Assembly (NCBI RefSeq): GCF_000340215.1
Contig: NW_006921539.1
Coordinates: forward strand, 2,366,507 to 2,430,506
Origin: Pseudocercospora fijiensis CIRAD86
Lineage: Eukaryota; Ascomycota; Dothideomycetes; Mycosphaerellales; Mycosphaerellaceae
Length of the DNA: 64,000 bases
Direction of reading: 5' to 3'
In this document: positions 1 to 64,000 of the stretch, one piece after another
Position numbering within the stretch: the stretch's first letter is position 1
Layout of the letters: every line of letters starts with the position of its first letter
The notes under the pieces: model-generated
Told to the model about the DNA's origin: nothing
Seen by the model: the letters and a program-made list of their open reading frames with translations, nothing else
Databases searched by the model: none
Program-made: the position numbers and the translations under genes

Positions 1-2
1 TT

Positions 3-179
3 ACATTCTTCACGCTTGCTGTGCTTGCAGTAGGGGCTGGAACACTGAAGAGCTCTGAGCATCCTCCAATCGAGGGATACCGGGCACCGAAACATAACAC
101 CAAATTCGAGATCGACTTCGAGCGCTGGCGCAATCGAGGCTGCGCGCAGGACATGATTGGCCTCCGGAGCTTAGCTTAG
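3..179 (+). CDS. C-terminal end of an unidentified protein (partial, runs off left edge)
   Basis: An open frame enters from the left edge and stops at TAG 177-179. The last 58 residues include a hydrophobic stretch (FTLAVLAVGAG) followed by a charged tail ending RSLA. No family is recognised. It is convergent with the small ORF that begins just to the right. The only support is an open frame with coding-like composition, so it could be chance; the upstream sequence would decide. Confidence 0.3.
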   Translation, partial: TFFTLAVLAVGAGTLKSSEHPPIEGYRAPKHNTKFEIDFERWRNRGCAQDMIGLRSLA

Positions 180-181
180 GT

Positions 182-718
182 TCACGAGCTACGAGAAAGT
201 GACTCCATAACTTGCGACACGCGCGAGGCGAAGATCCAGAATGATATCCACGAAGGTGCAGTTAGCATGAAACCTCGGAAATCAAACCACCATAGTTCCC
301 CAGATCCATGTCCAGAACGGAGTTGAAAGCAGACAGATGAGGTGAGTCCGTGAGCGCTCACTTGCATGCGCCGCGCCAGAATGATTCCATCAGGTTCCAT
401 GTGGCGAGAAACCTCGCAAACCAATCTGAGGGCCTCAGAAGCACATCCAGTACGGAGTCCAGATAAGCCCTGGAGAGCGGCTAAGATAAGTCCACGCGAG
501 TTCACCTGCCCACACAACTCCGAAATACATGACTGGGCTGAGACCTCGAGAAAGGGAATGGTGAGCACACTCACCTCACTAATCAACGAAGCCCTCTTCC
601 ATCCACTCTTCGGCTTCTCCTTCACATAACCCGGGCAATCGATCCTGAGTGGCTGATCGCCATTACCCTGCGCACGGGCCACCGCCAAAAGCAGGAGTGA
701 GGCAACTACACGAGGCAC
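182..718 (-). CDS. Small secreted cysteine-containing protein (candidate effector)
   Basis: The ATG at 718 opens a frame starting MPRVVASLLLLAVARAQG, a clean secretion signal with likely cleavage after about residue 17. The mature part has cysteines in CPGY, SCISELC and GCASEALRLVC contexts, a spacing often seen in small secreted fungal proteins. Two candidate introns lie in the frame: 574-533 (GTGAGT...CCCAG, 42 bp, multiple of three) and one starting at 361 (GTGAGC, with CTAAC inside), whose acceptor I could not place. The true C-terminus after about residue 120 is therefore uncertain. No family recognised. Secretion is inferred from the signal peptide; an effector role is only a possibility. 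Confidence 0.45.
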   Translation of the reverse strand: MPRVVASLLLLAVARAQGNGDQPLRIDCPGYVKEKPKSGWKRASLISEVSVLTIPFLEVSAQSCISELCGQVNSRGLILAALQGLSGLRTGCASEALRLVCEVSRHMEPDGIILARRMQVSAHGLTSSVCFQLRSGHGSGELWWFDFRGFMLTAPSWISFWIFASRVSQVMESLSRSS

Positions 719-771
719 TCAAATCAGCAAAAACCGTCTTCGAAGGCTAAGGTTTTCCCATTGAGTCAATT

Positions 772-3700
772 CTATCTCCAAATCTTCCAACCAGGCTTCA
801 CTTTCCCACTCGCCGTCCTCCCCAAATCCTCCAATTTTCCCTCCCGATCCCCAAGATCCACCGACTTACGCAGCTTGTTTCCACCAATGATTCCAAAATA
901 TTTCTCCACTTTCGAGGGTCTGCGCTGCGGTGGAGGGGCCTGGACGTAGCTCTCGTTATCGGAGAAGGAGCCATCTGAGAAGCCATCATCGTCATTCCTG
1001 CCGTAAGGGCCTCGATGCGGAGCAGGAGCGCTGACTCGGCGGTAGCCGGAGTCAGGATATACTGCGCCAGCTCCGGTCGGGTGATGACTCTTGAGACCTC
1101 CAGTCGATGGTTGGTTGGCCGAGCCGATAGGTGGAGAAGCGAGCGAGAGGCCTTTGTGGTAGGATTCTTGCTGTGGTTGGCCTCCTGCTCTATAGCCGAG
1201 ATTCGGATTTGCGTTCATGTTGGTGTTCTTCTCAGTGGCTGGGTCAAATTTGTCAGATTTACCAGGCGGCGGTGGTGAAGGCGTTCTGCTTCCTTCGCTA
1301 CTTCCGCGATATTCGGTATAGTTATCGGCGTCATCGTGCTGAGCTCCATCTACGTACGCCTCTCTATTACGGTTCAGACGCAGTCGGTCCATGAGTGATT
1401 TGCGATGACTCGAAAAGCGAGCAGGATTTGGATCGCCTGAGCCTTGGTATGACAAGGCAGGTACGAGGAGGCGGTATGGGACAGTAACGCCGGAAGGATC
1501 GTGCTGGTTGACTTCCATACAGAGCGAAATATCGAGGCCGCCTTCCAGATCAATGTGGCCGAAATCAGCGTCTACAGTGCCATCGGTGTGCCCAGCAGCC
1601 TTTGAAGCGCGCCGAGCGTCCTTTTCTGAGAAGTTGGTAGGACGTCTTCTGAACGTCGGTCGCTCGAATTCTGGGTTCTGAGGAGAGCTTCCGGAAAAGT
1701 GACTCGAGGGCGCGGCGGCACGATCTGTAGCGGAGAGGCTGTTCGCTCGCTGTATAGTGGAGCTCGGTCTTCGATCATCTTCATTGACAGGGCGTATCTG
1801 ATCTGGAGCAAGGCTGATTGGTGGTGGTCCTTTCTTAGAGGAGCCGCTCAGCCTACGGACCAGATTCATAGGGCCGCGAGTGAGGCTCATCGTCCGATTC
1901 ATGCTTCCAGGCGGGAAGCGACGATCCTTGGGCTTCTCCTCATCTTGGCCATCGAAGTACTGTGCAGGACGCTGGTCCTGAGTATGCTGGGGTAAAGGCG
2001 TACCGGGTGGAGTCGATCCTGGCAGGTATTCGCTGATTATGCAGAAATTTCTTCTTGGCAAGAGGTGGTTATTGTTGCGCTTGCTTCCATCGACATCGTG
2101 GCTGAACATCGGAATCATGTTTTCGTCAGTTTCCTCGTCAAGGTGGTGGATCTTATTGCGCTTGTTCAAAACATCTGCCATCATTGTCGGAGGAGGAGTG
2201 TTGACGATTGCGCTGGAAATGACGTTTGGCATGTACCTGCGGAAGGAGCGTCAGTAAAGTGTCGCTTTTGAAGTGAGTGCCGAGTCGAGGTGCGGCACGA
2301 TACATGCGATGCGAAGCACTTGTCTTGCGACGGAGGCAAATCAACACGAGCGGCTGGCTTACCTATGGTCTTTGTCCTTGGCAATGCCTAATTTCTGGTT
2401 TGAGAAGAACTGGCCAACAGCACCAAGGTGGACATCACCGCCTAGAATGGTGACGCGGACGCTCTTCTCGGCAGCCAGATCTTGTAATTCCTGGATGAAC
2501 CAGTTCCGTTCTTGCTTGTGATGCTTGGCGGTCCAGTGATCGTCCAGATCATCGAGAATCTCTACACCGCCATCAAACTTGTTGACAAACCCTCCTAGCG
2601 CTCCAGTCCTGCCGATCGCCTTTATTGGGTCCATCATTCGAGACGTAAGCATGTTCTCGAGGAAGTTCAACCGCGGGTATGCAATCGGTACTCCAAGAAG
2701 CACGACCAGGTGTTTCGTCTCGCCTTTGACAAGCTCTGCTCGAAGCCGGTCGAAGACTATGTCGTATGTCTCTTGGCTCAGAATCTCATCTCGCATACGC
2801 TCGGTTCGACAGTCCAGTCCCAGAAAGGTGATATTTCGACCTAGAGACATGATCAGACTGCGGCTGCGTTCCTGTATGTATGGACCGGGGCTTGTGCCAA
2901 GCAACCACGATGGCTCATCTCGCTCAGTTTCTGCAGGAACAGACTGGTGCTGGAAGAGCATGTAGTACTTGAATGCGATGGCGCCCAGACCAGAGAATAC
3001 TCTGGTGCTCATGAACGAATGCGGGTAGCTGCCATAGCCGTCAATGATGTCGTGGTCGTCCCAGATATTGACCATTGGTATCTGTGAGTTTGCCATGCCT
3101 AGAGAGGAGAAATCATTAGTATACGCATGAATCACTACAAAAGCAGAAGCTGGAGTGACCGGGAGATTGCGGTTCGCGACGTGACGTGCGCGGCGCACCT
3201 GCTGCGGCGGAGTCGGATGAGGTGAGGTGAGGCGAGCGAGCAAAACCTTCAGTCGCTCCAAAAGCCAACGCTGGATTGAAAGGACCGCCTGCGATTCGCA
3301 ACGCGTGGAAATCGTTGCTTCACGGAGCTGAACAGAGCTGCACATACCGAAGAAACCCTGACTAAACCACATTGCATATCTATGTAAGTAAAACTCCTCA
3401 AGCTCATCCTGCATCTCGACTGTGAAATCTGCTTCGTGCCTGGAGAGCAAATGTTAGCGTGACTCCAAATTGTGAAGCAAAGCCGAGCATGCTGTCTGCG
3501 ACCCAGAGCGCAGGGCATGCGGTCAATCGCAGAATTGCTCACTTACTTTGCTTGCGGATTCTTGATATGCAAATACTCCTTGAACAGCGTAGTCTGATGC
3601 ATCGCAGCGTCGTTGTAAATTTGGTCGCCTCCTCCTATCATGACGTGGAAGGGCTTCGATTGGTGGCGGTTCAGAACGTCTCTCCATAGCGGGTCAGGAC

Positions 3701-5999
3701 CAGAGAATTTGTTGCTATCGACTGTGTAGGAGAAGCCGTTGCAGGAGTGGAACATGATGTTCATCGTCTCTCCTCGAGCAGGAACCCAGAAGCCAATGGC
3801 AGGGCCTTTATTGACGCGATACGCTACCCGGCTTTGACGGCTGGTGAGTTCGATCTCGACATTGAATCGCCAGAACGTGTAGCCGCGCTCTGAATGAAGC
3901 CGTATGGCTCTCGTCTCTCGGTATCGTCCAGCCTTTTCGCCATCTCGACTCTTAATTCGCGTCTTATCCTGAAAAGTGATGTGCTGGGTCTGCCTGCCAT
4001 CGGGCCCGATGCTGGTCTGAGGTCCTAAAATTGGCGTGCGCGATGCTGAGTAGAGACCATGATTGTTTTCTTCGCGTGACAGATCAACGTCGCCATCGAT
4101 CTCAGCTACAGGACGCACATAGAGAGCTCGACCAGTCCTGGAGAGTTTGACTTGTCCTGCCACAGGATCTTCAAACTCGGGCGGAAGTTCGTGTCCTGAG
4201 TGCAGCAAATGCTGGGGAGGGGTTTGTTGTAGGTCCATTGGCTGAGCGAACAGACGCAGTGTGGGCGGCGACTGCAGATCTGACTGGTCGTCTTCGGTCA
4301 CAATCATGATACTGCCGCGCCAGACTTCTCGTTCGCGTGCTGTGCTTGGTCTCGAGCTTCCTGTCCGGGTCTGTACTGTCTCGCGATTGATGCCGTTGTA
4401 TCGCAGCAGAGGTCCGCATTTCAAGAACAATCGCGGTTGGAAGCCATTCGCCGTTTCCTCATATGGTCCATCCCATTGGCTCAAACTGGGGGTCGCACGT
4501 TTGGAGCTCGAGGAAGAGCGACGCGGCTTCTCCCACCAAGCATCTTTGGGATCTTTGGCCCCGGCGGAGGCGGACTCGAGGTCCATGTCCTCCGCCGTGA
4601 GCCTTGCCGCTCGAGCTTGCCTCCACTCTTCGAGCGGGCGAGAACCGAGCTCGTACGCTCGGTGTTCGTGGGAGCGGTGGAAGGGGTTTACGTGAAGATG
4701 GTGCTTTTTCACCTCGGGAGGTGCTGTGCGCTTCTGAAATTCTTCGGGAGCAACGCGCTTCTCAAGTATTTGTGTGGGTTTATTTCCGGTTGGATGTGTG
4801 GAGTCGCTGATGTTAGGTGATATGGGGCTCACCGGTGATGGCTGCCCTTGAGGGTGACTCTTTCGGCGCTCGTACGCAGCTTTCCCTGGCTCAGCTGCAC
4901 CACGGTGATCCGAAATCATCGGCGCTGCCGCAGCGGCTGCTGCTCCTCCCGCGAAGCCAGCGTCTCTCGCTCGATACTTGCGACTCCCGGAGCGACCGAG
5001 ATCTGTGGAGGCGCGTGGCGCCTGCGCGGCTTCAGGCGGTCTCACATTTTCAGAGCGCCTATCATATGCTCTCGACTGATTTGCAATTGGTGGAGGTGGT
5101 TGGTGGACTTTAGGAGTCGTTGGAGATGATTCTGTTTTCAGAGCATCGCTTGCTTGTCGAAATGGCTGTGCTGCGTTCTCTGCTTGATCTGCGGGCACAC
5201 TTCGAGATGCTGTTGTCTGGCTGTGACTCGGCGCCACGGGATCGCTGACCACTCTGCCCTTCTCAGTGCGCAGGGAGGCATGATGTCTGCTGGGGTCGCT
5301 TTCCCGTGTCTGTCCTGATAGGCTACGCTGACGGACTCTCTCCTCTGCCTGCGCGACTCTTGCTCTCTTCTCTTCTTTACTCCAAGTCTCCAAGCTCTGT
5401 AGAGGACTGCGATCGGGGACACTGCCTCTGCGAATGGCCTCAGATATATTGCTCGCGTTACTTGGCTGTCTGGCCTTGACGCTCTGCTTTCTTTGGGATT
5501 GACCCTGGGTCTGGCTTTGCTTCTGGCTCTGTGGCTGGGGTATGGTCCTTGGAGACATTGGATCGGGACTCCAGGCTGTAGATCTGATATTGTTCGGCAC
5601 GTAGTCGGGATCGACTGTGAGCGGCTTCGGATGGGTTGCGCCTGGCGCGGGTGCGCTAGTGCTGTTGACATGTTGTGTGCGGGCAAAATGGTCACTCGTG
5701 GCATCGAGAGTATTGCTCCTTCCTTTTCTGCTCTTGCCGGCGCCTGCCTCTGGATTGGGTATGCCACTGCGATCGGAGAAGGAACGGCGTGCATCTTGCT
5801 TTTGCGACTGCGACTGCGATTGCGATTGCGATTGCGATGCGCGAGGTGGAGGCTGATAGTACTGATGCGGAGGTTGCGGAGAGATGTGTGGTTGATATGG
5901 ACCGGCAGCAGCAATGTGTGCTTGCGGTAATGGGACTTGCTCATAGAAGCCTGTGTCTGGATTGCGCGTCCACAGACCGGATTGGCGTCGGTCTGACAT
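772..5999 (-). CDS. PhoD-like metallophosphohydrolase, large fungal form
   Basis: Four exons (5999-3547, 3439-3348, 3098-2363, 2236-772) join into 1581 codons plus stop. All three introns are GT-AG, and the joins restore conserved text (NPQA-KHEADF, FFG-MANSQ, KDKDHR-YMPN). The first ~500 residues are low complexity, with an SQ-repeat tract coded near 5780-5835. The catalytic region follows: FHVMIGGGDQIYND, VNIWDDHDIIDGYGSYPHSF and ILGGDVHLGAVGQF supply the Asp/Asn/His metal ligands of PhoD-type phosphatases. After it come HLLPRRNFCIISEYLPGSTPPG and a disordered tail. This arrangement is typical of the long fungal PhoD proteins, usually annotated as hydrolases of unknown substrate; phosphodiesterase or phosphatase activity is inferred. 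The start was set at MSDRRQSGLWTRNPDTGFYE; an upstream in-frame ATG at 6068 adds 23 unlikely residues. It is divergent from the Kex2 gene. Confidence 0.9.
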
Positions 6000-6886
6000 G
6001 TTGATACGGTCGTCGATTGTCTGCGAGATCGAGTGTGCAGCTCGCGGGTAATGGGCAGACCAGATCATTCGTCAAAGTGAGGCGTCCAAGTGGCTAGAAT
6101 ATATGCGCGCTTAAAGCTGCATTGCATGCTGCGTCAGATATGCCAAGTCGCGGAAGCTGCGCGCGGGATGCTACAAGACATTACAACGAAGAGAACAATG
6201 CTGAACGGCGGCAGAAGGAATTTGAAGTCTTTACAGACTTCTGCGTGCGCGGTGGCTGGCAATGGTGATGACCACTGAACACCGACCACCAAGCTCGTCA
6301 AGCACCTGCATCTGCATCGGCACACGTGGTGTCGCCAGCCAGCTTCACAATGCTTTTGTCTCGGGGCGTAACTTGCATGGAAGACATGCTCCGTATCAAC
6401 TCGCTCACGTGAAAGTGGACTTGACCTCGGATTCCGGTGCCAAAGCGAAGAGAAAAATCATGTTCGGTGCTTCTGCCAATGATTATATAATCCTGGAGTC
6501 TCCACATCACAGCTCGCTTTGTCCCTGCTTCCCGCTTCTGACCAATCGGGACCCCAGAGTCGGGCCGGTCGATCCCTTGCCGAGTCAAGTGCTTGTGGTG
6601 CTATTCGCTCGCCTATTCGACTCCGTTTCCACTCACCACCTGCACTCTCCACTGCTTTGAGTGTTTCTTCCCACAGACCGACAACCATCCAATTCTCTAC
6701 GAGCCGACCACACCTCTCGAATCGACCAAACGCCTCTCCACATCCTGGCGTTGGTAATGACAACGCCTATATGAGATTGCCCATCGACGCCATCCACCGC
6801 CGCCGCCGCCCTTCTACCCCCAATCGCCGCATGCCGGCATTCCTTCTCTTCCGAAGCATCGCATACCGACACCTCTCCTCGCCGCT
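6000..6886. promoter_or_regulatory. Divergent intergenic region between PhoD-like and Kex2 genes
   Basis: About 0.9 kb separates two divergent starts and should hold both promoters. I see short pyrimidine-rich stretches just upstream of the Kex2 start (for example 6785-6815), a common fungal promoter feature. No supportable gene lies here; the small ORFs on both strands have no domain signals. Confidence 0.5.
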
Positions 6887-9508
6887 ATGAGGTTGCCGAT
6901 ACTACTGCCTCTGCTTGCAGCTTCAGCAGCATGTGCCATATCTACCCATTCTCCCCGCCGAATCCGCAATTACGATGCCCACGATTATTACGTCGTCGAG
7001 CTTCCTGCTCACATCAGTGTCCAGGCTGCTGCCCAAGACTTAGGCTTGCATTACGATGGTCCGCTGGCTGGCCTGGATCATCACCACATCTTTCGCACTG
7101 ACGACGTGCAGCACGGCTACGACCATATCAAATCAGTGAAAGAGGATCTCAAAAGGAGGAGGAGAAAACGAGAGCTTGGCGCAGACAAGGAGCATGTCCT
7201 GGACCACAGGCTACTAGCACAAAAGCAAGAGTTACACAAGCGCTTCCCCTTGGTCAAACGAGGTGCTATACCAGCTCCGCCTCCAATCCGAGTGAGCACA
7301 GAATTCCACTCCGAACTTGATGCTGTGCCCGAACTTTTCGAGGAAAACAAGAGAATTGCCTCAAACCTGAGCATAAATGATCCTACCTTTCTCGAACAAT
7401 GGCACCTGTATAACCACGTCCAGCCCGGCCATCATATCAATGTTTCCGGTGTTTGGGAGCAGGGCATCAAGGGGAAAGGCAGCACCGTTTGCATCGTCGA
7501 CGATGGCTTGGACTTCGATAGCGATGATCTGAAGGACAATTATTGCGCCGAGTGCAGTTGGGACTACAATGATCCCGGTCCAGACCCCAAACCGCGACTA
7601 GATGACGACCGCCATGGCACACGATGTGCAGGAGAGGTTGCCGCTGTGCGAAACGATGTCTGTGGTGTTGGCGTCGCATACGAGGCGAGAGTTGGAGGAG
7701 TCCGCATCCTGTCCAAAGTCATCTCGGATATTGACGAAGCTGAGGCCATGACTTACGCCAACCAGCAGACCCAGATCTACTCGTGCTCGTGGGGACCGCC
7801 AGACGACGGCAAAGCAATGGAAGCACCGGGCATTCTCATCCGAAGAGCCATGCTCAAAGGCATTCAGCAAGGTCGCGCCGGTCTTGGCAGTATTTTTGTC
7901 TTTGCCATTGGCAATGGAGCTGCCCACGACGACAATTGCAACTTCGATGGCTACACCAACAGCATCTATTCCGTGAGCGTCGGAGGCATCGATCGCAAAG
8001 GCCTACATCCCTACTACAGCGAGGCATGTTCCGCACAGCTGGTCGTGACCTACTCCAGTGGCTCCTCCGATGCTATCCACACTACCGATGTTGGACAAAA
8101 CTCGTGCTATACTAATCATGGCGGAACTTCGGCCGCCGGCCCATTGGTGGCTGGCATCTATGCTCTCATGCTCGAGATCAACCCGAAACTCACTTGGCGA
8201 GACATTCAGTGGCTGACAGTCATAACCGCCGTGAAACTCGAGGACCAGCCCAGCGACTACCAGATGAATAAGGCCATGAACAAGGACTTCTCCCATCAAT
8301 TCGGTTACGGCAAGGCTGACGCTTGGGCCATGGTGGAGGCTGCCAAGACCTGGAAGAACGTCAAACCTCAGGCCTGGTATTACAGCCCGTGGCAGCACGT
8401 GAACCACGACATTCCGCAAGGAGATAAGGGCCTGGCTTCGACCTTCGACGTGACAGAGGACATGCTCAAGGAGGCGAATCTGGCGCGTATTGAACACGTA
8501 ACCATCACCATGAATGTCGAACATACTCGTCGTGGTGACCTGTCTGTAGATCTCATATCGCCAACCGGAATGGTGTCGCAGTTGTCCACAGCTCGCCGCG
8601 GCGATGAGGCGAATGTAGGATATGTCGATTGGACGTTCATGTCTGTTGCTCACTGGGGAGAGTCTGGTGTCGGCACTTGGGCGGTCATAGTCAAAGACAC
8701 CAAGGTCAATGAACACAGCGGGAAGTTCACGGATTGGCATATGAAGCTGTGGGGTGAGGCAATTGATGGCAAAAACCAACCACTCTTGCCATTGCCCACG
8801 GATCGCGATGACGACGATCATGACCTGGTCCTTCCGACCCAGACAGCCACCGTTCACACCACAACTGTCGCCGTGCCGACCGAGACCGGAACCCCGGCAG
8901 GCAATCCGGAAGACCACCCAGAACGTCCGGTCAAGCCAACAGCAACACCTACACTTGAGCCTATTCCCCCAATCCCGACCCCAGACAAGGGTGACGGCAA
9001 GGCAGAAGATCTATCAGATATCATGCCTCCGACTGCCACCGACACATCCAATCTCCTCCCACATCCCTTCCCAACCTTCGGCGTCTCCAAAAAGACCCAG
9101 ACTTGGATCTACGGCTCCATCGCCCTCATCCTCATCTTCCTCACCGGCCTCTTTAGCTGGATGCTCTGGCAGAAACGCAAGAAGCAGAGATGGGGACGAA
9201 CCGACTACGACTTCGAAATGGTTGATCGCGACGATGCCGACGAGTCGGCTCCTCTCGCTAGCAGCGGCTATGCGAATGGCGGAACTGGCACGCGCAAGAA
9301 GCGCGGCAATGATCTCTACAATGCGTTTGCGGAAGGTAGTGAGGATGAAGCTGAGGCTTTTGAACTGGGAAGCGATGATGATGAAGACGACGGTGTAGAG
9401 AGTCCGAGCGAAGGTAGCAGTAGAGATGCTGGACGAGGTGAGATGACTGGCCGGCATGGAAGATATCGCGATGAAGAGCCGAAGAGAGAAGGACTCAATG
9501 TCGATTGA
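6887..9508 (+). CDS. kex2: Kexin-type proprotein convertase (Kex2/KexB)
   Basis: Single-exon gene of 873 residues. It encodes the late-Golgi serine endoprotease that cuts secretory precursors after Lys-Arg. Visible in order: signal peptide (1-17), propeptide ending in VKR (residues 123-125, probable autocleavage), and the subtilase domain with Asp205 (IVDDGLDF), His243 (DRHGTRCAGE), oxyanion Asn343 (AIGNGA) and Ser415 (NHGGTSAAGP). Next are a P-domain (about 490-635), a Pro/Thr-rich stalk, one TM helix at about 740-762 and an acidic cytoplasmic tail of about 111 residues suited to Golgi retrieval. Length and architecture match filamentous-fungal kexins. The ATG lies directly before the signal peptide. 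A likely substrate class is encoded nearby: MSB2 at 20.3-23.2 kb has a KR site soon after its signal peptide. Confidence 0.97.
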   Translation: MRLPILLPLLAASAACAISTHSPRRIRNYDAHDYYVVELPAHISVQAAAQDLGLHYDGPLAGLDHHHIFRTDDVQHGYDHIKSVKEDLKRRRRKRELGADKEHVLDHRLLAQKQELHKRFPLVKRGAIPAPPPIRVSTEFHSELDAVPELFEENKRIASNLSINDPTFLEQWHLYNHVQPGHHINVSGVWEQGIKGKGSTVCIVDDGLDFDSDDLKDNYCAECSWDYNDPGPDPKPRLDDDRHGTRCAGEVAAVRNDVCGVGVAYEARVGGVRILSKVISDIDEAEAMTYANQQTQIYSCSWGPPDDGKAMEAPGILIRRAMLKGIQQGRAGLGSIFVFAIGNGAAHDDNCNFDGYTNSIYSVSVGGIDRKGLHPYYSEACSAQLVVTYSSGSSDAIHTTDVGQNSCYTNHGGTSAAGPLVAGIYALMLEINPKLTWRDIQWLTVITAVKLEDQPSDYQMNKAMNKDFSHQFGYGKADAWAMVEAAKTWKNVKPQAWYYSPWQHVNHDIPQGDKGLASTFDVTEDMLKEANLARIEHVTITMNVEHTRRGDLSVDLISPTGMVSQLSTARRGDEANVGYVDWTFMSVAHWGESGVGTWAVIVKDTKVNEHSGKFTDWHMKLWGEAIDGKNQPLLPLPTDRDDDDHDLVLPTQTATVHTTTVAVPTETGTPAGNPEDHPERPVKPTATPTLEPIPPIPTPDKGDGKAEDLSDIMPPTATDTSNLLPHPFPTFGVSKKTQTWIYGSIALILIFLTGLFSWMLWQKRKKQRWGRTDYDFEMVDRDDADESAPLASSGYANGGTGTRKKRGNDLYNAFAEGSEDEAEAFELGSDDDEDDGVESPSEGSSRDAGRGEMTGRHGRYRDEEPKREGLNVD

Positions 9509-10038
9509 GTCTGAGGGCGGAATGCATTGTTTGGGCTTGTGAGCACTGGCTAGGCGCACATCAGTCTCAACTTTCGAGTTGAGAAATTCGGAGCATTTCC
9601 AATTCCTGAAGCTTGATCACACATTTCACACTGTGTTACCTGCCGTGCCACACACCATCTTCTCGTCCAGCGCTACTACCATTCATAACGTAACTGAAGT
9701 GTGGGCATGCAGAGAGGACCAATCATCGACATTGCTCCGAGTGAGAGTCATCCAACGAGTTGGGATATAACTGCCAATGAAACCCGCCCAAGTCGCCTGC
9801 TGCCGAATTTCAAGGCCAAAATTTACATATTGCGTTGAGCAGAGAAGAGGAAGGCGGCGGATCGGTCAAATCATACTTTCGTTCGAAAGTGCAGCAGATA
9901 AAATTATGTTTGATAATTTCATATTTGAGATCGGAGCTGGGCACCCACCCACACATTGTGAGCTTTGCCGCGTGCATTGGAGAGATCTTCGTGCCGCGCA
10001 CTGTCAGATCGCCCGCGTCAGAGGCGTACGAAGCATCA
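9509..10038. other. Intergenic region between convergent genes
   Basis: About 0.5 kb between the ends of the Kex2 gene (+) and the VOC-family gene (-). It should contain both 3' UTRs. No coding signal or RNA gene seen. Confidence 0.5.
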
Positions 10039-10525
10039 TCAGTCCGTATCCGCGCTCGCCCAGATATTCTTTCTACTGGGCTCGCGATAAACGACTTCGA
10101 AATTGATACCCAAAATCGGGTCTCGGACAAAAGCGCCGTAGTATCCAGGATGATACTCAGGTCGAGGTCCCGGCTTGCCATTATCTTCTCCGCCGGCTTT
10201 CACCGCAGTCTCGTGCCATTGATGGACTTTTTCAACGGCTGTGCGCGTCAGTGACCGAGATATTGGGTTTCAACAGGTCTTACTGACATTCTACGGTGAA
10301 GGCGATGTGCTGTTTCCTCCATTGCTGGATTTGGTAGTCCGAGGCTTGAGTCGACGGATCACTCCAGATCCAGAGGTAAGGGCGATCTTCTCCTAAGCCG
10401 ACGACGTGAGGAAGTGGTCGCAGAATTTCTTGGAAGTTGAAGAGAGAGTTGGAGGTTACAAGCCATGCGACTATTTCCTCTAATTTGTCTTCCGGGACAA
10501 TGATGCAGAAGTGGTCGAGAGGCAT
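10039..10525 (-). CDS. VOC-family (glyoxalase/bleomycin-resistance/dioxygenase fold) protein
   Basis: Two exons (10525-10288, 10238-10039) give 145 residues. The 49-bp intron starts GTCAGT, has a CTGAC branch site and ends CACAG. The protein opens MPLDHFCIIVPEDKLEEIVAW, the first beta-alpha unit of the VOC fold. It continues through PYLWIWS and QHIAFTVE, and exon 2 encodes HQWHETAVKAGGEDNG, PGYYGAFVRDP and INFEVVYRE. This is the standard pattern of fungal glyoxalase/extradiol-dioxygenase-like proteins, which bind a divalent metal; the substrate cannot be told. The open frame extends 30 codons upstream to 10615, but the Met at 10525 sits exactly where the family starts. Confidence 0.85.
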
Positions 10526-10822
10526 TGCGAGTATTGGGAAACGTTTTCCTTTTTCAAAAATGACGTTTCCTAGCACTTGATCGTAAGAGACGTACTTAGA
10601 GGGCATTTGTACCATGCTTCAGCTCGCGTTCGCTCGAGCTCCGCTCAGCCACGAGCCTTGGCCTCAGGTTTCATTGGCGCCAAATCAGGCAGCAGTGCAC
10701 GTGTGCCCACCTCACGCGTCAAGTAGACATCTCAGGTGAGTAGTGTGGACCATGGGAGATTTGACGCCTGTCGAGCAAGCGCGACGGTTATGGTGACTAC
10801 GAGGTCGATAGCCTTAATTGCC

Positions 10823-13771
10823 TCAATCAGATCTGTCCTGCCGCTGGTGATCCGATGACATAGATGCAGCTTGGTCGGCGTGTGTCTCATCAGCTTCTCG
10901 GTGCTTTGCATCAGATCTGGCTGCGGCGTCTCGAGCACGCAAGGCTGTCGATCCGTCCTTGATGTAGTCTGATTTTGCCCGGACGTCCAATGTGCTGTAA
11001 TCGATATGAAACGTGCGGCCTAGATGGGTCACCAGCGCATCAATGGTGTACTTGCGAAGCTCTGCTTCTTCTCGCTGATCTTCTGCGCGCAGTCGAAATA
11101 TTTCGGCCTTCGCCATCTCCCGTCGGCGCAGTGATCGTATCTCATCAAGGATGTGCAGCAAGACTGGCTCGGGACATCTATTGCGGACCAACGCATGGTC
11201 GACAGGATTGCGAACATACCGCCTGGTGACATCGTTGCAGCCGTCAGCTGAGAAAGCTATGCAATAAGATAACTTCTTCTTCCATCCTGTGGCAGTATTT
11301 CGGTCAGTCGGACCAATGAGTGAGGAGTATGTGATCAACATACCTTGCGTATAGAGTAGAGGGGCATTCCATGCTTCTTCACAAGCGTCGATATGTATCC
11401 ATCGTCTGAGATGATCACTGTAGACTTCAGTCCAGACATGATCTTCAGCATTCCATACCCATCTCACTCTGCTTCCCATAGCTCGACAAAGCATGGTGAA
11501 GCAATTGGCCCATTCACCTACTCGACCTCTTCTCGTTTGAAGAAGCACAAAGGCGTCGTTGTACCGAGGAAAGCGCTCGTATGACATGCAATTCTGTGGC
11601 AGTATTTCATTAGCCGTCATTCCTTGGGAATGCATACTAGACCGCTTGACCAAAATGTCTATCAATAGACATCGCGTGACACTTACCTGAGAGCTGCATT
11701 GATACAGTTCAACGCGCTGCGCTCCGCGTGCGGATTCGTCTGGTAACGGCGGCACCATCCCTTTGCCAGTGGTTGGCGCGTGACAAACCGAGCATCGCGG
11801 ATTGTTCACCCAGGAAAAGAACTCCCGTTTGAACCACCGTAACAGCGCTCGTATCACGCAATCCTGATAGCCCCATGCAGGTTTCTTGTTCGACCCTAGA
11901 GAAGCCGCTTCGGCTGTGAGAAGGTCACATTCCTCCTGTGCCTCATCATAAATGCGCTGCAGTGGCACAAGCTGTAATGCTTCATCCAGTAAGCCAGGAT
12001 TCTCCCATTTGAGAGGAAGGGACGATAGCGAAATCAACATGTTACGCATTCGTTGGGATTGAGTATCTTGAGGCGCCATTGGAACAATCGGCATGTTCTT
12101 GAGAACTTTCGGGAAGTCCTGCGCAACAACATTGTCACAAGAGAAGTACTTGGCTGCAGGTCCGGAGTCGTGCTCTAAAGTACTCCGGGGCCGGTCTCGG
12201 GAGATGCCTTGACGTGGTTGCGGATATAGTGCAAGCTTCTCCAGTCGCTTCTTTGACAAATTTCGTCGAAACTGTGTTGTCAGATCACTCACCCAGTCCG
12301 AAGGCAGGGATTTCTGCTCAGCTTTGATGACACCTGTCTCCGGTATGGATTTGCGTCGCAGAAAAGTTCGTCGTTCATTTATAGTTGCCTGTCCCTCCTC
12401 CTTCGCTGCACTGCGCGAAGTTGGCATACATCCCTCGCACTGCTCGGAGAGTCGAATTTTGCTATTGAATCTTTGCTGGAGGTCTTCCATCACTTGATAT
12501 GCGGGGACGATCAGCGCAGTTCCTGCTTCTGGGCTGCCCGCGACAATGTGACCTTCAAGCGCTTCTGAATCTGTGCCGATTACTACGGATCCGCAATCAC
12601 CGTCGACTAGAGTTCCTTCGAGATGAACGGACCACAATTCTTGAGTGATCTTACCGCCCGTTAGCGAGAGGAATAGGGGGGTACCTGATAGCGACCCATG
12701 TGAAGCTTTCCGTGAGCCAGTATAGGCGATTATGGGGCTGTCATGAGCCTCTGGGCCCGAGACTTTCTTCGGCAGGACTGAGTGATACGAGCAGTTGTCT
12801 ACTTCCGTTGGCGGTTGTCTAAAAACTCTTTCGTCGTCTGTGTTCAAGCCGATCAAGCAGTAGTCGAGCCGAGACCTGTCCTTGACTTGGGAGGAGAACA
12901 CAACATCCTCTTGTGTGTAGAAAGGCGTATCTGAAGTTATTACAGATTGGCCCAGCGATACCTCAGCCGCGCTTGTAAGCGGTGAAGTGTGTAGCTCCTC
13001 TAAGGGATGGTCGTCCATCTGATCGGACACCAAGTTTGACTCGTCAGGCGAACAATCGATACAGCCCTCGTCTTCTTCGCCGAAGTCAAATTCCAGATCG
13101 ATATCAATGCCAGTACCAAAGTCGAAAATGGCACCAATTGCGTTAAAGGCATGGGCCACGGTGGTGAAATAAAGCGATTCCCCTACTTCCAGGATAGCGC
13201 CAATTGTAACAGGGACCAGTGAATTCGAGCCCTCGGTTTGCTTTACCATAATACTCGTACCCAGTGGATTACTGCATGTAGTAGTCAAATAGGCCGGCGG
13301 CGGCGGGATTGTGGATGTCGCTTCTCCCATAGCCAGAGGTCTGAGCTGACTCAGGTGTGGAGGTCGATTGCAATCACCTGTGCGGAATGCTGGATAGCGC
13401 GCCAGGATGCCACTGCTCTCGATCTCTTGCCTCACGTCAAGGCGAGCTCTCGTATCATTGCTGCAAAAGAAGACTACCGGACTTGCTGACTTCTGAACTC
13501 GGCCTACCATGTATGCGGACCAATAGACTGTCGAAGACACCGTATCCCCATGCTTCTCGAGATGCTCTTTGATATCGCGTGCGAGTTGTAGGAACGACTC
13601 TCGGGCCTTGCCGCACATCTCCCAGTATTGAGCCTTTCCAAGAGTGCCGTAGAGCCTGCCGATAGACTCCTCTGGATTCGGCCATGGTGACGTTGATGTT
13701 CTCCCGGGCGGCTTGAGCGTTCCCAGCCGCATGCGGCGAAGTACGGACGTGGTGGTGCTTGTCGTCGACAT
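10823..13771 (-). CDS. Fusion of a protease-like fungal domain with a PNG1 (peptide:N-glycanase-like) domain
   Basis: One continuous frame, interrupted only by two in-frame introns, encodes 932 residues from the Met at 13771 (an earlier Met lies at 13855). Introns are 11686-11594 (93 bp, GCTAAT branch) and 11343-11287 (57 bp). Numbering below is from the 13855 Met of the unspliced frame. The N-terminal ~470 residues are a fungal chymotrypsin-like domain with TVAHAF (His235), DYCLIGL and GDCGSVV (418-424) followed by [11 protein letters not shown]. From ~520 on it is PNG1: [51 protein letters not shown], a CxxC pair (CSVC), and after splicing [17 protein letters not shown]. The transglutaminase core keeps His ([10 protein letters not shown]) and Asp ([11 protein letters not shown]), but the nucleophile position reads [11 protein letters not shown], Val (codon 11521-11519) instead of Cys. 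Deglycosylation activity is therefore unlikely. Orthologues of similar type in filamentous fungi are known to be inactive yet important for polarity. An undetected gene boundary near 12430 remains possible. Confidence 0.8.
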
Positions 13772-14001
13772 GACTGAGAGAACATTCTGGAGGCACGAAA
13801 GGCGGCAATTGATGTGTTCAGAACAATCAAGGGTCATGTTCAGCTGCTGCGGCATTACAGTTGGACAGGCGAATCCTTCGTGGCTTCAAGGCCACGTCGG
13901 CGCCGCGAGCTCAGCCACCACATTGCGGTCGAGCTGTCCGAGTACAGATCGATGCTGTACTTTCTTTCTGCTGCTTCACTCAGCATTCGACAGCCATTGC
14001 G

Positions 14002-15175
14002 ATGTCGAAAGTGTCGAAAGAGGACGCAGACTCTGCCTTTCACGACCACGACTCCTTGGCAACCGCGGTAACATCCGCTCCCGCCTCACTTCCCGCAAGA
14101 TCCCGCCTCGTCCAAACTTTGCTTGGGAACTCATCGCGTACGACGTCGTCCTCATCGTATACGCGTCACTCATTCGACGCGTACCTCGACTACTATGCTC
14201 ACCAATGTGACCTCTTCTCCATCGAGCTGAGCGGCTGCTTATCGCACAGTAATGCTGGACCATCTCATATCACCACCCATCAGGACATTGCCAATGTTGC
14301 TGAGCTGCTCACTGCAGGAACCCGCACCCGGGAAGCCGTGATCCACGACTTACAGGCGCCCAAGCCTGCATCGGACAATGGCCCATCAATCACCAGAGAC
14401 GATATCGCTGTTTCGATCAATTGGGCTGCGCGACTGATGACTATGGTCGACATTGGCAAGCTCTCATATGCATTCTCATCCCGCAAACCACTGCTCTGGG
14501 AGACGGGGTCGTTGCGGCACTTCTTGGCTGAGCTTTTCCATCCCAGAGAGCCAGATCAAGGACATGTACGGCTGGAGAAGTCTTTCAATGCTCGAAACCT
14601 AGGTCGTCTTGCTGGCGTAGAAGTCGAATGGACGAGCGACCTATCGAGCCATTTGAGCCTCAGGGATGATGACACAAGACTGTTCGTGTTCCATCACGCA
14701 ACTTTTCTGGAAAATGTAAACAGGTGTGTCATGGCCTGATCGCTTTCGAGTTCTATCGGAAGCTGCTGACCATTGTGTGTTTAGTGATATCTTTCCGCCC
14801 GGCTTCTGTGAAGAGACCCTGCAGACTATCGCTTTGCTATGCCCGTCCTCAGACCCAGACACCAGAAAATGGTATCGCAAGCAACAGCCTGCCCACAATC
14901 TCGACAGTAGAGTCATGAGCTGCCGCAAGCTTCGAGCAGATGATCGCAGGATAGAGAATTTTCATTACTGGCGAGAGCGATTATGCATATTGAAACAAGT
15001 ATTTGACGAGGCCGAACCCAGCACATTGTCTCAGTGGTGGTATGACCGGCGAAAAGGCCCTCAGTGGTACACATTTTGGGTTGCCGTCGCCGTTCTGATA
15101 CTCACCGTCTTCTTCGGAGTCATCCAGTCCATCGAGGGTGCTTTGCAAGTCTACAAGGCATACCATCCGTCATGA
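14002..15175 (+). CDS. Conserved fungal protein with C-terminal transmembrane helix
   Basis: Two exons (14002-14723, 14785-15175) give 370 residues. The 61-bp intron GTGTGT...TTTAG is supported because the join gives ENVNSDIFPPGFCEETL. The C-terminus carries WRERLCILKQVFDEAEPSTLSQWW and WYTFWVAVAVLILTVFFGVI, one hydrophobic helix just before the end. This tail is familiar from many uncharacterised fungal proteins; no enzymatic motif is visible. The gene is divergent from the protease/PNG1 gene with 230 bp between starts. The function is unknown; membrane anchoring by the C-terminal helix is inferred. The start was chosen at MSKVSKEDADSAF because the upstream extension is compositionally unlike it. 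Confidence 0.75.
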
Positions 15176-15996
15176 TGCTGGGGTCTACGATTTGCACCTG
15201 CGCACGGAGAGAGACCTCAATTCTGACAAGCACAATCTGCTCACTGTCTTCCTGCGAGTTGAGCATTCTACGAGTGTTGCTTGTGCTTCCTTTGATGAGA
15301 AGGAAGCTGATGCCTTACGCGAAGTACGTCGCGCAGAGTGGCTAGAGAATCAAGCGGCTGAGGAAGATGAGAGGCAAAAGTATCTGGAGAGAGCGCTGAC
15401 TCAGAGCGAGAATCTGAGCAAGGTCTTGAAGACGAGTTCCTAGGGCCTCTAGGCGTCGGAGATAGCTCTTATAGAGAGCGGAACGCTATGGACGATCCTC
15501 GGAATGAAGTGAATGATCAAGTTTCGGGAATAGACCAGGACGATTGGGAGGACGTTTCTAAGGAGGTAGTTGAAGGGTCCGAGCCCACAGAACACGGAAA
15601 GGCTGCGAAAATTCTGGCATCATCTGAGCGACAGAGTGCCAGGACTGCCGAAGGAGACTCTCTGGGCATCTTGAGGCTGGCAATCAAGCAGAGCATGAAC
15701 GGCGCGAGAAGAATATTCGCAAGTAAACGCTAAGAGTTGGGCGAGTCATTCGATGACAGTGGGCCGTGAGAAAGTCATAAGGCGGTATTATGTGGCCACA
15801 ATCATTGCCAGACAGTACGTAGCGCAGATGCGGTGACTTAGATAAATGCAAGTCTGTGGTGTCTCTCTTTTTCGAAATATATAGGTGGAGTCAGGTCCGA
15901 CCAATCAGCTGCGTCTTGGCAGGCGTTCAATCGCGTCCATCTCCGCAAGTTTGCAGCCATACCATAGCATTGACATTTCATCTCCACCATAGAATA
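15176..15996 (+). other. Spacer with two broken acidic open frames
   Basis: Between two plus-strand genes are two open frames rich in acidic helix-forming residues. One ends at 15443 (LREVRRAEWLENQAAEEDERQKYLE) and has no ATG. The other, 15488-15733, begins MDDPRNEVNDQ and is 81 residues long. They could be exons of one unrecognised gene, a decayed gene, or chance. No domain is identifiable. The last 200 bp should contain the promoter of the ribosomal protein gene. Confidence 0.25.
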
Positions 15997-16906
15997 ATGC
16001 ATTGCACAACGAGAATGCTGCTCAGCGGCGCATACAGTGTACCGCTTGCTCGCGCAGCATCATCAGCCCTTCCGCTCTCATTCCTCCTCCCAGCATTCGC
16101 AGCAGCGCAAACGCAAACCCAGACAAGCTCCTTTTCCACCTCCAGCGCCGACTTTGCTCGTTCTCGCCCGAAAAAAGATCGCAACCCAGCACGTGGTGTC
16201 TCAGCTCTTCATCGTACTGGTCTGAAGAAGCAGAGAGTATCCATCAAGCCAGAAGACCTTCCCAAGCCGGTTCTGGATCCTGCGCGAAGAACGCAAGTAC
16301 AAACGGATGAGGATCATGGCCTGTGGGAGTTCTTCCCACCAGACAGGAAATCGATGGCGACTCCTGAGGAGATGAACGAGCACGGGAGAAGTTGGTATGT
16401 TGAAGAGCTGAGAGTCAAGGACTGGGATGACCTTCATCGCTTGTGGTGGGCTTGTTTGAAGGAGAGAAACAGGCTTATCACGTACGCAAATGAACGCAAG
16501 AGGGTGGGCAATATGTATGGAGGGTACGAGAGTACAGAGAGGGATAAGACGGTATGGTTCCAGCTCGCTTGAGATGCTGATTGAGAGCACTGCTGATATA
16601 ATCATGCGACAGATCAAGCGAACGATGAAGAACATCAAATACGTGCTGACGGAGCGATGGTACTCCTGGGAGAATGCGCGTGTGGCTGCCATGCAAGATC
16701 CAGAGATCAACATGTATGCCGATTTGGATGCCGGCGAGCCTGCATACCTGCCACGCGAGGACAGCCTTGAGGTGAGTGAGATCTTCATCGATTTGGCGCA
16801 ATATACTGACACAGAACAGCCCGAGTCTCACACGGCCTCTGAAGAAGCTGAAGCGCAATCAGGAATGCCACCTCCAGAGCCACCGAAGCCTGAAGTAAGG
16901 GCATAA
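15997..16906 (+). CDS. MRPL4: Mitochondrial large-subunit ribosomal protein uL29m (MRPL47/Mrpl4)
   Basis: Three exons (15997-16551, 16613-16771, 16820-16906) give 266 residues. It is a structural protein of the mitoribosomal large subunit near the exit tunnel. The N-terminus is a mitochondrial presequence (Arg/Ser/Ala-rich, few acids, then FSTSSADFAR). The uL29m core follows: HGLWEFFPPDRK, GRSWYVEELRVKDWDDLHRLWW, KERNRLITYANE and, after intron 1, IKRTMKNIKYVLTERWYSWE. The second intron (48 bp, GTGAGT...AACAG) is a multiple of three, so its retention would not shift the frame. The start could be Met at 15997 or 16015. Confidence 0.93.
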
Positions 16907-17157
16907 GAGCCCTGCATTTAACATTTGTAGCATGAATGTACAGCATGATTCGACCACCGTTGTTTTCCATGATATAAGGCCGTCATAGAGCTCAGTTTTC
17001 ATTACAGGATATCTGCCCAGTGAGCCTAATCTTGGGAAAGGGTACCTGAAGGCCAAAAGCAAGAGCACGAGAACAAATATAGTTAGGGGATGGGCAAAGC
17101 CGTACACACTCGAGTCGTTAGCAGGCGCAAATCGAAGCTCGTCGTCTCGCGGTCCTC

Positions 17158-17496
17158 CTAGCGCATAAACTGTGCTGCGACGAATATGCACTCTTCCAAA
17201 GACGGGTCCTCAAGAGCGATGCCTTCGTAGTTGGCGGAGCGGCGGAATGTATCGTGGACAAGCACGTCGACTGTGCCCGGCGCTTTACCTGTTGATGCCG
17301 ACTCGACCTTGCCAGATGCGCTTGGCTTGCTCTGGGGCTCGCCAGAGTTAGGAGCACTTTGGCATGTATGCTGATTGGTAAAGCTGGGAGGTCTCGAATG
17401 GGGAGTGGAGAAAGTAAGTGCATGTGGCGCCAAGACTTTTCGAGTGAATCCATCCCACGCTCCTGCTTGTCCACCACGCTCAGCCTCGGACGGATT
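17158..17496 (-). CDS. Hypothetical protein, partial model
   Basis: A frame with no ATG opens after a stop at 17499-17497 and ends at TAG near 17158. It encodes WDGFTRKVLAPHALTF, a Ser/Pro-rich middle, and HDTFRRSANYEGIALEDP near the C-terminus. The composition looks coding, but no start is present, so an upstream exon would be needed; I could not place one. No family recognised. It is convergent with the ribosomal protein gene. A second frame at 17191-16859 contains a hydrophobic helix but also lacks support. Confidence 0.3.
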   Translation of the reverse strand, partial: NPSEAERGGQAGAWDGFTRKVLAPHALTFSTPHSRPPSFTNQHTCQSAPNSGEPQSKPSASGKVESASTGKAPGTVDVLVHDTFRRSANYEGIALEDPSLEECIFVAAQFMR

Positions 17497-17499
17497 TCA

Positions 17500-18079
17500 C
17501 GACCTTCGGCCAGAGAAATTTGATCATCGCATTGGTCGGCATACAAGCTGCTTCATCGCGATACTAGTCGAATGGAAGCATGTAGCGATGGGGGAACCTT
17601 ATGTTGAGTAAGATAAACATGTGGACTTTCGCCAAGAGACTACCTCTACTAACGATAGCCGCTCCATTTCTTTGTTCTGCTTAAAGCATTCCTGAAATTT
17701 TGCAACATCGTGCTCTTTGTACTGAATACGGACACCTGCATAAGCGCGAGTTTCAACAGAAACAATCGAAAAGCAGGAAGCTATCTCATCCACCGTTTTC
17801 ATCAGATATACAGAAGAAGGGCAACTGGCAGAATGCTTTCGCGCGTTCTACGGACCTTACGGCTCCAAATACTTGGTCATGACAACTATTGCGTGTTCAA
17901 GAAGTACAAAACACCAGGACGTAGGATTCCTAGTAGGATGGTCCCGTCAGTTCTCGACAGGGCGCACCGTTGTACAAGCTCCTCATCATGGAAGAACGAC
18001 ATCGCCTTACACGAGCCACAGGATTCTCCCTTTCTTCCTCAGCAAAAGCAATAGCCATCTTACCCACAATCGGTCATGT
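17500..18079. other. Intergenic region
   Basis: About 0.6 kb upstream of the coiled-coil gene. Short open frames occur on both strands without domain signals. Expected to hold the promoter and 5' UTR of the downstream gene. Confidence 0.4.
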
Positions 18080-19520
18080 ATGATGTCCCACCTCTGCGAC
18101 GCAATAAAGCTGGACATTTTCTCGAATGAGGTAGCTGCAGATATCCAATCCAAGCAGCAGCAATTCGAAGATAAGGAGTGGTGCTTGACTAGCGGCATCG
18201 AGCTTCTAAACGTCGTAAGAAACTCTAGATTGCTAGCGCTGATCAGAAAGCGAGAGAGCTATGAGCAAGCTGTGGAAGAAAGACTCAGCGAACACGCACG
18301 ACTGTGGGCGGAACAAAAAGATCTAGAGAAGCTCGCTGGACTGATCAAGAGGCGGAAAGCTTCCATGACGAGGCAAGCGTACGATGCTGCCAGCAAATTT
18401 TCCACTTCGGCGTCTATTTATGTAGAAGATGACGACTACGAAGAGTACAGAAACCTCCTCTTGTATCAAAAGGTACGTCTTCGGGCATTGTTCTGTCAAC
18501 GACTTCACGAGCAAGAAATGGATTGCAAGAAGTCCTCCGACTTTTACTTGAATAATCGCCATCGAGTCTCGGCATCGGAATCGCACAACATTCCTTCCAT
18601 CGAGCAGTTGAGATGGAAGAGAACTCGATTAGAGATCGCGCGTCGGGCATACGAAGTTGCTGTGAAAGAGATGCTCGAAAACACCATTGCTCCAATATTA
18701 TTACTCGATGAGACATTCCCAATTTATAAACTTACCACGACCAATCTTGAAAAGATCCCAGACACTGTACCTATCACATCACCATCATCAAGCATCGGAT
18801 CTCTTTTCCATGACAAGCAACAGGGATCACGAGGGCAGACCTGTAATAAGAGATTGGTAGTTCACTACCACCACCTTTTCCAGCCCAACGCCTCACAAGC
18901 CAAGAAAGTCCACGACTTAGGCAAAATTCTAGAAACCCAGGAGCGAGATTTGAAGAATTTCCAGGACGAATTTTTTTCCGCTCAGTTGAGTTTTGTACCT
19001 CGCTATAAGTTAACGCCGACAGGGACGGCACAAGATTTCGAAAATTTGTGGATGCAAGAGCGTCGAAGTCACGTTGGTTTTGAAGAGCGGGAGCGGGATA
19101 TGCTCGTGGAAATGGAAGAGATCCGGGAAGAGTATCTTCGGGAACGAAGCAGGTTGCGAGAAATGATGGAGGATATGTATGTCTCATCAACGGTCGGATT
19201 TGGAATTTGGGGATCGGACGAGTGATGGGTTTTCTGGGATTAGTGCGGATCATGAGTTGAGGAGGACTGCGGAGGCGTGCACGCCGTATGCGGGTATTAG
19301 GAAGTGGCAGAGAGGGGTGGCGAGGGATTGTGATAGGTTTGTCTCCGTACCGCCGTCTGATTATTGTGAAGAGGAGGCTGGGTTGGAGAGTAGTGTGGAA
19401 TTTGAGGAATGGATTTCGAATGGGAATGGTTCGGATTATTCTGAGACCAGTCGAGCTAGGAAGCAGATGTGGATTCCGGAGGCGAGGGCGATGGAAAGGA
19501 GCGGTTCTGATGAAGGCTGA
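18080..19520 (+). CDS. Orphan coiled-coil protein
   Basis: Two exons (18080-19176, 19244-19520) give 457 residues. The intron GTATGT...TTAG (67 bp) shifts into a frame that continues ADHELRRTAEACTPYAGI and ends in an acidic, Ser-rich tail. The protein is mostly charged helix, with long coiled-coil-like stretches (QAVEERLSEHARLWAEQKDL, EERERDMLVEMEEIREEYL). No signal peptide, TM helix or catalytic motif is seen. The start was set at the MM pair where the charged helical region begins; the frame is open further upstream. Function unknown; similar proteins occur as lineage-restricted genes in ascomycetes. Confidence 0.6.
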
Positions 19521-20315
19521 TTGCCCCGGTGTGTGATAATGAGACTTTAGAGCTTTGGAGAATTGATGTCGACGAGAAGGTGTCCGTTCCCATCAAGCTT
19601 CCCCGGTCCTGCTTGAAGGAGAGGCCATTCGAGCATCTCTACGTGGCCATGTCCCTGTGTCTTCTACATAAGTCTGTCACCAGACCTCTCCATTCACACG
19701 AGCCCTTGGCCTGAGCTTGACATCATCTCACAATCTGCTCTTCCCTCCTATACCTGCCAACCTTCTCACTTGATAAAAAGCCTATTCTATATTCTATATA
19801 CATACTTCTTCTTCTAATCTCTAAAAATCATCACAACTCAAATCTGTCACATATACCAAAAACAGCAATATGCGAACTGCGAACTGCGAACTGCGAACGA
19901 TAGCAAGGGAAACAAAAAAGTATAAAAATGATGACGTACATGATGGTATACATAGACAGACAGTTCTAGTAGATTGTAGATTGTAGATTGTACGTCGGTG
20001 CAGACCTCGAAAGAGACATGAGGGAAAATTTTTTCTCTTTTCCCATGGTTCATGACTAACTTATGTACAATACACACACATGCAGCGGTGAGGTTTCTGA
20101 TTTTGTGCACCTCACGCAAGGGCTGTTGGAACGCTCACCTAGCATTCATTCCTCTTCATCAATCGCATAATGGTATCCTCGCAAGTAACAAGCAGGGCAT
20201 CTTAAACATCATCTCCTTGGCTCTCTCCACACACAACACACGTAGATAGATACTGGCAGTTGATGGTGCAGAAGAATTTCTTTTTTTCTTTTTTTTTTCA
20301 ATAAAAGCTGTACAT
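19521..20315. other. Intergenic region between convergent genes, AT-rich with short direct repeats
   Basis: This 0.8-kb spacer contains small tandem arrays: GCGAACT repeated around 19873-19899 and AGATTGT around 19971-19992. There is an A/T-rich stretch near 20275-20305 beside the MSB2 end. It should hold the 3' UTRs of both flanking genes. No gene seen. Confidence 0.5.
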
Positions 20316-23237
20316 CTAATTCCACCCCAAGCTGTTTTCCGCCATGATAGGGTTGGAGATGCCTACTTCTCGCACACTTCGTCCATTGCTGCTGCCAGCA
20401 GAATTTCTGCTTCCTCTGCCTATTCGGCCACTGCTACGTCCGCTGTGAGAGCCGGAGCCGGATTCTCGTCCTCCATTGGCGCCAGACATGAAGTAGCCAC
20501 CCATGCCTCCGCCACTGAGAGTGCCAGGAGTGCCGGGTGATCTTTGACTGATTTCGCCTGCTGTCGGGACAGAGCTTGCGCGACGGTGTGATTGTCTCTT
20601 TTTCCGGTAGCGGCGAGCGACGTAGACCATAGCTGCAGCGTATACAGCTGCACCACATACTGCGCCAACACCAATGCCAACTGATGTACCATTGACCTTC
20701 TGTGAACTTCCAGAGTCGCCGCCAATTGGCGCGCCGTCTCCACCAGAGCCAGATGCGCTGGCAGCCGGGTCGTTCTTCTTGTTGTTGTTGTTGGAGGCTG
20801 TTCCGGTACCATCATCCATGTTCGCGCCGGGGACAATAGGGATGGTTGGGTTGATCATCGACATCAGCATGTGTACAGCCTCGACGGGATCGGTGTACGC
20901 CTTGGAGACTTTTGTGTGCAGATCGAGAGCCAATTGATCAACCAAGTCACTGGGGATATATGCCTGGGCGAGAGTAGTGATGTAGCTGAGTGTCTTGGTC
21001 GTGTCATACGGCATCAGCGCCTTCATCTTAACTTGATCGCAGCTGATGTCGAGCGCATAAGCGATACCTTGAGGCAGATATTCGAAGATCTGAGCCGCCG
21101 AGTTGTCAGTGCTGACGACGAATGGGAAGTTCAGTCCATAATTGAATCCCACTTGAATCAGGGTCGAGTTGGCGGGCGGGACAGGGAAGCCGCCCGGGGG
21201 CTGAATGATGCGTGGCATGGCGGTAGGCAGTCCTGGGGCAGCAGAAGTAGTCGTGGTGTCCATTGTCATGGTACTGCCACTCGCTGTAGCACTCGGCGAT
21301 GCGGTTGGGGTCGGCGCATACTGAAGAGATGATGGGATGCTGTAGGAAGTAGCGGAGTCGGTGCCGGTGGGCACGATCGTGGTTGGACCCTTTGATGTCA
21401 GTGTTGACGTGAGGCTGGCCGATTCTGATGATGGGGTTTCTGTGGTCATCGGCTCATATGTCAAGGTAATCGGGCTGCTGGAGGGTGTCGTCGCTGATGG
21501 CGTGGATGTCTGGATGATGATTGACATGTTCGATGGCTTCGTCGTGGTCGCAGATGTGCTCGTAAGCGTAACCTGAGTGTCCGTGGTAAGCGGGATGGAT
21601 GTCGAGATCGTGCTGCCATATCCTGTTGGGACGATGGTTGAGTTGTCCTTCAGAGTAGTGCTGCTGCCAGATGATGCAGAACCCGTCTCTGACGCAGAGC
21701 TGGAAGAGTCTGTGGTCGTAGTGGGCACGGGAATGACGGTTACACCATTCGATCCAGTGGATGTGCTCAAGCTGTACGAACCACCTGAGAAAGCAGTGCC
21801 ACTCATTGTGGAGGAAGATCCTGTCACAGTGGCTGAGACGGAAGGTACACCAGTGGTCTGTGCTGCAAGGGATGAAGCAGCACTAGACAGAATCCCAGAG
21901 AACTCAGAGGCCAACGAGCTTGAGACGGCAGCATCAGTGACTGTCGCGACGATACTAGAAAGCTCCGCACTCAGAGAAGACGCGATGCCTGAAAGCGCTG
22001 AAGTGATGCCTGTGTTGATGGGTCCGTATGCAGTCGTGCCATTGCCGCTGTTGGATGCTGAAGACAAAGCTGAGGAAGCCGCACTGGAAATTTGAGAGGC
22101 GACAGAGGATACCAAACTGGACACAGGAATACCCCCGGAGGCAGTCACGTAAGGTATCGGAACAGATGGCAGAGTGGCTGCGGAGAGAATGCCTGAAGGC
22201 AGAATGCCTGCGGTGGCGTTCACAGCAGTCGGCTCTGGAGTCGATTGGGCTTGGCTGCCGGAGGGCACAGTCGAGGTTGTTGCGCCGTCGATGATCGTGT
22301 TCACTCCCACAATGATTGGCCCACTTGACGTGCCCGATGTGGAAGTCGTGGCATTTGCAGACGTGCTGGGTGGTGGCGTTGGAGGCACATTCGCCGGCGC
22401 ATATCCGTTGGTACCAGTGCTAGGATTGCCAGTTCCAGGTCTCTGTGGGTTGAAGGAGTAGTATTGACCCGCAGATGAGCTAGATGAGGAACTGCTCGAC
22501 GTAGGCGCAGTGCCGAGAATGGGAAGCGGCGAGCCACCAGTACCCTGCGGTCGAGATGGGTTGAAAGCGTCGCTCGAGCTCGAGCTTGACTGCCCGGTGG
22601 GGTGAAGGATACTGGTTGGCAGACCTCCGCTAGAAGGTCCATAGCTGACTGACCATGGTGGAGGTGGCCTGCTAGTAGTGGAGTACGCGGTTGGCGATAC
22701 ACTCTCAGATCCAGAGTATCCCGTAGATGCAGCACCGCCCAGGATTCCCGGCACAACACCCTGGGACGACGATGAGCTTGACGTCGAATCGGGACTGGTG
22801 CCGTCGTATGGACTACTCGACGATGTTGTTAATTGGGAACCTGAGGTTGTAGTCGAAGTCGAGGTTGTGGGCGGGTGGTTCGCTAAGTCGTCAATGACGC
22901 TACTGTAAAAGGAATCCGGTTCGGTGCTAGATGCACTGGGATTGAAGTGGGATGATGTACTGGACGAGTGAGCAAAAGGATTGAAGGCACCGCTTGAGTC
23001 CTGGCTACTCGAGCTGGATGACGACGAATGCGATGGTGGCGGAGCATACGTCGAAGAAGTCTCGGCGATTTCCGTCGAATTCGGGTACTGTCTCTTGATA
23101 TGCCTCGGGAAGTAGTATTTGGGCCGTTCTGGTTCCTGGGGGTGGGGAGCGGGCGCAGCGTCCGCTTTCGTGACAGGTCCTCGCATGGACATGACCGCGA
23201 GTGCGGCAAACCATGCCTGGGTTGATGTGGTCTTCAT
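20316..23237 (-). CDS. MSB2: Signalling mucin MSB2 (plasma-membrane osmo/surface sensor)
   Basis: Single-exon gene of 973 residues. Msb2 is a cell-surface mucin upstream of MAPK pathways for filamentous growth and, in plant pathogens, surface sensing. A signal peptide (about 1-27) is followed by KRQYPNS, a possible kexin site, then roughly 650 residues of Ser/Thr/Pro-rich mucin sequence expected to be heavily O-mannosylated. The conserved membrane-proximal domain reads PPGGFPVPPANSTLIQVGF, NYGLNFPFVVS, AAQIFEYLPQGIAYALDISC and INPTIPIVPG. One TM helix at about 852-874 is followed by RRYRKKR and a 95-residue basic, Ser/Gly-rich tail. Domain order and length match filamentous-fungal Msb2; the poor conservation of the mucin region is normal. 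Confidence 0.93.
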   Translation of the reverse strand: MKTTSTQAWFAALAVMSMRGPVTKADAAPAPHPQEPERPKYYFPRHIKRQYPNSTEIAETSSTYAPPPSHSSSSSSSSQDSSGAFNPFAHSSSTSSHFNPSASSTEPDSFYSSVIDDLANHPPTTSTSTTTSGSQLTTSSSSPYDGTSPDSTSSSSSSQGVVPGILGGAASTGYSGSESVSPTAYSTTSRPPPPWSVSYGPSSGGLPTSILHPTGQSSSSSSDAFNPSRPQGTGGSPLPILGTAPTSSSSSSSSSAGQYYSFNPQRPGTGNPSTGTNGYAPANVPPTPPPSTSANATTSTSGTSSGPIIVGVNTIIDGATTSTVPSGSQAQSTPEPTAVNATAGILPSGILSAATLPSVPIPYVTASGGIPVSSLVSSVASQISSAASSALSSASNSGNGTTAYGPINTGITSALSGIASSLSAELSSIVATVTDAAVSSSLASEFSGILSSAASSLAAQTTGVPSVSATVTGSSSTMSGTAFSGGSYSLSTSTGSNGVTVIPVPTTTTDSSSSASETGSASSGSSTTLKDNSTIVPTGYGSTISTSIPLTTDTQVTLTSTSATTTKPSNMSIIIQTSTPSATTPSSSPITLTYEPMTTETPSSESASLTSTLTSKGPTTIVPTGTDSATSYSIPSSLQYAPTPTASPSATASGSTMTMDTTTTSAAPGLPTAMPRIIQPPGGFPVPPANSTLIQVGFNYGLNFPFVVSTDNSAAQIFEYLPQGIAYALDISCDQVKMKALMPYDTTKTLSYITTLAQAYIPSDLVDQLALDLHTKVSKAYTDPVEAVHMLMSMINPTIPIVPGANMDDGTGTASNNNNKKNDPAASASGSGGDGAPIGGDSGSSQKVNGTSVGIGVGAVCGAAVYAAAMVYVARRYRKKRQSHRRASSVPTAGEISQRSPGTPGTLSGGGMGGYFMSGANGGRESGSGSHSGRSSGRIGRGSRNSAGSSNGRSVREVGISNPIMAENSLGWN

Positions 23238-25411
23238 ATTAATATCTTGGGGGTGAAAGTGGAAAAAGTGGAAGATCAGGTGTGGAATGAGCAGTCAGCC
23301 TAGGGTCAGTCAGCGCCAAACACGTCCCAATGGCCATGTCTGAATGTTCCGCGTACCGTCGAAGAGTGGGGTTCAAACGAGTGTACGTGACGATTGTCAC
23401 AGAATGGAAAGCTTGCTGAAGTCGATCAAAACGGGATGAAAGACTTGTAGGCAAACAGGGTGACTTTTCAGAACATCCTACCCGCGGTCGTTTCTGCTGT
23501 CTTGGAAAAGGAGTGTCGGTAGTTGGTACAGCGAGTGGGGGAAGTCGGAAAGCGCAGCAGACGTGCCAGCAGTCGAGGTATTTGGCGTGGGCGATGGGCG
23601 ATGGGCGATGGGCGGTAATTTGGGCGTGCCCAAGGTGCCGGCGACGGTCAAAGGAGCGCACGTGGCGCGGCTATTTCGCAGACAAAGAAGGCGTTCTTTG
23701 AGCACGTATATGCAAAAGCCACAGAAATGGTGCCAGACCACTGAGCTCGGGTCAGCGTCAAGGTGCTGCGCTGTGTGTTGCTTTGAGGTGCTGTGTTGTG
23801 CTGCGGCTGAGGAGGAGCTTCGTTTCGGCTTGGCGTTTCCGGACAACGGCCGAGCAGCAAGCGCGTCTTTCACTCCTCCCACGGGCAAATGACACTCGGA
23901 GATCTCGAATGGCGGGCAGACAGCGGAAAGAATGGGCGTGGATATTAGAAGGCCGTAAGTCGGAAAGTCGGGTTGAGGCAGCGTGTGGAAGCGAATGTGG
24001 TGTGTTCGGTGTGGAAGCGCAAGGGCGAGGGCGAGGAAAGGGGTGAGTCGAGGAGCCGGCGGCAGCGGGTCAGGATTTGATGCAGGCGAGTTCCGGCTTT
24101 GTCGACGGCGAAATTGGCAGATGCGGACTGCGGCAGAGGAGCAGGACAGCGTGTCGGAGCGGTGCACGGCGGTGGGCGGAGGGCGGAGGGCGGAGGGAGG
24201 TGGGAGAGGGCGAGGGCGAGGGCGGCGAGGTGAGCGGTGCTGGAGACAGAGAACAGAGAGAGCAGGAGCAGAGAGTTGTTCCAAGGCACACACAGCGTGC
24301 AACGATCAGGCTGGCTGGCCTGGCGCAACGCTTACGCAGCGTGCGTGCGGCTTGCAGGCTTTGCTCCAAAGCCGTCGCGGTACGAGAGATTAGGTACTAG
24401 CCGTTCTCATCATCCTGCCCACCACCGTGCACTGCACTGCACTCCACCTGTGCCGCCACTCGTCCTATCACGGCACTGTATATCTGTATGTGACCGTCTG
24501 CGGATATACCGTACATAGCGCGAGGCCAATAATGAGGCTGCACGCACGCTTATTTGCGCCCTCTTGTCCTCTGCGAGTCTTCCTTGCGAGCTGGCCGCCT
24601 GCGAGGGGAGCCTTTGACTACGTACAGCGGACTACTGTGCAGCGTGCAGCTACACACAGGTATCGATACAGTACAGTACAGTACTTCCTCCCGCTGCAGT
24701 CTATTATCGCCATCGCCCGTGCCTGCCCTTCCTTGCCATGCATCTGATAAATGTCTGCAGCCCCGCAGTTCAGCCTGTAGCAAGCGCGCCTACAAAGAAA
24801 TTGCAGTGTGATGAGGCCGGCTCAACGAAGCATGCCGCATCGCCAGGCCCACGTTTCGACCGCATCCTTACCGTATGCGGCATCTTCCCGCCAGGAACAC
24901 CTTCATCATCAGATCATACGAGCTGTGCGAGCACTGATTATTGATGAGCAGGCATCGCAGACTTTGAATAGCCGATAGAATACGCCGAAAAGTGTCATTT
25001 CAAACTTCCCGTTACGGCTGTAGCGCTACGTGAGAAAAGACAATAATTCCGAAGAGAAGGGAAGGGCAAGGTGACCTGTCGCAGTGTAGCAGGCAAGAAA
25101 TTTAAATTCAGGACCTGTCCGCGTGTGCCTGAAACGGGCGAACTGCCGTGCCGTACGATCGTGGCAGATATACAGTAGTACATACACGAGTGGACACTTT
25201 TCTTCTTCGCACTTCTTCTTCTTCTTCAGCTGTTCATCGTGTGAAATTTTGTTTTATTATTGATTACATACATGTACATACATGACCTGCACTGCACTGC
25301 AATCCTAAGGCTGCAACGGCAATTGCAATGCCGATAACGCGTAAGCATGACGCCCAACGATCGAACGGTACTGTGTATATCAGCAACTGCAGGGGTGGCA
25401 CGGGGCATATA
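23238..25411. other. Long 5' flank of MSB2 and gene-free spacer up to the transposon
   Basis: About 2.2 kb with no gene I can support. Several long open frames on both strands (for example 24302-23478) are Pro/Arg-rich translations of simple GGCGAGGGCGAG-like sequence around 24160-24240 and look like artefacts of GC skew. Short repeats include the TACAG run at 24668-24682 and CTTCTT near 25215-25230. The region next to MSB2 is probably promoter and long 5' UTR, as is usual for signalling genes. Confidence 0.5.
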
Positions 25412-28400
25412 GAGTTGCTAGCAACTCCAACTATACCAAGCCCCGCTAAACCTAATACAAATCGTACTCTTAGCATTCCCACAATCTCCGCTAATCCTAA
25501 ATTCCTTTCTATATAACCTCTTCTAATAACTACTATACTATATAATAGACCTATCTACGCCTAACGACGTCGGTGCCCTTTAGCGGCTTCGACAACGAGT
25601 GTTTAACCTTATAAAAGACATTAAAACAGACACTAAGGGTTAGAAATTAATATAGAGACTATATAGCAATTAATATACCCGGAAATCTATTAAGAAGCTA
25701 TCTATAATAACGCCTAATATAGAGACAGGGCTATACTATAAGAAGTCCTACTTCTATTATATAGAAAAGTAGCGCCTTAACAAGCTAAATAAGGAAGCAG
25801 TAGGTGTTAAGGATAGGCGTGTATTTAAACCGCTTAAGAAGGAGTATAGAATAGGCTTCGTTACTAAGGTTGAATACTATAATAACAACGCTACTAGAAG
25901 AGTTAGTATTCGTCGCTATACTGCTATAACGGAGTATACACACACACTCGACTACCTTAATAGCCGTAAGGTATACTAGTATATTAGAGATAAGGTTAAG
26001 AAGTAAATCGATTACTCGCTATAAGCTAGAAGAACCTTCGACGCCTTATAGGGGCAATATAGTAACAATCTCGGCGTGTCTTATCTCGATATTACTACTA
26101 TATACAATGCCGCTAAACAGTCGCCTTATTATAACCGTAATAAGCGCTTTATAACTCTAGAAGAGAGAGGTAATATAGAGCTTTAATTAAAGGGAATTAC
26201 GAAGACTACAAACGATAACAACCTGTACTTTAAGGAGTTTAGTGTCTATACTAAAGATAGTATTAGAAGGGGCTTTGTATAGGCTTCGGAAGAGGGCATT
26301 TAGCTACTAATAAAGTATAGCAAATTAATACTGCTAGACGATATACACGAAGTTAACTAGCTCGATTAGAAGTTGTTTAATATCTTAGTATACGACAACA
26401 ATATTAAATAGCGGCCTATAGTATACGCTTTGCTAGAAAGCAAGCATAGTGTTGTCTACGTATAGGCACTTAGACACCTGTCTTCTTAGGGTCGTTATAG
26501 CGAGCCTAGCGGCTAGCAATTACAATAGTCTATTAGTAATAACTTAGCATCTAAACAATAGGCTATTAAAGACATCTTTCTATAGGCGTATACCTATCTT
26601 TGTACACGGCACTTATTACAGACTATTCGCCGCAAGTTTCTACTTAAAGGCCCCTATCGGAAGGTCTATAAGAAGCTAGTATAGGTTATACTATACGCAG
26701 AGTCTAAGTAGGAGGTAGAGGTTGGAATACAGGCTGCTTTTAATGCCTTACCTCGCGGCAAGAACGACAACCTATATAATTATATAACACGAGAATAGTT
26801 AGTTAAGTACGCCTAGATATAGACTACCTGCGAGCGGAGGAACAACCCCCTACTTATGCGCGTAAGTACTATATAATAGCTACCCTCTGTCCTCTTCTAA
26901 CCGATCGTTGCTAACCGTTCTTGCTTAGATACGCACAACTTCGCTAGTCGAAGGCTACTACTCGGATTTTAAGAGCGGCATTACGACTATTAAAGCTAAC
27001 TTCTTACTCTCCGGTTGCCTTATACACTCGTTAGACATCGATAAGAAGTAGCACAATAACGCAATAAAGGCCTCTGCTAAGGACAATATGCTCTACTTGT
27101 TTAGTCGCCTTTAGGGTGACTATAAGCGGTTTAACGAATTGCTATACTATCTATAAAGCCTTATTGCTAAGCAATATCGATTAGCTTAAAAGCGTATAGA
27201 CAACGGCCTTCTAAACTAGTTAAGATATTAACTATAGATCGATAACTACATCCCTAATATATACTAGTGTTACTTCTAGAAGCAGTATTACTAACCGTGT
27301 CGGTATATCTAGTACGATTAAGAGATTGAAGGTAATAGAATAAGTGCTAAACAGGTGGATTGCTATATAGACCGTTTCTTCGATCCTAAGGGCTTTAACG
27401 GCGATATTAATTCTACTAAGACATACTTAGAATAGCTTATTAACGAGAATCTACTAGAAGAAGATAAAGACGGTAAGGTCGATACTCTTCGCACTATTAC
27501 GAAGGACCGCTATCTTCTATTGCGTAGTATACTTAAGAATATTATATATAACTATTATTAGAAGGCGAAGTAGGTAGAGGCGGTTATTCTAGCTAACTTA
27601 TTATACGCCTATCGGACTAATATTGCTATATAGTATTAGGCCGAATATATGCGACTGTCGGCGGCGGTAGAGCTATTATAATAGCTCTAGCAATATTAAT
27701 AGCGACACGACAATAGCACGTTGTTTGCTATCTAATAGACGCAGGTCGAAATAGGCGTCGGCGCCTTACTATTAATCTACTACTACTAGCGATAGCACCC
27801 GCGATAACAACCTTATTAAATACAATAGCCGCGGTAGGTAAGGGACCTATTTGCGCTAGGCGAGGGCACTTAACGCGCGCTAGAGTATACGGCGACTAAC
27901 CTTTATACTAATTAGTATAGATATAGTTACTAACCTCCTCCGCCGTCCTTCTAGCTGCCTTCCTCGTCGCAATTTAAACCTATATAGGTTACTAACTCGG
28001 TACTTTATAATACGTATGCCGCAGGCGACGGCACCTTCTAATATAGCATACCTTCTTTAAACGACGGCAGTTTAATAGACGTTATACGCTACGTCCTTTA
28101 CTAATAGCGACTTCTATATACGCCTACTATACCGAGCGGTCTTCGTTACTCTATAGCCGCCGCTAATACACCTATACCGTAGCTATTAGACCTGCGACAA
28201 TATACGCTAATCGATATATTATAACTTAGTTACGAGGAAGCTTCTACCTTTATTAGAGACCGCCGATTTCTATTAGAAGAATAGCAACGAGTGTTTAATA
28301 GTAGGACCTTTAGTAGCGGTAGCGGCAGTAGACATAGTAGCGGTAGATATAGCGGCAATAGACAATAAGGGCAAGAGCAAGTAGATATACCTCGAATTTA

Positions 28401-28541
28401 GCGTAACGGCTATACTATACGTTAACTTTAGCTTTATTTAGTTATCGCTAGCGACCTTAGTTAAAATTACTAAATTCCTAAAGCCCTTTTGAATTTGAAG
28501 CACATTTCAACCAAATTCATTAGGGGAGTTGCTAGCAACTC
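25412..28541 (+). mobile_element. RIP-mutated Mutator-like (MULE) DNA transposon
   Basis: An AT-rich block lies between two identical 16-bp palindromes (25412-25427 and 28526-28541); read as inverted ends, the match extends one more base. Inside, TA dinucleotides are abundant and CA/TG scarce, as expected after repeat-induced point mutation. No normal ORF survives. Reading through the stops in one frame reveals a transposase-like protein (separate entry). The palindromic ends may be terminal inverted repeats or contain the target duplication; the flanking bases outside (GGGGCATATA on the left, GAAGTAGGGG on the right) show no obvious further duplication. Insertion lies between MSB2 and the ABC transporter gene. 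Confidence 0.75.
25690..27700 (+). pseudogene. Degenerate MULE-type transposase
   Basis: In a single frame (codons at 25731, 25734 and so on) the sequence reads as one protein broken by about twenty stops. Nearly all are TAG where Trp is expected, plus a few TAA where Gln fits: the RIP signature. Recognisable stretches are LLDDIHEVN-LD-KLFNILV and YALLESKHSVVYV-ALRHL, which match the DDE region of Mutator-like transposases, then CTRHLLQTIRRKF. A fossil intron with intact GTAAGT, GCTAAC and TTAG lies at 26862-26928. After it comes TTSLVEGYYSDFKSGITT, matching the VEG-H--LK block that follows the catalytic core in these enzymes. The part after about 27700 is unassigned. The superfamily assignment is by eye. 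Confidence 0.6.
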
Positions 28542-29201
28542 GAAGTAGGGGGTAGGACTGGGGTAAAAGTGGGTCGAGCCAATCAGCGCGAGTTGCTGAT
28601 ATACAGACCACTGATCGAACGAGGAAGCAAAAGCACCCACGTGATTTTCTCAAACTCATCGCATGTTCTTTCTGCAGCACAGCACAGCATGTCATGTATG
28701 ATGAAACGTCGCACAGCACCACACAAGAATCCGACCATGTACTCCGAGTTGTATGCATTGATTGATTGCCTCGAAGGATTTTTTGATAAGAAGCTTTCGA
28801 TAGAACAATGGCGACTGCTGGCACGGAACTCATCGTCGGACTTGAACGCACCGCCAAGTCCAACCGCAGCAAGCAGAAAAAAAAAATAATCACTTTTCAT
28901 GTAATTTCCATCATGGCATGCATGTATACCACCATACCAATACCAATACCAATACCAATACTTCTTTCTCTATCTACTAGCGAGCGAGCGAGCGACTGGG
29001 TCAGATTAAATATACAATGTTAAAACTCTGTGCGCGTGCGCGTGCGCGTATGCGTGTGTGTATGTAAGAGAGAGAGAGAAAGAGGCCGTCGATCAATCCG
29101 ATCACTCCTCCTCCACACCTAACAATCTATCCACGCCGCCAAGGCCCATCGCTATGCAAATCTACGAAAATCCATCCCGGTCCAACGTGGGATCAAGTCG
29201 A
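28542..29201. other. Spacer with microsatellites between transposon and ABC transporter
   Basis: Contains an (ACCAAT)n-like array at about 28934-28960, GAGC repeats at 28980-28993, an alternating GCGCGT/GTGT tract at 29033-29063 and a short AG run at 29067-29083. The right part is probably the 3' UTR of the transporter. No gene supported. Confidence 0.5.
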
Positions 29202-32200
29202 CTACGCCGACTCCGCCTTCTTCGACTGCTTCGTCCTCAACTTCATCAGCACATACACACACCCATACGAACTGAGCGCGAAAAGCACCACGATCGCCGC
29301 ATCCCTCCATCCATAATAATAATCGTGGATGTTGAGCGTGTACAGGTAATCAGCGCCGGTGCGGTACTGACAAACCTTGCAACCACTCGTCGCATCCGGG
29401 TTGACGAGATTCGCGCGAGATCCCGGTCCGACCATGTACTCGGCCAGATACGACGCGCACGTTTGGCCGTCGGGCGTGTCGAAGACGGCGAATTCGCTTT
29501 CTTTGCATTTGACTTGCACGTCGAAGGTGGTGAAGACGAGCAAGCTGCTCATGAGGTAGTTGAAGGGGTTCATCCAGTAGATCCAGTATCTCCAGAACGG
29601 TTGCAGTTGCGAGTAGGGCTCGAGGACACCGCAGAAGGACGCGAGCGTGCCGATGATGAGCGGGTTGACGAGCGCCGCGAAGACCTCGTTGGGTGCGTAG
29701 GCCGCGATGGCTTGGCCGATACCTGAGGAAGAACATGGTCAGTGAGATGTATGTGGGGAGGGAGTGAGGACGTGATGAAACTTACCCGTGTAGATGAACT
29801 CGTAGAACAGCATGACGAAGAAGACTGCACCGGCCTTGTTGCTATCTCCCGGGAAGCCGACGGTATAGTACCAGACAACAAAGTAGAGCACTCCACAGAT
29901 GCACAGATACGGGATCTCACTAATGATCTGCGCCGTACAGAACGCGAACCAGTGGTACATCTTGCTCTTCTTCTCTCGAGCCTCGTAGATGTCTCGTCGT
30001 GATAAGAAGAGCGGTTGCAGTTGAGCAATGACACCAGGAGCGACGAAGATGAAGTTGAAGATGGTGAAGAGACGCAGCTGGAGCGATTGTACGCTGTTGT
30101 CGATCATCCAGAATGAGAAAGCATTGAACAGTCCCGAACCGACGTGCAATCCAAACTTGTTGTTACAGTAGTCCGTGTTGCGGTAGAGCGCGACGTTCAT
30201 GCGGTGCGTGACAATCTTCATTTGCTCCCACATGGGCATGGCGAACTCGTGCCCATCATCTACCGTTGCGGGAGGTTTCGATGCCGCGTCAGCGATGATG
30301 AAGTCGAGCTCTCTCGTCATGTTGTGATATTCGGGACTGCTCAGCCAAACTTGGTTCCAATCTCTGTCCCTGCTGAAAGTGCCCGAAACGACGTCGATCA
30401 TGTGTTCAGCGGGGTTGGCATTTGCCGGGCACGGTGCGCCGTAACGACCGAAGTAGTCCTTGACCGTCTGACCATTGTCACCGATGTCGCCGAAGTAGAC
30501 CGTCTTCCCGCCTTTTGCAAGAAGGAGGAGCGTGTCGAATTGCGCGAACAAGGAGGCTGAAGGCTGATGGATGGTGACAAGAACGGCCTGACCAACATCG
30601 GCGAGCTTTCGCAGGAAGCGAGTAATGTTGAAAGCAGCTTGCCCGTCGAGACCGGAAGTAGGCTCGTCAAGGAAGATCAAGATGCTGGGCTTCGAGACGA
30701 GTTCGACACCAATCGTAAGTCTCTTGCGTTGCTCGACCGACAGACCAGCCGTCGTGGTTCCGATCAATGTGTTCTCGATGTCGTGCATTTCGAGCAAGTC
30801 AATGATAGTATCAACATACCTCAGCTTCTCAGCCCGAGGGGTGTCGCGACTTTGGCGGAGCAAGGCGGAGAATTCCAAAGCCTCACGGACAGTGGAAAGA
30901 GGTTCATGGATATCGAGCTGCTCACAGTACCCAGCAGATCTTTGAAAGGAGATCGGAAGATCACGACCGTCGACGAGGATGCTGCCTTTGATTGTGCCTT
31001 GAGTCTTGCGTTGCGCGAGGACGTCGAGCAAAGTTGTCTTGCCAGCACCAGACGAACCCATTAGAGCGCCAAGCATTCCAGGTTTGACCCAGCCTTGGAC
31101 ATCGTCGAGCAGTAGGCGAGGACCCGAAGGAGTGCTGACAGTGTAGCTGAGGTGCTTCCAAGTGAACACAGAGGTGTTGCGAATCAACTGTTTGTCCACA
31201 TCGTCATTCTTGTAGTCGCGCTTCTCAGAATCGGAGGGCACAGTCTTCTCACTGCCTGGTAAAGACGAGGCAGACTGAGATTCCTCATCCCTCTTCACCA
31301 AGTGCATGGCTTTCTTCTGCTTCTCACGTGGGACGACGAGGAATCCACTGTTGCCCGAGATTTGACTCCAGCCGCTGGTGAAGTAGACAGTCAACACCAC
31401 CCAAAGCAGCCACCAGGCCCAAACAATGCCAAAGTTCCTCCAAATGTTCCCAGAGGAGTACGAAAGACCTTTGAGATATTGCTCTCCGGTGAGGGCTGCA
31501 GCGCCCTTCGGAGCACCTCTGACGCCGGTACAAGCTTGGAAGCTGCTGTCATTGTAGCTCGGACCGAATGGCGCGAGATTTGGAGGAACGCAAGGGATCT
31601 CAGTGTCCCTGAACTCAACTCCCGAGACGGCTTCGTAGCCGAACGCTATCGGATTGATCCAAAAGATCCAAACGAACCACGGATGCATGTTAGGCTTCGG
31701 AATCATGTATCCAGCATACATGACCATAGCACTGAGCCAGAAACCGGCCACGTTGGAAGCGCCGTCGAATGTCGGAACGGCCGCACCGACTGCCCTGAAG
31801 TTTGCAGTCACGCACATAGTACAGGTGTACAAGATACCCCAATGGCTGAAAAAGGCCGAGGCTTCCGATTTGAGACCAGTCATGAAGTAGTTGGGAATTG
31901 CGAAGATGGTGATCTGAAAAATCAGGATCGGAATGTCCGCGCAAATTTGAGCAATGCAGAAGGCAGCCGGGTGATAGAGAGCGAATCCACGATGCTTTGC
32001 CAGCACAGGTCGTGCAGCGAAGGAGTTTGTTACCTCAGCGAAGGCCAGGAGACAGTTGAACAGAAGTGCAAAGAAGAGCGAACCGCCTTTGGTGAAGAGA
32101 CCACCGGTGTTAGCCTGAGCGTTGTAGAAGAGCGAGCCGGCGACGAGGGACTGAACAAGCGTTGAGCCTTGTTTGATGGCGAAGGTGGCCTTGTCACCCC

Positions 32201-33632
32201 AGATCAATTGAAACTGTCGGGTGACAGCAGCCCTGACCTGTGTCACAAAGCTGACCGTCAAAGGCGACTTCTTTGGTAGACTTGGGTGCCTCTCGTATTT
32301 TACGCTTTCCCGGAAGTCCTCTGTCATTCTCTTTGCTTCGTCGGTATCTGGAAAGTCATATTCCTTTTGCATTAGAAAGCGGATGGACGTCTTCTCATAC
32401 ACGGCGCGAATCTCGTCAGCCGTGCGTGGGAAGCGATCCTCGTAGCCAGGTCTGATCATGCGCTCGGTGGGCACACAGACGCCAGTCAAGAAGTCTGCAA
32501 TGTTGGCACCATCGCGATAAAGGAAGCCGAGGTCCTCGAGGAAGGGTTTAGCCTGGGGCATTGGACCGTAGAAGATCTCTTTGCCCTCGTCGAGGACGAG
32601 CACTTTGTCGAAAAGCTCGTAGATACCATTGCCGGCCTGGTACAAAGATACGATCGAGCTGAGACCCAGGATGTCGGTCATTGCGCGAACGCACCTGGTA
32701 TACTCCAATGCTGTGGATGCGTCCAGTCCTCTTGTTGAATTGTCCCAGCAGAACACTGAGCCGCGTGTGGCCATGGTCTCTATGATGGAAACACGTTTTC
32801 GCTCGCCTCCCGAAACACCACGAACATACTCGTTACCAATTTTGGTCTCGTGGGTGTGTTCGATGCCCATAGATCGTAGGAGGAAATCACGTTGGAGCTT
32901 TTGGAAGTCCTTGGCACTCTTGATGTTGCCAGGTAGGTGGTGGGGCACCTTCATGCGGGTAGCAAAGTCGATCGTTTGTGCAGTGGTCAGTGTGGGAAAG
33001 AAAAGCTCCTCCTCTGTGTTCATGACGATCTGGCCTCGATATTGCTTCGCCTCAGAAGCATCCATCGAGCCATACTTGATCGAGCCAGTAACTTCGGCAT
33101 ATCCCAATCGCCGGTTGGCGAGCATCTTCAGCAACGACGTGCATCCGGATCCAGGTCGGCCAAGAACGAGAAGCATCTCTCCAGGCTTCACACAGCCATG
33201 GCTGTTATCGACGATCGTCTTGAGTGGGGGCTTTTGTCGGCTTTCTTTGGCAAGCTTTGGGATGTTGAACTGGCTGAGCATGTTCTCGTTGAAAGCCGCA
33301 TCGGCACCAATGCCCTTCACCGTCAAATTGGTCCAGGTGACTCCCAACTTTCGATACTTGGCGCCGTCTGCGTTCGTCTGTGCAGCCATGGTCTTCACTT
33401 CCTCCATCATGTGCCAGTCGTCTGCCTTGCTGTGTTCGACATTGCTGTCGTCGTCCTCTGGAATTGAATCCCTCCTGCTCTGGCCCCGCGACAGGACATT
33501 CGACACGGTTCTGAAGATCTCATCTCCAACACCACTGCCCAGGGACGGTGCCCATGAGCTGAAAGACTGCTGTCTCTGCAGAGACGGCATCTTGGCTGTG
33601 GATGTCCTGATGAAAGACTCGAAGCCAAACAA
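29202..33632 (-). CDS. PDR/CDR-type full-size ABC-G drug efflux transporter
   Basis: Two exons (33632-29786, 29722-29202; 63-bp intron GTAAGT...CTCAG) give 1455 residues. Plasma-membrane pump of the pleiotropic drug resistance family with (NBD-TMD)x2 order. NBD1 has the fungal-type Walker A with Cys ([13 protein letters not shown]), signature [11 protein letters not shown] and Walker [15 protein letters not shown]2 has canonical [12 protein letters not shown], degenerate signature [11 protein letters not shown] and [12 protein letters not shown]. This asymmetry is the PDR rule. TMD1 contains [15 protein letters not shown] and TMD2 the [21 protein letters not shown] loop. The last exon encodes [18 protein letters not shown], a Cys-bearing extracellular loop and a final helix with a KKAESA end. 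Substrates (toxins, azoles, plant compounds) cannot be read from sequence. [10 protein letters not shown], 14 residues in, is an alternative start. Confidence 0.95.
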
Positions 33633-36546
33633 CCAGACGCAAGGTTAGTTAGGTACACAAGACAAGACACTCCCAGGTTAGTGGGGAGAGGAGTAGTTTT
33701 GTACGTGCAGCCTGTACGATTCGCACGAATGATGATGAGACGACTCTGCTCAGAATAGAAAGAAAGGCCGGCAGAATGCCATGAGCCTGACAACATCCCC
33801 TAAACGAAGTCCGTGGTTAAGTCCGTAGAACTGCTGTATAAGATCTAGGGGATCTGGTTGGTCGAATCCGCTTTGCATAAGTTGGCACAGACGTATTTTG
33901 TATAAGAACTCCACCAGAATCCTAGTTTTGCCGACGAACGCTCCGAGGCAACGAGTTTTTACAGGGGATGGCGTGCGTAAAGACAAAAGACGCGATAGTG
34001 GCCCAAGCGTCCTGGAACTGGCAGTACCCATAGCCGGATCCCAATGGGAGAGGCGGCGGCAACCATGTCGCACAACGGAGCATGCGGTACAGCCATAGGT
34101 CCGGGTACTGGCATGACGATATTGGCCAGGGATGTAACCCAGCAAGACTCCAAGATCCTTTGCTACGGAAGATCGAAGCTTGTTAGCGCTGCAGAATACA
34201 TCGAGTCCTTTGGCTAGGCAAAGCAAAATGGAGCAAGAATCACGCCGTGCGTGTCTCCCGTTCTTGCGAAGGACTGGGCGTGTCAGCGGCGCATTCTTCA
34301 GCGCAGGCGGTGTTTCGACGACGCGGTCAAGGGCAATCTGACCGACGTGCCCAGAGCTTTGGCAGGGCCAGAGTCGGCTTCTCGAACTCCCCAAGCACCG
34401 ACGATGAGTGATCCATGTCGAGAGGAGGCACATCTCTAGTCTGACATGCGCCTTGCGCTTTCGAGAAAAGACTGGGCGGGGACAGGCTGGTGTAGGAACG
34501 AATCAGGGCCACTTTCGGTGGTGCGAGAGCAAGCGGTAAGTTGAGCGGTAACGAGCAGAGGTGAGGTGAAAGAGACTCCCGTCGGATGACCAGAGCTCCC
34601 TGATCCGGGTGCCGCCGGGAACAACGCCAAGCTTCGGAAGCCGGAGGATGCATTCTTTCCGTTGGGTTTTCAGCGTCGGGCCACGCTCTGCCAAGCCCTC
34701 GTCGAGATGCGAACCATAGAATGAAATAATAATCAGGGTTCCTTGTGAGCGAGTGAAGTGAATGACTTCCCACGGTCCGCAGAGAAGGTGTGCCTGTGCC
34801 TGTGCCTGTGCCCGTGCCTGTGCCCCATCGAACAAACACACACTTGCACTCGCGCTGTTGAGCACGGGGTGCAGCCGAGAATATGGCATTCCATTCTCGG
34901 CGAAGACGACCCTGTTATCAAGCAAGACACGGGTGTAGATCGCGCGCTGACGAGAAGCTGTTGTGAAGAGAAGAGGATGGCCAGGATGGCTGGGGCTCAA
35001 GCCTCACCAAGTGACAAGTGTAGCCTCACTCACTCTCATCAGCAGCGGATGCATGCCTCAAGGTTGTCCCTTCCTTCATCGTCATCATCATCATCATCAT
35101 TATCATCCTCATCAGCTTGCCCGTGGTTCATCCGAGGCTCGGTGCCCATCATTACGATCCAGCTTCATCAAAGCTCGACTGCCGACTCCTTCAATAATTC
35201 AGCACATCCGCGCTCATCCACTGCCGTGCTGATGCAGTGTCATCGCCATTGCTTATACATGATTCAAAACAATCGAGCCTACAGTGTCGAATCGCGTTCA
35301 AACATGCTTGAAAGAACCGCCATGGCAGTCCATGTGAAGCCACTGAAGTGGAAGCGTCATAGCCATGGCTCATCAGCGTCAAGAGGCTGACTGTCACAGC
35401 ACCGGCGAAAGTAGATATCTACAGATGTACTCACTCATCATGGCATACCGACCTTCGAAACCATCGCTACTGAGCTTCACATGTGAGTGAGTGCACAAAG
35501 CAGCAAGAGCATCAAAATCCATCTCATTCGCTCCAAAACAACGCATGGCCCGATTCATTCATCGCTCATTGAATAGAGACATCGACCGACGAGCGACAGC
35601 CTGAACCGAACAATATTCTACCATTGGACAGCAATGCAACGATTCACGGAGACGCAACCCAAACACACTCCGTTCCCCGTTCCGTTCAGCACACCACCGT
35701 CAATTCATGCCATGCCTCGACAGACCTTCTCATATCAGCGCGAGCCAAGACTCCACCCCTCAGCCGGATCCCGTCTCTCCCCAATCCGAGTCGAAAACCA
35801 AACCGGCCCATCCCAGCTCACGTACCTCGTCCCGTTCCTACCCTTCTAGAAAAAAAGATGACAGCACCAAGTACCGCTCAATGCGCTCATTGCCTTCTAT
35901 TCTTAGCCCATCGTACATGTGTGTACATACATGTGTGTACCCTCTCGTCTGCATTCCTCAGGTACGTACCTTGCCTTGCGTGCAATGCAAGCCGTGCCTG
36001 GATGGGATGGGCTCACGGGACTCAATAATGCTCGAGTAGTGTGCTCACACCTGACATGATGTCGCAGAGTCTATTGCGGCCAGCGAAGTGTCTATATATT
36101 GTCTCCCTATCTTCTGGTCGATGGTCAGAAGAAGCATCAGTCATACGCTCACGCTACTCACATGTCAGTGAACCGATCACATTCAGGAATCTTGAAAATC
36201 GACACAGCATTTCGCAACGCTGTCATCTCATCCTCATCTCATACCATCATACCTTTTATGTCATGTATATAAAAGTGTATGCAATGCCTATCCCCTTCGC
36301 TCGTGCTCCCATTCAGGTGTCGTGTCGTAAAGCCAACCCCCAAATCGCTCATAACCTGCAACTGGTACCAAGGCCAATGACTGATGCAATCGCAGACCTC
36401 CACAATGCGCTGTATTCTCTTTCCAACTCCTAGACCTTTGCAGCCAGGCTCCTGGTCGTTCGTGACCTGATCAAAGACGGTTCTTCTCTCGCCTGCGCGA
36501 AGCTCTTCTATCGACGACGACGACCCGTCCGAGACTCGCGCTTCAA
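33633..36546. other. Gene-poor spacer, 2.9 kb
   Basis: I see no supportable gene. Open frames on both strands lack domain signals. Features seen: a TGTGCC/TGTGCCTG microsatellite at 34788-34825, an ATC/TCA-rich run (CATCATCATCATCATTATCATC) near 35080-35110, and TACATGTGTGTACATACATGTGTGTAC repeats at 35912-35940. The left part should be the promoter of the ABC transporter; drug-pump genes often have long upstream regions. Confidence 0.4.
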
Positions 36547-38204
36547 TTACATGCTTGCTTGCAGATCCTTGATCTTATCGTACAGCTCGAGCGCGTTGAT
36601 GTGCTTCAGCTGTGGAAGAAGTCAGTGTTGGCCTTTGCGAAATTCTCCTACGTTGCATGCCGCGCTCTATCACTCACCTTGAGTTGCAAAAGCGCCAGAT
36701 CCGGCTTGTCGTCAATCGTGCCAGAGAAGAGGACATTTCCACCCTGAGGCTTTTCACCACACCGATCGCCAAACTGGAGCTCCTTCTTGATGGGCGTATT
36801 GAGCATGATGCGATGCGATCCGTCGGCGCGTATGAGTAGTCGGGCTGTCAGCTTCGCATCCTCGTCATCCGGTGCAGGCTTTTTGACATTGAGTTTGAGC
36901 ACGCCAATGCCACGCTCTCGCCACTCCTTCTTGCCACTCTCGACTGCCGCGTAGTTGTAGAGTTTGGAGCGACAACTGAATTCCGTGACTTCGCCTTCTT
37001 CGCCGGTCTCCAAAGATTGCTCGTAGAAGCGCTCATCTTGTTTTTCTTCCTCTTGAGACAGTGGACTCTTCATGCCAGATCGATCGTCCTCTTCATCATC
37101 GCCTCCATCGTCCTCATCCTCGTCATTTTTCGCACCAAATGGCTTCGCGCTCTTAGCGCTGACACCGAACGGTGCCGTAGGCTTGCCGCTTGCGAAGCTG
37201 GAAAGACCGCCACCTCCAAGAGAGCCAAATCCGCTGCCGCCAGTCGCGCCTGCGAGGCTGCTTCCAAAGCCACTGGCACTCTTGCTGCCGAGTGACAAAA
37301 AGCCTGAAGACGAAGATCCAAATCCACTCCCGCTACTGCCAGCAGCGGAAAATGCTGACTGTTGGCCAAGAGCGCCTCCGAAGCCACCAGTAGATGGTGG
37401 TTTATCGTTCTCTTTCGTGTTCAGTGGACTCTTTGCGCCGCTTCCAAATCCACCACCTACACCTGGTCCTCCTGTCGTCTTGCCGAGCGCACCAAATCCA
37501 GAAGATGACGAAGCTGCTAGAGCACCGAAGGCTGATGAGCTGAATGCGCTGGCAGACGTCTGTGCTTCTGCTGAGGGAGATTTGCTACCGGCAAGAGCTC
37601 CGAATGGTGATGCTGACGATGCATTTCCGAATGCGCTTCCGGGCGGAAGCTTCGTTGCTTCTTCCTTCTTCAAATCTTCTTGGGTTGTCGTAACCTCAGT
37701 AGCATCAGTGGAATGCAGGCGACTCCTCTTAGTCTTCGGGCTGGTCAATGTTTCTACTGCCGGTTCGCTACGTGCGTCTGTGCCTTGTTCGGGTGTGCCT
37801 GGCCGTGGAGGCTTGGCAGATGCGTTGGCTTCAGCATGTGCATCGGCTACCTCGTTTCCAGTTCGCTCGAGCTCGTGAGACTTTCTTTGGCCATTGTTCA
37901 GCACATCTTCTTCTGCTGTACTGTCGCGCGAGCGCTTCCTCGTGTGCTGTCGGGTAGATGTTGTAGCGTCCTGTGCTGACACGCCCTCGACCTCATCGTA
38001 ACTTCTCTTTTTTTGTAGGCGACCTCGAGCTTCGAATGCCGTGCCGATTGTATCAGTCGAGGTCACGGCTTCGTAGGTTGGATCGTGTGCGCTCGCATCT
38101 GGCTTATCGGCATCTTGGAGGTGGGCCTTCTTCAGCTGCTCTCGGGTTGCCTTCTCGCTGCCCTCGGTGTCGGACAGCACGCCGTTATCTTTCTCAGCGG
38201 CCAT
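36547..38204 (-). CDS. Ran-binding FG-type nuclear transport protein (Yrb2/RanBP3/Nup50-like)
   Basis: Two exons (38204-36678, 36609-36547; 68-bp intron) give 529 residues. The N-terminal half is charged, with basic clusters resembling nuclear localisation signals (TRQHTRKRSRD, PKTKRSRLH). The middle has many FG/GFG repeats (SAFGNASSASPFGALAGSK and similar). An acidic patch (DEDEDDGGDDEEDDR) precedes a C-terminal RanBP1 domain: FYEQSLETGEEGEVTEFSCR, YNYAAVESGKKEWRERGIGV, LLIRADGSHRIMLNTPI. This order fits the nuclear Ran-GTP cofactors of export (Yrb2/RanBP3) or Nup50; the sequence alone does not separate them. The tiny last exon encodes LKHINALELYDKIKDLQASM. The start has a strong context (ACCAACATGGCC). 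Confidence 0.88.
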
Positions 38205-38892
38205 GTTGGTGATATGGAGTTGTGGTAGGGGAAAAGAGGGTGACAGCAGGCACAAAGTCGCTCATTCGAAAGTCGATTGCAGTTTGCGAGGGCAATCTTG
38301 TGCAGGCGGATGGGGATGTGTGGCTCTGCTTGTGACTGTGCGGGTCAAGGCGCACACATGAAGATCTGTTGCGGAGCGGAGCGGTGCGGTGCCAACACAC
38401 TCTGAGCGTGCTCGTGATGGTGCGTGTTCTGGGTGCAGTGCAGTGCAGTGCAGATGCTGTCGACGAGCCTCATCTGAATCGGCGGATCAAGCACCCTGGA
38501 CCTTGCTTCTTCTGCGGCAGAGCTCCCGAGTCGAAACTCTACCACAACTTGCCCCTCTCTCTCTCTCTCTCCCTTTCCATCATGCTGACCCTCCATCTCC
38601 TGGAGAACGACACATCTCAGAGACACGACTGACCCTCATCGCCCGTGATGTCTCCCACGCGCCTTCCTCGGAATTGACAAGAATATGATTTATGGGCCAT
38701 GGTGCGCTTCGACACACGCTGCGGGCGGCCATCGGACCGGCACTGATCAGCACAGCCACTTGAGGCCTCCAATGCCACTGCCAATGCCACTGAACTGATA
38801 CTGTAGAAGAAATAACGCTCCGCTCGCACTGTCAAGCCGTCCAACTAAGAACCCTTCTCGCGCATACGCCTTCCTGGGTGTCCGTGGCCATC
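38205..38892. other. Divergent spacer between Ran-binding and F-box genes
   Basis: About 0.7 kb expected to contain two promoters. Small repeats: GTGCA runs at 38434-38452 and a CT tract at 38556-38572. No gene seen. Confidence 0.45.
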
Positions 38893-39393
38893 ATGTCTGC
38901 TTCCGCCGCCATCCATCAGGACGAGATATACCCCAGCCCCACCATGAACATGAACATGAACGTGCCAGCATCAGTACGAACCCTAGCCGTGGCGGAGCTC
39001 GTCGACATGATTGCAGGCCATCTCCCCTCCGAGGATCTCATCGCCGCCTCACAGGTCTGCCGGATTCTGTACATCCATTTGCATGAGTCCAGCACCACAC
39101 GAAAGCGACTACTGCGCGCAATCCAGATGAAAGCTACGAGGAATAACTGGAAACAAGTGCCGTTCGCAGATCGCTACAACAAGACTCCCAATTTGTGCCC
39201 GGCAGAACCGCCAGGAGTTGACGTGGAGCCTTTTTCGCCTCCTCCAGCACCTCTGACCAGCTTGCAGTGGATATGGGAAAGGCTGAAGCGCGCCCGAGAG
39301 CCTTCGCCTCCGCCGCCTGGACTACTGATGCGACCAGCCTGGTGCAGTAACACGTACTGCACTGGAAGTTGCATGCTTTGCCGTCCTCAATGA
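38893..39393 (+). CDS. Small F-box protein
   Basis: Single-exon frame of 166 residues. A cyclin-F-like box lies at about residues 30-70: VRTLAVAELVDMIAGHLPSE followed by DLIAASQVCRILYIHL. It would bind Skp1 in an SCF ubiquitin ligase. The C-terminal part holds PLTSLQWIWERLK, a Pro-rich segment and a Cys-rich end (CSNTYCTGSCMLC). The family is common and variable in Mycosphaerellaceae-type genomes. No recognisable substrate-binding repeats, so the target is unknown. The ATG at 38893 was used because the upstream codons in the frame are not ATG. Confidence 0.7.
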   Translation: MSASAAIHQDEIYPSPTMNMNMNVPASVRTLAVAELVDMIAGHLPSEDLIAASQVCRILYIHLHESSTTRKRLLRAIQMKATRNNWKQVPFADRYNKTPNLCPAEPPGVDVEPFSPPPAPLTSLQWIWERLKRAREPSPPPPGLLMRPAWCSNTYCTGSCMLCRPQ

Positions 39394-40367
39394 TTGACGC
39401 TATTGGCACTGCCCGCTAGCAATATTGGAATTCCTACAACCTGGCCACCTGAACACCCCCATGTCAAGAAGTAGATTGCTTATTCTTTGCTGGAAGCTCA
39501 GTGGCCCCGTCCACGTCATTTCGGCAGAGCGACTGGCGGAACTACTTCTACTTCTACGCAAAAATCTGTACTGCCTATGATCTCCAGCTGCGGCCCGCTT
39601 CCAGCAGCATAGGCCTCCTTCCAGGTTGCGACAAGGATCCACTCTGGCTGAACCCTGACATACAGTATTGCTGGTCGGCGATGTGCCAACTTTGACATAC
39701 CCATTCCAGCGACCGAAAATCCAAGGCTCTTGAGCTGTGCATCTTACGCAAAGTTGACATGGACACAATTGGCTTCCTACGTACGGGCATGTCACCCATC
39801 TCAAGTCTAGAGCGACTGCTGCAAGCCTCAAGGACCAACAGGATTGACATAAGAACCCCCGACCAAAATCATTCTCAACAAAAGTTTGAGTTCTCGTCCG
39901 TTTTGCCCCGAATACACTACCTCTCAGACGGACCACAATCTTATGACCAGGATGCAGACTCTGATCGACAATGTCGACGATCAGGTCTCTGAACCTGTCG
40001 TTCACGGCCTTTCTGGTCGAACTAAATCCCAAATCCCAGACTGTGGCTGGTGACTCACCTGGAAAACCCTCCTCGGGAATATATGTAGCGGAAGGCGCCC
40101 TCTGAGGTCTAGAATAGAGGCCAGTCACAATGGATTTCGACTTTTCCTTGGAGAAATGCTTCGGCAGGGAGGCCTTAGATTCCCATTGTGTATGTTAGGG
40201 ATATCTCATGCCATGCGCTTGCGATCGGGGGTGTGGCACTGCTCTCGATCATGCCCAAGAATAGCAAACAAATTATATATTCGTATAGAACAGTGGCAGG
40301 TGATAAGTTACGATTGCGGACTAGGTGGTCGCTCGGGGATAGATTCTTCATGATGATGTATTCTGCA
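39394..40367. other. Spacer without a supportable gene
   Basis: Roughly 1 kb between the F-box gene and the decayed acyltransferase. A long minus-strand frame (40128-39400) starts with GTG rather than ATG and shows no domain; a plus-strand frame (39501-39695) also lacks ATG. Possibly remnants of a second gene. Confidence 0.3.
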
Positions 40368-41595
40368 TCACGTCGGAGTTCGTTGGCATCGTAGGAAAAG
40401 ACAAGGCTGTTTCAAATTTGGTGTGCCTAAGCCCGCAATGCATTCCACTTTGCGTAAGGAGATCATTCCCTCGAAAGACTGTATATTCAAAAGATATGTC
40501 GTAGCACCTCCATGACTCCCGCCGTACAGCGTGTGATGGGCGCAAGGGGCGTTTGGACAAGCAAGAGAATTGACTTCGGCCAAGCCCTTGGAAAATCCAC
40601 TGCGCTTCAACGCGAGCCACAGTGGCTCCTGCCCTATGGCCTTCTCCATTAACTGCGACCCAGCAGTCTCCATCGCTCCAACCACGAAACAACCCAGAAA
40701 CCAAACAACATCCAATCCCCAATATGTGTCGCCAAACAACCACGCCGTCGCCGCATGTGCAAGTCCAGAGAGCCCAAATACCACAAAAGCCACCACCATC
40801 CTCCTCTCCATTCCTGCCCTCCTCGCCAAAACCCTCCCGAAATTTGAATAAGCTCTCACGATCAGTCTGTGCCAGAACACTCCCCAAAATCTTCGCATAC
40901 CATACGCTTCAGCGAGACTTCCGAAAAGTGGCGGCCACTCCTCTGCCTCGTCTGTGCGTAGAATGGCCACGAAGAAGATGGCAAAGAGCGCATGTGCGCT
41001 TTCGAGGGTTAGGTATGGACCCAGAGCCCAGAGAAATGTCCAGATGATGCGGACGAGGGTTTCGTGATATGTGATCGGGGTGTTGTTTGGAAACAGGAGG
41101 CGGCGAAAGTAGGTTGTATAGACGGGAGAGAAATCGTCGATCTGGACTGGGAAGATGGCGGGGGAGAAGGTGAGTGGGAGGATATAGACGTAGATGAAGA
41201 GGTAGGTTGTGGCTTTCGCGAAACGGTCGGTTGTGAAGGTGAGCAGACTTTGTTGATGCTGAGTTTTGGGACAGACTTGGAGGGATGTGCCATGAGGCGA
41301 GGATTGTTCCAGATTTTCCAGATGCTAATTGGCTTCCTCCAAGGCTTGTCTTCTGCCAATTGACCAGGAGACTCCCAGAAGTGCTAGTCCTCGATCCAGA
41401 GGACGGAAATCGAGTGTGAGATCCAGACGGCCATCATGAGTGCCCATGTGCTGTCCCATGGAGCTGCAAGCTGGCCTGACATCTGGATGCTAGTATGGCT
41501 GTTTGCGGTACCAAAAGATTAGGTTTTGTCGGCGAAGATATGGTGAAGGTGAAGGCAAGCACCGAAAAGGCCAGAGACAGGATTGAAGTGGCCAT
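40368..41595 (-). pseudogene. Decayed wax-synthase-like membrane O-acyltransferase
   Basis: The reading frames together look like a fungal wax-synthase-domain protein (multi-TM acyl transfer to alcohols; the class includes TRI7-like enzymes) but the gene is broken. A hydrophobic N-terminus starts at 41595 (MATSILSLAFSVLAFTFTI). A second frame gives ALMMAVWISHSISVLWIED and then TAG at about 41394-41392. That frame resumes with EDKPWRKPISIWKIWNNPR, and the conserved NPR-GT motif is split by a frame change near 41285. A third frame then runs well (FAKATTYLFIYVYILPLTF, HETLVRIIWTFLWALGPYL, FWGVFWHRLIVRAYSN, VVFGLSGLAHAATAW with the probable catalytic His) to about 40570. Its last ~65 residues before the stop at 40368 look non-native. 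One nonsense and at least one frameshift fit pseudogenisation; introns I failed to see are the alternative. Confidence 0.55.
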
Positions 41596-42107
41596 GAATG
41601 AGGATATTGACCTTGGAGGAGACTAGTTGATTGAGGTTTGCTTCGTTGGACAAGAGGGAGACTATGGCTGATAACAAGTCGGGACCTGCGCTATATATGT
41701 TACGCAGCGCTCAGCCGCAACCTCCCGACATCTGGACACGAAGCGACTATCACAGACACACGATGGCATCCATGCCTTACTCCATTCGAGGTTCATGATT
41801 TTCATCGTCGAGGCATTGCGATCCACTCCAAGAAGTCACCTAGGCGGCGTTGGAGCGAACACAAATTGGGAATGTTCAAATGTGAGCAGAAGAGGGAAGT
41901 CGAACCCGAAGGAAATCAATCTTGATCTATGAAAACTCCTAACGAGCGACAGCATCCAAAGACCCAAGGCAATCTAGACAAGAAGGATTAAAAGGTATAT
42001 GTTGAATGCCCAAATCCATCCCTCCAATCCTAAATCCCCTCTCCTTGGAATACATCCCCTCCCTTCCCTCACCACTGCTCCAGACCTCTTCTGCCTGCTA
42101 CACTCGT
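41596..42107. other. Intergenic region
   Basis: About 0.5 kb upstream of the decayed acyltransferase and downstream of the small secreted protein. No coding or RNA signal seen. Confidence 0.4.
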
Positions 42108-42671
42108 CTAAGAGACCTGCAAAGCAGCGCTCAAATTCTGACGATCCTCAACAGTCAAATCCTGGTACTCAAGACTGTTGCTGCTCATAGGAATAGGAAC
42201 CGGTCCCCCAGCCTGAGCCGGGTCACCAGTCAAAATAGTCGCAAGATTCATACAAGCCGGGGGAACATTGCTAACAAGAGCAGCTCCCAAACAGAAATCA
42301 TTAGTACACACCAACCACATCCACTTTCCATTCCGATCACCATCTCACTTACAAGTCTCCCCAGAATCCGTTATCTCAACGCTTCCGCCCCCGTTGTTGT
42401 ACTGATCGTTCAACTGCTGAGTGCATTGATCGATCGATTCCTGAGAGACGTCAGGTGGAAGTTGGCGGCGCACGAGTTGCGTGAAGGCCATGGCGTGACG
42501 CTTCATCTTGGCGTCTGGAAAGTATTTTAGGCACAGTGAGGCCCCGCCACTGATTACGCCTCCTGCGACACCGCCTGCGATTGCTGCGACGAAGGCTTGG
42601 GGTGCTGGGCACATTTGGAGGAGACCGGCTGCTGCGGCGACTGTGACGAGGACGGATTTGGAGGAGACCAT
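42108..42671 (-). CDS. Small secreted protein
   Basis: Two exons (42671-42353, 42283-42108) give 164 residues. The 69-bp intron has GTAAGT, a TACTAAT branch and a GGGAG acceptor; the join reads GETSALVSNV. Residues 1-20 (MVSSKSVLVTVAAAAGLLQM) form a hydrophobic signal sequence. A Gly/Ala-rich segment (FVAAIAGGVAGGVISGGA) follows, which could be a second helix, so membrane association is possible. The rest is hydrophilic, with few cysteines (SLCLKYF, QCTQQL, PPACMN). No known family. Upstream of the start is a G-run at about 42702-42712. Candidate secreted or effector-like protein; function not inferred. Confidence 0.65.
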
Positions 42672-43696
42672 TTTGAATGAAGTGTTGTGGTTGGTGGTTT
42701 TTGGGGGGGGGGGATTTGGAGGTGATTGAGATGCTGATGATGAATTTTGAAAAGAGGTGCTGAGGGGAGCTTTTTATGTCTCTCTGGTCCCAGCCGGAGG
42801 GTCACTGCCTTGACGGTAGCTGCTTCATTCACTCTCTGAGCCCTCTACGATCTTCCCATCGTCGTTCCATCGCTCATCCAGATTGGGAAGGCCGAGGACT
42901 CCAAAGGCCCTCCAAGGCTGTCGGTCGATTCCTTCTCTTGGTATTACGTTCGAAGAAGACATGCTCCGAAATAACCAACATGCTGTCGCTTGGATGGGAC
43001 TTCCAGATGCGTTGTGGTATCTCATCCTTCATGTATGTTCGTCACCTTGGTTTGCAACACCATGATTGAGGCCGCGAGTCAAAAGTCATCGCCGCCCACC
43101 TCTCTCTCCATACTGGAGCGTCGTTTCCGTCAGCAAGGCACATACGGAGCGTTTGGAAGGTGACAACCATCCACAGCCCTCTCGATGAACCCTCAAGCGC
43201 TGTGCGAGAAGGAGTCCATACCTACACACATCATCCCTACTAGAACATTGAGCTGAAGCCCATCGTCAGAAAGGATGCGATATTTCGTGACCTCCCCACC
43301 CGATCTCTGCGCCTAATGCATCGAAGAGCGCATATCGTCATATCTAAATGTCTCCGATGATCGACACACGGCCCTTCTACGGTCCTGCGCAGCCTCCTCA
43401 TCTCATGAAGCTGACAGGGATACGGTAAGAACCCGAAGGTTCCGGGACAGAAGCCATGAGATAGAATTTCCTGATTCATACAGCTTGATAAATGGGAGAA
43501 GGATGGATGCCAGGTTGTGTTCGACATTCTGACGCAAGACGGATTCTTCGTTTAGGTACTATCTACAGTATTGAGCCCAGCGGGACCCAAAAATCCATCT
43601 CGTGTCAAGAAGTGCCGTAGATGTTTAGATTGATGGGCGGAGCGAGCGTTGGACGGCAATTTTCCAATGCGGAGAGGATGTGAGGTCGTCACCAAA
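42672..43696. other. Intergenic region, 1.0 kb
   Basis: Short open frames on both strands (for example 43025-42825 minus) have no domain signal. It should hold the promoter of the secreted protein gene and the 3' UTR of the LURP-like gene. Confidence 0.35.
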
Positions 43697-44474
43697 TCAC
43701 AGGATCTCAAGTTCAGGTACTATGGATTTTTTTCTGCTAGCCTGCATGCTGGAGTTGTACATGTTGGCCGCCATGACCACAATAATCACACTGGCAAGAC
43801 TCAAATCCATACCCGTTGCCACAACGACATCCCATTCGATCTTCCTTCCTGGAAGATACGTAGATAGCTTATCCGTTCTTTTGGCCGTCATCATGACCCT
43901 CTCTCCCACGTAGACATTTGTTCTTTGCTTCCAGATATCCTGATGGTAAGGTAGATCAGCACGTAAAACTTGCGCGCGAAGGTGTTGCTTTTGGTTTTTT
44001 TTTCTTCCCCTGCGCCTCTGCTTAGGTACTTACCTGTCCGCGAACCTGAAGCGCGACATCCCCCTGAGTTCCATCCACAGCAGCCGTGTTCTTGACGTGA
44101 ACGTCCAGGCTGTCTTTGAAGACGCTGAAGTTGGGTGCGAGTCTGGCGATGGCTGTGTCGTTGCCCCCAGGCAATTCAACGTACCATGTTACGCCTATGG
44201 CTTTGTGATAGAGTTCGAAAAGTGGGAGACCAGAAGCATCTCGAAAGGAGCGTCGCTCGTCCAATGTGCCATATTTCCCGTCAACGGAGAAGAGGCTTTG
44301 AGGCTGAGTTTTTGCCTCTGTATCGTCTCGATTACTCGGGAAGAAGATGGTGAAATTGCCACTGTGAAGCCCTTTGCCATGTTGCTAGACGCGGAAAGTT
44401 GTCTGCTTGTCGACAACGTGCTCGTTGCGAATCGCTATTGGAGCTTTCAAGTCGGACAATTCTGGTGCTGGCAT
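43697..44474 (-). pseudogene. LURP-one-related (Tubby-C2 fold) protein with an in-frame TAG
   Basis: The protein starts MPAPELSDLKAPIAIRNEHV (ATG 44474-44472), the usual opening of fungal LURP-one-like proteins. It continues TTFRV, then a TAG stop at 44387-44385, and resumes in the same frame as QHGKGLHSGNFTIFFPSNRD. The rest is well preserved: FSVDGKYGTLDERRSFRDAS, GLPLFELYHKAIGVTWYVEL, DSLDVHVKNTAAVDGTQG. A clean intron (44033-43940, GTAAGT...CATCAG, 94 bp) leads to DIWKQRTNVYVGERVMMTAK, KIEWDVVVATGMDLSLASVI and the final helix VVMAANMYNSSMQASRKK. Exons 44474-44034 and 43939-43697 total 228 codons. Apart from the single TAG everything is intact, so it may be a recent null allele, a sequencing error or a readthrough gene. 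No in-frame Met follows the TAG in exon 1. The family binds membranes or nucleic acids in plants; its fungal role is unknown. Confidence 0.7.
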
Positions 44475-45033
44475 GGTGGAGAGAGTTACAACGAGCACGT
44501 CGAATGCTTGAAAAGTGTCGATTGATAGGTTGGGTGAGAGAGAACAATGGACGAGACAAACTCACCTGCCCTTCGAAACGAAGTAAGTGAAGCTGTGCGG
44601 CACTGCACAAGGATATTCCCGCCCAGTTGGCATACTAACAATTAGCTTATACAGCTATACATGCAAATGGTGTTGTATATAGAGTGCACCCCACAGTGTC
44701 TACTCAAAGCAGTGCTATGGGCGCTAAATGCTACTGGTAAGGGATCGTGCTTGTGGACGGACAAGGAGGTGATGTTGGTGGACGAATGCCGAAGGATTCA
44801 GGCAGTCTCAGAAGAAATCAAGATCAAGCAAGTACCTAGCAGATGGACCGACATCGGCGCCGAGTGCTGCGGCTGAACAGTCAGGCTGTGATGTCGACCT
44901 CTTCCTGCGGCTGACACGAAGCGAATACCGTGTTGTTTTCTTGGCTGATGCGAGAAATTGCTTACTTCTTCTCACCTCACACGAGTGCGAGTCGAAGAGT
45001 TGTCCATCTTGTTCAAGCATAGCAATTTTCATC
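44475..45033. other. Divergent spacer between LURP-like and SEC11-like genes
   Basis: About 0.56 kb expected to contain two promoters. No gene or RNA signal seen. Confidence 0.4.
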
Positions 45034-45578
45034 ATGCGCCAATCCCTGCTCAAAGCACTGTCTTTGACGCTCTCCGCCTGCCATGTCTTCATGGCCTGGA
45101 AAATATGGTCGCTCGTCACAGCCACAGCTTTCCCAGCGATGGTGGTCATCTCCGAGTCAATGGCACCGGCTTTCCATCGAGGTGATTTGATTCTGTTGTG
45201 GAATCGCACGAGCGATATTAATGTTGGCGACATTCCTGTCGTTTGGTTCAAGGAGCAGAGTCTACCAATGGTACATCGCTGCGTCCAAAGCTACTGGGAA
45301 GACGGCCAGAACGGACCCATGTACGATGTGCGATTGCATATTCAGATCTGAGCTGACCATGCCCATGCAGACAGCACTTTCTAACCAAGGGCGACAACAA
45401 CGATGCAGACGATACTTCGCTGTATCCTCCAAGAAGGACTTCAGTGCGTCGAAATGAGGTGGTCGGAAATGTTATCGCGTATATTCCATTTCTCGGTTGG
45501 CTGATCATTGCACCTCGCGAGATATTAAACCGGATCTCGATGGCTTCTTCAAAATACTGGGCTATTTCGCGGGTATGA
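45034..45578 (+). CDS. SEC11-like signal peptidase catalytic subunit (divergent copy)
   Basis: Two exons (45034-45320, 45371-45578) give 164 residues, close to normal Sec11 length (about 167-170). The ER signal peptidase removes signal sequences. The N-terminal helix (LLKALSLTLSACHVFMAW) is followed by MVVISESMAPAFHRGDLILL with the catalytic Ser, PMVHRC with the catalytic His, and after the 50-bp intron (GTACGA, CTGAC branch, TGCAG) QHFLTKGDNNDADD with the catalytic Asp. Next come NEVVGNVIAYIPFLGW and a short end. All three catalytic residues are present. The usual SGSMEPAFQRGD box reads SESMAPAFHRGD here, the spacer loop is shorter, and the tail differs, so this may be a second, diverged paralogue rather than the housekeeping enzyme. 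Only a genome search could show whether another SEC11 exists. Confidence 0.8.
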
Positions 45579-45930
45579 CTGGTGTATCGCAGGTAGTAAT
45601 ATTGTAGGGTCGGTTCGCATTTCGACTCCGTTTGAGAATGCCCGGAATGCTGCTGGGTGTCTCGTCAGCAGCCAGACCTCGCATCATACTATGAAGGAAA
45701 GCCGGGGGAGCGATTGGGGTCAGAGAGAAGATTAGACAGTCGACATCAACCAATGCGAGTCCTTCAACGGGTAGGTGCCCGCAGACCGAACCCAGAAGCG
45801 GTGTTCTCGAAAGGCTTTCCGTCTAAGGATGAACATTATTCATCATTTGAGGTGAAGAAGGACATTGGGAAGTTACTCACCAGAAGAAATGCGCCGTGGC
45901 AAAGCCTCGTTGAAATTCTGAATGACCCAT

Positions 45931-46725
45931 TCAGTAGTCCATCTCAATGGGCTCAGTCTGCTGATCGTCTAGCTCGCGAGCCACTCGGCGGTGCGTCAGA
46001 GAGCCCTCGATGGGATCCTCATCATTGATGTAGCCTTCCCACTTACGCTTATGGCGCTGGTCATAAGGAACGTTCTGCTGCGACGGACGGCCTCTCCGTG
46101 ACCCAGAATGAGATTCAGTGCGACTGCCGTGCGAAGATTGTGGCTGTTTGCGCTCGGCAGGCTGCGACTCGAATTTTTTCACGGTCGCATACGCCAGAAG
46201 CTCGTCTTCTAGACTGGACACATCTGAGACCGGCGAAGCAGGACGGACAGGCTCCGGCTCAGGCGCGTCAGCGGCATTTTCTTGCGCATCTCCTTGTCGC
46301 TGTTCCTGTTCGTGCTTCATCTGCCACAATTCTGTTCGCCGAAAGACAGCAATTTGCTCGTCAGTGAGAGTGCGCTTGACGCCATCTTCGTAGTAGCCAA
46401 GTCCATCATCTTCTTCGACACCGAGGGCTGCCTCTTTGGCCACGAACCAGTTGTCGGGCTTCGTGTCATCTCCGAAATGCGCGAACTGGAAGCTCAGGAG
46501 ATCGTGCTTGACAAGTCAGTACTTACCATGGAGCGCACAGTTGTCTTACTCCTTTACCTCTGAGAGTTTTGGTAGCGACGCGTAGTACTCGTCGCGAGCC
46601 TTCGCCGCCGCTTTGGTCTTCACCTTGGCCGCTCTGGACCTCGCGTTCTTCTTGCGCTTCTTCTCCTTCTGATGCTTGGCGGCAGCTGTCCTGCTCTGCC
46701 TCCCGCGGGCGGAAGACTCTGACAT
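45931..46725 (-). CDS. DUF3807-type fungal protein
   Basis: Two exons (46725-46558, 46485-45931; 72-bp intron GTAAAG...TTCCAG) give 240 residues. The first exon is very basic (KHQKEKKRKKNARSRAAKVK), ending SLPKLSE. The second begins FAHFGDDTKPDNWFVAKEAA and contains LGVEEDDGLGYYEDGVKRTL, TDEQIAVFRRTEL, an acidic Pro-rich middle and a basic C-terminal part with HKRKWEGYINDEDP. The EDDGLGYYEDGVKRTLTDEQIA block is the hallmark of a fungus-specific domain of unknown function. The basic N-terminus suggests nuclear or nucleolar localisation (inference). It is divergent from the DUF1295 gene. Confidence 0.8.
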
Positions 46726-46832
46726 GGGCGGCGGCGACGTCAGGCCAACTTCGGCCGTATCGTGATATGCATGCAGTGAGGACGCATTGAAGAGGAGAGC
46801 TTGATCGCAGCGCAGCGTGACAGGCCAGTCGC

Positions 46833-46919
46833 GCCAAGACTGCCAAGAGAAGCCAGCGGACCGTCCCTCCCTCGCAAACCGAGCCAAGACTGCCAAGAGG
46901 AGCCAGCGGACCGTCCCTC
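46833..46919. repeat. Two-copy tandem repeat, 50-bp period
   Basis: The segment 46833-46869 (GCCAAGACTGCCAAGAG...CCGTCCCT) recurs at 46883-46919 with one mismatch. A shorter match (CGGTC/GGACCGTCCC-type) occurs again slightly downstream. It lies between the divergent DUF3807 and DUF1295 starts and may affect their promoters. Confidence 0.7.
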
Positions 46920-47077
46920 GCGTTCCGATCGGCAGGAAGATCGATGACGATGGCCGCAGCCACGGTCAAAGCCCGGACAATGCAAAGGAAATACATGTAG
47001 GCGTCACTTCTACATAACAACAATATGACACCAACTCCATAGACAAGTCCAAGACCATTCCTGCGAGCTACACCGCC

Positions 47078-48181
47078 ATGGCCCTCTATTCCCCGGTCCA
47101 TGTGCTGGACCATTACTACCTAGCCATCACCCTCCTGGTCACCGTGGCATACCAGCTCATCGGCTTCGCAGTTGCATTCACCTTGAAGTTTGACAAGCTG
47201 ACAGATTTGTGAGTGTCGTAATGCTGCAAACCCTTGTCGCTCGAGGCATAGTGCTAACAGAGTGATTCCGAAGCATGGGAGGAACGAATTTCGTCTGGCT
47301 GGCCATTCTCACGCTAAGCATGAGCGGTACCACCCATGCAAGGCAAATCGTGACATCGATCTTGATCATGCTCTGGGGAGCCCGTTTATCAGCCTTCCTT
47401 CTCTTCCGAATCTTGAACACTGGCACTGACACCCGATTCGACGACAAGAGAGACAAGTTCTTCCCGTTCCTCGGATTCTGTCTTTCAGATGGTTTGGGTC
47501 TGGACCGTCTCTATGCCGGTGACCATCCTCAATTCCCCAAATGTCCTTCAGTACCCGCAACCATCGTTTGGCAAGGCCACGGATATCATTGCAATCATCG
47601 TCTTCGCCATGGCGTTTTCCATGGAGGCCATCGCAGACATACAGAAATATCGCTTCAAGCAAGGTCCAGGCAAGGAACCGGGTGCTGTTTGTGATGTTGG
47701 CTTCTTCAACTGGTCCAGACACCCCAACTACTTTGGCGAGATCATGGTGCAGGTTTCGATCTACATCATTGCCGTCACCCCGGCAAGCTACGGCACCGTC
47801 CCGTCAGGATCCGGAGCATACGCAGCACTGTACGCCTCTTGTGTTGGCTTCATCTTCCTCACGACACTGCTCATGTTTGTCTCTGGCCTTACGCTCCAAG
47901 AGCGACCAGGTGCGAAGAAGAGATACGAGAAGGGCAATGGCTGGCACGCGTATGAGAAGTACTTGCAGGAAACCAGTATTCTCATTCCAATGCCACCTGC
48001 GATCTGGAAGAGACTACCCACGATAGTGAAGAGAACGGTCGGACTCGAATTCCCCATCTACGTTTTCGATCCTGCCAAGCATGCCGACCCAGATGCAGTG
48101 AAGCAGAACCGGGCTGAGCAGGGACGCTCAGAGAGTGACGCCGATGGCAATCGCCCAAGCAGTGAGCCACTAACACAGTGA
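47078..48181 (+). CDS. DUF1295 / steroid 5-alpha-reductase-like membrane protein with apparent 2-bp frameshift
   Basis: Polytopic membrane reductase/methyltransferase-like protein of the DUF1295 family. Exon 1 is 47078-47208 (MALYSPVHVLDHYYLAITLL...) and a 65-bp intron ends at 47273. Exon 2 begins FMGGTNFVWLAILTLSMSG and runs through RLSAFLLFRILNTGTDTRFD and KFFPFLGFC. The frame must then change near 47484-47490 to reach QMVWVWTVSMPVTIL. The rest is intact: ADIQKYRFK, CDVGFFNWSRHPNYFGEIMV (the family signature), a C-terminal helix and KRYEKGNGWHAYEKYLQETS. No usable splice donor lies near the shift, and summed exon length is 2 bp short of a multiple of three. A lost TG dinucleotide in a TGTG run would explain it. 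It could be a real null allele or an assembly error. Confidence 0.8.
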
Positions 48182-48340
48182 TTGCTGCGGCGAAGACTCA
48201 TTGAGGGTATTCCGACATCACGCGGTCTACAGCGTTCAGCATTGCCAGCATTTTCTGTAAATCTAGGATAGATCTCCTTCGAACGACCTAATCATGTAAG
48301 AGATGACGAACAATTCACCCTCCAATCCCCAACTCCTTCC

Positions 48341-49433
48341 TCACTCAACAACAACCTTCTCCTCCTCCTCCTCCCTAACCTTCTGCCTCTTAGCATCCGG
48401 CATCTTAACATCATCCCCCTCAACAACAGCAACCCCATCAGCCCCAGCCCGACTCTGCCTCCCCCCATCCTCCCTAATCTTCTCAAAACACCTCCTATAC
48501 GCCTCCCTCACCTCCACCAACTCCACCTCACACCCCTCCTCCCTATACTCCCGAACCTTCTCCGCCAACTTGCCCGCATCCAACCAACAGTTACTCCTCT
48601 CCGCCTTGATAACCCTCGCCTGCTCCTCGAGCGTAAAATTCTCCCAAGCATACCCGGGCGCCAAAATCTCTCGATACAACCGCAACACCTCATTATGCGA
48701 AATCGCTTCTCCCGGGTTGGTGAAATTGTAGACTCCCTCCTCGCGGTGTTCGGACATGGCGATGGCGATGGGGAGGAGGTCCGGGAGGAGGGAATGGGAG
48801 TTGGGGACGTTGACGACTTTTTTGTACGTGGAGATTTTGGTGACGAAGGAGCGCGGGTGCAGGTCGGCGGAGACGGGCATGCGCAGGCGGAGGATGAGGG
48901 TTTGAGGGAAGTTTTTCAGGAAGGTTTCGATGGGGGCTTTGGTGGCGGAGTAGAAGGAGCCGGTGAAGTTGGGGCGGTCGGTTTCTTTGAAGGGCGCGCT
49001 GAGGACTTTGGTGTAGTCTGGGGTGTAGGTTGAGGTGTAGATGCCTGGGGGGGTAGACACGTGTGGGTTAGTGGTGATGTGGATGGATGAGGGAGGGGTG
49101 GGACGTACAGCCTGTGGCTAGGTGGGTGAGGTGAATTCCTCTCGTGTAGCATTCGTTCGTCAGGATGAGGGCTCCGAGACCGTTGGCTTGCATAGTCTCG
49201 ATCTTGTGGTCCTCGCACCAGTCGACGTTGGGTCTTCCTGTCTTGCCAGCACAGTTGATGACATGTGAAGGTTTGATTGTGTCGAGGCATTCTCGGACTT
49301 CTTGTTGCTCTTCCATGCGGATCGTGGTCCCGAGAACTGTCTTGCCTTGTTGCTTGAGAAGATCGATCATCTGACCACCGATCCATCCTCCTGCACCCCA
49401 TACGAGGAACTTGTTTTGCTTAGCTGCGGGCAT
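48341..49433 (-). CDS. UDP-4-keto-6-deoxyglucose 3,5-epimerase/4-reductase (UDP-rhamnose synthesis, second step)
   Basis: Two exons (49433-49109, 49044-48341; 64-bp intron) give 342 residues. An RmlD/NRS-ER-type short-chain dehydrogenase. The NAD(P) motif is FLVWGAGGWIGGQMIDLL, with INCAGKTGRPNVDWCE next and the catalytic Tyr-x3-Lys in FTGSFYSATKAPIE. The plant NRS/ER hallmark follows as GVYNFTNPGEAISHNEVLRL and FTLEEQARVIKAERSNCWLD. In plants and in Botrytis/Magnaporthe-type fungi, enzymes with this signature convert UDP-4-keto-6-deoxy-D-glucose to UDP-L-rhamnose with NADPH. The acidic tail EEEEEKVVVE is odd and probably dispensable. It lies next to a nucleotide-sugar transporter and the matching dehydratase. 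Cytosolic. Confidence 0.92.
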
Positions 49434-49706
49434 GCTGGGAGGAGAACGTTGGTATGTCAGTGACGGAGAGGCTGAATCTTGAAGGGTGGAACGAAGAGCA
49501 GAGAGCATCTGCTGACGGTGAGAAGGAAACTTGCTTGAAAGTGAGTGTGGGAACGGTTCTCTATCGACCGTGTGCTCTAATAAGTGGGCAAGAAGTATGT
49601 CTGGATTGTGCTACACCATGCAAGGGATGAGTAGGCGGTATGCACCTCAAGTGAGGAGCTTGTCGACTTGAGCAAGGCACAACTGCGTGCAGTCTTGATG
49701 CGTGGT

Positions 49707-50897
49707 TCATTTCCGCGTCTGTCGTTGCATGACCACAGAGTATCTGGGCACGGTCAGTAACGTTACACAATGCAATAAATCAGCACATTTGGATTTGACT
49801 TACGCAATGATCCCTCCCACAGCAAGTACAACTCCAACCAGGCTTCCATCTTTGAGCGGTTTTCTGGATATGATCCAGCCCATAGCAACGATAGCGCAAG
49901 TCTTGAAGTGACCAACAACGGTACTGCTGACAGGCCCAGCTTCATTGATGATCACGAATTGGGACAGATTGATGAGACATGCCAGGAGACCGCTCTATAT
50001 CGTGATCAGTAACGTAGTCTGTCAACACCAGCGATGGAACTTACCAGCAATATCAAATACCATGAATGAGACTCGGTGCTTCTCCAGACCGTCACATCAT
50101 CCGAGAAGGGAATCACATACAGCAGGATCAACACGCTCATCGGTGCTTGATTCATCAGGAGTTGGACGCTTGTGCACTCGAGCGTCTTGTGGTACTTTGC
50201 GATCCAGACCGTATAGATGGAGCTGGCGAAGACACCAGTGAAAGCGAATAGAACGCCCCAAGAATTCGTGCCTTGCATGTTCGCCTCTCCAGTAGGCTGT
50301 GTGTCGAAATACGATACCACGGCTACCCCAACACACACCGGAACCAGCATCAACGCAGCATATCTTGGGATTTTGGCCTGGTACAGGACGTAGTTCAGTG
50401 TCGCGACGCAAGGCGTGAGGAGTACGCGAGCGACTTGGTAAAACTGAATGCTGGAATTCGCGAGCGACGCATTTGGCAGGACGACGTTGAAAATCATGGC
50501 CAGAGCGAGTGGCACCACCAAGTATGAGTCGATGCGTTTTGCCTGGAAGATTGGGATCGAGGTCCGAGAAAGAGCGTACAGAAGGGTGAAAGTGACGGCG
50601 AAGTGGAAAGCGGCGAAAGTGACTTGAGCGTGCTTGAGAGAAGCATTTGAGAAGATGCGCTTGTTGACGAAAACCTTCGCAGATATCAGTCAGCCTTGGT
50701 TCGTCGATGTCGGTCTCAGCGCTCACAATCGCGGCTGTTCCAGTGGTGTTCACTGCTGCGCTGAGCCAGAATCGTCTGCTCAGACCTCTCGGCACAAGGA
50801 CTGGCGGTGGTGGAAAGTTGTCCTTCTCATCTTGCTGCTGCAGGAACGCTTGTGCCTCTTCATAATTTTCGTTTGAATCTCTTGCTTTCTCGTCCAT
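49707..50897 (-). CDS. TPT/DMT-family nucleotide-sugar transporter (candidate UDP-rhamnose transporter)
   Basis: Four exons (50897-50727, 50674-50045, 49994-49804, 49743-49707) give 342 residues with about ten hydrophobic helices. The joins restore family text: NTTGTAAIVFVNKRIFSNAS at the first, WYLILLSGLLACLINLSQFV at the second, GGIIAYSVVMQRQ at the last. The C-terminal half carries INEAGPVSSTVVGHFKTCAI and IISRKPLKDGSLVGVVLAVG, the signature of triose-phosphate-translocator-like nucleotide-sugar transporters. In Arabidopsis, UDP-rhamnose/UDP-galactose transporters belong to this group. The cytosolic N-terminus (about 40 residues) is acidic and Gln-rich. Its position between two UDP-rhamnose genes makes UDP-rhamnose the obvious substrate, but that is inference from context. 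Confidence 0.88.
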
Positions 50898-51200
50898 TGT
50901 GCTGAGCCTGATGCGAGTACTTTTGAGGTGAACGGCTAAGGGCTGGCTCGGAGCAAAGTGGTGGATCTTGGTTCTGAAGTGCCTGAATACCAGTCATACA
51001 CGTCCGCTCTTCGAAGAGATCCCAAGTACGCAACCAATGTCGCGGATGGACGCGTTCCAGCGCGTGGGCAGGCGTATGCATTCCATTCAAGATATGCGCT
51101 GCGCCCTTGCTGCAGTCACAAAGAACATTCATTATTCGAAGAGAGACCAGCAAAACAAATCCTTTGCGCGTCAAAAAGTGTCGCCTTGTACTTTTTCACA
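50898..51200. promoter_or_regulatory. Shared divergent promoter of the UDP-rhamnose genes
   Basis: Only 303 bp separate the start codons of the transporter (-) and the dehydratase (+), so the two are probably co-regulated from a bidirectional promoter. I do not recognise a specific operator. Confidence 0.5.
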
Positions 51201-52795
51201 ATGGAAGCTCTCGGTGCAGGCTGGCAGACGAGTGGTAGGTGGCCAGGAGAATGGACTGGAGAGATGCTGATTGATAATCACGCAGGTAGCCTGGAATCGC
51301 GATTCTTCGTCGACGATGGGATCTGGAGAGACGCACCACTTTTGACAGGTCAGACGTCCTTCGAGCCTTTGCCTGATGTCAAAAATATCCTGGTGACTGG
51401 AGGAGAAGGATTTATGTAAGTCAAATGGACGGACCTGATTGCAAGGCCAGGAAGGGATTGACGATGCAGTGCTTCTTGGCTGGTCCGACATCTGGTTGTC
51501 AAGTACCCCGATGCGTACAATGTTGTCTGCTTCGACAAGCTGGACTATTGCAGCTCGTTGAATAATGCTCGAATGCTCGAGGGTCGACGGAATTTCAAGT
51601 TCTTCCATGGAGAGCTCACCAAGCCCGCCGATGTCTTGAGGTGCGTCCGCAAGTATAACATCGACACCATCTTTCACCTTGCGGCACAATCGCACGTGGA
51701 CTTATCCTTTGGGAATTCATACAGTTTTACCGTCAACAATGTGGTTGGGACACACGTGCTGCTAGAGACTGCAGTGGCTGTGAAGACGGTCAAGCGGTTC
51801 TATCACATATCCACAGACGAGGTCAGATACGGCTATGGATGGAGTGTGCGGAGGAGGAGAGAAGGGGGGTTGCTTACGTTGAACAGGTCTACGGCGAAGT
51901 CGCGATGGATGCTGCAGATCTGACCGAGCACAGCATCCTGGCACCAACCAATCCATACGCAGCCAGCAAAGCGGCCGCAGAGATGTATGTCAGAGCATAC
52001 GTACAAAGCTTCCAACTGCCTGTGGTGATGATCCGCTTGAACAACGTATACGGGCCTCATCAAGTGAGTGGAATGTTGGCCGCAACATATGCAGGGCACC
52101 GCTGACTGAACGCCAGTTCCCGGAAAGTGGGTCAGCGGATTGCGTGTGCTGGTGGTACATGCTGATGTGTGGCAGAGGTGATTCCCAAGTTCATCAACTT
52201 GCTGCAGCGTGGCAAGCCACTCTGGATCCATGGTGATGGGCAGAACACAAGGAGGTACCTCTATGCCGGGGATGCCGCCGACGCATTCGACACGATCTTG
52301 CACAAGGGTGAGATGGGGCAGATCTACAACGTCGACTCGCGAGACGAGATGTCCAATCTGGGCCTGGCCGGGCGACTGTTGGAATCGTTCGGGGTGAGCG
52401 ATACGCCGAATGCAATCCAGCACACCCGAGACCGTCCATTCAACGACATGAGATATGCCGTCGATGGCAGCAAGTTGCGCAAGCTCGGGTGGAGGCAGAA
52501 GGTGTCATTCGAAGAAGGGCTGGCGAACACGGTGGCATGGTATGGCAAGTTTTCCGGGTGGTGGGGCGAGATAGAAAACATCCTGGCTCCGTTCCCGGAA
52601 GTCAAGCACGATGGCCATGGCGATGTTGGCGTGGAAGAAGACGGCTTTGTGCAGGAGAAGCAGAGGGCGCGAGCATCATGTCTACAGCAGGCCAACGTAG
52701 GCGCGCCGATTTACGACCCGCTTGGGAAGGGGAATTTGCAGACGGCCAATGGCGGGGGGAGAAAACGGAAGGCTGATGCGCTGGATGAGGAATGA
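51201..52795 (+). CDS. UDP-glucose 4,6-dehydratase (UDP-rhamnose synthesis, first step)
   Basis: Five exons (51201-51415, 51470-51821, 51887-52063, 52117-52126, 52176-52795) give 457 residues. Converts UDP-glucose to UDP-4-keto-6-deoxyglucose using bound NAD. A ~65-residue N-terminal extension precedes NILVTGGEGFIASWLVRHL. Then come TIFHLAAQSHVDLSFGNS, the HISTDEVYGEV catalytic Asp/Glu block, PTNPYAASKAAAEMYVRAY with Tyr-x3-Lys, MIRLNNVYGPHQFPEKVIPK and GDGQNTRRYLYAGDAADAF. Exon 4 is only 10 nt but is needed to read FPEKVIPKF. The C-terminus adds ~100 residues beyond the SDR fold, ending in a basic RKRKADALDEE that could be a nuclear-type signal or simply disordered. Divergent from the transporter gene. 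Confidence 0.92.
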
Positions 52796-52889
52796 GGCGA
52801 ATGTCAGCCTGATCGCGTCGTGGGCATGTGCGCGAGTTGCTGCTGAGAAGGTGGTGGTGGAAGGCGTGCGTGATTCCTCAGGCTCACGT

Positions 52890-52985
<96 letters not shown>

Positions 52986-53986
52986 CTTCCGTCAGGCTTC
53001 TTTCAGGCATACCATACAGACATGGGTGGTCCCTGTCGTCCATGCAAAATGACGCCGACCACGGCAAGCCCCGGCAGAGCGAAGCGAAGCGAATGTCATC
53101 ACCTCTCTCTCCATCGCGAAAAGCGAAGCAGTGTTTCTCGTCGTCGTAATTCTTCACGTGTAGGCAGGCATGACCACATGCCACTCCATTTGTGCGACAT
53201 GCACCACTCGGCGGTGCAGTGCAGCGCAGCGTCATAGGTGCCGTGCCCTTTGCATGCATACCCCCCAAATCCACTACGCAAGAAGATGAGGCCAGTGGCT
53301 TGCACATCAATCCTCTAGCGAAAAGGCTTGAGATTGACCTGCCCTGCTGCAGTAGGCTGCAGACAGTCATCAGACATCTGTGCTTTGACATGCACATGGG
53401 TGTATGGAGAGAGTCTATTCTCCATACTCCCATGGCTCCAAGGTAATGCGCATGACGGTCTCGGGTGATGTGTGAATGGTATGCTGAGCACCGCGAATAT
53501 TCCCCATCGGCTTGTATTAGCATTTCGCGAGAGGTACAAACGCATGCAGAGGAGGCTTGATGCTCAAATGTTCTGAACGTTATGTATTGGTACATTCGTC
53601 CCGCCACTGCTGTCCTGCCTCGAAACATCATCAGTGTACATAGCAAGCGCCCTGATAGCGACCGTGCAACCTCATTCGACTGGACTTTTCATCTGCCGTT
53701 CATAATCAATGGCCCTGTCACCACCCGGCTCCGTCTTCGGGGTATTGGTACAAAAATCATCCGACCCTGTATCTCGCTTCTGTGCGCCTCAACGCCTTGC
53801 AAATCAATCCATCAATCAATCAATCCAAGAACCCATGCGCCATCGAAACTGGGGTATCAAGTCGAAGTAAGCGATTGTCGTGGAAGTAAAAGCCTGTAGC
53901 GTGCCTGTTCAACGCTCTCTTTCTCAGACGCCATAGCGTCGTCGCTCTGTACACGCAGTAAATTCGTGTGAAATGTATTAAATCGT
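52796..53986. other. Intergenic region with hexanucleotide microsatellite
   Basis: About 1.2 kb between the dehydratase and the C2H2 gene (convergent). Apart from the CAGGCT array (separate entry) I see nothing supportable; the long frames through the array are repeat artefacts. Confidence 0.45.
52891..52985. repeat. (CAGGCT)n microsatellite, 15 perfect copies
   Basis: Fifteen uninterrupted CAGGCT units plus a partial unit, flanked by degenerate copies (CTCAGGCTCACGTT on the left, CAGGCCTTCCGTCAGGC on the right). Perfect arrays of this length are expected to vary between isolates. Confidence 0.97.
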
Positions 53987-55147
53987 TCACTCGTCATCGT
54001 CATCAGGCGATGCATGTTCGTGGCCCTCGCCCTTGTGGACCTTGCGATGTCTTCGCAGGTTTGAAACCACCGAGAAGTGGCGTCCACATCCCTCAACATC
54101 GCATGCAAAGGCTGCAAGTGATCAGCGTGATGGCCCGACATCTGCGGGAACACAAAACTTACGCTTCTCGCCAGTATGGCTGTACATGTGGGTTTGCAGA
54201 GAGCTGGGTCTGGTGAACCGCTTGTCGCAAATCTTGCACTTGTGCTTCTTCTGTGAGCTGCAAGACACTTTGGAACTGAATTGGCCCATCATCGATTGTG
54301 GTGCTGGTGGAAGGCCAGTAAGACAATTTGGTCGGGGTAGAGTCCTCGAGTTTGGCATGTCGACCGATTCGCTGGCGGAGCTGTAGTCGCCTGCGGACGC
54401 CTCGCTGACCGAGCTGTTGTAGTAGGTCGGGTACGCGCTGGCGGAAGAGATGGACGAGTGGGTGGAGTGCCCCGATGGGAATCCATACGAATCGGTGGGG
54501 CTTCTTCCAGAGCTGTGCGAGGTTCCGTAGAAGTTTCGTGGTGTAATGTCGGTCTGGCTCATGGCAAGCATGCCGCGGCTAGCATCGAGAGCATCGTTAA
54601 AGCTCTGTCGCTCAGCTTCAGACGCTGAGTTCAGTCTGTCGTTCAAGTCAATCAATGAGCTTTGACGGAACTTCTGTGCCTCAATAGGCGTCCCCATGAA
54701 CATGGTGGAAGGTACTGACGGGTGCGACGAGCGCCTGTCATAACCGTACGCGGTTGCGTACTGTGGCGCTGGAGTTGGAGCATATGTGCCTGCACTTGGT
54801 GCGGCAGATGAGTAAGATGCAGCGTATGGCCTGGGCGCGCTCATGTCTTGCGCGAGTTGTAAGCTGGTCTGCTCGTAGAGCTGTGGGTCCACCTGGGGAA
54901 GAATACCTGAAGCCATCGAGGGCGCCGAGACGTGGTCACCAGCATATGCAGCCGAAACCTGTGGGGCCTGAACATATCGAGCATCGGCGCCAGCAGTCGT
55001 CTGTGGCATCGATGTCGCATACATCTGACCTTGGTTGGAGGCCGGAGCAGACACCCAAGGATTCGTGAAGTGCGGATGCTGTGGGTACCTCATCGCGTCG
55101 TAACCCATTGGGTGGAAGTGCTGCCGTGAATCGACGGCCATGGCCAT
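53987..55147 (-). CDS. C2H2 zinc-finger transcription factor (FlbC-like)
   Basis: Two exons (55147-54163, 54111-53987; 51-bp intron GTAAGT...TTGCAG) give 369 residues. Two adjacent C2H2 fingers sit at the very C-terminus. The first is CKICDKRFTRPSSLQTHMYS with the linker HTGEK; the intron splits the linker, and splicing gives KPFACDVEGCGRHFSVVSNL followed by RRHRKVHKG. This finger pair and its C-terminal position resemble FlbC-type regulators of conidiation. The N-terminal 290 residues are disordered and rich in Ser, Tyr, Pro and Gln, consistent with an activation region. The tail is acidic (ASPDDDDE). The frame upstream of 55147 stays open for ~23 codons (YNFILPPPPSYTDD) to a TAA, so an additional 5' exon is possible. 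Confidence 0.88.
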
Positions 55148-58100
55148 GTCGTCTGTGTAGCTTGGAGGTGGAGGGAGAATGAAGTTGTAGTCGTCGACGA
55201 CGTTGAAGCACCGATATTAGCGCTGGGCCACGAGTAGGCGATCAACGCTGGTGAACGAGTTTCAGAAACGTGGAGAGACGATCAAGAGTTGGAAGATGTG
55301 CGGGATCAGCGTGCTTAAGTGTGCCGTTCCTCGAGGCTGGGAGCATCCGAAGGCCAGCGGGCTGTGGGGATCGGTTTGCGGTAGGAGGCAGTGCCGATCC
55401 CAGGCGTTATGGTTCCTGGAGGGAGACAGCGGAGTGTCAATGGGTAGAGGATGGGACCCCTATGCACGTAGCAGAGCCGGGGCGATGAGCTGTTGCAGCA
55501 AGAGGTCGACGGCGAGTGTTTCAGATGTCCGAGTCGTCTTGCGTGCAGCGGTTGCAAAGTCCAGACGCGGTGATGGGCGGTGGAGGACAGAGAAAGCAGT
55601 GATTGTCGGCAGCCTATGTGATTCAAGCAAAGACTATCTCAGCAGGACGGAGGGGGCTGAAGCGCAAGATAGCGTGGGCGGCGAGTGGGAGCAGGGACGA
55701 TGTTTTGTGGGTATGGCGCAGATCATGGACAGACGGGGCCAGGCGAGGGCGAAGGCGAAGGGAGTGTGATATGTATGTCGAACGAGGTGTAGGGTAGGGT
55801 AGGGTAGGGTAGCGCGCCTTTACACAATGACGACGTGGTCTGCGAGAGGAGCCGCCATCCCGGCAAAGGGTCCATGCACGCCGCAAGCCCATCCCATCTC
55901 TGAAACGCAGCGCCATCATCCAGCGACGGCCGCACCCCACACATTTCAAGCCATCGCAGCAGGGGGGGTCGGCGGGCGAGGTGTGTGCACGGCCGGCACC
56001 ATTCAGCGATCGCGTCCTTCCTTGCTTAGCGCGCCCGTGCCCTGCGTCATTGCCCGCTTCTCCGCGCGAGAACTGCTGGGACGCTGCGTAAGTGTACGCC
56101 GACCCTGCTTTCTGCCTCGACCGCTGTGCTGTGCTGTGCTGTGCTGTGCCTGTACATACAGTAGTAGGCACGTAGGCGGTCGAGTACATACAGCACACGC
56201 CATCCAATACACTCCCGTATGTCCACCTTCGCCTCAGCGCCACGCCATCGCCGCCGCCGTCGCCCGCCGCCGTCGCCATTTTGGCGTCCCTTCAAATCGT
56301 CCGCGATGCTGCCATATCTCACCGTTCAGCGCTCAATAATAATCACAATCTCCCGTGGATGAAGTTGAACTTCGCCAGATCCAGATCCAGATCCAGCAAC
56401 ACCGAGTGCGCTACCAGCCGACCAGCCCGCATCCAGCGCGCTGCCAGTTGACATGTCTCGCATTGCCATTTCGCCCGCCAAAAATAGGGCATTGGAATTG
56501 GACACAACGGCCGTCTAGTGTGAAGCCATCCCGCAAGCAAGATATATCAGCAAACGCACTGCCCTCTCCTCTCAACCGTCGCAATTTGCCGCCTTTTCAC
56601 CACCAACACGCCAAATGCTTCCTTTCTCAGCGCCGAAGCAGTATGTCCAAATTCCATTCCTTCTGCTACAGTACCGGTGCAGTCGACTCGTGCAATGAAT
56701 GCATTTGCCCTCCCTCTACAAATCTGCTTGCATCTCAACAGCCATACCGCCTCGGCTTTTCCATCCACTCAGCATCTCCTCCCGTCTTGTCACCTCTAGC
56801 GCGCCGCCCCAACGACGCCGACCACTCTTTACTGGCTGCGCTTGACTGCAAGATCCACGCCAAAGGCGCCGCGCCGCCGCCACATCTTTCAAGCTCAACT
56901 CAACTCCTTCGGCATCACTGTTCCGAACAGCACACCAAGCCAACAACAGAGACACCCGACATCAAGCAGAGCTGAGCCAGCCATAGACGTTATGCTTATG
57001 AGTAGCCTCAACTCTAAACGCCTACTCTCGACGACAAGGGATAAGCACTGCAACTGCCCGATACGACTCTGCGTGATCCCGCTTGGAGCCGAGAGCGCCT
57101 CATCTTCTTCTCTCCGATATCCGATATTCCCAGCTGACCCGCCGGTGACTTTACAACCAATTTCAGCGCTACAGCACCTCTTGCAGCTTATCTATGCGGA
57201 GAAAGCTCACATGCTGCTGCCAGCTGGTGAATAATGGAGATGAAAAGACCCGCTTCGTGCTCATTAACCGCGGCTTTGATTCTCCCTCGCGCCAGCAGCA
57301 GATGCGTCCGTGCCTGCAGGACCGATTCGGTATCTTTGACAGGCAGTCTACCGTTAAACCTTGTATTGCGAATGATCCACCGGTTTTGGCATATGCATGC
57401 AATCTTGTGATACTTGCGAGTCGTGAGAGCTGATGAAGTCTTCCAGCAGAGTAGTGGCAAACATCTAGGGATGGCATTTTGCGCGACACGGACAGCCTTT
57501 ATTATTGACTGATTTGGCACAGTACACACGTGTTGGTGATTTGCGCTGCACCATGCACATTGTTTCAGGTACGCGTGCGAGATTGTCGCATGTTGACTGC
57601 AACTACTGTGTTCTTGCACATGATGAATTCGGCACCTCGAGCGGCACTATCATGAAAACTTCAGCGCTGTGCTCGACCAAGGCGCTCGCCAACAAACTCT
57701 GCGTAATCAATATAACGTTAGAATATGCACATCGGGTATACAGAATCTTTTCAAAAAGCCTCTCCCAAGTTGCAAACTCAACATACGAGTTGATACGACC
57801 ACCATGGCCCACGGGTCCACTCTGGGAAAATAAGCGCCACCACTTCGCCATACCTCGCAACTCCGGGAAATGCGGTTGTCGTTTAGGTGCTGTTTTTGGA
57901 GCTTTCTTCGATCTGCAGGCGTAAGGGGTGCGAAACGAGCAGCAGAGGCGCTTTAAGCGTAAATCAAGTCGGCTGTAGTGTAACACGCCACAAAAAAGTA
58001 CAGTAGGCCGCTTTTATCCCGCATCTCCTGCTTGTGATGGAAACGGTTTTCGTCACGGAAGACGCGTTAGCAATGTGGAGATTGCGTTCAAAACTTTTAC

Positions 58101-61100
58101 AAACAACAAGCGTCAAGGGTCAGTCGAACACCGCATCGAGGACTTTTCAACCCAGCTGATCCGGTAGAGCTCATCTCCTGCAATAGATGTACCTTTGTGC
58201 TACACACGTGGTGATTCATTTCCTGGTTGTTTAGCTGCTAACAATAGTGATTTGGTTGATGAAGGAGGCGGCACCGTGATGTCGTTCCTTGGTCTCAGAT
58301 GGCAGGTATTGAACATACGTGAGCTTACCAGAGAGTCGAAGGCTGGGAGGCTGGCCGGTGCCGCAAATGCGTACAGCTCAGGAGTTCTACCACCGTCTAT
58401 TATACATCAAAATTGCATATACCGGAATGCTTAACCATGACCCGGCGCGTACCGACCGTAGGCAACGAAAACTGCAGGTTTTCCTCCTCCTTTCCAGCTG
58501 CCACGTTCAACACCACCACGGGCACTGAACTTGGCACATTTCACGTGTCACTAATTGCATCGAGGGGACGATGCAGTATCGTCCGACCGGTTCACTCTTC
58601 ACTGGTTTTCATCTTGTCTGAGCTTTCCCAGGATTAACACGGATGAACACGGTTCATTCAGACGGTGGCAGTAACGAGGACGAAAAGCCGGCCACAGCGA
58701 CCCTTCCCGGAGGAGTAGGACCAGAGCCTCATCTCCAGCAAGGTCTCCTAAACGACAGTAATAGATCGTCCGGATTGCCAAGCAAACTTCTTTTTGCTTC
58801 GCCATCTCCAGATGGCTTCTGGTAACCTACCTTGTCAAGCAGCACTGCAGTGAGAAGTCTACCGCATCCTTGCCTTCGCCTGCCGGCCATCTCTGCAGGA
58901 CAATGCGGAGCACCGCCTCCTTGTTTACAGTCCCAGCGTTGACTCAGTATCATCCCAACCTCTGAGCGCTCCCGACATCCAGATCTCAGCCTCGAGTGTA
59001 CGGGCAGGAAGGCGAATGCAGAGGCAAGAACAGCCGGTCTTGATTCATTCCAACCCAGGCACGTAGCCGACGATTGCCAGAATGGCACGAGTCTTTACGC
59101 CGGAAACAAGCAGAAAGTTCCAATCAGGAAGCTATCGGCCATTGAGACTCGCTCATATTTGCCTGTTCCTAGCAGCATGTATGCCGACAAGCATTGAATC
59201 TAGGGCATTCAGGTCAAGCACTCGACGAAGGTCTAGACATGCAAATCTCGTAAGCTGACTCAGAATGTGCACTCGGCGGTCTCGACCTGATCAAAAAACA
59301 GTACCTGTTGATCGGGGGTCCGGAGTCAATGCCGACTGTCACTGACAACTTCTTCGTTCCTGTTGCCCATCCTGACTCTCTTTCCACTTCACCTAGCAGC
59401 AGGGCATGAATTGACTTCCAGGGTCGTATGTGATCTTCCAGGGCAAGCTTTTGTCGACATGTTTGAAGTCCCTCGTGTTTATCGTTACCTTCTCGAGCAA
59501 CCATTGGGGGAAAAAGACCTGAAGTCCAGAATCGGCTGACTCGGCATTCTTGATCATCTCAGGGTAGGGGAGGGGAGATCGGCCCGTCGTTGCGAACTTT
59601 GCACCTTGCCCGCAAATCGGGACCCCGAATCAACTTTCGAATTTTATCTGATACACGACACGACCCTTCTTTCTCAGAATGCAGTAAGAAGAAAAAGAAG
59701 GCTGCAAAGACTTTTGTCCTCCCAAGCGAAGACCCTGCCCTGCACACGACTCGAAAAGCCAAGAATCTCGCTCTTTTCAATCTCTTCCTGGTATCGTTCG
59801 TGTCTCAACAACACTCTCTTCTCGCTCGCTCTTTGTCAATACTGACATGCCTGCCAACCGACCTTCCTCCTGAGTCTACGTCTTCACGTTATCCTAGGGA
59901 TGAGGTCTGAAATTACTGACTCAAGGTTCGACATCGCTTATGTACAGCCCGAACGGGGATGTGCCTGGTTGCAATTTGCAAGCACATGGACGAAGACGCA
60001 AGGGACCATGCCCATGACATTGCGTCATAGGCTGCGATAAGAGTTGGGGGTTGTTTGTTGGTCTTATCGTGGAGGGGCAGTTCAGCCTGATGCAATGTTT
60101 GGAATAGCGAGGAAGAGATTGAGACCTGGGGGAGGGCCAAGTCTCGCAGGAAGAGGCTGCTTGATTTTCGGTGTGCTGTTTGAGCGATCGCGGGACTGCT
60201 GTCGACGACAGAGATCTGGCTGCTGTTTGCTTGCGAGTCTTCCCGCGCTCGACATCATTCAATTCTACAGACTGCACACGAAACTGCCTACAGCAGATGC
60301 CTACAACCCATTTCCGCCAGACGACTTTTCGGAAATGACCGATGTCAGAGCGATTTCTGAAAAGTTGGATTTCCCGAACTCTTGGCTTCCATCGCCCAAC
60401 CACTTGTTTGTGAGTATTCTGGAATGCTCACAGGTCTTCTTGAATAATCGATCAAAGCTAGTTCAGCCTGTCTCTTCGGGGCGTCGAATCGACAGTTACA
60501 TTTCGGTTCAATCAGATGATCTGATCCGCCCACTAGTCAACGAAGAATTTCTTCTTCATGTCTAGATTTGGGCTCTTCACCATCATTAGCAACCGAGAAT
60601 CGACGGGCTGATTCGTTCCGTATGGGTAGGAAGTTCATTTAAGGGTCGGTCAGGTTAGGAATCTCGGAATAATTACGAAGCCAAACTTGAAAGAAGTGGT
60701 CCTCACTTATGGAATATGTCGACGTGCCAAGTCAGGCTTGACTGAAGTTTTGCCCAGGTCTCATATGTTCCAGCCGCAACTTGTATGGGCTTGGAACCTT
60801 TGAAAATGTTGGAAGTATTTCCGTAGGACGGAGAGAACTTCCGTAACCGATCTGTCTGAACCTGATCAAATGAATTCCCCATCTTTGTTGAGAGTCTAGC
60901 TTTTGGAAACGAACCATCTCATTTTGATAGGGCATGTATGGGATTTCTCAAGCTTCAGAGCTCGCAAGAATTGTTCTGGGCATTGGTGTCATCGTGCCTC
61001 TCGTTGCTGACCGCTGCATCGTTCACCGAACACGCCAAAAAGGCAGCCTCATTGCTTCTGGTCTCAGTGTGGACTATCCTGTCAGCTGTAGTTAGGTTAG

Positions 61101-61151
61101 TTTTCTACAATTATATTTGCAAAGAGAATAGCCCACGTCAACCAATCAGCT
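55148..61151. other. Gene-poor region, about 6 kb
   Basis: I find no protein gene I can support. Open frames on both strands (for example 56355-56975 and 60044-60565, plus) lack domains, signal peptides or coding-like splice structure. The part next to the C2H2 start should contain its promoter and a long 5' UTR. Simple repeats: TAGGG x4 (55790-55812), CTGTG/TGTGC run (56122-56150), AGATCC run (56377-56396). The base composition is not strongly AT-shifted, so this is not an obvious RIP block. Unrecognised non-coding RNA or decayed genes cannot be excluded. Confidence 0.45.
55790..55812. repeat. (TAGGG)n short tandem repeat
   Basis: Four TAGGG units plus TAG. It resembles, but is not, the fungal telomere hexamer TTAGGG (one T short). 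Confidence 0.9.
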
Positions 61152-61304
61152 GCATTCGTGGTTTAGTGGTGAGTTCTCAACCCATCATCCACGTCGACGC
61201 CAGTAGGGTTCTAACAGTGTCACGTTACCACAGGTAAAATTAGCCGTTGCCATAGAAATTACCGCATCCTCGGCTAGCCCCGGGTTCGATTCCCGGCGAA
61301 TGCA
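61152..61304 (+). tRNA. tRNA-Gly(GCC) with a spliceosomal-type intron in the D-loop and a canonical anticodon-loop intron
   Basis: Exonic parts are 61152-61168, 61234-61252 and 61270-61304, together 71 nt, the normal length of tRNA-Gly. The acceptor stem GCATTCG pairs 7/7 with CGAATGC, with discriminator A. The D-arm GTTT-AGTGGTAAAAT matches the yeast tRNA-Gly(GCC) arm. The anticodon stem is AGCCG/CGGCT, with loop TTGCCAT and anticodon GCC at 61249-61251. The T-arm is CCGGG-TTCGATT-CCCGG. The canonical intron after position 37 is 61253-61269 (17 bp). A second insertion, 61169-61233 (65 bp), interrupts the D-loop and has mRNA-intron features. A box (TGGTTTAGTGG, 61159-61169) and B box (GGTTCGATTCC, 61283-61293) are intact, and a T9 run follows. 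Alternative: an inactive tRNA gene disrupted by an insertion. Confidence 0.9.
61169..61233 (+). other. Spliceosomal-type intron inside a tRNA gene
   Basis: Begins GTGAGT, has CTAAC at 61211-61215 and ends TTACCACAG; the branch A lies about 19 nt before the acceptor, as in mRNA introns of this genome. It falls directly after the A box, between D-loop G residues. Its ends are ambiguous by one base because G flanks both junctions. Confidence 0.75.
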
Positions 61305-61319
61305 CAATACTAGCAAGTC

Positions 61320-61328
61320 TTTTTTTTT
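61320..61328 (+). terminator. RNA polymerase III terminator (T9)
   Basis: Nine consecutive T on the coding strand, 15 bp after the tRNA 3' end; the usual fungal Pol III stop signal. A second T5 run follows at 61333-61337. Confidence 0.85.
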
Positions 61329-61786
61329 GCATTTTTGGCAGTCTCTAAGCATTGGTATCGCCTAAGCCTAGCAAAGTATTGAGATTCACCTTTTGATCGT
61401 TTACAGGCTTCTAGAAAGCCTCGTAGCTGATGCATTCTGTGATTTTTGCAATGTGCTGAACGCCAAGACTTTAGTGCCAAGTCGGGTAAATGTTCGCCGA
61501 GCACTTACACCTTTCGACTCTTTCGCTTTATACCTTGCCCTATATAACATCGCAAAGCATTTAAGATGCGAATACTGCGTCCAGCTGGTGTATAAACCTT
61601 CTTGACAGGCGTCATTTGGTATCAGCAGCTGCGACGAGAATTTGCATGCCAAACTCGGCGCAATCTCCAGCTGCAGAGGCTTGACATCAGCCGCTGCAGC
61701 CTTGCATCTTCGATGAGAACGACTTATCTTCTTCGTGCAAAATCTCCAAAGGATCGGCAACGGAAACATCATCAGTCTGATTGGAC
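61329..61786. other. Spacer between tRNA and HET-domain gene
   Basis: About 0.45 kb, no gene supported. Should contain the promoter of the HET gene. Confidence 0.4.
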
Positions 61787-63591
61787 ATGCCTGAATTCAA
61801 GCATGAACCTCTCGCGGATCCCAATCATCAAATACGCCTCCTCCAGCTCCCGGCATCAAAATGGGGCGGCGGCATGCATCTACAGCTGAGCACATGGGAT
61901 CTCAGAAAAGCCCCTCCATACAGCGCGATTTCCTACACATGGGGCCCAGCAGGCTATCCGACTCGAAGCCTGACCATTAATGGACTGAACATGGAAGTCC
62001 GTCGGAAGTGCCGCTTCGCATTGTTGCAAGCTCGACTGCGCTGCCCGGGAGACTATGTCTGGATCGACTCCATCTGCATTGACCAAGACAATGTAGGCGA
62101 GAAAGGTGTGCAAGTCGCTATGATGTTTGACATCTACAAGCGTGCAAGACAAGTACTTGCTTGTATCGGCGAGAGCAGTGAGAGTAGCAGACGGCTCGCT
62201 GTAGTGGCCAATATTATCGGCCACATGCGAATGAAGCACAACCTTTTCAAAGATCTAGTCTCGATACCGGAGGCATCTGGTGCACTTGTGAGCTTGCCCT
62301 TAATAATGGTCCTGCGACGCCTAGGCAAAGAAGTCATGCGTCAGCTTAACCAAGATCTGGTAGCTATGAGCGAAAGAGGGTACTGGCACAGGCTGTGGAT
62401 CGTGCAGGAAATTGCCGCTGGAGAAGCAAAAGTCCGTGTGCTTTGCGGCACTGATATGATCTCGCCAATTGGACTCTATCTGCTGACGAGACATCTGGAT
62501 GGACCTGGGTACTATCGAGACCCTTCGAGTCGATTGTTTGATCAGATCGTGACCTCTACAGCCTACACTCGGCTGTCAGCGAGGAGCTTGGATGATATCT
62601 TTATTGACTATGTCGATGCTAGATGCTCCGACGCTCGCGACAAGATTTACGGTGTCCTGGGTCTTGTCGATTGGAAGCGCTACGGTCTGGGACCGTTGAT
62701 GCCTGACTACACCACGTCAACATGGATGCTCGCATTGCAGCTGATCAAGTATACACGTAGCATACGTTTGCTGTGGGCTTTGGACATCTCTGTCCACACA
62801 CCAGAGATGCATGAACTCGTGCGTTCGAGATCGCCGCTGCTGCAGCATTCCCGGCCACCATCGATGTCGTCGCCACAAGGCTACTGCCTGCACGACAGAT
62901 TGGGCCGTGGGCGGAACTTGGTGGCCAAGATCTAATCAACGGCGATCAGCGTCTGTCCCTCAGCTCTATAGACATTGCATACGACAGCAGACCGAATCCA
63001 GGCAAGAAGAGAGCTCAAAATGGCACGATGATGGCTTGGGAAGCAATGCGTGAACAGCTTGATGTGTCCTCTGACCTCTTGCCCAAACCTTTATACGTCG
63101 ATCAGGAGATTGCTGCATTTGTCTGCGCTTCTATCTTGCCGGGAGACTACATGGTCGAAGCTGGCTCCGAAGACGTATATTTAGTCATACGAAAAAGTGA
63201 GAGCGTCGAACACAAACACGATGTGATAGGACAAGCTTTGGTAGTCAATGGTTACAGACTCGCCAGGGGGACACATCCTGCATGGCTCAGTGATCCTAAG
63301 CTGAAGACGTTCGTCAATGAATCAGGTCCTGCTTCGCATCGTCTCTGCTCGAAAATACCATCTGAGCCACTAGAATCATTTTGGGCTGATACGAAAATTC
63401 GCTGGACTCCGGAAGATGCTGTGTTGCTGGCAGGACAAGACATGCTACCGAATCGCGAGGTGCGAGACATTAACGGCAAGTTCGCTCGCTTGACAACAAG
63501 GACGCTCATCGAGCCCGTTGGTGCTATCACTGTGGACCGACTGGTTGATCTCTGCACGGAGTGCAAGAAACCGAGACTGTTCCCAAAGTGA
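61787..63591 (+). CDS. HET-domain (heterokaryon incompatibility) protein, frame broken near 62815-62850
   Basis: HET proteins trigger cell death on non-self fusion in filamentous ascomycetes. The N-terminal HET domain is clear: PPYSAISYTWGPAGYPTRSL, GDYVWIDSICIDQDNVGEKG, QVAMMFDIYKRARQVLACIG, YWHRLWIVQEIAAGEAKVRV and DARDKIYGVLGLV. This frame continues to ALDISVHTPEMHELV and would stop at 62935 with unlike sequence. Another frame takes over at about 62820 (FEIAAAAAFPATIDVVATRL) and is open to TGA 63589-63591, with DYMVEAGSEDVYLVIRK and RTLIEPVGAITVDRLVDLC. No intron of sensible size joins them, so a frameshift or small deletion is likely; the usual central PSWVP-type region is also missing. 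The start is the ATG at 61787; the TTG codon upstream is not a start. About 600 codons in all, normal for the family. Confidence 0.75.
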
Positions 63592-63759
63592 TGGGGAAAC
63601 GCTATCATCTCACTTCGTCCAGCTCCGATGACTCAGGTAACTAACCCAGGATCACCAGCTACTAGAACGTCGCATGCGGATGTGAAAGACAGTCGTTGTA
63701 GGAGCGTTGCGTAACTGCAGTCAAGACGCAGAACTAAGAAATCGTTCTCAACCAATCCT

Positions 63760-64000
63760 CATATAGTAATTCATCTCTCGATCCGGTACTAGAAAAAGCG
63801 GATATCGTCCTTGCTAAATAGCAGCTATAAAGGTTAAAGGCTACTATATAGAAGCATCGAGTTCTAGCTATATAACCCGCTCTATATAGCAATAGGGAAT
63901 ACTACTACTAGGAGTACTTATATAGAATATATAGTAATTACCCTAGGAATCTTAGCTAAGCCGTAAAGCTAAGCTATATAAAGTATACTTACTACTATAA
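63760..64000. mobile_element. Start of a second AT-rich, RIP-like region (runs off right edge)
   Basis: From about 63760 the sequence becomes AT-rich, dense in TATA and CTATATA, with short GC-containing words, the same texture as the 25.4-28.5 kb transposon. No open frame. Likely the edge of another RIP-mutated repeat; its identity cannot be told from 240 bp. Confidence 0.5.

What the first reader, a model, noticed from the sequence alone, without database searches (positions are those of the whole stretch)
61152..61304. tRNA-Gly(GCC) gene interrupted in the D-loop by an mRNA-type (GT-AG) intron
Seen: removing 61169-61233 and the short anticodon-loop intron gives a perfect 71-nt tRNA-Gly(GCC) with a fully paired acceptor stem. 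The removed 65 bp starts GTGAGT, has CTAAC 19 nt before the end and finishes CACAG, exactly like the protein-gene introns in this window. Known: nuclear tRNA introns normally sit after position 37 and are cut by the tRNA endonuclease; ectopic D-loop introns are known from archaea and some red algae. mRNA-type introns in a Pol III gene are known for U6 snRNA in some fungi. Dothideomycetes also carry mobile introner-like elements. Inference: an intron inserted into a tRNA gene, by reverse splicing or as an introner-like element, leaving a Pol III transcript that may need the spliceosome. I know of no described case in a fungal tRNA.
Basis: partly seen in the sequence, partly recalled or inferred. 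Interest (0 to 1): 0.92.

Follow-up and report, generated by a model that had tools for sequence, protein, structure and literature searches.

The report
tRNA genes split by mRNA-type introns
At least 15 tRNA genes of this fungus, including both copies found of one glycine tRNA, are interrupted by short inserts that carry the start, branch-site and end signals of protein-gene introns, so the spliceosome, the machine known for splicing mRNA, likely has to cut them out before these tRNAs can work.

Summary
Window 61152-61304 reads as a 71-nt tRNA-Gly(GCC) once a 65-bp GTGAGT...CTAAC...CACAG insert in the D-loop and a 17-nt anticodon-loop intron are left out. It is not a lone oddity. A second Gly(GCC) locus (L032) has an intact D-arm but a different 52-bp GT...CTAAT...AG insert in its T-arm; both loci give the same 71-nt tRNA, and no uninterrupted copy was found in the 74-Mb assembly. 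In all, 17 tRNA genes (15 firm, 2 weaker) carry 18 or 19 such inserts of 49-66 nt, in acceptor stem, D-arm, T-arm or just before the anticodon arm. Eight inserts can be bounded by an uninterrupted sister copy alone, and all eight allow GT...AG. No bulge-helix-bulge signal and no repeat family is seen; 15 of 15 control loci never become a tRNA by any single deletion. Best reading: spliceosomal introns in Pol III tRNA genes of a Pseudocercospora-like fungus. Splicing itself is inferred, as no RNA data were at hand. None of ten library searches listed a described case. An introner origin is not supported.

The parts
61142..61149 (+). upstream element CCAATCAG, just before the tRNA
   Evidence: CCAAT lies within 60 nt upstream of 9 of 15 interrupted tRNA genes against 4.3% of 1691 background 60-mers
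61152..61168 (+). tRNA-Gly(GCC) exon 1 (acceptor 5' strand to D-loop)
61159..61169 (+). A box TGGTTTAGTGG, its last G being the first base of the intron
   Evidence: sequence; A-box consensus recalled
61169..61233 (+). 65-nt mRNA-type intron in the D-loop, GTGAGT...CACAG
   Evidence: boundaries from the sister copy L032
61211..61215 (+). predicted branch site CTAAC, 19 nt after the branch A
   Evidence: branch function inferred
61234..61252 (+). tRNA exon 2 (D-loop to anticodon GCC and A37)
61253..61269 (+). 17-nt ordinary tRNA intron in the anticodon loop
   Evidence: ARAGORN
61270..61304 (+). tRNA exon 3 (anticodon 3' strand, T-arm, acceptor 3' strand, A73)
61283..61293 (+). B box GGTTCGATTCC
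   Evidence: consensus recalled
61320..61328 (+). run of nine T, predicted Pol III terminator

Best explanation
The tRNA-Gly(GCC) gene at 61152-61304 is interrupted in its D-loop by a 65-bp insert with the signals of a spliceosomal intron, and it is one of at least 15 such tRNA genes in this fungal genome, whose transcripts are likely spliced by the spliceosome. Shown by sequence: the inserts, their ends, branch-like sites and lengths (49-66 nt), the tRNA structures that appear without them, sister copies that lack them, and the failure to find an uninterrupted nuclear Gly(GCC) or Asp(GTC) gene in the searches made. Inferred: Pol III makes one transcript (A and B boxes, T-run). The spliceosome removes the mRNA-type intron first, because inserts in the acceptor stem and T-arm would block RNase P, tRNase Z and the tRNA endonuclease, which act on the folded tRNA body. 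End trimming and removal of the short anticodon intron by the endonuclease would follow. How the introns arrived is unknown; they are unrelated in sequence and sit at different places even in sister copies, which points to many separate gains.
For: Two Gly(GCC) loci with different inserts at different places give the identical 71-nt tRNA. Boundaries set by uninterrupted sister copies, without any splice rule, allow GT..AG in 8 of 8 (window, L032, L076, L088, L089, L092; L098, L075; L088 and L089 share one insert by descent). In an unconstrained scan of deletions of 30-125 nt, 15 of 15 candidate genes reach 28.5-31.4 while 15 of 15 control B-box loci stay below 24; where one product wins outright (L032, L071, L075, L090, L104) GT..AG is one of 4, 1, 1, 1 and 2 possible boundaries. 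ARAGORN finds a tRNA in 15 of 15 after removal and 5 of 15 before. Branch A is followed by 10-13 nt in 17 of 19 inserts (a branch site was a search filter for all but L092). Paired stem changes between sister copies: L075 CAGGG/CCCTG, whose strand is itself split by the intron, against L076 CTGGG/CCCAG; L088 against L089 likewise. Bulge-helix-bulge core 1 of 19.
Against: No RNA evidence. In L027 and L100 another deletion scores 0.4 higher than the GT..AG one, and ARAGORN calls the same tRNA there with or without the insert, so these two are weak. After removal ARAGORN names another isotype than I do in 4 of 15 (L027, L076, L098, L100), though it also misnames uninterrupted intron-bearing genes here. 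L096 and L105, and L091 less well, reach tRNA-like scores by deletions that are not GT..AG and stay unexplained. The absence of TTTT in 19 inserts is not significant (1.8 expected, P 0.15). L089 has one acceptor mismatch. U6, the Pol III RNA known for introns in fungi, is uninterrupted here.
Confidence: 0.85

Rival explanations
1. These are dead tRNA genes hit by insertions, and working copies exist elsewhere in the genome.
For: Uninterrupted sister copies exist for Ala(AGC), Ala(TGC), Arg(ACG) and Ser(AGA). Odd-position introns in eukaryotic tRNA genes have been supposed to be pseudogenes (PMC4090602, passages).
Against: No uninterrupted Gly(GCC) found: T-arm 18-mer with up to 1 mismatch, one site; 14-mer GTTCGATTCCCGGC, two exact sites, both these genes; D-arm with up to 2 mismatches, 25 sites, of which the 24 others hold no tRNA by ARAGORN. 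Asp(GTC) 3 of 3 nuclear-type copies found are interrupted. Stems are whole, with paired changes; L088/L089 introns differ at 7 of 54 sites while keeping the splice signals and downstream flanks match at 29 of 100.
Confidence: 0.08
2. The inserts are tRNA-endonuclease (bulge-helix-bulge) introns at unusual positions, as in archaea and Cyanidioschyzon, and their GT..AG look is incidental.
For: Introns at D-arm, T-arm and acceptor positions are known there (PMC3978253 and PMC4090602, passages). The same genes do carry ordinary anticodon introns.
Against: The four-pair core is present in 1 of 19 inserts, against 3.9% at random places. GT..AG is allowed in 8 of 8 inserts bounded by sister copies.
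Confidence: 0.04
3. The splicing signals were produced by my search: with enough GT..AG choices some deletion turns any B-box locus into a tRNA, or the inserts are assembly errors.
For: GT..AG and a branch site were filters. A tRNA-like repeat (L024) also came up; I dropped it because its unit already scores 29.0 without any removal.
Against: 15 of 15 control loci never reach 24 by any single deletion, and up to three GT/GC..AG introns turned 2 of 25 loci into tRNAs. Sister copies set the boundaries without the filter. Assembly errors would not end in GT and AG with a branch site at a fixed distance.
Confidence: 0.03

Closest known systems
Spliceosomal introns in fungal U6 snRNA and U3 snoRNA genes
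   Same: Short GT..AG introns with branch sites in small structured RNAs. PMC5832005 (passages) calls U3 and U6 the only such RNAs known to be often interrupted; spliceosomal removal has experimental support for U3 in S. cerevisiae and N. crassa.
   Different: Here the hosts are tRNA genes, many isotypes, many positions, up to two or three introns in one gene; U6 itself is uninterrupted in this genome.
Ectopic tRNA introns of archaea, Cyanidioschyzon merolae and nucleomorphs
   Same: tRNA genes split in D-arm, T-arm and elsewhere, sometimes several introns per gene (passages).
   Different: Those of archaea and C. merolae rest on bulge-helix-bulge sites cut by the tRNA endonuclease; nucleomorph ones given there are 3-24 nt and of unknown mechanism. 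Here no such motif, but mRNA-type signals.
Ordinary eukaryotic tRNA introns at 37/38
   Same: Most of the same genes also carry one, 10-80 nt (14 of 15).
   Different: The mRNA-type inserts lie elsewhere and have splice-site and branch signals.
Introner-like elements of Dothideomycetes
   Same: Gains of spliceosomal introns in the same fungal class (PMC4457414, passages).
   Different: No repeat family among the tRNA introns. In that paper Pseudocercospora fijiensis served as a negative control for introner-like elements.

Membership tests
Spliceosomal (U2-type) intron | GT..AG ends | tested here: met
   18 of 19 GT..AG, one GC..AG in L077 (the ends were a search filter). Filter-free: 8 of 8 inserts bounded by sister copies allow GT..AG.
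Spliceosomal (U2-type) intron | branch site at a short fixed distance from the 3' end | tested here: met
   19 of 19 have YTRAY; 10-13 nt after the branch A in 17 of 19, 18 and 19 nt in two. A branch site was a filter for all but L092.
Spliceosomal (U2-type) intron | removal as a lariat by the spliceosome | not testable with these tools
   no RNA data
tRNA-endonuclease intron | position 37/38 in the anticodon loop | tested here: not met
   none of the 19 inserts lies in the anticodon loop; separate short introns do
tRNA-endonuclease intron | bulge-helix-bulge at the junctions | tested here: not met
   four-pair core in 1 of 19 (L076), random rate 3.9%
Introner-like element | several near-identical copies in the genome | tested here: not met
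   window region matches only itself; among the 19 only L088/L089 are alike, others no better than shuffles. Genome-wide copies of the other introns were not searched.
Introner-like element | target-site duplication | tested here: inconclusive
   0 to 4 nt of sliding at the junctions, GGT at both Gly(GCC) inserts; also expected from the splice sites themselves
Pol III tRNA gene | B box and T-run terminator | tested here: met
   the B box was the search handle, so met by construction; TTTT 3-53 nt after the gene in 15 of 15

The most novel reading that the evidence does not exclude
In this fungal lineage the spliceosome has become an obligatory tRNA-making machine: mRNA-type introns have repeatedly colonised tRNA genes, up to three in one gene, and every nuclear copy of essential tRNAs such as Gly(GCC) and Asp(GTC) must pass through the spliceosome before end trimming and before the tRNA endonuclease removes its ordinary intron.
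Probability: 0.7. Interest if true: 0.96.

Novelty: new variant of a known kind. Interest (0 to 1): 0.93.

Why it matters
Nuclear tRNA splicing and mRNA splicing are treated as separate systems. Here several essential tRNAs would depend on both, tying translation capacity to the spliceosome and requiring it to work on short Pol III transcripts whose first exon gives as little as 4 nt to the tRNA (L026, L090). Standard tRNA finders miss or misname these genes, so tRNA sets of related fungi may be incomplete. Sister copies with and without the intron make intron gain testable in genes free of coding constraints.

Tried and rejected
ARAGORN on the window found no tRNA and Rfam none at gathering threshold; a lax Rfam scan gave three spurious matches near the T-arm. 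RF00005 over the genome scored only 63 of 3083 candidates, so B-box patterns were used; one search listed 100 of 109 sites and 100 of 198 (mostly repeats), so the tRNA counts are lower bounds. Introner origin, bulge-helix-bulge structure and avoidance of TTTT were tested and not supported. Loci L091, L096, L099, L101 and L105 look like parts of tRNA genes, but no set of up to three introns gave a tRNA.

Rows dropped. From the uninterrupted genes that I count (22): L007/L008 (mitochondrial-type cluster), L011 (looks bacterial), L015 (doubtful origin) and the ARAGORN call in L027. For the upstream element, 32 rows of uninterrupted genes were printed (10 with CCAAT, 6 with CCAATCA); without those 13 rows it is 10 and 6 of 19.

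Literature. Ten searches ran in the open-licence PMC library, no preprints; their listings showed no spliceosomal intron in a nuclear tRNA gene. Eight papers were seen as passages only.

Full report
WHAT IS THERE. The window lies in contig C8 of a 73.9-Mb, 30-contig genome. A kexin gene of the window is 91% identical to that of Pseudocercospora fuligena, the next full-length named hits being at 67% or lower, so this is a Pseudocercospora-like fungus. At 61152-61304 the + strand reads GCATTCGTGGTTTAGTG, then 65 bp GTGAGT...TTCTAAC...CCACAG, then GTAAAATTAGCCGTTGCCA, a 17-nt anticodon-loop intron, and TCGGCTAGCCCCGGGTTCGATTCCCGGCGAATGCA. Without the two inserts this is a 71-nt tRNA-Gly(GCC) with all acceptor, anticodon and T-stem pairs formed. 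An A box (61159-61169) and B box (61283-61293) are whole, and nine T follow at 61320.

A SECOND COPY. The uninterrupted D-arm has one exact site in the genome. It belongs to L032 (C3, minus strand), also a Gly(GCC) gene but broken elsewhere: CCCCGG, then 52 bp GTGCGT...TTCTAAT...AAAAAG, then GTTCGATTCCCGGCGAATGCA. Its anticodon intron differs (14 nt), yet the mature 71 nt are identical to the window gene. The 14-mer GTTCGATTCCCGGC has exactly two exact sites, these two, among 78 sites with up to one mismatch. The T-arm 18-mer with up to one mismatch has one site. The 24 other D-arm-like loci hold no tRNA by ARAGORN. So no uninterrupted Gly(GCC) gene was found; a copy with a strongly different T-arm would escape these searches.

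HOW WIDESPREAD. With B-box patterns and fetched loci I looked for tRNAs that appear only when GT..AG stretches are left out. With one intron: Gly(GCC) window and L032; Asp(GTC) L026 (acceptor stem), L075 (T-stem), L076 (D-loop); Ala(AGC) L088 and L089 (D-loop); Ala(CGC) L090 (acceptor) and L108 (end of the D-arm); Arg(ACG) L098 (D-loop); Arg(CCG) L027 (acceptor 3'); Ser(AGA) L071 (T-stem 3'); Ser(TGA) L104 (9/10); Leu(CAG) L100 (acceptor 3'). Ala(TGC) L092 (D-loop) was seen by eye and bounded. With up to three introns, 2 of 25 loci gave tRNAs: Glu(TTC) L077 with two (29.3) or three (29.1), one of them GC..AG, and Thr(AGT) L112 with one in the T-stem 3' strand. That is 17 genes and 18 or 19 introns. 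L027 and L100 are weaker, since ARAGORN calls the same tRNA there with or without the insert; 15 genes are firm. I recognise 22 uninterrupted nuclear-type genes. Both numbers are lower bounds. Among genes found, all copies are interrupted for Gly(GCC) 2 of 2, nuclear-type Asp(GTC) 3 of 3 and Ala(CGC) 2 of 2, and the single genes found for Ser(TGA), Glu(TTC), Thr(AGT) and, weaker, Leu(CAG). Ala(AGC) is 2 of 3, Ala(TGC), Arg(ACG) and Ser(AGA) 1 of 2 each.

IS IT MORE THAN CHANCE. First, boundaries from sister copies, with no tRNA model and no splice rule: 7 of 7 exact comparisons leave two to four listed cuts, GT..AG among them (six, one), and L075 against L076 gives an eighth; L088 and L089 share their insert by descent. 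Second, all deletions of 30-125 nt: 15 of 15 candidates reach 28.5-31.4, the range of ordinary tRNAs here (27.6-31.4), while 15 of 15 control B-box loci never reach 24. Where one product wins outright (L032, L071, L075, L090, L104), GT..AG is one of 4, 1, 1, 1 and 2 boundaries; by hand, at 1/256 per boundary, about 7e-12. Against this: in L026 and L108 the GT..AG cut ties with other products; in the six D-loop genes many cuts tie, which the sister copies settle; in L027 and L100 another deletion scores 0.4 higher; and of six unresolved loci in the same call, L091, L096 and L105 reach 28.1-30.1 by deletions that are not GT..AG, L077 25.9. Third, ARAGORN finds a tRNA in 15 of 15 after removal and 5 of 15 before. 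It names another isotype than I do in 4 of the 15 (L027, L076, L098, L100), as it also does for uninterrupted genes such as L014 and L022.

WHAT KIND OF INTRON. Lengths are 49-66 nt; donors are GTGAGT, GTATGT, GTACGT, GTAAGC, GTTAGT and the like. All 19 hold YTRAY, with 10-13 nt after the branch A in 17 and 18-19 nt in L108 and the window gene; a branch site was a filter for all but L092. Two introns best placed in the window's PhoD-like gene show the same signals with 14 nt after the branch A, but are 107 and 126 nt (placed by open frame and domain order, not by RNA). A bulge-helix-bulge core is present in 1 of 19, random rate 3.9%. TTTT, which would stop Pol III, is absent from all 19, but only 1.8 were expected (P 0.15), so this proves nothing. 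Apart from L088/L089 the inserts are unrelated (best other pair 20, shuffles mean 20.6), and the window region has no second match.

ARE THE GENES ALIVE. Stem changes come in pairs: L075 CAGGG/CCCTG, whose 5' strand is itself split by its intron, against L076 CTGGG/CCCAG; L088 CTGGG/CCCAG against L089 CCAGG/CCTGG. L089 has one acceptor mismatch. The L088/L089 introns differ at 7 of 54 sites, none in donor, acceptor or the CTAAC, while flanks match at 62 of 100 upstream and 29 of 100 downstream. CCAAT lies within 60 nt upstream of 9 of 15 interrupted genes and 10 of 19 uninterrupted ones (10 of 32 before dropping rows), against 4.3% of 1691 background 60-mers.

MECHANISM. Shown: anatomy. Inferred: one Pol III transcript; spliceosomal removal first, since inserts in the acceptor stem and T-arm prevent the fold that RNase P, tRNase Z and the tRNA endonuclease use; then end trimming; then removal of the anticodon intron. 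The order and the enzymes rest on general knowledge of tRNA maturation, not on a call. U6 is uninterrupted in both copies found, so introns are not a habit of all Pol III genes here.

COMPARISON. [quoted passage not shown] PMC4090602 and PMC3978253 (passages) describe odd-position tRNA introns in archaea, Cyanidioschyzon and nucleomorphs, handled as bulge-helix-bulge or undefined sites, and call them rare in eukaryotes. tRNAscan-SE 2.0 (PMC8450103, passages) looks for noncanonical introns in archaeal tRNAs; the stem 'spliceosom' does not occur in its text. The listings of ten library searches showed no spliceosomal intron in a nuclear tRNA gene; preprints and most subscription papers were not searched.

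VERDICT. Observation confirmed; interpretation supported and widened to at least 15 genes; introner origin not supported; proof of splicing in RNA is missing.

Noticed in passing
L091, L099, L101, L096, L105: Loci that look like parts of tRNA genes (for instance an Ala-like acceptor with G3-U70 in L096) but could not be resolved with up to three introns; L091, L099 and L101 may carry more introns.
   Followed up: partly
L094 (C3:1162430): tRNA-Pro(AGG) with a 72-nt anticodon intron that itself contains GTACAT...TTCTAAC...AATAG; perhaps an mRNA-type intron inside an ordinary tRNA intron.
   Followed up: no
L011 (C1:2118758-2118830): An intronless tRNA-Arg(CCG) that looks bacterial by eye (recalled resemblance, not searched).
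   Followed up: no
L007/L008 (C1:2533484-2534733): Cluster Asp-Ser-tRNA(tca)-Ile-Ser of mitochondrial type inside an 11.9-Mb contig; perhaps a nuclear copy of mitochondrial DNA.
   Followed up: no
G000, many contigs: Several dispersed families with B boxes and tRNA-like ends (GGTTCGAATCCTCTATTAGCTATCC..., GGTTCGAGTCCTACACTAGC..., GGTTCAATTCCTATACTAG...), probably tRNA-derived SINE-like repeats.
   Followed up: no
L118, L119 (C5:4776035, C9:2205067): Two full-length U6 snRNA genes with equal scores and no intron.
   Followed up: no
window 61142-61149 and upstream of other tRNA genes: A CCAATCA element close upstream of many tRNA genes of this genome, interrupted or not; possibly a tRNA promoter element.
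   Followed up: partly
window 61781-62935: An ORF with a HET (heterokaryon incompatibility) domain lies just downstream of the tRNA gene.
   Followed up: no
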